Shown: in pieces, positions 1 to 34,885 of the stretch | Position numbering within the stretch: the stretch's first letter is position 1 | How the letters are laid out: every line of letters begins with the position of its first letter | Notes under the pieces: model-generated | What the model was told of the DNA's origin: nothing | Seen by the model: only the letters and a program-made list of their open reading frames with translations | Databases searched by the model: none | From: Bacteroidales bacterium | GTDB lineage: Bacteria; Bacteroidota; Bacteroidia; Bacteroidales; JAAUTT01 | Direction: 5' to 3' | Assembly (NCBI GenBank): GCA_025361285.1 | Contig: JANYAP010000167.1 | Span: forward strand, 1-34,885 | Length of the DNA: 34,885 nt | Program-made: the position numbers and the translations under genes

Positions 1-219
1 AACTTCTATAACTTCTACAACTTCTATAACTCCTATAACTCCTATAACTCCTATAACTTCTACAACTTCTATAACTCCTATAACTCCTATAACTCCTATA
101 ACTTCTATAACTTCTATAACTCCTATAACTTCTACAACTTCTATAACTCCTATAACTCCAATAACTTCTATAACTCCTATAACTTCTATAACTCCTATAA
201 CTTTACAACCTTTATAACT
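1..219. repeat. 9-bp tandem repeat, unit AACTYCTAY (about 22 tandem copies, then degenerate units AACTTTAC/AACCTTTAT)
   Basis: Direct reading: aacttctat/aactcctat/aacttctac units run contiguously from base 1 to 198, degenerating to about 219; truncated by the window edge. Confidence 0.97.
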
Positions 220-289
220 TACTTTCACTGAACAAAAATAACTAATTTTGCACGATTAAAAATTTTGATTTTCATAACTTCATGCATCA

Positions 290-1537
290 ATGTTAAATAA
301 CAGGGATTTAGTACAAAATATAGGCATTTCCGATTACGACTATATACTTAACGATGAACAAATTGCGAAATACCCTCTAGCCGAAAGAGATCAATCGAAA
401 CTACTCGTTTTTCGCGATGGAAACATCTCACAATCAATATTTTCGAGCCTTCCCGAAATACTATCCGATGGGCAATTGTTGGTGTTTAACAGCACTCGGG
501 TAATTCCGGCCCGATTAAAATTTCGTAAATCGACTGGTGCAAATATCGAAATTTTTTGCTTAGAACCAGTTAATCCAAAGGACTATCAACTTTCGTTTCA
601 GGCAAACCGTTGTACTTGGAAATGCATTGTAGGCAACCTTAAAAAATGGAAAGATACTGATTTGCACAAAGATATTGTTACTTCTAGTAACACAATTACC
701 GTAACAGCCACAAAAATAGCCGATTACGGAACATATCAGCATATCGAATTTTCATGGAATACGGCTCAAACGTTTGGCGAAATTATTGAATTGCTGGGTG
801 TTACCCCTATCCCACCCTATTTGAATCGTATAACCGAAGATATTGATCGCGATCGATACCAAACGGTTTATTCGCGCACAAAAGGCTCGGTGGCAGCGCC
901 CACGGCTGGTTTGCATTTTACCAATTCGCTTATCGATAACTTAAAAAAACAAAATATTAATATTGAAGAAGTTACACTTCATGTAGGTGCAGGTACATTT
1001 AAACCAGTGCAAACCGAATATATTGCTGATCATGAGATGCATACGGAGTTTTTCTCAGTATCGAAACAGACTATAAATCAACTCATAATCAATTACGGAA
1101 AAATTGTTGCGGTAGGAACCACCACTCTACGCACCTTGGAGAGCTTGTATTGGATAGGCATTAAGCTTCGCGGGTCGGAAGGTACCTTCAAAGAGCAATT
1201 ACATATAAACCAATGGGATGCGTGTAATGTAGACGGAAATATATCGTACACCGAAGCGCTACAAACAATACTTAATTACTTAGAAAACAATAATTTAAAT
1301 GAGCTTGTTGCCACAACACAAATTTTAATTGCGCCAGGTTACAATATCCGCAGCATAGAAGCATTAATAACTAATTTTCATCAGCCTAAAAGTACGTTGT
1401 TGCTTTTAATTGCGGCTATAGTGGGCAACAAATGGAAACACATTTACAACTACGCCGCCGAAAATAATTTTAGATTTTTGAGTTATGGCGATAGTTCGAT
1501 ACTATATTTGCGGAAAAAAGAAGCAGAAAAGTTGTAA
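290..1537 (+). CDS. queA: S-adenosylmethionine:tRNA ribosyltransferase-isomerase (QueA family, long form)
   Basis: Motifs IAKYPLAERDQSKLLVF, LLVFNSTRVIPARL, GSVAAPTAGLHFT, LHVGAGTFKPV, TNFHQPKSTLLLLIAA. At 415 aa it is longer than canonical QueA. Confidence 0.9.
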   Translation: MLNNRDLVQNIGISDYDYILNDEQIAKYPLAERDQSKLLVFRDGNISQSIFSSLPEILSDGQLLVFNSTRVIPARLKFRKSTGANIEIFCLEPVNPKDYQLSFQANRCTWKCIVGNLKKWKDTDLHKDIVTSSNTITVTATKIADYGTYQHIEFSWNTAQTFGEIIELLGVTPIPPYLNRITEDIDRDRYQTVYSRTKGSVAAPTAGLHFTNSLIDNLKKQNINIEEVTLHVGAGTFKPVQTEYIADHEMHTEFFSVSKQTINQLIINYGKIVAVGTTTLRTLESLYWIGIKLRGSEGTFKEQLHINQWDACNVDGNISYTEALQTILNYLENNNLNELVATTQILIAPGYNIRSIEALITNFHQPKSTLLLLIAAIVGNKWKHIYNYAAENNFRFLSYGDSSILYLRKKEAEKL

Positions 1538-1579
1538 AAAGAAGTTGTAAAGGTTATAAAAGTTTTAAAGGTTGTAAAA
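1531..1579. repeat. Degenerate 9-bp repeats (GTTRTAAAG), inverted relative to the array at 1-219
   Basis: gttgtaaaa(1531), gttgtaaag(1544), gttataaaa(1553), gttttaaag(1562), gttgtaaaa(1571). The queA stop codon TAA (1535-1537) lies inside the first unit. Confidence 0.8.
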
Positions 1580-1659
1580 GCCATTTCTATAACCTAAATA
1601 ATGAATGGCGAAAATTTGAAACTTCTTTTCGACAGCTTCAAATCGTTCATAAAAATAAT

Positions 1660-2532
1660 TCAGCGCTTTAAAGCCTTCTTCATCGTTTCACCAATCAATG
1701 CGGGCGTTTCAACCACATATAAGCCACATTCCTTAAGTATTTCAATTTTTGCGGCAGCGGTATCGGCTTTGCCGCCAACAATAGCTCCAGCATGCCCCAT
1801 CTTACGACCTTTTGGTGCCGTTTGCCCTGCAATAAACCCCACAACTGGTTTTGTGCCATGGTCTTTTATCCAATATGCAGCCTCGGTTTCCATCGATCCA
1901 CCAATTTCGCCAATCATTATAATACCTTCGGTATCGGGGTCGTCCATTAAAAGTTTAACAGCTTCGAGGGTTGATGTTCCAATAATTGGATCGCCACCAA
2001 TGCCAATGCAGGTCGATTGCCCCAAACCTTGTTTTGTAATCTGATCGACAGCTTCGTAAGTTAATGTGCCAGAGCGAGATACAATACCAATTGTTCCTTT
2101 TCGGTGAATAAAGCCTGGCATAATACCTACTTTTGCCAATTCTGGCGATATTACCCCTGGGCAATTGGGTCCTATTAAGCGCGAATTACCTTTAGTTAAA
2201 TATTGTTTCACTTTTATCATGTCCGAAACAGGAATTCCCTCTGTTATAGCAATAATTAGTGGAACTTTGGCATCGGCGGCTTCCATAATGGCATCGGCAG
2301 CAAAAGCTGGCGGCACAAATATGAGCGAAACATTGGCTCCTGTATGTTCAACAGCTTCTTTAACGGTATCAAAAACAGGTCGTTCCAAATGAGTTTGACC
2401 ACCTTTGCCAGGGGTAACACCACCAACTACGGCTGTGCCATATTCCATCATTTGGGCGGCGTGGAAAGTACCTTCGCTGCCTGTAAAACCTTGAACCACA
2501 ACTTTCGAATTTTTATCGACTAAAACACTCAT
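1660..2532 (-). CDS. sucD: Succinyl-CoA ligase (ADP-forming) subunit alpha
   Basis: [59 protein letters not shown] active-site His motif. Confidence 0.97.
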
Positions 2533-2730
2533 ATATGCTGAATAATTATTGAACTATAAAGATACAATTATAGGCGATTTTGTTTAATAAAGTGCTATAC
2601 AACATAAGAGCATTTTTTTAATTAATATCATTTCATAACTTTGGGTGTAATAGAGTTAGAATTTAGTTGTTAGCAATAATACTAATCAAACAGCTGTTAA
2701 TAAGATAATTATATATTAAACAAACAAGTC

Positions 2731-3996
2731 ATGTTCCGTAAATTAGTACTGATAGTTTTTATATTTTTTCGAACTTGCCCAACCTTTGCCCAGCCCGAAA
2801 CCCCCGATGTGGAGGAACTTTTTAAACATGCTCAGAATTTAGCATTTTCGAACCAATGGAAAGAGGCCAGAGCGTTTGCCCAACAAGCATTGGTTATAAA
2901 CCCTAAGTATTTCGATGCCAAAGTGCTTATTGGTAGAACTTTTGCTTGGGAACAGAAATACGATTCGGCACGGTTGGAAATAATGCCTGTAATTACTTCG
3001 GATACAGCCCACTGCGATGCCCTCGATGCGATGATTGACATTGAATTTTGGTCGAAAAATTATCCTGAAGCATTAAAATGGTGCAACATAGCACTTACGT
3101 TTTACCCCAACAACCGCGATATTCTTCTTAAAAAAGCTCAAATACTTATAGCGATGGGAAACGACGAAGAGGCTCGCGCCATACTAGCTCTTTTACTCGG
3201 TTTAGACCCTAACAGCTACGAGGTGAATGCATTATTAGCTAGCATGCATAAATACCGCAACCGCATTGCGTTGGAGCACACTTTCGATTTTTTTCGCGAA
3301 CCATACACACACCGATGGCACATGACATCGCTGCAATATCAACGCGACGAAAAATGGGGAACGATAATTGGCAAATGCAATATGGCTCAATTGGTTACAG
3401 CTAACGAATGGTACCCTTCAAATGCTGGCTTTCAGGCCGAAGTGGATGCATACCCAATTATACGCCCTGGCACATACCTCTATTTAAATGGAGGCATATC
3501 ATTAAGTACTTTATTTCCATTTCTACGCTTTGGGTTTGAGCCATTCCAGTCGCTAGGCAAAGGCTGGGAAGTTTCGGCTGGTGGGCGATATTTGTTTTAT
3601 GATACCAATTTAATGGCTAGCAAAGTAACAATACTTACTGGATCGATAAGTAAATACTTCTCCAATAATTGGTTATCGTTCCGCCCTTATTGGGCAATGA
3701 CTTCCAGCAACTTTTCGCAATCGTACTTTGTGTTTTACCGACATTATTTAGGAATACCCGAAAACTACATTGGAGGCGCACTAGGCGTTGGATTGTCGCC
3801 CGACGAAAACTATAATAGAACGGCTTACTACGGAAATTCTTCTTTAAGCAGTTACCGCTTTCGTTTCGATATTCAGCATAAACTAAGCAAACAATTTATA
3901 TTGAGATGCTTAACAGGCTACACATACGAAAAATACACTTACAAAAAATATCGTAACAGGTTCGACACCAGTGTATATTTGGCTTTTTTGTTTTAG
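2731..3996 (+). CDS. TPR-containing YaiO-family outer membrane beta-barrel protein
   Basis: Signal peptide, TPR-like N-terminus (FDAKVLIGRTFAWEQKYDSARLE), C-terminal aromatic-rich strands ending YLAFLF; resembles the YaiO family. Confidence 0.75.
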   Translation: MFRKLVLIVFIFFRTCPTFAQPETPDVEELFKHAQNLAFSNQWKEARAFAQQALVINPKYFDAKVLIGRTFAWEQKYDSARLEIMPVITSDTAHCDALDAMIDIEFWSKNYPEALKWCNIALTFYPNNRDILLKKAQILIAMGNDEEARAILALLLGLDPNSYEVNALLASMHKYRNRIALEHTFDFFREPYTHRWHMTSLQYQRDEKWGTIIGKCNMAQLVTANEWYPSNAGFQAEVDAYPIIRPGTYLYLNGGISLSTLFPFLRFGFEPFQSLGKGWEVSAGGRYLFYDTNLMASKVTILTGSISKYFSNNWLSFRPYWAMTSSNFSQSYFVFYRHYLGIPENYIGGALGVGLSPDENYNRTAYYGNSSLSSYRFRFDIQHKLSKQFILRCLTGYTYEKYTYKKYRNRFDTSVYLAFLF

Positions 3997-4026
3997 GGAA
4001 GATGGGTTACACAAAAACGTTTAACG

Positions 4027-4085
4027 TTGTTTATCAGTTCATTGCAACACTTACCATTTCATTTCCACTGTTTTTATAGAATAAC
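4027..4085. repeat. Dispersed about 60-bp repeat, copy A
   Basis: TTGTTTATCAGTTCATTGCAACACTTACCATTTCATTTCCACTGTTTTTATAGAATAAC; about 52/60 aligned positions match copy B (18660-18719). Confidence 0.85.
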
Positions 4086-4099
4086 GAAGATTGCACCAA

Positions 4100-4852
4100 T
4101 CAGAGAAGATTAAATCTTACCAAAGGTAAGTACGTAATTATCTGCGATTTAGTAATTGAATTAACCTTAATTACTAATTCCTGTCCTGGAGGAAGTTTTT
4201 TGATAAAGTTTAACGTTTTGGGCGAAAGTTTAGCTCCATCGTTGTCGGACGATATAAACATTCCCCCATAATAATAACCAACCGTAAAATGCTCTATTCT
4301 AAACCATTTGTCGCTTTCTGGCAAATCGTCTGTAAAAAATAGGTTTATTGAATCGGCAGTGAAAAAGGTGGCTCGGTTAATTACGCTTTTTTCTTTTATA
4401 AAAATTTTCCCAACGCACAATGTTGGCGATGGAACAATTAGCACTATAAATTGTTTCTTACCAATAATTAATGTATCGTTATTATCATTTATAAAATAAG
4501 TAGTTACAAACGATCTACCAGCATTATTTGGAATAGTAAGAAATCCATTCTCCGACTTTACTATTATTCCGTTATTAACTCCTAAAAATAGTTGGGTTGA
4601 TTTTAAAATAGTGTCGGGTAAGCTTATTTCCAAATAATTATCGATACCGCAATATAAAAAGTTACCTTTCGAATCGGTAGAATTTATTGCCACTTTGTTC
4701 CAGTAATTATTGAGTATTAAGGAATCGTTTGCACTCATTTTCTGAGCATTTAGATGATGAAACTGACTGAAAACTATAAGAAATATTAGAATTACTCGTT
4801 TCATTAAAAAATAATTTACGCCGAAGATAATAATTGGAAACAGATACACCAA
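4100..4852 (-). CDS. Secreted hypothetical protein with GldM-like domain resemblance
   Basis: Hydrophobic N-terminus; segment LFLGVNNGIIVKSENGFLTIPNNAGRSF...KKQFIVLIVPSPT resembles the 'GVDNP...FRVKxIPxP' pattern of GldM periplasmic domains. A start at residue 15 (MKRVILIFLIV) gives a better signal peptide. Confidence 0.6.
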   Translation of the reverse strand: MVYLFPIIIFGVNYFLMKRVILIFLIVFSQFHHLNAQKMSANDSLILNNYWNKVAINSTDSKGNFLYCGIDNYLEISLPDTILKSTQLFLGVNNGIIVKSENGFLTIPNNAGRSFVTTYFINDNNDTLIIGKKQFIVLIVPSPTLCVGKIFIKEKSVINRATFFTADSINLFFTDDLPESDKWFRIEHFTVGYYYGGMFISSDNDGAKLSPKTLNFIKKLPPGQELVIKVNSITKSQIITYLPLVRFNLL

Positions 4853-4935
4853 AAGTATTGCATCGATTACATTATATACAACGAATTTATTTTTCTGACA
4901 TATTTATTTTAACGCACAAGTTATAAGTTTATTTC

Positions 4936-4970
4936 TTCTTGGTTCTTGGTTCTTGGTTCTTGGTTCTTGG
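4936..4970. repeat. Heptanucleotide tandem repeat (TTCTTGG)x5 upstream of metA
   Basis: Five perfect ttcttgg copies at 4936, 4943, 4950, 4957 and 4964. Confidence 0.97.
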
Positions 4971-5055
4971 TTTTTAATTCTTGCGTTCTATATATAATTG
5001 TCCACAACCCCTTGAAACGTTACAGTTTTTAATTAATTTTACAAAAAAATGAAAT

Positions 5056-5973
5056 ATGCCATTAAACGTACCCGATAATCTTCCTGCAATTGATGTTTTA
5101 AAGGAAGAAAACATATTTATAATGACCGAAACGGTTGCTATTCATCAGGATATTAGACCGTTGCGAATAGCTATTTTGAATTTAATGCCAGTTAAAGTAA
5201 CAACCGAAATTCATTTGCTGCGAATGCTGTCGAATTCGCCATTGCAAGCCGAAATATCGCTAATTAACATAAAAAATCATGTTTCGAAGAACACGTCGCA
5301 GCAACATTTGGAAACTTTTTATTTAAACTTCGATCAAATAAAAAACCAAAACTTCGACGGATTAATTATTACTGGCGCACCAGTAGAACATCTTGAATTC
5401 GAGGAAGTTACATATTGGGGCGAAATTAAAGAAATTATGGACTGGGCTAAATCTCATGTAACTTCTACATTTTATATATGCTGGGCTGCTCAAGCTGGTT
5501 TATTCCATCATTATGGTATTGAAAAACATGCCGTCGACAAGAAGATTTTTGGCGTTTTTCAACACCAGGTAAATAATTCGAAGATACCGTTGTTGCGTGG
5601 CTTCGACGATGAATTTATGGCTCCACACTCCCGATTTACCGACATTTTTAGAGACGACGTACTGAACGTTAAGGAGCTTGAAATTGCTGCCGAATCGCCC
5701 GAAGCCGGTGTGTATATTGTTGTTTCTCGCGACGGAAAACAGGTGTTTGTTACAGGTCATTCCGAATACGATTTACTTACCTTAAAAATGGAATACGACC
5801 GCGATGTGGCTAAAGGAATTGCTATTGATGTGCCACGAAACTATTTCCCAGGCAACGACCCAACGCAGTATCCGCGGGCATTGTGGAAAGGACATGCTAG
5901 TTTGTTGTTTTCCAATTGGTTAAATTATTATGTGTACCAGCAAACGCCTTATTCTATTGATGATATATCGTGA
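5056..5973 (+). CDS. metA: Homoserine O-acyltransferase (MetA family); predicted acetyltransferase
   Basis: MPLNVPDNLPAIDVLKEENIFIMTE, IAILNLMPVK, TGAPVEHLEFEEVTYW, YICWAAQAGLFHHYGI. Confidence 0.96.
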   Translation: MPLNVPDNLPAIDVLKEENIFIMTETVAIHQDIRPLRIAILNLMPVKVTTEIHLLRMLSNSPLQAEISLINIKNHVSKNTSQQHLETFYLNFDQIKNQNFDGLIITGAPVEHLEFEEVTYWGEIKEIMDWAKSHVTSTFYICWAAQAGLFHHYGIEKHAVDKKIFGVFQHQVNNSKIPLLRGFDDEFMAPHSRFTDIFRDDVLNVKELEIAAESPEAGVYIVVSRDGKQVFVTGHSEYDLLTLKMEYDRDVAKGIAIDVPRNYFPGNDPTQYPRALWKGHASLLFSNWLNYYVYQQTPYSIDDIS

Positions 5974-6015
5974 AAAAGTTAGGCATGAAACCGTTGTAAA
6001 CAATAATTATCATTT

Positions 6016-6726
6016 ATGAAAACAACATTACATAAAGCCAATACCCGTGGACATGCTAATTATGGTTGGCTCGACACATATTACACTTTCAGTTTTGCGA
6101 ATTATTACGATGCTAAAAGGATGAATTTCGGTGCATTACGCGTTCTCAACGACGATTGCATTGACGGTGGTGGAGGTTTTGGAGAACATCCGCACGACAA
6201 TATGGAAATAGTTACTATAATTCTCGAAGGCGAGTTGGAACATAGTGATAGTATGGGTAATACGTTCCGAATTAAAAAAAACGATATTCAAACAATGTCG
6301 GCTGGAACGGGAATTTTTCATTCGGAATTTAATTACAGTAAAACCGAACCGTTACGCCTTTTACAAATATGGGTATTGCCCGATAAACAGGGACTTACTC
6401 CAACCTACAATCAGAAAACATTCGACCCCTCAAAGCGCATAAATAATTGGCAGCGAATAGTTTCGCCAAGCGAACCCAACGCAGTTAAAATTAACCAAAA
6501 TGCATACTTCTCGTTAATAGATATGCATAAGGATTTTTTAACTGACTATCAACTTCATAGCAAATATAGCGGAGTCTATATTTTTGTTTTGGAAGGTTCA
6601 GTAAGTGCAAACGATACTATATTGAATAGAAGGGATGGTTTAGGTGTTGAAGAAACTAACACAATAGCATTCAAAGCATTAGAAGCTTCGGAATTGCTGG
6701 TAATAGAAATTCCTGCATCAATTTAA
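6016..6726 (+). CDS. Pirin family protein
   Basis: RGHANYGWLDTYYTFSFANYYD, GFGEHPHDNMEIVTIILEGELEHSDSMGN, MSAGTGIFHSEFN: bicupin pirin/YhhW signature. Confidence 0.95.
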   Translation: MKTTLHKANTRGHANYGWLDTYYTFSFANYYDAKRMNFGALRVLNDDCIDGGGGFGEHPHDNMEIVTIILEGELEHSDSMGNTFRIKKNDIQTMSAGTGIFHSEFNYSKTEPLRLLQIWVLPDKQGLTPTYNQKTFDPSKRINNWQRIVSPSEPNAVKINQNAYFSLIDMHKDFLTDYQLHSKYSGVYIFVLEGSVSANDTILNRRDGLGVEETNTIAFKALEASELLVIEIPASI

Positions 6727-6788
6727 GCCTCCTTTTTTTTCAAATTGTCGCTAAAAACACATATATTATTCTTATTACGTCTGCGCCG

Positions 6789-6813
6789 CACCCTGAGCTT
6801 GTAGAACGGTATG
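6789..6813. repeat. Decayed palindromic REP-like sequence (CACCCTGAGCTTGT-GAA type)
   Basis: caccctgagcttgtagaacggtatg is close to the widespread palindrome CACCCTGAGCTTGTCGAAGGGTG, with substitutions in the right arm. Confidence 0.45.
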
Positions 6814-6899
6814 TGAATGACAACTAGTTACATCAAACATGCAGATTTAAGGTGATGGAATAGTTACCAATATTATTGAAAGGCTAGTTACGGTAACCC

Positions 6900-7400
6900 T
6901 TATTTGGCGTACACCGCTGTTTTAAAGGTAAAGTGTTTTTGCGAGAAGTAACTGTAAATTACTATTAATCCAGTAGTTAGTATTTTCGATACAGTAGGGT
7001 AAAGCCCAAAATAGTCCACAAACAGTTTAAGGAAAAAATAGTTTAACATAATGCATACCAGCACAATAACTCCATATCTAAACAATTGAATTCTACCTTC
7101 TAATTCGGAATGCGAAAAAGTAATGTATTTCGAAAGTAGAAACCCTGTAGTAAAGGTTACAGGAAAAACCATTATAAACGAAGCTATATGTGGGCTAATA
7201 GCCACAAAACCAATATCTACGATTTGTTTTTTGAGAATAAAGTTATACGAAATAAAAAAAAGCAAAATATCGAGTGCCGTATTCGATCCACCACAAAAGG
7301 CGTAGCGAAACGTTTCCTCGGGAACATACTGTTTAAAAGGCTGATAGAGCCAGTTAATAAGAGCGAGAATGTGTTTTCGAAAATTGTTTAACTTTTTCAA
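6900..7400 (-). CDS. GtrA family membrane protein
   Basis: RYAFCGGSNTALDILLFFISYNF, four hydrophobic segments, FLLSKYITFSHS, YFSQKHFTFK. Confidence 0.9.
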   Translation of the reverse strand: MKKLNNFRKHILALINWLYQPFKQYVPEETFRYAFCGGSNTALDILLFFISYNFILKKQIVDIGFVAISPHIASFIMVFPVTFTTGFLLSKYITFSHSELEGRIQLFRYGVIVLVCIMLNYFFLKLFVDYFGLYPTVSKILTTGLIVIYSYFSQKHFTFKTAVYAK

Positions 7401-7422
7401 TGGCTATTTAAAAAATGCACCG

Positions 7423-7430
7423 CAAAATTA
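7423..7430 (-). promoter_or_regulatory. Putative Bacteroidetes -7 box (TAATTTTG) upstream of gtrA-like gene
   Basis: Reverse complement of caaaatta; matches the TAnnTTTG consensus, 23 bp upstream of the ORF start. Confidence 0.45.
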
Positions 7431-7596
7431 GAAAAAGTATTCACTCGGCAATTGATGTTTTACGTAAAAGTTGGAGTGGGTAAAGATATATTGAAATGAA
7501 GGTACGATTATTTAGTCTTAATTTTGTTTCAAAATGCTAAAAGTCAGGGAATTAGTAATTATGAATTGAGTAAAGTGCGATTTCGGAGCTATCTTA

Positions 7597-8364
7597 TTAA
7601 TAAATAAAATAATAAAGCGAAACAGCCAAGCCAATAACTATAACTATTGTGCGTAAAAAAGTGGGATTTATTTTTCCAGCGAGTTTTCCGCCAATATAAC
7701 CTCCCGAAATTGCGCCAATTGCAATAACTCCAGCAATTAGCCAGTCCACTTTCCCCGAGAATAAAAAATAAACCGATGCGGCAATATTAACGCTAAACGA
7801 AATGGCTTGTTTTAAAACATTTAGTTTGGTTAGGGATTCGTTGATAACTAAACCCAGAATTGCCATTAAAATAACACCAAGCCCAGCACCAAAGTATCCT
7901 CCATAAATAGCAGCCAGAAAGATAAATAAATACATAGCTGCTGCATTTAAACGCCCGCTATGAGCCATACTTGTACGCAATGCAACCCAATTCCGAACGG
8001 GCACTTGTAAGGCTAAAATAATGGTTGCCAGTAATATAAGATAAGGAATAATGGTACGAAATGAGCTTTCGTTAGTATTGAGCAGTATAAGTGCGCCAGC
8101 AATGCCCCCAACAATGCTAACTGGCAGAATTTTAAATAAACGTTTTTTTTGCGATTCGAAATCGTGGCGTTGCGCATAAACGCCGCCTAATATTCCGGAG
8201 CATAGCCCAATGGTATTGGTAACGTTTGCCGCAACGGCAGGCATTCCAATGGCAGTTAAAACGGGGAAAGTAACTAAAGTGCCACCACCAGCAATGGCGT
8301 TAATAAACCCTGCGGCAACTGCTGCAAAACAAACAATTACTAAATCGAGTAAGGTGTAAGACAT
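7597..8364 (-). CDS. TauE/SafE (TSUP) family sulfite exporter-like permease
   Basis: FAAVAAGFINAIAGGGTLVTFPVLTAIG, YGGYFGAGLGVILMAILGL, GGYIGGKLAGKI. Confidence 0.95.
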   Translation of the reverse strand: MSYTLLDLVIVCFAAVAAGFINAIAGGGTLVTFPVLTAIGMPAVAANVTNTIGLCSGILGGVYAQRHDFESQKKRLFKILPVSIVGGIAGALILLNTNESSFRTIIPYLILLATIILALQVPVRNWVALRTSMAHSGRLNAAAMYLFIFLAAIYGGYFGAGLGVILMAILGLVINESLTKLNVLKQAISFSVNIAASVYFLFSGKVDWLIAGVIAIGAISGGYIGGKLAGKINPTFLRTIVIVIGLAVSLYYFIY

Positions 8365-8381
8365 ACATTATAAATAAAATA

Positions 8382-8415
8382 CGAAAGGCCGCCTATTACA
8401 ATAAGCAGCCTTTCG
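8382..8415 (-). terminator. Rho-independent terminator of rplS
   Basis: CGAAAGGCTGC-loop-GCGGCCTTTCG on the minus strand followed by TATTTTATTT. The one non-Watson-Crick pair is a U.G wobble in the minus-strand transcript but A.C in the plus-strand transcript. Confidence 0.8.
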
Positions 8416-8434
8416 TTTATTTTTAATCCTAAAA

Positions 8435-8797
8435 TTATTGAGAAACTCGCTTCTCTTGAATTCTAGCTTTTTTGCCAGTAAGGTTACGAAGATAAAAAAT
8501 CTTGGCTCTACGCACTTTACCAAACTTATTTACTTCAATCTTATCGATAAAAGGTGAGTTAGCAGGAAATATTCTTTCAACGCCCACGTCTCCCGACATT
8601 TTTCTAACTGTAAATGTAGCTGTAAGACCAGTACCGCGTTTCTGGATAACCACACCTCTGTATTGCTGAATACGTTCCTTTGCACCTTCTACAATCTTAT
8701 AGTGTACAGTAATTGTATCGCCAGCCTTGAAGGCAGTAGCAGCGGTTTCACTTTTATCAGCAAACAAATTATTAACAACATTCATTAAATCCATCAC
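8435..8797 (-). CDS. rplS: 50S ribosomal protein L19
   Basis: [72 protein letters not shown]. Confidence 0.98.
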
Positions 8798-8835
8798 CGT
8801 AATATTTTGATTGTTTGTTTTTTTATAACAGCTCG

Positions 8836-8843
8836 CAAAAGTA
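8836..8843 (-). promoter_or_regulatory. Putative -7 box (TACTTTTG) upstream of rplS
   Basis: caaaagta on the plus strand; matches TAnnTTTG. Confidence 0.5.
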
Positions 8844-8899
8844 TGATTTTTTTTTGATAAGTAATAATATACTTCAAAAATAATGCGACTTATTTTATT

Positions 8900-10555
8900 T
8901 TAATGCGCAACGCCGTGTACTTTTAACTTATCGCCAGTTTGCTCTACAATTTTTTTCGACCACCATTCGGGATATCCAGGTTGCGAAGGGGCTGCCGATT
9001 GTGTATATCCATTTTTGAGAAACTTACCATCCTTTTCTTTTTTAATATTGCCGTCGATGTATTTAACTAATAAATAGTTACCTAATTCTTTCCACTTGTA
9101 AAAAGTGTTGTCTCCCATTTTTACTGAATAATCGGTTAAAAACGCAATCGCTTTCTTGGGTTTTATTTTAAAAAGAGCAAGAGCCTTTTCGTCGGTTATT
9201 GAAGTGTTTTCAATATATTGGTTTTCAAGCGATAACTGTGTTTTTTTAACGTCCTCAATCATTATATTGTATCGCAAATAGCAAAAGTTAGCTACAAAAT
9301 TAAATGTCCAGAAAGCCGATTTGTCGGAATATGTTAGTATGTCGCCATTGCCAACACCAAACGATTCGGGCACTTTGGTAATGCTTGCGTACATTGGCGT
9401 ATAAACTGTACTAGCGGCATCATCAACCCCAAACCACAGAATACCACCTATTTGGTTTGGCAGCCAGCCACGCGATTGCGCCACAAACGAAAACCCAGTT
9501 TGTTGTGTGGCTGTGGCACGTTCGTTGAGGTAAGCAACGCCATCGGCTTTCCATGTTAAAGGACGCCAACGGTAAGGTAGACCGAATGGCCCAGCACCCA
9601 TATCTTTACTCATATCGAGTTCGGTGTCTTCCAAATGGTCGCGCATAAAGCCCATCATATCTTTTAGCGATATTTTGTGTTCGGGCTTAATATACAATGG
9701 CATACGATTAGTGAGATTTTGGCCAGTAACATAATCCCAATACTGTGTCATATTGCTATTTACTTTGTTAAACATAGACCATACGCGTATTTCGGAGAAG
9801 CGAGCAGCGCTAAAATCGACTGGAGCATAGGTGTCGGAAAAGCTAAAATCCTTATCCTCGCCAGAGTAGAGTCCTTTTGATTTTGCAAAGCTAATTACAT
9901 CGGGGTCGTACAAGCAATTATCGGGGTCGTTAAGCGGAAAAGTTCTTATGCGAGCTTGATTGGCATGGCCTGAAATATAACCATCGGGTATTCGCATTGC
10001 AACCCATAAGGCTCCTTTATTGGCTGACCCTTTACCGATAATTTCGAGTATCCAGGCTTCGTTTTTATCGGCTATGGAAAATGATTCGCCAGTGCTATAA
10101 TACCCGTATTCGTTTACTAACGAAGCCATTGTGCTAATGGCTTCGCGAGCAGTTTTGGCGCGTTGAAGGGTAAGGTACATAAGACTTCCGTAATCGATTA
10201 TTGCCGTAGTGTCTTGTAATTCGGTGCGTCCGGTAAATGTGGTTTCGCCAATCGATAATTGGTATTCGTTCATGTTTCCTACAACGTTGTAGGTGTGAGC
10301 TACTTGTTTAATTTTACCTAGTGGTTTGCCAGTATCCCACTCAACTACATCAACCATAGCATCTTTTGGGTGATTTGCTGCTGGTTGGTAATAAAGCTCA
10401 CCAAATAGCGTGTGAGAATCGGCGGCGTAGGTTATCATAACCGACCCATCGGTTGAGGCTCCTTTGGTAACTATGTAGTTTGTGCAAGCCTGCAAAGGCG
10501 ATGGTACGATGTTGAATAGTAGAAATAATAGTGCTACCAGTGTTAGTTTTTTCAT
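8900..10555 (-). CDS. C69 family dipeptidase
   Basis: Signal peptide then ACTNYIVTKGASTDGSVMITYAADSH (N-terminal nucleophile Cys), GESFSIADKNEAWILEIIGKG. Confidence 0.94.
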   Translation of the reverse strand: MKKLTLVALLFLLFNIVPSPLQACTNYIVTKGASTDGSVMITYAADSHTLFGELYYQPAANHPKDAMVDVVEWDTGKPLGKIKQVAHTYNVVGNMNEYQLSIGETTFTGRTELQDTTAIIDYGSLMYLTLQRAKTAREAISTMASLVNEYGYYSTGESFSIADKNEAWILEIIGKGSANKGALWVAMRIPDGYISGHANQARIRTFPLNDPDNCLYDPDVISFAKSKGLYSGEDKDFSFSDTYAPVDFSAARFSEIRVWSMFNKVNSNMTQYWDYVTGQNLTNRMPLYIKPEHKISLKDMMGFMRDHLEDTELDMSKDMGAGPFGLPYRWRPLTWKADGVAYLNERATATQQTGFSFVAQSRGWLPNQIGGILWFGVDDAASTVYTPMYASITKVPESFGVGNGDILTYSDKSAFWTFNFVANFCYLRYNIMIEDVKKTQLSLENQYIENTSITDEKALALFKIKPKKAIAFLTDYSVKMGDNTFYKWKELGNYLLVKYIDGNIKKEKDGKFLKNGYTQSAAPSQPGYPEWWSKKIVEQTGDKLKVHGVAH

Positions 10556-10726
10556 GATTTTCGATTTAGTTTGTACTTTTTACTACAATAGTTCGGTAAA
10601 CATTTAATCTAAGTTATTTAACACTTTTATTTAGTGTAATTTGTCGCTTTCGTATTTTGGTGACAATAAATTATATAATAGCCATCAAATAACTATGTTA
10701 TTAACAATACTGTAATTACTTTGTAA

Positions 10727-13186
10727 TTAAAACTTAACCGCTACCTTCAAATTTATTCTTCGCGAAGTAAGATAATTGGGAACGGAAAATTCGTTAGGGT
10801 CGCCAGCCTGATTAGGAACGGTGCGCACCCAAGTATATGACGATTTGTTGTTTATATCTAAAAGATTGAAGAATTCGATGCTAACAACGAAATCTTTAAA
10901 CTTGTTAATCCACTGCACGTTGCTATTATGTTCGTCGCTTTTAAAGGTTTTCGAAAAACCCATATCAACACGGCGATAAGGACCTATGGCAAATGTTTGG
11001 TCGAAGCGTGCCGACCCTGGAGGGCTAACTTGCAAGCTACTTCCATAAACTAAATTTAAATGCAATTGCAGTGTTGGGTTGTTGGGCAGATAATCTTGGA
11101 AATACAGGTTGAAATTTACTCGTTGATCGGTTGGTCGGGGGTAATAGCCTGGCTCTATTCTGGTGCCACTTCGGTTGATATAAAAATCGTTTATAATGTT
11201 TTCTTCCGATTTAAGGAACGATAAGCTTGCCCACGATTCCACGCCAGGAACAAATTCGCCATTCAATTTAAAATCCATCCCAGCGGCATATCCATTGGCA
11301 TTGTTCTGGGCTATATAGCGAATACGCACATTGTCAACTTTATACGGTATTAGGTTGCTAAGCTGCTTGTAATATAATTCGGAAGTAAAAATAAACGGTC
11401 GGTTCCATAGTTTTAGGTGATAATCGCCACCAATTAAATAATGAATACTCTTTTGAGCAACAATGTGTTGGTTAATATTTCCGTGAAAATCGCGCATCTC
11501 CTTATAAAATACTGGTTGATAATATAATCCGGTGGCAATGTGCAACATTATATCGCGAGTCCATTGTGGCTTAAGCGATAATCTAACTCGCGGACTTACA
11601 ACCAATTGTTGATTAAAACTCCAATAATTAAATCTAACTCCTCCATTAAGAAATAATTTATGTTTGGAGGTGCTAAACTGATACAAATCCTGAATATAGC
11701 CTGAATAGCGGCTCGAAGCAACATTATTCTTGGCATTTACAACATCGTATAATTGAATAGACGATGGCGAATACGGTGACGAAAAGCCTGCGGAATCAAT
11801 TAATGTCCATTCGTTTAAACGATCGATTATTATTTCGCGCTTATAATCTAACGCCCACCTAAGCTGATGGTTTCCAGCCGAAAATGTACCTATATGCGAG
11901 GCTGTGTATGAGTTAGTCCACATAAAATTGCGTGCATGGTTAAGCATTCCGCCAACGCCTATGTTCAGCATGCTATCCTTGTAGTTTGTTCCATCGGGCG
12001 TATTGTCTAATTCGTTTATAAGGTACTGGCCTTCAATGTCGAATGTTTCTTGTTCGTAGGTTGAATATGCCGACCCCAAAAGCTTTAACGATAATTGACT
12101 GGTTGGTTTGTAATTAAGTGTTAAAGCGCCAAGCATGGAGCGGTATTTATCCATTTCCTGACCGCCGTAATACACTGTAAGGTTATATATCTGTGCAATT
12201 GATCCAAAATTTGTTGACCGCGTTTGAGGTACAAACTGAAATTTGTTTTGTGCAAAATTTCCAAGAACGCTAGCTTCGAATTTTTTTGTAAACTGATATG
12301 TTATAAGCGATTGTACATCGGTAAATGCAGGTTTGTAATCGCCTTTCGTGTCGAGGGTGCTTAACAGATATTGCGATGTTTTGTACCTAAAGCCAGTAAT
12401 ATGGGTTAATTTGCCATTTTTCGAGACTCCTTCGGCAGTAACTGATGCGCCCTGAAAACTAGCGCTAACCGATGCTTGATATGTTGTTGGGCGACGATAA
12501 ACAACATCGAGTACCGACGACATTTTATCGCCATAGCGAGCTTCGAAACCGCCAGCCGAGAATTTTACCGACGAAACCATGTCGGCATTTATAAAGCTTA
12601 ATCCTTCCTGTTGTCCCGATCGTATTAATTGCGGACGAACTATTTCAATGTCATTAACATATACAATGTTTTCATCGAAATTACCGCCCCGTACCGAGTA
12701 TTGCGAGCTTAACTCGTTCGACGAAGAAACGCCAGGAAGCGTTTTAATCATAGCCTCGATATTGCCGCTGGGGTTTGGTATCTGTTTATAATCCTTCATG
12801 CTAATGCGGCTAATATTGCTGGCTCTGTCGGATTCACTAACCACCGAAACTTCGTCTATTGCTTTAACGTTCTGATAAAGAACTATATCTAATTTAAGTT
12901 TTTCGCCGTTTTTAAGGTGAATTACTTGCCTTTGGCTATTGTATCCAATCATCGAAAAAACTACAACGAAATCCTTGCCCGAAGGAACAATTAAGCGATA
13001 GTAGCCACTGTCGTTGCTCGATATTCCATACGAAGTGCGATCGGCATAAACGTTTACGCCATTTAAAAAATTTCCGTGTTCGTCCTTAATTCTGCCATCG
13101 ATAGAGGCAATATTTTGGGCATATCCCGATAACGAAATATACAATAACAACGTGTACAATAAACAATTCCGAGCTGTGTTTCTCAT
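10727..13186 (-). CDS. TonB-dependent receptor with carboxypeptidase-regulatory-like N-terminal domain
   Basis: IDGRIKDEHGNFLNGVNVYADRTSYGISSNDSGYYRLIVPSG; plug YSVRGGNFDENIVYVNDIEIVRP; SSVKFSAGGFEARYGDKMSSVLDV. Track ORF begins at 13249; a start at 13186 (MRNTARNC) gives a proper signal peptide. Confidence 0.94.
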   Translation of the reverse strand: MRNTARNCLLYTLLLYISLSGYAQNIASIDGRIKDEHGNFLNGVNVYADRTSYGISSNDSGYYRLIVPSGKDFVVVFSMIGYNSQRQVIHLKNGEKLKLDIVLYQNVKAIDEVSVVSESDRASNISRISMKDYKQIPNPSGNIEAMIKTLPGVSSSNELSSQYSVRGGNFDENIVYVNDIEIVRPQLIRSGQQEGLSFINADMVSSVKFSAGGFEARYGDKMSSVLDVVYRRPTTYQASVSASFQGASVTAEGVSKNGKLTHITGFRYKTSQYLLSTLDTKGDYKPAFTDVQSLITYQFTKKFEASVLGNFAQNKFQFVPQTRSTNFGSIAQIYNLTVYYGGQEMDKYRSMLGALTLNYKPTSQLSLKLLGSAYSTYEQETFDIEGQYLINELDNTPDGTNYKDSMLNIGVGGMLNHARNFMWTNSYTASHIGTFSAGNHQLRWALDYKREIIIDRLNEWTLIDSAGFSSPYSPSSIQLYDVVNAKNNVASSRYSGYIQDLYQFSTSKHKLFLNGGVRFNYWSFNQQLVVSPRVRLSLKPQWTRDIMLHIATGLYYQPVFYKEMRDFHGNINQHIVAQKSIHYLIGGDYHLKLWNRPFIFTSELYYKQLSNLIPYKVDNVRIRYIAQNNANGYAAGMDFKLNGEFVPGVESWASLSFLKSEENIINDFYINRSGTRIEPGYYPRPTDQRVNFNLYFQDYLPNNPTLQLHLNLVYGSSLQVSPPGSARFDQTFAIGPYRRVDMGFSKTFKSDEHNSNVQWINKFKDFVVSIEFFNLLDINNKSSYTWVRTVPNQAGDPNEFSVPNYLTSRRINLKVAVKF

Positions 13187-13317
13187 TTCTAACAAAAGTG
13201 TCGAATATAGGATATTTTCCGTTACCAATGCTAACGAATTATTGAACAATTTATTTTAGATGAAATTGCCTTGCCTTTAGATTTCTCTACTTTCCGCAAT
13301 AAACCTAAAAAATTGTG

Positions 13318-13325
13318 TAATTTTG
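13318..13325 (+). promoter_or_regulatory. Putative -7 box (TAATTTTG)
   Basis: taattttgc, 21 bp upstream of the ATG at 13347. Confidence 0.45.
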
Positions 13326-13346
13326 CTTACCTCATAAATCTTATAA

Positions 13347-13847
13347 ATGCTTGGTTTTAAAATATATATCTTATCGGCTATACTATCGCTTTTTAGCGCT
13401 AGCTACCACCATGTGCATGTTTCGGTGCTAAATATGGAATATTCGAGTGGTAAGCCCACCATAGAGTTGTCGTTTAAAACAACCACTGCCGATTTCGAAT
13501 TAGCCATTGGGCATAATTATAATGTAGCCTTAAATTTAGGGCAAGCCAATGAATGTGCCGATGCTGACAAGCTAATTAACAAATACATAGCCACAACTTT
13601 TAAAGTACTAATTAACAATAAATATCGACCCGAAATTGTTTCTATTAGAAAAGAAACTGTTGACGATGTTACTTGGATTTACACGTCGATATTGGTCTCG
13701 GAGCCAATAAAAAATATTACCATTCATAATGCTTTACTTATGGATATTTTTATGGATCAAACTAATTTGCTTATTTTTTCAATTAACAAAAAGGAGACTG
13801 GTTACCGCCTCGATTTTTATAACCGAGAGGTTGAAATAGTCTATTAA
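13347..13847 (+). CDS. DUF6702-like exported protein
   Basis: YHHVHVSVLNMEYSSGKPTIELSFKTTTADFELAI resembles the DUF6702 N-terminal pattern; signal peptide. Confidence 0.65.
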   Translation: MLGFKIYILSAILSLFSASYHHVHVSVLNMEYSSGKPTIELSFKTTTADFELAIGHNYNVALNLGQANECADADKLINKYIATTFKVLINNKYRPEIVSIRKETVDDVTWIYTSILVSEPIKNITIHNALLMDIFMDQTNLLIFSINKKETGYRLDFYNREVEIVY

Positions 13848-13869
13848 TACCAAACCAGAAATTTGTACA

Positions 13870-16473
13870 ATGATAAAAAAGATACTTGTTCCCATATTTT
13901 TTGCGTTTATTCTATTATCTGTTAAAGCCACGCATAACAGAGGAGGAGAGATTACCTATCGCCAGCTTTCGGCATATACTTACGAATTTACAATTACCAC
14001 GCTTACCTACACCCTTAGTAATCAGGAGCGACCCGAATTGGAAATAATGTGGGGCGACAATACATCATCGGCAGCTCCGAGGACGAGCATTGTTAAGCTT
14101 CCCGATTATTACCAGAAAAATATATATAGGCAAACTCACACATTCCCTGGGCCAGGCATATACGAAATTGTAATGCAGGATCCCAACCGAAATTTAGGCG
14201 TTCAAAATATTCCCAATTCGGTAAATGTTCTCTTTGCCATAAAAACCACTATGATTGTCAGTCCACAGTTAGGCACCAACAATACGCCCGTTTTACTTAA
14301 CGATCCGCGCGATAAAGCTTCGCTAGGTCAGACTTTTATTCATAACCCGTCGGCGTTTGATATAGATGGCGATAGTATTTCGTATAAACTGGCTACCTGC
14401 CTAAGCGATGGGGGTAAACCAATTGATAATTATACCTTTCCTCGCAGTAGCGATACACTTTATGTTAACCCTGTTACTGGCGATTTAGTATGGAAAAACC
14501 CTATGGATACTGGCATTTTTAACATTGCCATGAACATAGAAGAATGGCGTAAAGGTGTAAAAATATGCAACATAGTTCGCGATATGCAAGTTGAAGTAAA
14601 AAACTCGTTAAACAAACCTCCTGTAAATGAGCCATTACGAAATTGGTGTATTGAGGCTGGAACAATTTTGCAGTTTTCGGTAAAAAGTACCGATACTATT
14701 TTCGACCGAATAAGTCAATACGCTTCCGGAGGACCTTTGTCGTCGTTACTCGATGGAATTGCAACCTTCGTGCCCGATCCTTTAAATACCGGAATGGGCT
14801 ACAGTGCTTCTATTTTTCGTTGGCAAACTAACTGCTCTCACGTTCGTAAACAGCCTTATTATGTTGTTATTAAGTCCGAAGATAATGCATCACTTCGATT
14901 GACCGATTTAGATAATTTTTCGATAAATGTACTCGCTCCAGCCCCTAAAAATTTAAGGACCTTGGCTAAAGATAATTCAATAATTGTAAATTGGTCGAAA
15001 GCCGTATGCGTAAATGCCACAGGTTACGATATTTACCAAGCTTCGGGAGCAACTAACTTTGTTATCGACAGTTGCCTTGGGGGAATTCCAGCGAGTTCGG
15101 GTTTCGTAAAAGTAGGGTGGGTTAAAGCAGGCGATAACGATACCACATTTATCGATACAGGTTTAAGCAAAGGCGTAAATTACTGTTACCGTGTTGTTGC
15201 AACTTTTGCCGATGGTGCAGTGGGTTATCCATCGGAGCAATCGTGTACTACTCTTTCTCCTGGAAATCCAGCACTTACTGCTACCAGTGTAACAGTAATT
15301 GACGCTACTAATGGCGAAATTTTTGTGTCGTGGATTAAACCGCAAGGCTTGGACACTATTCTTGGGCCTTTCGAGTATAAAATTTATCGTGCCGATAGCT
15401 ATTTAAGCTCAAATTTTAAGTTGATCTCTACCAAACAAACTCCCGACGGTTTGGATACAACCTATACCGATAAAGGCTTGAACACCGAATCGTTTCCATA
15501 TACATACAAGGTTGAACTATACAAGGATTCGTTAGGTAGGAAAGTTTTGGCAGGAGCGCCTGAAACAGCTTCGAGCATGTACCCGCGTTTGTCGGCTGCC
15601 GATAATCAGGTAACTGTTAAATTAGTAAAAGCGGCACCGTGGGTAAATTACCGATATATTATTTATCGTAAATCATTACAAACTAATGCTTTCGATTCGA
15701 TAGGTTATACCGATACTGGCGAATTTATCGATAATGGGCTCGCTAATGGGCATATATACTGGTATTTAGCCAAAGCCTATGGGTCGCGAACTATCGATGC
15801 TAAAAAGTACTTCACCTTAAATTGGTCGCATAGCGATAGCATAAGTCCACTCGATACGCTAAAACCTTGTCAGCCAACCTTAAATGCTGTTACCAATTGC
15901 GATAGTAGCTTAAATATAATAAGCTGGCTAAATCCTAATACGTACTGCGCCAACGATATAATAAAATATAATATTTTTTTTAAACGCGGTTTATCGTACC
16001 CCTTTTCACTTATTGCAACAATTACCAACCCCGATATTACGGTATTTCGGCATCATCCCGACGAAACCCTTGCCGGATGTTATGCCGTTACTGCAATTGA
16101 TAGTTTTAATAACGAAAGCACCATCCTACAAGAACAATGTACCGAAATTTGCACAGGATATTCGTTGCCGAATGTTTTTACACCTAATAACGACGAGTTT
16201 AACGACATATATAAAGCATACAACCCCGATGGATACGTAAAAAAGGTTGAAATGAAAATTTTTAACCGCTGGGGAAAATTGGTTTTCGAAACTTCCGACC
16301 CCAATATAAACTGGGATGGAAGAGATAAAAACTCAAAGCATTACGTTACCACTGGTGTATATTATTATCTGTGCGATGTTTACGAGCCTCGCCTTGCTGG
16401 TATTGAGGTGCGAAACATGAACGGATTTATACATGTATATACCGAAACAAGCAATAACAACTTAGATAGATGA
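13870..16473 (+). CDS. Large secreted protein with fibronectin-III-like repeats and T9SS type B (gliding motility-associated) C-terminal domain
   Basis: C-terminus LPNVFTPNNDEFNDIYK...VEMKIFNRWGKLVFET...NWDGRDKNSKHYVTTGVYYYLCDV is a typical type B sorting domain; internal repeated 'YRYIIYRKS... GYTDTG.. FIDNGL..G..YWY' units. Confidence 0.93.
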   Translation: MIKKILVPIFFAFILLSVKATHNRGGEITYRQLSAYTYEFTITTLTYTLSNQERPELEIMWGDNTSSAAPRTSIVKLPDYYQKNIYRQTHTFPGPGIYEIVMQDPNRNLGVQNIPNSVNVLFAIKTTMIVSPQLGTNNTPVLLNDPRDKASLGQTFIHNPSAFDIDGDSISYKLATCLSDGGKPIDNYTFPRSSDTLYVNPVTGDLVWKNPMDTGIFNIAMNIEEWRKGVKICNIVRDMQVEVKNSLNKPPVNEPLRNWCIEAGTILQFSVKSTDTIFDRISQYASGGPLSSLLDGIATFVPDPLNTGMGYSASIFRWQTNCSHVRKQPYYVVIKSEDNASLRLTDLDNFSINVLAPAPKNLRTLAKDNSIIVNWSKAVCVNATGYDIYQASGATNFVIDSCLGGIPASSGFVKVGWVKAGDNDTTFIDTGLSKGVNYCYRVVATFADGAVGYPSEQSCTTLSPGNPALTATSVTVIDATNGEIFVSWIKPQGLDTILGPFEYKIYRADSYLSSNFKLISTKQTPDGLDTTYTDKGLNTESFPYTYKVELYKDSLGRKVLAGAPETASSMYPRLSAADNQVTVKLVKAAPWVNYRYIIYRKSLQTNAFDSIGYTDTGEFIDNGLANGHIYWYLAKAYGSRTIDAKKYFTLNWSHSDSISPLDTLKPCQPTLNAVTNCDSSLNIISWLNPNTYCANDIIKYNIFFKRGLSYPFSLIATITNPDITVFRHHPDETLAGCYAVTAIDSFNNESTILQEQCTEICTGYSLPNVFTPNNDEFNDIYKAYNPDGYVKKVEMKIFNRWGKLVFETSDPNINWDGRDKNSKHYVTTGVYYYLCDVYEPRLAGIEVRNMNGFIHVYTETSNNNLDR

Positions 16474-17681
16474 AAATGAATAGATTACTTTTATTCGGAT
16501 TGTTTTTAACGTTACTTTATAATGCAAGCGCCCAGCAATATGTTATAAACAGATTAAAATCAAAGGTTTATATCGAACAAAATCAATTCGATTTGGCGTT
16601 AGAACTTCTTCAAAATACTACTGCATTTCCTAAAGCCGATAACACAATTTATTGCTATATAGGCTATTGCTATTTTCAGAAACAGAATTACACGAGTGCC
16701 ATTTACAGTTACCTGAAAGCCGATAGTGTTTCGAAAAACATTGCCAGCATTGAGCTGGCGCGATGTTATGCTTATAATGGCGACAATAAAACCGCACTAA
16801 TTTGGCTCGAAAAACACTTAGCTGGAAACCCTAAGAAACCCGAACTCGAAATTATAACCGATAATGCTTTCGAATCTGTTTCTAAAACAAGCCAATGGGA
16901 CGAATTATGGAAGAAACAATGGTACTCCGAAGCCGAAACTGAAATAAATGCAGTTAACGCATTGTTGGCTAAAGGCATGCCCGATGAAGCTCAAATTGAA
17001 CTCGAAACCTATCAAGCTAAAATTTCGCCAAAGCATATTTTCTTTGCACTTCAGGCTAAAGCATACTTAATGCAAAAAATGCCTAAGCAATCGTTATTAT
17101 CAATAAATGAGGCTATTGAAAAGCACAGTATGTCGGCCGAATACTACTTTTTTAGAAGCCAGCTGTTGCTTAAATCGCAAAAATACGCCGATGCATTAAA
17201 CGACATATCGAAAGCCATAAAGCTAAACAACATATTACCAAAATACTATATAAAGCGTGCCGAAATATCTCGCTTAGCTGGGAACAAAAAAATTGCCGAA
17301 CTCGACTTAAAGATTTACGAGGAGCTATATCCCGAATCGGTTGAAACAAACTATCAGCGCGGATTACTCGAAAAAGCTAAAGGCAACCTACTTACGGCAC
17401 TCGATTATTACGATACTGTTATAGACAAAGATGCCACTAAGGCAGTTTACTTTCTCGAACGAGGCAAAATAGCCCTCGAAGTTAAGCAAGTTGAAAAGGC
17501 CGATGGCGATTTTGGTATGGTGCTCGATTTCGACCCAAACAATACCGAAGCCTATTTAATGAAAGGCAATACGCGATTTTTACTCGAGGATATTGATGGA
17601 GCTTGTTTTTGCTGGAAAAAGGCCAAACAGCATGGAAGCCGCGAAGCTGCGAGCAATATTTATAAAAATTGTAAAGAGTAA
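16470..17681 (+). CDS. TPR repeat protein, translationally coupled to the T9SS cargo
   Basis: Signal peptide and several TPRs (IYCYIGYCYFQKQNYTSAIYSYLKAD, YILKYYIKRAEIS-type units); ATGA overlap with the upstream stop. Confidence 0.88.
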   Translation: MKMNRLLLFGLFLTLLYNASAQQYVINRLKSKVYIEQNQFDLALELLQNTTAFPKADNTIYCYIGYCYFQKQNYTSAIYSYLKADSVSKNIASIELARCYAYNGDNKTALIWLEKHLAGNPKKPELEIITDNAFESVSKTSQWDELWKKQWYSEAETEINAVNALLAKGMPDEAQIELETYQAKISPKHIFFALQAKAYLMQKMPKQSLLSINEAIEKHSMSAEYYFFRSQLLLKSQKYADALNDISKAIKLNNILPKYYIKRAEISRLAGNKKIAELDLKIYEELYPESVETNYQRGLLEKAKGNLLTALDYYDTVIDKDATKAVYFLERGKIALEVKQVEKADGDFGMVLDFDPNNTEAYLMKGNTRFLLEDIDGACFCWKKAKQHGSREAASNIYKNCKE

Positions 17682-17747
17682 CTAACGATAAGCTGTATTA
17701 AACACTATATTGGCGCACCAATTATTGTACAAATTTATAATTGTATT

Positions 17748-17927
17748 ATGCTAGTAATAAGTAACAGTATTTTTAGGGGTAGTCAAAAGCAATACTACGA
17801 TTTAGCTCAGAAAGAGCGTGTATTAATTAATCGCAAGAGTAATTATTTTGAGCTTGTACCATGCGGGCATACTATTCCCGATAATCCTAGTCCATCAAAC
17901 GATAGGGTTTCCAAACCCAGAAAATGA
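17748..17927 (+). pseudogene. Phd/YefM-type antitoxin-like small ORF (59 aa), probable truncated toxin-antitoxin remnant
   Basis: Translated by hand: MLVISNSIFRGSQKQYYDLAQKERVLINRKSNYFELVPCGHTIPDNPSPSNDRVSKPRK*. The N-terminus resembles the Phd/YefM pattern 'MLVISSREFRxNQxxYLDLxxxxxxVIIxRxxxxxxELVPV'. No toxin ORF follows. Confidence 0.6.
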
Positions 17928-17999
17928 TGATAAATAGCTAATAAACTTGCTCAGCAATTTTGTTAAGATGGTTTTAGACTATCGAATCGTAATTTTTAC

Positions 18000-18007
18000 T
18001 ATTTTTG
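18000..18007 (+). promoter_or_regulatory. Putative -7 box (TATTTTTG) upstream of maoC-like gene
   Basis: tatttttgc, 20 bp upstream of the ATG at 18028. Confidence 0.4.
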
Positions 18008-18027
18008 CCGCCCTAAACCTATAAAAC

Positions 18028-18492
18028 ATGAGTAAATTAACTATTAGCAGTATTGAAGAGTTTGAAACGCACGTAGGCAAAGAGTTAGGCTTTTCGGAGT
18101 ATTTAAAAATTACGCAGGAGCAAATTAATTTGTTTGGCAACGCAACGCTCGATCATCAGTGGATACATACCGACCCAGAGCGGGCTGCTACCGAAAGTCC
18201 GTTTAAAAGCACCATTGCGCACGGGTTTTTAACACTTTCGTTGTTACCACATTTTTGGGCTCAAATATGCGAGTTTCAAAACGTAAAGCTAATGGTAAAC
18301 TATGGTATTGAGGAACTTAGGTTTAATCAACCAGTATTGGTGGGTAGCGAGTTAAGGGCACGAGTATCGTTAAAATCGCTAAAAAACTTACGTGGAGTTA
18401 TTAAGGCTCAACTACATATAATACTCGAAATAAAGGACAATCCAAAACCAGCCTTAGACACTACACTTATCTTTTTGTATCATTTTAAGTAG
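18028..18492 (+). CDS. MaoC family dehydratase (R-specific enoyl-CoA hydratase-like)
   Basis: FGNATLDHQWIHTDPERAA...FKSTIAHGFLTLSLLP, NYGIEELRFNQPVLVGSELRARV. Confidence 0.95.
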   Translation: MSKLTISSIEEFETHVGKELGFSEYLKITQEQINLFGNATLDHQWIHTDPERAATESPFKSTIAHGFLTLSLLPHFWAQICEFQNVKLMVNYGIEELRFNQPVLVGSELRARVSLKSLKNLRGVIKAQLHIILEIKDNPKPALDTTLIFLYHFK

Positions 18493-18576
18493 TGGTTTTA
18501 CAAGTTGTAAATTGGCGGAATGGTGTAATTATTAAATAGTTCTAAGGATTATAATGAAATAAGTCATTCGATTTAG

Positions 18577-18632
18577 TGTCATTCCGACGCAGGTCATAAC
18601 GTCGAAGACCTCACCGAAGGTAATCCCTAGTT
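18577..18632. repeat. REP-like fragment (GTCATTCCGACGCAGGTC...)
   Basis: gtgtcattccgacgcaggtcataacgtcgaagacctcaccgaaggtaatccc; shares GTCATTCCGACGCAGGTC with the reverse complement of 28110-28134. Confidence 0.6.
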
Positions 18633-18659
18633 TAAAACCATCCTTATTATCTTATTTAT

Positions 18660-18719
18660 TTGTTTATCAATTTCTTGCAATACTTACAGTTTCATTTTCC
18701 ACTGTTTTTATCGAATAAC
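18660..18719. repeat. Dispersed about 60-bp repeat, copy B
   Basis: TTGTTTATCAATTTCTTGCAATACTTACAGTTTCATTTTCCACTGTTTTTATCGAATAAC; homologous to 4027-4085. Confidence 0.85.
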
Positions 18720-18743
18720 CAAAACAATTAGCCTGCATATTAT

Positions 18744-19742
18744 TTATTTGCTATTATAAATATCTTCTTCTTTTAAAAAGCCGTCGGCAACAACTGTACT
18801 TTTCATATTCGTTTTATCTAAGCTTATAGGATCTATTAAAAAACTCGGCACATCTTTTTGACCGTTATACAATGTGTTTCCTGTTAACTTAATATCTTGG
18901 TTTTTTGCACATTGTATTGCCAACTCAACAGCTCTATCTGCTAAAATTTTCAATGGTTTGTATATTGTCATTGCCTGTGTACCGTTAACAATATTCTGAC
19001 ATGCCTTCAATTCGGCATCTTGCCCAGTAATTAGCGGATATTTTAGTGCATTATTGGCATTTAGTGCATCTATTGCTCCATAAGAAAGTCCATCGTAGGC
19101 TGATAGAATAACATCTGGTACATCATTCGATGATAGCTCAAGATACTGATCGATTGCATGGTATGCGTTATCTCGTGCCCAATCTTCAATATATGTATCA
19201 TATACTACCTTAATTTTGCCCGACTTTATATACGGGTCTATAATTCCAGCCCATCCTTGTTTCATCCATACTGCATTCTGATCGGATTTGTCTCCTCCTA
19301 GCAAATAGTATTTCCCTTCGGGTACATATTTAGTGGCGTACTGTGCCATTAGTGTACCCACTTTAACATTATCGAATGAAACAAAATAATCTAGGTCGCA
19401 ATTTTGAATAAATCGGTCGTAAGCAATAACTTTAACATTGTTTTCGTGTGCAATTCGCACAATGGCTGCCCCTGTATTTTTGTTAACTGCAATTACTAGC
19501 AATACATCAACGCCTTGGTCAATTAATTGCTGTGTTTGCTCAATTTCCAATGAGGCACTTAAATTTGCATTAGTAACTATCACTTCCACATCAAGTAATT
19601 TTGCTTTTGCTAATATTATGTCTCTATCCTTTATCCACCGTTCATTTTCAACAGGCAACATGAGCCCAATTTTAACTTTGTTCGATGAACAAGAAGTTAA
19701 CATAAAACCCAATGATACTATGATTACGTATAAATATTTCAT
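18744..19742 (-). CDS. XylF-like periplasmic sugar-binding lipoprotein
   Basis: Lipobox LTSC; KIGLMLPVENERWIKDRDIILAKAKLL, IDQGVDVLLVIAVN, VIAYDRFIQNCDLDYFVSFDN, GGDKSDQNAVWMKQG, PLITGQDAE. Track ORF starts at 19787; MKYLYVIIVSLGFMLTSC (19742) is the better start. Confidence 0.88.
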   Translation of the reverse strand: MKYLYVIIVSLGFMLTSCSSNKVKIGLMLPVENERWIKDRDIILAKAKLLDVEVIVTNANLSASLEIEQTQQLIDQGVDVLLVIAVNKNTGAAIVRIAHENNVKVIAYDRFIQNCDLDYFVSFDNVKVGTLMAQYATKYVPEGKYYLLGGDKSDQNAVWMKQGWAGIIDPYIKSGKIKVVYDTYIEDWARDNAYHAIDQYLELSSNDVPDVILSAYDGLSYGAIDALNANNALKYPLITGQDAELKACQNIVNGTQAMTIYKPLKILADRAVELAIQCAKNQDIKLTGNTLYNGQKDVPSFLIDPISLDKTNMKSTVVADGFLKEEDIYNSK

Positions 19743-19836
19743 AATTAATACTTTATGTTTTCGTGAGTTATAGTAGCAAAATTTCAAGCATGAAGGTACA
19801 AAAAAAATTAACTAATTTTATTCAACATAATTTAAA

Positions 19837-20259
19837 CTACAAGTTTACCGAGCATTTTGTTAATATTACATCCATTAAGTAGCCAGTACAAATACCTTTA
19901 ACAGAAACAATTTGGCCAACTTTAACCGACGATGTATCAATTTCGGTTTTATTAAACGCACACATTACACCCTCTGTATCAGATTTTTCCTTTAAATATA
20001 CCGATATTTGACCATCTTTTTCCAATATTGTATCAACTTTGCCAGTAACTTCCACTATCTTATTAAGATAAAGCATATTAGTAGAGTCTTCGTTGGATGC
20101 ATAGGCTTTTATTAAAGTGTTAGCCGATACTACCGCCTCCGTTTTTTTTGATGCTACATTGGTATCCGATGGGCGAAAGGTTCGTTTCCAGACTAAATAA
20201 CCTGACAAAATCGCAAAAACTCCTAGAATTAGCCAAAATCTTTTCATATTGTTAGTCAT
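19837..20259 (-). CDS. Membrane-anchored OB-fold (tRNA_anti-like) protein
   Basis: N-terminal TM; YLNKIVEVTGKVDTILEKDGQISVYLKEKSDTEGVMCAFNKTE...VKVGQIVSVKGICTGYLMDVILTKCSV. Confidence 0.8.
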   Translation of the reverse strand: MTNNMKRFWLILGVFAILSGYLVWKRTFRPSDTNVASKKTEAVVSANTLIKAYASNEDSTNMLYLNKIVEVTGKVDTILEKDGQISVYLKEKSDTEGVMCAFNKTEIDTSSVKVGQIVSVKGICTGYLMDVILTKCSVNL

Positions 20260-20271
20260 ATACTTATAGTT

Positions 20272-20820
20272 TTACATTGGATTATAGGTAATATCAACAT
20301 TTACTTCCATTTCCTTAGCTATTTTGTTTTCAACTAATTGAGGAATAACTATCCCAAAATCCTTCGGAGCAATGGTAAATTTGGATACGGCAATAATCGA
20401 CGTTCCTTTCACTTCAATAGTTCCCTTAGTGGTAATTGTTTTAGTAATACCGTGCATCGAAAGTTCTCCTGTAACTTCTGCCGAATATACTCCCGCTTTT
20501 TTAAAATTTATGGTCGATAAATTTGTGATTTTACCACTAAAACTGGCCTTTGGAAATTTTTCGGACTCCATGTAATTCTCGTTGAAATGTTCCTGCATTA
20601 GAGCCACCTTAAACTCGAATGCTTTTTGAAGAAGATTAAACTTAATATCTCCTGTTGAGGCATCAATAACGCTAACAACTTGATTATTATGCGCTTCAAC
20701 ATTTTCCATAGGCGTGTGCGAATAAAACCAAACATGCCCATTTTTCGACAAATACTTTTGTGCACTTACCAATTGCAATGAAGCAATTAAAAGCATTGAA
20801 ACTAGAACTTTTGTTTTCAT
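20272..20820 (-). CDS. YceI family protein
   Basis: Signal peptide; FKVALMQEHFNENYMESEKFPKASFSGKITN, GVYSAEVTGELSMHGITKTITTKGTIEV, FTIAPKDFGIVIP. Confidence 0.93.
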   Translation of the reverse strand: MKTKVLVSMLLIASLQLVSAQKYLSKNGHVWFYSHTPMENVEAHNNQVVSVIDASTGDIKFNLLQKAFEFKVALMQEHFNENYMESEKFPKASFSGKITNLSTINFKKAGVYSAEVTGELSMHGITKTITTKGTIEVKGTSIIAVSKFTIAPKDFGIVIPQLVENKIAKEMEVNVDITYNPM

Positions 20821-21102
20821 AATTTAACAGTATTTAGTAAATAGTATAGTAATAAGTACTTAGTAATCTGTACTTTTAAAATATTAGGCACTGCAGGATT
20901 AAGAGTGAGAAACATCTCGAAAATTGACGATTAACACCTTGGTATGTGTTTGGCTTGTTGAGCATTAGACACTAAAATCTATATCTTTTTTAATAAATAT
21001 CGATTATAAGTTTAAGGTCTTAAATATGAGGCGTATATGAATTTACCTTCACTCTAAATCCTGTAGAGCCAAATATTATAACATCAACCCTTTGTAAACT
21101 GT

Positions 21103-22002
21103 TCATTTTAATGCAAAAACTCGCGAAATATTAAAGCCGAAGCGAATACCCGCATCGCTCCATTTGCTTTGTGTGTTGGTAATAAAATTTTTCTCAATCA
21201 TCGATTCGGAATTCGATACAAACAATTGAAATACATGACCGCCCGTTTCCAAATCGAAACCTATCGATAACGGATTATATGTTTTTGTTTTGCGATAATC
21301 GTTAAGTGGAGGAATAACATAATAATATTCCACATTAATCGAAATTCGTTTAGTAAGTTTATAGCGAAACCCAGCCCCTACAGCTAATACATCGTTCGGT
21401 TCCAATTCACTTTCTACTAAATTTTGGTGAACAAAAGTAGGGTTTAATTCGAGCGAAAACCGGTCGTTAAACTTACGAGCAACCAGTAACTGATATACAT
21501 AACAAAAACGCGAAAAATATGGTATTTGTTTGCCTGTTAAACCAATTTCGTTTGGGTAAGCAGTAAAAAATGAAGTTGATGAAAGCAATGATAAGGATAT
21601 TGGCATATTTTTAGCTCCTTTCGATTGACGTAGTAGAGAAAATTTGGCGAAACCATCGTATGTTTTATTTAAGTTTCCTCGCCCCACTCCTACCATCAAC
21701 CAGTTGGTAATTCCATATTCCAAACTTAAATGAATATTCGATTGATCGAGACCCCAAAAATTATGAGCACCCGAGTTTAAAGTGCCAAACCTGTGCGAAA
21801 TTCGAAAATCGAGCTGATGAACAGGCATACGCTCAATTGAATGACCATTAACAATGCGAGTTGATTTAAAGGTTGCCGTTGTATACTCGGTACTGCTGTT
21901 GGTTGCCTCGGTTAACAGCTGATCCAAGTCCTGTGCCGACATATATCTTACTGTAAATGATAACATTAACAAAAACAGTATTCTTAAAAAATGGTTTATC
22001 AT
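21103..22002 (-). CDS. DUF5777-like outer membrane beta-barrel protein
   Basis: TATFKSTRIVNGHSIERMPVHQLDFRISHRFGTLNSGAHNFWGLDQSNIHLSLEYGITNWLMVGVGRG; signal peptide; alternating strands. Confidence 0.8.
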   Translation of the reverse strand: MINHFLRILFLLMLSFTVRYMSAQDLDQLLTEATNSSTEYTTATFKSTRIVNGHSIERMPVHQLDFRISHRFGTLNSGAHNFWGLDQSNIHLSLEYGITNWLMVGVGRGNLNKTYDGFAKFSLLRQSKGAKNMPISLSLLSSTSFFTAYPNEIGLTGKQIPYFSRFCYVYQLLVARKFNDRFSLELNPTFVHQNLVESELEPNDVLAVGAGFRYKLTKRISINVEYYYVIPPLNDYRKTKTYNPLSIGFDLETGGHVFQLFVSNSESMIEKNFITNTQSKWSDAGIRFGFNISRVFALK

Positions 22003-22051
22003 TTTTGAAAAGTTTGGATTACAATATGTTAATTATGTTGGTTTGTTAAAA

Positions 22052-22438
22052 CTAATTTTTGGGTGACTGATTTCCAATCCATATTTTAATTGATTGAATA
22101 CTGCAATCGCTTAAAATATAGCCCTGTGGCATTGCCTTTGTGCCTGTATATTCGCCAGTGTGCAAAATACTGCCTAAAAGTTGTCCGTTATCAACCTGAA
22201 CTTTTACATTTGCATATGTATCAAGCAATATGTTACCTTTTGGTAATGCTCCACTGTGACACGATGTGCAATTTTCATTCAAAATTTTAAAAATTGCGCC
22301 TTCGAATACAACAGGCGAAATGGTATCGGTACATGCCGAATTTAAGGTTGGATATAGAAATTCTTTGCTGTCGTAATAACAGCTTGATAATAAAATGAGT
22401 ACTAGGGTCGAGAATGTTATTAAAACTTTCATTGGCAA
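22052..22438 (-). CDS. Small heme-binding (CxxCH) lipoprotein
   Basis: Lipobox LLSSC; ILNENCTSCHSGALPKGNILLDTYANVK with a C-terminal KIWIGNQ helix, as in cytochrome-c-like domains. Confidence 0.85.
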   Translation of the reverse strand: MPMKVLITFSTLVLILLSSCYYDSKEFLYPTLNSACTDTISPVVFEGAIFKILNENCTSCHSGALPKGNILLDTYANVKVQVDNGQLLGSILHTGEYTGTKAMPQGYILSDCSIQSIKIWIGNQSPKN

Positions 22439-22473
22439 TTACTTTGTTGGTCGGTAAATAATGGTTCGCTATT

Positions 22474-23700
22474 TCAATCGTTTTCGGGTATGCTTTTTAA
22501 AGCATTAGCAATGGCCTTAATTTGTATTGCGGTAAGCGACGATAAATATTTCATTTGGGTTACTTCGCCTATGGCCTGCGTAATTTCGCTTACAGGTTTA
22601 CCTCCAACATTTGAGTTGGCAAATGGACCGTGACATTTAGCACACGTGTTAGTATACAATTCTTTACCATCGGGATTTGGGTTTGGCGTACCTGCAAGTG
22701 CCGTAATTATTGCTTGTTTTTGAGGATCGGAAAGCTGTGAGAGATTCTTCATTTCGGGTACATTATTAACGCCAGCTAATAACTGATTTAATAAAGCTCC
22801 AATTTTTGAAGATGTTGCTAGTGGTCCATGACATCCGGCACAATAAGTAGCATACAATAATGCGCCATCGAGTGTTGAAATTGGAGTTCCTACCAACGAA
22901 TCGGCAATGGCCTTGCGCTGAGCATCGGTAAGTACCGAAAGATTTTTCATATCGGGTATTGTGTTTATACCGTTATTGATATCAGAAACCGTTGCATTTA
23001 ATTTTGCCGAAGTAGCCAACGGTCCGTGACATGACTTACAATACGAAGCGTACAAAACAGCTCCATTTAGCGTTGTAAAAGGCGATCCAACCAAAACGCT
23101 TACAATAGCTTGCCGTTGTGCGTCGGAAAGTAATTTAAGGCTCTTCATCAACGAAACGCTGTCAATGCCCTTATTTAACATGAGCCCCGAAGCACCTCGC
23201 TTGGTCGAAGTTGACAACGGTCCGTGACAACCTTCGCAATAGGTGGAATATAAAACAGCGCCATCAACAGATGATATAGGGGCAATTGGAGGTAAAGCAA
23301 CTGCATCCTTCAAACAAACTTTATTATGTGCTCCCTGAGCAATCCAAACTTCGAGAATATGTAACTGATTACTAGTTAATGCCCTGTTAGGAGGCATCAT
23401 ATTAGGGTTGTTAGGGCTGCTAACAATTGTGTAAAGCTTACTCTTAGCAATATTGCCAGGAGTTACCAATTGTAGTACGTTCTCGTAAATCGAATCGATT
23501 AATATATCGCTTTTACTGCCATTAGGACTATGGCATTCGGCACATTGCGACATAAGTATTGGAACAACATCTCGGGTAAAACACACGGTGTCAAGCTCAT
23601 CGATACCCACTGGATCGTGCCTACACGATTGTAACTGCATTACAGTAAAGTATATAAATGCAATCACAAACGCCGCAATATTTAGTTTAAATCGTTGCAT
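22474..23700 (-). CDS. Penta-heme c-type cytochrome lipoprotein with four tandem cytochrome domains
   Basis: Five CxxCH motifs (CAECH, CEGCH, CKSCH, CAGCH, CAKCH); four about 66-aa repeats 'DGA.LY.TYC.GCHGPLATS...MKNLS.L.D.Q..AI...L.GTP'; lipobox LQSC. Confidence 0.93.
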   Translation of the reverse strand: MQRFKLNIAAFVIAFIYFTVMQLQSCRHDPVGIDELDTVCFTRDVVPILMSQCAECHSPNGSKSDILIDSIYENVLQLVTPGNIAKSKLYTIVSSPNNPNMMPPNRALTSNQLHILEVWIAQGAHNKVCLKDAVALPPIAPISSVDGAVLYSTYCEGCHGPLSTSTKRGASGLMLNKGIDSVSLMKSLKLLSDAQRQAIVSVLVGSPFTTLNGAVLYASYCKSCHGPLATSAKLNATVSDINNGINTIPDMKNLSVLTDAQRKAIADSLVGTPISTLDGALLYATYCAGCHGPLATSSKIGALLNQLLAGVNNVPEMKNLSQLSDPQKQAIITALAGTPNPNPDGKELYTNTCAKCHGPFANSNVGGKPVSEITQAIGEVTQMKYLSSLTAIQIKAIANALKSIPEND

Positions 23701-23717
23701 AATAGAATATTTTGTTG

Positions 23718-23725
23718 CAAAATTA
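23718..23725 (-). promoter_or_regulatory. Putative -7 box (TAATTTTG) upstream of the cytochrome block
   Basis: caaaatta on the plus strand, about 18 bp upstream of the ATG. Confidence 0.45.
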
Positions 23726-23783
23726 CAAATAATAACGAAACTGTTAGAAACTTATTGCAAAGAAAAAAAACATAAAACTTCAA

Positions 23784-24815
23784 TTATTTCAGTAATTTTT
23801 TGATAGGAGTCACAAACCTTTTTATATCTGTTTCTTCTGTATCCCACGATGTCATACATCGCACTTCGTTAAGTTAATCGTTTACCACATAAAAGAAATA
23901 TTCTTGTTGAAGGGGTTCGATTATATTTTTGGGAACAATTGCAAATACACCATTCGATTTAACTTCCTGAGTTATTTTTATTTCATTTATTTTCGAAACT
24001 TCCGATGCCAATAATTGAGCAATTCGATTAGCATTAGATGCATTTTGTAACCATAAATTATGGTGGAAATAGGCTAAAAACTGGGCTGTAATGTATCGCA
24101 TTTTCGATGCCGACTGCATTCCTTGTTTTCGATAATACATAAAATCGGTGTCCAATCCATTTTTCAGAAAAACAATAGCTTCGCCATACAAAAAGCCGTT
24201 TTTTGTGCCTCCAAACGATAAAACATCAACACCAGTATCGGTTATCATTTCTTTGAAAGAAATTTCGAGTGACGCGGCGGCATTTGCAATTCTAGCACCG
24301 TCAACATGCAGATACATACCGTGATTATGTGCCAAATCGGCTAATTCTTTAATTTCCTGAGCCGTATAAACTGTTCCTAGTTCGGTTGGTTGCGAAATGG
24401 AAATTACTTTTGGTTGTGAATGATGCTCAAAACCAAACCAGTGTAAATGCTTATTTATTGCTTCGGGCGTTATCTTTCCGTTATCGGTTACGATAGGTAT
24501 TATTTTACATCCAGTAAACTTTTCGGGAGCACCGCATTCATCAACATGAATATGAGCCGTTTCGGCACAAATAATTGAATGAAAAGAATTTATTAAGGCT
24601 TTAATACCTAATACATTAGCAGCAGTACCCAATAATACAAAGTTAACTGATGCTTGATATCCAAATACTTCCCTAAACTTTTCTGGCCAGTTGTGAGTAG
24701 TTATCGGTGCCATATCCAATAGCGTGACCTATATTTACTTCCGAAAGTTTTTGTAATAGTTCGGGTGAACGCCTGAGTTATTATCGCTGGCAAAGCCTCG
24801 CTTATCGATTTCCAT
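23784..24815 (-). pseudogene. Low-specificity L-threonine aldolase / beta-eliminating lyase, disrupted (two frameshifts plus one in-frame stop)
   Basis: Start at 24815: MEIDKRGFASDNNSGVHP, then another frame ELLQKLSEVNIGHAIGYGTDNYSQLARK, then back to FREVFGYQASVNFVLLGTAANVLG...YFFYVVND, TAA, then in the same frame LNEVRCMTSWDTEETDIKRFVTPIKKLLK*. The track ORF 23874..24719 is only the middle part. Confidence 0.9.
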
Positions 24816-24862
24816 GTCATTTAGTATTAAGTACATTGTACCAGATACTAAAGTAATGTTTT

Positions 24863-26440
24863 TTAAAACTCGGAGGTAAAGAAAAACTGAATATTCTGAA
24901 ATTTTTCCTGAGCCATCATTAAACTGTACGACGAATCGGCCAAAAAAACATCTCTACCATGCTTATCTTCGGCAATGTATTGATATTTACGACGTTTAAA
25001 ATCGTCAAGTTCCGCCTTATTGGTGCTTTGTATCCAACAGGCTTTATGTAACTGAATTGGCTCGTACCTGCACGATGCATTATACTCGTGCTCGAGGCGA
25101 TACTGAATAACTTCGAACTGCAACGCGCCAACGGTGCCAATAATTTTCCGTCCGCTCGATTTATTGGTAAACAACTGAGCCACACCTTCGTCCATTAACT
25201 GATCTAGACCTTTTGCCAATTGCTTGTATTTCATTGGGTCGGCATTTTCTACATAACGGAACAATTCGGGCGAAAAGCTTGGAATGCCCTTAAAATGAAT
25301 TTGTTCGCCTCCGGTAAGTGTATCGCCAATTTTAAAATTGCCAGTGTCGTGTAAGCCAACAATGTCGCCAGGAAATGCCTCATCGATAACCTGTTTTTTA
25401 TCGGCCATAAACGACGTAGGATTCGAAAACTTTAATTGTTTGCCATGGCGAACGTGTAAATAGTTAGTGTTTCGCTCGAATTTGCCCGACACAATTCGCA
25501 CAAAAGCAATGCGATCGCGGTGGTTAGGATCCATGTTGGCATGAATTTTAAAGATAAATCCCGAAAACTTTTGCTCTTCCGGCGAAATAACCCGCTCTAG
25601 GGTTGTAAAGCTTTTAGGACTAGGCGCAATTTCAATAAAACAATTCAATAACTCTCTAATGCCAAAGTTATTAAGTGCGCTTCCGAAAAATACGGGTGCT
25701 ACTTTTGCCTGAAGGTAATCGTCGAGCTTAAAATCGGGGTAAACGCCTTCAATTATCTCCAAATCTTCGCGAAGCTTATCGGCATATCTGCCCACATATT
25801 TTTCGAGCTCGTTGCTGTTAACATCGGTTAATTCAATGGATTCGCCAATAGTTTGTTTTTCAACTTCAGTAAAAAGTTGAAGGTTCTTCTCGTATAAATT
25901 ATATACGCCCTGAAACGTTGTGCCGTTGCTAATTGGCCAACTCAACGGACGAACTTTTATCTTTAGTTCCTCCTCTATTTCGTCGAGCAAATCGAACGGG
26001 TCTTTACCGTTGCGGTCGAGCTTATTAATAAAAACCATTACGGGAGTGTTGCGCATACGGCACACGTCCATCAGTTTTTTGGTTTGCGCCTCCACGCCTT
26101 TTGCGCTATCAACCACTATTATAACGCTATCAACGGCGGTGAGTGTGCGAAAGGTGTCCTCGGCAAAGTCCTGATGCCCAGGTGTATCTAATATGTTTAC
26201 CTTTATATCTTTGTATTCGAAACCCATTACCGATGTTGCCACCGAAATGCCACGTTGTTTCTCAATTTCCATGAAATCGGAGGTGGCGGTTTTCTTTATT
26301 TTATTCGATTTTACGGCGCCAGCAACGTGTATTGCACCGCCAAATAACAATAGTTTTTCGGTTAATGTAGTTTTACCTGCATCGGGGTGACTAATAATAG
26401 CAAAGGTTCTGCGACGTTTTACTTCCTGAATATAATCCAT
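24863..26440 (-). CDS. prfC: Peptide chain release factor 3
   Basis: [84 protein letters not shown]. The track start at 26590 adds 50 non-homologous residues. Confidence 0.97.
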
Positions 26441-26462
26441 GTTTACTAAAAATTTCGGTTGG

Positions 26463-26470
26463 CAAAAGTA
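26463..26470 (-). promoter_or_regulatory. Putative -7 box (TACTTTTG) upstream of prfC
   Basis: caaaagta on the plus strand, 23 bp upstream of the ATG at 26440. Confidence 0.5.
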
Positions 26471-26569
26471 GTAAAAATAAGTAGGAATGTAGAAACAAAG
26501 AATTGATGAGTTTTGTAAGTAGCCGTTATATTCAATTTTTGGGTACCTTCGTTCAAAATGTAAACACCT

Positions 26570-27037
26570 ATGGATATAAAGAAAAAGCACGGACGTTACG
26601 AACGCCTTTACAAGCAGTTGGAAGAATTGCTAAAAAAAACTGATAATCCAATATCGCGTATGGCAACAGTGGCGGCTGTGCTTCACCATAAAATGGATTG
26701 CTATTTTTGGACTGGCTTTTATTTGCTGAACGATAGCAAACTACTCGTAGGACCGTATCAAGGCCCAGTTGCGTGCCAGGAACTTACTAAAAATAAGGGA
26801 GTGTGCTGGGCTGCAATAAACGAAAACACAACTATAGTTGTTGCTGATGTTCATCAGTTTACCGACCATATTGCCTGCGATGCGCGTTCGAAATCGGAAA
26901 TTGTAGTGCCAATGCGCAATAACAACGCCGAAGTAATTGGGGTGCTCGACGTTGATAGCAAATATTTGAATTCGTTCGACGATGTAGATGCAAAATGGCT
27001 TGAGAAGATTGTGAAGTTGGTAATAAGTAATAAGTAA
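26570..27037 (+). CDS. GAF-domain free methionine-(R)-sulfoxide reductase
   Basis: [55 protein letters not shown]; three Cys positions as in fRMsr (YebR type). Confidence 0.9.
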
Positions 27038-27069
27038 TGAGTAATGAGTAATGAGTAATGAGTAATGAT
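27021..27069. repeat. Heptanucleotide tandem repeat TAATRAG x7
   Basis: taataag x2, taatgag x4, taatgat; supplies the stop codon of the fRMsr gene (27035-27037). Confidence 0.95.
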
Positions 27070-27073
27070 CGTC

Positions 27074-27205
27074 CATCCGTAATTTCGATAATTTGCGTAA
27101 TTAATCCTGACAGGTTTTCGCTAATAAATAGACTTTCTGATAATTATAAATTACCGAGGTTATATAAAATACAAAACCTGTCAGGATTTTTCGACATAAC
27201 GGATA
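27074..27205. repeat. Nested inverted-repeat element (inner arms TCCTGACAGGTTTT / AAAACCTGTCAGGA)
   Basis: Inner perfect 14-bp arms 27105-27118 and 27173-27186; outer imperfect arms catccgtaatttcg (27074-27087) and cgacataacggata (27192-27205), 11/14. Confidence 0.8.
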
Positions 27206-27253
27206 AATGCTAATTGTATTAAAATCCTTTTCTAGCTTAACAGCATTCAACAC

Positions 27254-27910
27254 CTATACTGCCAAATATATTAGAAAAAGAATAACCTCAGCCACCAGGC
27301 ACACAATACCAAAATAAGCAATGCTTTTGCCTTTACGCTGCGAATCGGCATCGTATGTAAAAACTTTAGCACCATTGGGCAAGGTTTTTTTGTACGAGTT
27401 AATGTGGCGGCCTATCATAATACCAATTACACCGCCAAGGAAGCAAAACATATATGCCGTTTTAACGTGTGTGCTAGTAACCGCTTCGGGTTGCGACAGA
27501 ATGTCCAATCGGTTTTGCTTCCACATTTCAATTTGCGCTTTATCGGGCTCTTTGCAACGTTGTTTTAATATTTCCTGTGCCCAATGAAAATCGTTTAAGC
27601 TCCATTCGTCGGGGCGTTGAAGCATCTCAATAAGCTCGTCGTCGCTAAAATCGAACAGATAGTAATCGGGTTCGAGCTTATCTATATTAACCTCTTCGAG
27701 TTCGGCAAGCAAATTTTGCGCAGTTTCTAAATCGGCGGGCTTAATTTTAACGCATATTTGCGTAAGTAGCGTATTTCCTGCAAAAGTTGCATCTTCAGCA
27801 ATTTTCTCGGTAACAATCTTCATAAAAATATCGCTTTTTTCGAGAAGCTCCACAACGCCATTAGCTTCCTCTATAGTAATGAATTTTTTCAGACTTATTA
27901 GTTCTTCCAT
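27254..27910 (-). CDS. DUF2007-like N-terminal domain with C-terminal transmembrane helices
   Basis: LKKFITIEEANGVVELLEKSDIFMKIV...LLTQICVKIKPADLETAQNLLAEL; C-terminal hydrophobic segments AYMFCFLGGVIGIMIG and AYFGIVCLVAEVILFLIYLAV. Confidence 0.65.
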   Translation of the reverse strand: MEELISLKKFITIEEANGVVELLEKSDIFMKIVTEKIAEDATFAGNTLLTQICVKIKPADLETAQNLLAELEEVNIDKLEPDYYLFDFSDDELIEMLQRPDEWSLNDFHWAQEILKQRCKEPDKAQIEMWKQNRLDILSQPEAVTSTHVKTAYMFCFLGGVIGIMIGRHINSYKKTLPNGAKVFTYDADSQRKGKSIAYFGIVCLVAEVILFLIYLAV

Positions 27911-28016
27911 AAATGTTTTTTTGGATGGTAAAAGTAGTTATTTAATGATAATTGCCTTATCTGCAATGTCGATTTTGAAAGAGTGAAAATAACATAAAGT
28001 GCGTTGTCTTCCAAAC

Positions 28017-28157
28017 GTAGGTCGGGATACCATTAGTGGTGGTGTCATCCCGACGTAGGTCGGGATCCAAAGCATGTAAGCTATTGCATTTCTGTCGAAC
28101 ATTCGTTTGGGATTCCGACCTGCGTCGGAATGACAGCATACCTACGTCGGAATGACA
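28017..28157. repeat. REP/BIME-like palindromic cluster (GTCATYCCGACGYAGGTCGGRATCC inverted pair plus half units)
   Basis: 28044-28068 gtcatcccgacgtaggtcgggatcc and 28110-28134 ggattccgacctgcgtcggaatgac are inverted copies (22/25); additional acgtaggtcgggatacc (~28017) and acctacgtcggaatgacac (~28140). Confidence 0.88.
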
Positions 28158-28910
28158 CTATATTGCACTACCCTTTAGCTTCTCCAAATTTGTAACCATA
28201 TAATCGCGCACTTTTTCGGTTGTCTCTTTGGTAGATAAATTAGCGAACTCTTCGTACGGGATAGGATCGAGAATTTGAATTTTAATATTCTGACTTTCCC
28301 TCATTATAAAACCCCTTTTGGGAAGCGAATTGGCAGTTCCATTCAATAAAATAGGTAAAATATCTACTTTCGATTCTTTAGCCAGCTTAAAAGCCCCATC
28401 CTTAAAGGCTAGCATAATCCCATCAATCGATCGGGTACCTTCCGGAAAAATCATTAACGAACTACCGCTTTCCAACGTTTGCTCGCATTGTTTCATCATT
28501 TTTAAATGGCTTTTTTTACTAGCACGGTTTACCGATATATACTTGTTTAAGTGCATGTTCCAGCCCATCACAGGCACGCGAAACAACTCGGCCTTCGAAA
28601 CCCATTTAAAGTGAGTAAATAGTTGGTATATTACCAGTATATCCAACAACGATTGATGATTACTTACCATAACGTATGTTTTTTCGGGATCAATTTTATT
28701 GCGCCCATAAATAGTGGTTTTCCACAACGGATTAATCCAAATGTGCATCGACCCCCAAACCGACGAAAAAAGATGTAGATACCTCAACTTTTTATCGAAC
28801 AAAACCGTTATTACCCAAATAAATACGGCTATTGGAAACATAAACGCTCCAATTAAAACAGTAAACAGCCAAACTAACAATGACACAGTAATTAAATACA
28901 TAATTTGCAA
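28158..28910 (-). CDS. plsC: 1-acyl-sn-glycerol-3-phosphate acyltransferase
   Basis: MVSNHQSLLDILVIYQLF (NHxxxxD), MIFPEGTRS, PILLNGTANSLP. Confidence 0.93.
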   Translation of the reverse strand: MQIMYLITVSLLVWLFTVLIGAFMFPIAVFIWVITVLFDKKLRYLHLFSSVWGSMHIWINPLWKTTIYGRNKIDPEKTYVMVSNHQSLLDILVIYQLFTHFKWVSKAELFRVPVMGWNMHLNKYISVNRASKKSHLKMMKQCEQTLESGSSLMIFPEGTRSIDGIMLAFKDGAFKLAKESKVDILPILLNGTANSLPKRGFIMRESQNIKIQILDPIPYEEFANLSTKETTEKVRDYMVTNLEKLKGSAI

Positions 28911-29045
28911 CCTCGATAAGTATGTTTATATTGGCTGTAAAAATAATTTATATTTTAATTAAAATGCAAATTGGTATTAATCAATAAATTTATATGTCCT
29001 TTACAGTATTGCATCCTAATAATGGCATAGTATTTGACATTTTCC

Positions 29046-29076
29046 TTTGAATGAAGCCAAGAAAGGTTTAATTTTG
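29046..29076 (+). promoter_or_regulatory. Putative Bacteroidetes sigma-type promoter TTTG-N19-TAATTTTG
   Basis: tttg 29046-29049, 19-bp spacer, taattttg 29069-29076, upstream of the ATG at 29132. Confidence 0.6.
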
Positions 29077-29131
29077 CAGCATAGCAGTTATAAGTTTTAC
29101 TTACACTATACATATTACTAATAGTTTAGAA

Positions 29132-29731
29132 ATGAAAAATATACTTTTGTTTGTTTTAGTAATTGCAGTTGGTAATGTTTTCGGTCAGGCTACAAAAACT
29201 ACCCAAAAATTGGTACCCGATACTGTAATAAAAATGGGTGGACGTAAGTTTCCAGCATTTATTAAGCAAGTAGGTGGCGATTTTATTACCTACAGTTTCG
29301 AAACAAAGCCCGATTCCATAATTAGAGCGCAACGAAAGGATTTAGAAAAAGTAATTTTTAAAAACGGGCGCGTTGAAATATTTAGCAAGCCAGCCGTACA
29401 AATGATTGAGGAAGGACAATGGGAAGCAGTTCTTATAACCCATAAAGCCAACGACGTTAGCGGGTTGTATAAACGAGCATTCATTACAGCTAAGTCCACC
29501 GGATCCGCACGAAGTAAAAAGGCCGCTCAGGAAAGCGCCACAATTAGACTTCAGAAAAAAGCCGCTGGTAAAGGCGGATCCATTGTGTTAATATCTAACG
29601 AAGAAGCTATTGGCGCTTATGGCGACATTCCAACGTTTTACATGGAAGGCTACGTTTACGGCACAACACCTCTCGAAAAAGGCACCGATGTTATGGTTGA
29701 TAAAGATTCGAAGCCCAAACAGAAAAAATAA
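29132..29731 (+). CDS. Secreted hypothetical protein
   Basis: Signal peptide MKNILLFVLVIAVGNVFGQ; DTVIKMGGRKFPAFIKQVGGDFITYSFETKPDSIIRAQRKDLEKVIFKNGRVE; Lys-rich tail. Confidence 0.85.
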   Translation: MKNILLFVLVIAVGNVFGQATKTTQKLVPDTVIKMGGRKFPAFIKQVGGDFITYSFETKPDSIIRAQRKDLEKVIFKNGRVEIFSKPAVQMIEEGQWEAVLITHKANDVSGLYKRAFITAKSTGSARSKKAAQESATIRLQKKAAGKGGSIVLISNEEAIGAYGDIPTFYMEGYVYGTTPLEKGTDVMVDKDSKPKQKK

Positions 29732-29751
29732 TCAACAATCAACTAACCTCA

Positions 29752-30438
29752 ATGCTAATTGAACTTCAGCGCATTAGTAAAACATATTGGAATGGAACGG
29801 AAAATAATGGGCGTCAAGTATTAAACGACATTTCGCTTTCCATTAATTATGGAGAAACAATTGCTATTATAGGTCCATCGGGTTCTGGCAAAAGCACACT
29901 CCTTAATATTATGGGAACAATTGATACGCCAACCGCGGGAAGCGTTATCTTTAAGGGCACCAACTTAATTTCAACTAGCGAACATGCGCTTGCCAAAATT
30001 CGAAACCAACACATAGGCTTCATTTTTCAACTTCACCACTTATTACCACAACTGAATGTAATTGAAAATGTGCTTGTTCCTACAATTCCTGAAAAAGATA
30101 AAACAAAACGCAAAACATCGCAGGTTAGGGCTATGGATTTACTTGACTATGTAGGCCTTACCGATAAAACTCGTCAACTACCAGGCAATTTATCGGTTGG
30201 CGAATGCCAAAGGGTTGCAGTTGTAAGAGCTTTGGTTAATAATCCCGAAATAATTTTAGCCGACGAACCTACGGGATCACTCGATAGCGAATCGGCATTT
30301 AAGCTAGGCGAATTGCTGCTAAATATAAACAAAACATTAGGCGTTTCCTTAGTTGTTGTAACGCATTCGGCGGAACTAGCTATCACATTAAATAAAGTAT
30401 ATAAACTTGGTAATGGAGTGCTGAGTACTGAGTACTGA
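29752..30438 (+). CDS. ABC transporter ATP-binding protein (LolD/MacB type)
   Basis: Walker A GPSGSGKST, signature LSVGECQRVAVVRAL, Walker B IILADEPTGSLD. Confidence 0.95.
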   Translation: MLIELQRISKTYWNGTENNGRQVLNDISLSINYGETIAIIGPSGSGKSTLLNIMGTIDTPTAGSVIFKGTNLISTSEHALAKIRNQHIGFIFQLHHLLPQLNVIENVLVPTIPEKDKTKRKTSQVRAMDLLDYVGLTDKTRQLPGNLSVGECQRVAVVRALVNNPEIILADEPTGSLDSESAFKLGELLLNINKTLGVSLVVVTHSAELAITLNKVYKLGNGVLSTEY

Positions 30439-30456
30439 GTAATTAGTAAATAGTGT
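30422..30456. repeat. Heptanucleotide repeats (TGAGTAC, TGAGTAC, TGAGTAA, TTAGTAA, ATAGTGT)
   Basis: Direct reading; contains the stop codon (30436-30438) of the ABC ATPase. Confidence 0.9.
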
Positions 30457-30655
30457 CCATCCGTAATGTCTGTTTTTTGATTAGCAACGAGCTTTAGCTC
30501 GTTGAAAAATAAAACAAACAAATACTGCTTTAGCCTAAATATCAATATGTTATTTGGCCTAAAGCCCATCTTTGTATATTCATTTTCTCTGACATAAATG
30601 CCAGAGCAATTAAAAAATTACGCATACCATTGACCTTAGGGATAGACACAAAATT
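30457..30655. mobile_element. Putative non-autonomous palindromic element inserted in the heptamer array
   Basis: Flanked by 19-bp direct repeats agtaat[t/g]agtaaatagtgt (30438-30456 and 30656-30674); contains hairpin caacgagctttagctcgttg and imperfect inverted pair gctttagcctaaat / atttggcctaaagc. Confidence 0.5.
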
Positions 30656-30716
30656 AGTAATGAGTAAATAGTGTTGATTACTATGTACTAAGTACTAAGT
30701 ACTAAATACTCAGTAC
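30654..30716. repeat. Heptanucleotide repeats (TTAGTAA, TGAGTAA ... TAAGTAC x2, TAAATAC, TCAGTAC)
   Basis: Direct reading; same family as 30422-30456, directly upstream of the permease ATG. Confidence 0.88.
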
Positions 30717-30731
30717 TAAAAAACAATCAAA

Positions 30732-33700
30732 ATGACTTTTTTCCGAATAATAGCCAGAAGTCTATGGTATTTCAGAAAGCAGCATTTAGCTGTTTTTGTG
30801 GGTACTGTAATATGTACGGCCGTACTCACTGGCGCTTTAATTATTGGCAATTCGGTAAATTTTAGCCTCCGCAAACTTGTAGAAACAAGGCTTGGAAACA
30901 CTAAATACGTGCTTACAACAGGACCAAGGTTTGTTCGCGCCCAATTAGCCAACGAAATGGCTAATGCCTTGCAAATAAACGCCACTCCTCTCCTACTTTT
31001 GCAAGGCATTGCAATTAATTCCGAGTCCAACACCCGTATAAACACCGCTCAAATTATTTGCATCGATAATACATTTTGGTCGTTTTCAAACAATACAATG
31101 CCATTACTGGAAGAAAATGAGGCTATTATAAGCGAAAACGTTGCTCAAAAGCTTAAACTTACCAAAGGCAACGAATTTTTAGTAAAAATTGACAATGCAG
31201 CCATAATTCCTGTAAATACGCCGTTCGCACCCGAAAGCAAACCGTCAATTTCATTAAGGCTTACAATTAAAGATATAGTTAATGACAGTTGCTTCGGTCG
31301 ATTTAGTCTGCGAAGCAATCAGGCAGCGCCTTTAAACATATTCGTTTCCCGACTATTAATAGCAAAAAAACTAAACCTTTCGAATGTTACCAATTGCATT
31401 CTATTGTCTGATAACAAATCAAATAACATAACTAAATTCGAAATAGAACAATCACTTTCCCAACATTGGCAAACCGAGGATGCTGGACTGGCAATTAACA
31501 AAACCTCTGATAATGAATATTATGAAATAGTATCGAACCGAGTTTTTATCGATAATCCAATTTCGAAAGCCATAAGCCTAATTCCTATACCTCACCAAAA
31601 CATTCTTACATATTTGGTTAATTCCATTCAATATAAAAACAAAAGTACGCCATACTCCTTTGTTTCAGCCACTTCTCTACCAATAACATCGGCAATTATC
31701 GGAAATAGAGAAATTGTTGTAAACCAGTGGCTTGCTAACGACCTGCAAATTACTGTTGGCGATTCACTTACGCTTACCTATTACGTAATTGGCCAGCTAC
31801 GAACGTTAATCGAAAAAAGCAAAAGTTTTAAGGTTATTCAAGTTATACCTATCGAAAGCAAATACGCTAACAGCTCGCTAATGCCGTCGTTTCCTGGCTT
31901 GTCCGATGCAGGCAGTTGTCGCGATTGGAACGCTGGAATACCAATCGACCTAAAAAAAATTCGTGATAAAGACGAAAAATACTGGAACGACTTTAAAGGA
32001 ACTCCAAAAGCATATATCTCATCAGAAACAGGCGCAGAATTATGGAGCAACCAATTCGGCAACTTAACTGCTATTCGATTCAATAATAGCGACATAACAC
32101 TCCAATCGCTAAAAAATACAATTATTCGCAACATTAACCCATCGAGCCTTGGGATAGCCATTACTCCAGTGTTTTACAATGGTTTAAATGCTGCAAATAA
32201 TGCTGTCAATTTTGGCGAATTATTTCTGAGTTTAAGCTTTTTCGTCATTACAGCTGCATTATTACTTACAATACTTTTGCATTCGCTAAACACCGAAATA
32301 CGAAGTAGCGAAAGTGGCATTTTAGCTGGCTTAGGCTATAGTTTTAGGAAAATTTTACAACTTCGTTTCGCCGAATCGGCAGTGGTTATAATATTAGGAG
32401 GCATAATTGGAGCAATAATTGGAATAGCCTACAATTACCTACTAATTAAAGGGTTAAACTCTGTTTGGAACAATGCCGTGCGAGCAAATATGTTAGAGGT
32501 AAACATTAAATTTTCTACCTTATTAATTGGTTGTTTTAGTGGAATTTGCATTGCTCTAATATCCATTTTCGTTGTAACTAATAGAAAATTAAAAACTTCG
32601 GTGGCTAGTTTAATTAAAGGCTTGCCCAACAATATTGCAAGCTCGAGCATGTGGAATATAAATTTAAGTAAAATAATTACTTACGTAGGTATTTTGGGTG
32701 CTTTAGTGCTCATTATCATTTCAATTGCTACAAAATCGATCGAAAACGTAGCGCTGTATTTATCGGCAGGCAGTCTATTTCTAATTGGAAGTTCTGCTCT
32801 CATTATTAATTACATAAGTAGTACGAGTAAAAAATCCAACTCGCCTCTATCTAGTATTTTTCAACTTGCTGTTAAAAACGCCGGAAGAAACAAATCGCGC
32901 AGTATTACCGTAATTTTGGTACTTGCAATAGGCGTATTTAGTATAATAATTACAGGTTCGTACCGCAAAACATTTTACGATACCGAAAACCTCAGTAAAT
33001 CGGGTACTGGCGGTTTTAAATTTTGGGTAGAAACTTCATTACCTATTATTTACGACCTTAACACCAAAGAAGGAAAGGAAAACCTACTTGCTAGTAACGA
33101 AAACGATTTGGATAGTGTAAAATTTATTCAAATACAAGATTTGGAAGGCGACGACGCCAGTTGCTTGAATCTCAATCAGGTACAACGCCCTCGCATTTTA
33201 GGTATTTCAGCATACGAATTCGACAAACGTAACGCATTTTCATTTACTAGCCTACAAAAAGATGTAGATGAACAACATCCATGGCTTGGATTAGATTTAA
33301 AGTTAGGCAAAAATATTTATCCTGCTTTTGCCGACCAAACCGTAATAAAATATGGTTTTAAAAAAACAATTGGCGACACGCTAACGTATAACAACGAAAC
33401 TGGCGACACAATAAAGTTCGTAATTATTGGAGGGCTCAACAATTCCATTTTTCAGGGCAACTTACTAATTTCTAACAAAAAATTTTCTAGCAATTTTCCA
33501 TCTTCAGCAGGATCGAAAATTATATTAGTTGATGCTCCAAAACAAAGTCAAGTAGTAGTTGAAGAAATAATTAGAAATAGTTTTATAGATTATGGTGTAG
33601 AAATTGCCACGGCGTCAAATCGTTTAGCCGAATTTAACTCTGTCGAAAACACTTATCTTAATGTATTTATGGGTTTAGGAAGTCTGGGCGTAATTATTGG

Positions 33701-34031
33701 TACTTTCGGCATGGGTTTAATACTATACCGAAATATGCTCGAACGAAGGCATGAAATGGGGCTTTTAATGGCTATTGGCTTTACAAAAAAAGAAATAGTT
33801 CGCTTAATAGTCATCGAAAACGTATTTCTTCTACTTGCTGGCATCCTATGTGGACTTTTATCGGCAATAATAGGTATATTTCCTTCTATTATCTCACCTG
33901 CATTTAATATTGATGGCAGTTTTTTAACCGCAATTATAAGTTCGATATTCATAATTGGATTGATCTGGATTATCGTTCTAGTTAAATCGTCAACTAAAGT
34001 TAAACTTAATTCATTGCTAAGGAACGAATAA
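30732..34031 (+). CDS. FtsX/MacB-like ABC transporter permease (1099 aa)
   Basis: N-terminal TM + periplasmic domain; LRSSESGILAGLGYSFRKILQLRFAES; C-terminal LGVIIGTFGMGLILYRNMLERRHEMGLLMAIGFTKKEIVRLIVIEN. Confidence 0.93.
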   Translation: MTFFRIIARSLWYFRKQHLAVFVGTVICTAVLTGALIIGNSVNFSLRKLVETRLGNTKYVLTTGPRFVRAQLANEMANALQINATPLLLLQGIAINSESNTRINTAQIICIDNTFWSFSNNTMPLLEENEAIISENVAQKLKLTKGNEFLVKIDNAAIIPVNTPFAPESKPSISLRLTIKDIVNDSCFGRFSLRSNQAAPLNIFVSRLLIAKKLNLSNVTNCILLSDNKSNNITKFEIEQSLSQHWQTEDAGLAINKTSDNEYYEIVSNRVFIDNPISKAISLIPIPHQNILTYLVNSIQYKNKSTPYSFVSATSLPITSAIIGNREIVVNQWLANDLQITVGDSLTLTYYVIGQLRTLIEKSKSFKVIQVIPIESKYANSSLMPSFPGLSDAGSCRDWNAGIPIDLKKIRDKDEKYWNDFKGTPKAYISSETGAELWSNQFGNLTAIRFNNSDITLQSLKNTIIRNINPSSLGIAITPVFYNGLNAANNAVNFGELFLSLSFFVITAALLLTILLHSLNTEIRSSESGILAGLGYSFRKILQLRFAESAVVIILGGIIGAIIGIAYNYLLIKGLNSVWNNAVRANMLEVNIKFSTLLIGCFSGICIALISIFVVTNRKLKTSVASLIKGLPNNIASSSMWNINLSKIITYVGILGALVLIIISIATKSIENVALYLSAGSLFLIGSSALIINYISSTSKKSNSPLSSIFQLAVKNAGRNKSRSITVILVLAIGVFSIIITGSYRKTFYDTENLSKSGTGGFKFWVETSLPIIYDLNTKEGKENLLASNENDLDSVKFIQIQDLEGDDASCLNLNQVQRPRILGISAYEFDKRNAFSFTSLQKDVDEQHPWLGLDLKLGKNIYPAFADQTVIKYGFKKTIGDTLTYNNETGDTIKFVIIGGLNNSIFQGNLLISNKKFSSNFPSSAGSKIILVDAPKQSQVVVEEIIRNSFIDYGVEIATASNRLAEFNSVENTYLNVFMGLGSLGVIIGTFGMGLILYRNMLERRHEMGLLMAIGFTKKEIVRLIVIENVFLLLAGILCGLLSAIIGIFPSIISPAFNIDGSFLTAIISSIFIIGLIWIIVLVKSSTKVKLNSLLRNE

Positions 34032-34090
34032 GCTGCACAACTAACATAAGTTTAATTAGTTACAATTTACAAACAACAATAAATATATCG

Positions 34091-34711
34091 ATGGTTTTAA
34101 CCTCAACAAGTATAAAAAGGTGCATATTTATAATTTCTGTTTTGATTTGCCATATCTCCGCGGCCCAGCAAATACGGTACATACAAGTATATTTTCTTTA
34201 TGGGTCGAAACCAGCGAAAGACTACAAGAAGCACGAACCAAATGAATTTGGCGGACTTCACGGAGGGCATGTAAGTATTGGTATAGACTCGTTTAATGTT
34301 AGTTTCCACCACGTTAATGGTTATCATATCTTTTCAAAGCGAAAAAACTTAAAAGGTATCTACGAAAAAATACCGATAGTCAGTTTTCTGAAAGATACAA
34401 CATCTCGCAAATACACAATTTTCGAAATTCCTTTGGATAGCATCAATTACGATAAGCTGCGGGCCAAAATAGCAGCTTATTTACAAAAAACTCCATACGA
34501 CTATGCCTTTTACGGAATGCGCTGTGCAGCAGCATCATACGATATGTTAAGCCATGCGGGAATATTAAAGCAAAGCTCGCGGTTAGGAATAATATACTCA
34601 AACTTCTACCCTCGTTTATTACGCAAAAAACTTTTTCGGTTGGCAGAAACGCAGCCATATATAGTTAAATATCAGCAGGGTAGCAAATCGCGTATTTGGG
34701 AGAACGATTGA
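34091..34711 (+). CDS. Secreted hypothetical protein, possibly permuted papain/NlpC-P60-like
   Basis: Signal peptide; FGGLHGGHVSIGID (His-rich) N-terminal and YDYAFYGMRCAAASYDMLSHAGI C-terminal. Confidence 0.7.
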   Translation: MVLTSTSIKRCIFIISVLICHISAAQQIRYIQVYFLYGSKPAKDYKKHEPNEFGGLHGGHVSIGIDSFNVSFHHVNGYHIFSKRKNLKGIYEKIPIVSFLKDTTSRKYTIFEIPLDSINYDKLRAKIAAYLQKTPYDYAFYGMRCAAASYDMLSHAGILKQSSRLGIIYSNFYPRLLRKKLFRLAETQPYIVKYQQGSKSRIWEND

Positions 34712-34745
34712 CACGTAAGAATGTAAAAACATAAAAACAATAAAA

Positions 34746-34772
34746 AAAGCCCCAAGTTTTGCTTGGGGCTTT
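34746..34772 (-). terminator. Rho-independent terminator downstream of tRNA-Phe
   Basis: AAAGCCCCAAG-loop-CTTGGGGCTTT perfect 11-bp stem, followed on the minus strand by TTTTA. Confidence 0.92.
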
Positions 34773-34775
34773 GGG

Positions 34776-34848
<73 letters not shown>

Positions 34849-34862
34849 GTTTTATTGCGGTG

Positions 34863-34870
34863 CAAATGTA
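34863..34870 (-). promoter_or_regulatory. Putative -7 box (TACATTTG) of tRNA-Phe
   Basis: caaatgta on the plus strand; TAnnTTTG match 14 bp upstream of the tRNA. Confidence 0.5.
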
Positions 34871-34885
34871 AACAAAAAAATAACT

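Follow-up and report, generated by a model that had tools for sequence, protein, structure and literature searches.

A short non-coding element with terminal inverted repeats, very probably a MITE, at a TAATTA target in a heptamer array between two ABC transporter genes of a Bacteroidales bacterium

MITEs derived from insertion sequences have been described in bacteria, and in the case of MITECca01 of Cardinium the parent, from family IS982, resides in the same genome (PMC9769881). Among Bacteroidales, BrickBuilt and MITE239/464 of Porphyromonas gingivalis are MITEs linked to tandem repeats, and some members of the BrickBuilt group have common terminal repeats and unrelated interiors (PMC4596501). 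Two other kinds of repeats deserve comparison. REP/BIME elements, associated with RAYTs, are short intergenic palindromes present in multiple copies; PMC3733652 and PMC2817692 deal with such elements. Direct repeats of the heptamer TAACTGA occur in Beggiatoaceae, cyanobacteria and some Bacteroidetes (PMC4679880).

The element analysed here resembles MITECca01 in that it is short, multi-copy, non-coding, bounded by terminal inverted repeats (TIRs) and presumably served by an enzyme encoded elsewhere; however, the parent of MITECca01 is known, whereas none was found for the present family in the genomes searched, and the target is here a fixed hexamer (PMC9769881). It shares with the Porphyromonas elements its host order, a link to tandem repeats and the combination of common ends with unrelated interiors, but the BrickBuilt group has other TIRs (IS5-like GAGACCTTTGCA), variable duplications and tandem repeats located inside the element, whereas the array lies outside in the present case (PMC4596501). 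The TAACTGA arrays, with a period of 7, an intergenic location and overlaps with upstream stop codons, are comparable to the array flanking the element and not to the element itself; they consist of another heptamer and lie mostly just upstream of start codons, and the available part of the report mentions no MITE within them (PMC4679880). The family answers to the structural definition of a MITE. In the open-licence PubMed Central literature searched, its TIR sequence appears in no paper and TAATTA in none in combination with insertion sequence, inverted repeat and target site. Its interest lies in this absence, in its presence in 21 of 206 sampled Bacteroidales genera and in its strict hexamer target.

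The window, i.e. the whole stretch of 34,885 nucleotides that was analysed (contig JANYAP010000167.1, assembly GCA_025361285.1), contains the following features.

27069-27210, + strand: second element of the family in the window, class B, 142 bp, adjoining a heptamer array at 27015-27068
29752-30438, + strand: upstream gene, ABC transporter ATPase (Pfam ABC_tran, E 9.8e-34)
30417-30446, + strand: left part of the heptamer array (AGTGCTG AGTACTG AGTACTG AGTAATT ..), also encoding the last codons and the stop of the ATPase
30447-30452: target hexamer on the left flank, TAAATA (consensus TAATTA), conserved at the ends of the family and sharply bounded on its outer side
30453-30649, + strand: body of the putative MITE, class A (11 aligned genome copies, mean column identity 86%)
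30453-30470, + strand: left TIR, GTGTCCATCCGTAATGTC, identical to the genome-wide consensus
30485-30504: hairpin 1, CAACGAGCTTTAGCTCGTTG (sequence, conservation among copies, folding)
30527-30565: hairpin 2, arms GCTTTAGCCTAAAT (30527-30540) and ATTTGGCCTAAAGC (30552-30565) (same evidence)
30587-30606: hairpin 3, CTCTGACATAAATGCCAGAG (same evidence)
30632-30649, - strand: right TIR, degenerate, reading GTGTCTATCCCTAAGGTC, with 3 mismatches to the consensus
30651-30656: right flanking target hexamer AAATTA, read after one extra A at 30650
30657-30719, + strand: right part of the heptamer array, sharing the phase of the left part at a separation of exactly 6 bp and no other
30732-34031, + strand: downstream gene, FtsX/MacB-type ABC permease (Pfam FtsX, E 2.4e-15)

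The segment is very probably one of the worn copies of a MITE family of Bacteroidales, mobilised in trans and inserted at TAATTA in the heptamer array between the ATPase and permease genes. This reading is based on TIRs at both ends (87 ends, about 44 paired elements), short length, lack of a transposase gene and presence at many unrelated sites, together with TAATTA on both sides, the sharing of a hexamer by tandem elements, the restored phase of the array and a congener (G001) that carries neither array nor element, the exact junction being too diverged to be read.

The family TIR consensus has 18 bp, GTGTCCATCCGTAAWGTC. Class A elements measure about 185 bp in most copies, and the window copy measures 197 bp, with about 12 surplus bases near its right end. 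Folding as single-stranded DNA gave -30.2 kcal/mol versus -14.8 in dinucleotide shuffles (z = -5), and no Bacteroidetes-type promoter motif was found within the insert. An earlier note, made from the sequence alone, had described an inserted palindromic element without transposase, delimited by 19-bp direct repeats that are 18/19 identical, AGTAATTAGTAAATAGTGT (30438-30456) and AGTAATGAGTAAATAGTGT (30656-30674). These repeats and the two hairpins that it named were all recovered at the coordinates it gave, and the reading of the segment as an inserted palindromic element was borne out. Three hairpins lie between the TIRs, CTCTGACATAAATGCCAGAG having been missed. The borders had to be revised: the mobile unit comprises 30453-30649 with one flanking hexamer per side, and the ends of copies elsewhere in the genome coincide with the TIRs instead of the 19-bp repeats. 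Of the two 19-mers, the left includes the hexamer and the TIR tip; the right falls entirely within the array. The 19-bp repeats were rejected as a target duplication, since they represent neighbouring heptamers, of which the left reach into the hexamer and the TIR tip.

Further copies, which the earlier note had proposed to look for, were abundant in the host genome, a 97.7% complete assembly of 3.2 Mb in 202 contigs (counts from pattern searches). Comparison of 30438-30674 with this genome revealed 12 further places where at least half of the segment is matched with an identity of 73-92%, in addition to fragments. Most long matches span about 30447 to 30618 and stop short of the second 19-bp repeat, because the copies end in the TIR and the right TIR of the window copy is degenerate and preceded by about 12 extra bases. 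The TIR pattern had about 90 matches, versus 1 for a reversed-pattern control, and pairing of TIRs yielded about 44 complete elements, mainly from length classes of about 128, 140, 150 and 185 bp. With 57-208 bp between cores, they are too short for a transposase gene. These dozens of copies occur in both orientations and have unrelated flanks. Paired elements fell into three main internal groups (n = 24, 11 and 8), the largest of which combines more than one interior, and the interiors of at least three classes with the same ends were unrelated to each other. Since other classes have the same ends and different interiors, the family is defined by its ends and not by its hairpins.

Conservation across the 87 ends of the host genome covered TAATTA and the TIR and dropped to background level directly outside. 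In a sample enlarged to 104 sites by taking in other genomes, TAATTA was found on both sides at 52. Deviations in the two central letters recurred in direct orientation on the opposite flank in 4 cases, versus 0.9 in shuffles (p = 0.015), but this test is weak, as p = 0.05 when all six hexamer positions are counted. Back-to-back elements displayed exactly one hexamer between their TIR cores in 11 of 16 distinct pairs, namely TAATTA in ten and TAATGA in one. This single shared hexamer, together with the sharp boundary outside it, designates TAATTA as the insertion target. The tandem spacing is compatible with a duplication of 2, 4 or 6 bp. Reading frames of coding insertions, examined for duplication length, provided no clean case, and in a congener pair (G173/G265) with and without an element in the 5' region of fhs, divergence was too high for the duplication to be read. 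We infer that the hexamer is probably duplicated upon insertion.

The same conservation of the 87 ends had first suggested a MITE of IS630/Tc1-mariner type whose TIR would be longer (ATTAGTGTCC...), with a TA duplication and TA only as target, since the outermost conserved letters are TA and no longer direct repeat lies beyond. However, such an element predicts 10 bp between the GTGTCC cores of back-to-back copies, instead of the 6 bp displayed by 11 of the 16 pairs, and the TA-duplicating model was rejected on this tandem spacing in the larger multi-genome sample. Moreover, no DDE_3 transposase match was found in the host genome, although the enzyme could have been lost. We consider this alternative unlikely.

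The family extends beyond its host: of the 393 Bacteroidales genomes sampled, 27 carried the TIR (21 of 206 genera; control matches, 0), and it also occurred in named Bacteroidales/Bacteroidota metagenome-assembled genomes. Interiors differed between genomes, k-mer clustering distinguishing 13 groups while lumping some AT-rich interiors, and one interior was common to single copies in seven genomes. In these seven genomes, assigned to different families, the loci concerned (L192, L198, L199, L200, L201, L209 and L211) each displayed a single element of about 142 bp, in which the TIR was the same and the interior closely similar.

A transposase gene with the family ends was found neither in the host nor in any other genome searched. 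Long-range pairing of TIRs in own and related loci yielded no autonomous parent, nor did the search of relatives of genome G060 (KTt_bin-2223); viral contigs had no TIR match, and plasmids and phages gave weak chance matches or none. One contig, from G099, was a parent candidate and was rejected, as a MITE end there adjoins the start of an unrelated gene. Four contigs of G060 stop at an identical point inside one TIR end and others inside a second, different end, which suggests that these contig ends may be the two ends of a longer, multi-copy autonomous element lost in assembly. Contigs C13, C433, C435, C591, C717 and C738 of this genome break off about 115 bp inside the TIR, and their inner sequences are of two different kinds.

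According to the mechanism proposed for the MITE, an enzyme supplied in trans would recognise the TIRs of a non-coding element of about 185-200 bp and insert it at the palindromic TAATTA, leaving one hexamer copy on each side. Heptamer arrays would supply ready targets, and the element would have entered the one located between the ABC ATPase and permease genes. The dependence on a transposase in trans, put forward in the earlier note, was judged right, and such an enzyme would probably act on the ends. Judging from how far the copies have diverged and from the missing intact parent, the element itself is presumably immobile at present.

Interiors are exchanged while the ends stay the same, and the enzyme is missing, which raises the question of what moves the family ends. 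Facing ends read GGACAC-TAATTA-GTGTCC, i.e. inverted arms around a 6-bp core, and this is the layout of tyrosine-recombinase crossover sites such as dif. One improbable answer is that the ends form a portable recombination cassette, in which an enzyme of undefined type would insert anything between two ends at TAATTA. If true, this would explain the unrelated interiors found within the same ends across different Bacteroidales families.

Under the MITE reading, the array into which the element was inserted can be reconstructed. Once the element and one hexamer are removed, 12 heptamers follow in a single phase (AGTGCTG AGTACTG AGTACTG AGTAATT AGTAATT AGTAATG AGTAAAT AGTGTTG ATTACTA TGTACTA AGTACTA AGTACTA), and only a spacing of 6 bp among those from 0 to 12 bp has this effect. 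As the right TIR and hexamer are degenerate, the phase is restored on the assumption that the A at 30650 is surplus; by chance, one in seven spacings would fit. Heptamers continue on both sides of the element, as the earlier note had reported, and on sequence evidence the array predates the element at the window site, which agrees with one of the two possibilities given in that note, the interruption of a pre-existing array. The predicted uninterrupted allele, with insertion at a single TAATTA, would read ..AGTAATTAGTAATTAGTAATGAG.. at this point. TAATTA arises wherever two AGTAATT units adjoin, and heptamer arrays offer insertion targets because AGTAATTAGTA contains it. The repeat cluster can be explained in this way as an insertion into an array that offered the target. 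A four-unit heptamer pattern had 341 matches in the host genome versus 5 for the reversed pattern, and an array adjoins 3 of the approximately 44 elements, in two cases on both sides. Given a rough chance expectation below 1, derived from assumed intergenic and array totals, the association amounts to a mild excess at most.

This proximity, and the resemblance of the TIR tip TAATTAG to the heptamer AGTAATT, could also indicate that the heptamers belong to the element, as portions of one extended terminal repeat that comprises array and TIR and grew outward. However, heptamers are absent from most elements and elements from most arrays, the TIR occurs without flanking heptamers in other genomes, and removal of the element gives one continuous array, so that this explanation is very unlikely.

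Several heptamer arrays start at or over an upstream stop codon (27015 and 30416 in the window; around 1500 in loci L137 and L142), and the period of 7 places stops in several frames. A GAF-domain protein (26570-27037) has its C-terminus and stop in the array at 27015-27068, which the class B element directly follows. An ORF on the - strand (26741-27076) starts in this array read backwards and is probably spurious.

Mobilisation by a RAYT/IS200-like transposase, for which the earlier note had suggested a search, found no support. It would make the segment a REP/BIME-type element, a set of short palindromes moved by a Y1 enzyme and flanked by the 19-bp direct repeats, and it could draw on the short hairpins of the interior and on three Y1 transposase matches in the host genome, one of them strong. 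However, at these three loci the best matches to the hairpins or the TIR were no better than in shuffled sequence, and classes with the same ends have very different interiors. The unit also has true TIRs, of 18 bp, and a flanking hexamer, whereas REPs are not known to have long terminal inverted repeats or a hexamer target. We hold this origin to be most unlikely.

As the earlier note had pointed out, the element separates the ABC ATPase from its permease; in most of the relatives that were found, the two genes lie next to each other. In the window they are 293 bp apart. In congener G001, in which the permease N-terminus is 68% identical in amino acids, a divergence at which the exact empty junction is unreadable, the distance from stop to ATG is 10 bp, and the empty site sought by the earlier note shows neither array nor element; five other relatives have gaps of 2-25 bp. 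The element may possibly uncouple expression of the two genes. In G020, from another family of the order, the same junction (L066, about 1263-1497) is filled by an unrelated repeat-bearing stretch of 235 bp. An origin in place, as an attenuator or conserved functional RNA of the operon, is suggested by strong hairpins between co-directional genes but is scarcely credible, since the same sequence occurs at many unrelated sites in both orientations and is absent from the congener, no T run follows any hairpin on the sense strand, and the Rfam search of the element returned no family at gathering score.

Other repeats were noticed in the window. The palindromic repeat TGTCATTCCGACGCAGGTC occurs, with its reverse complement, in two places (18577-18595, and 28042-28060 with 28117-28163). 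The start of the contig (window 1-220) consists of a 9-bp tandem array of about 25 units, AACTTCTAT, and a 7-bp array of TTCTTGG lies at 4936-4989. Three direct repeats with a spacing of 198 bp (22805-23264) are situated in an ORF of 408 aa on the - strand (22474-23700), which is cytochrome c-like in its repeated CxxCH motifs.
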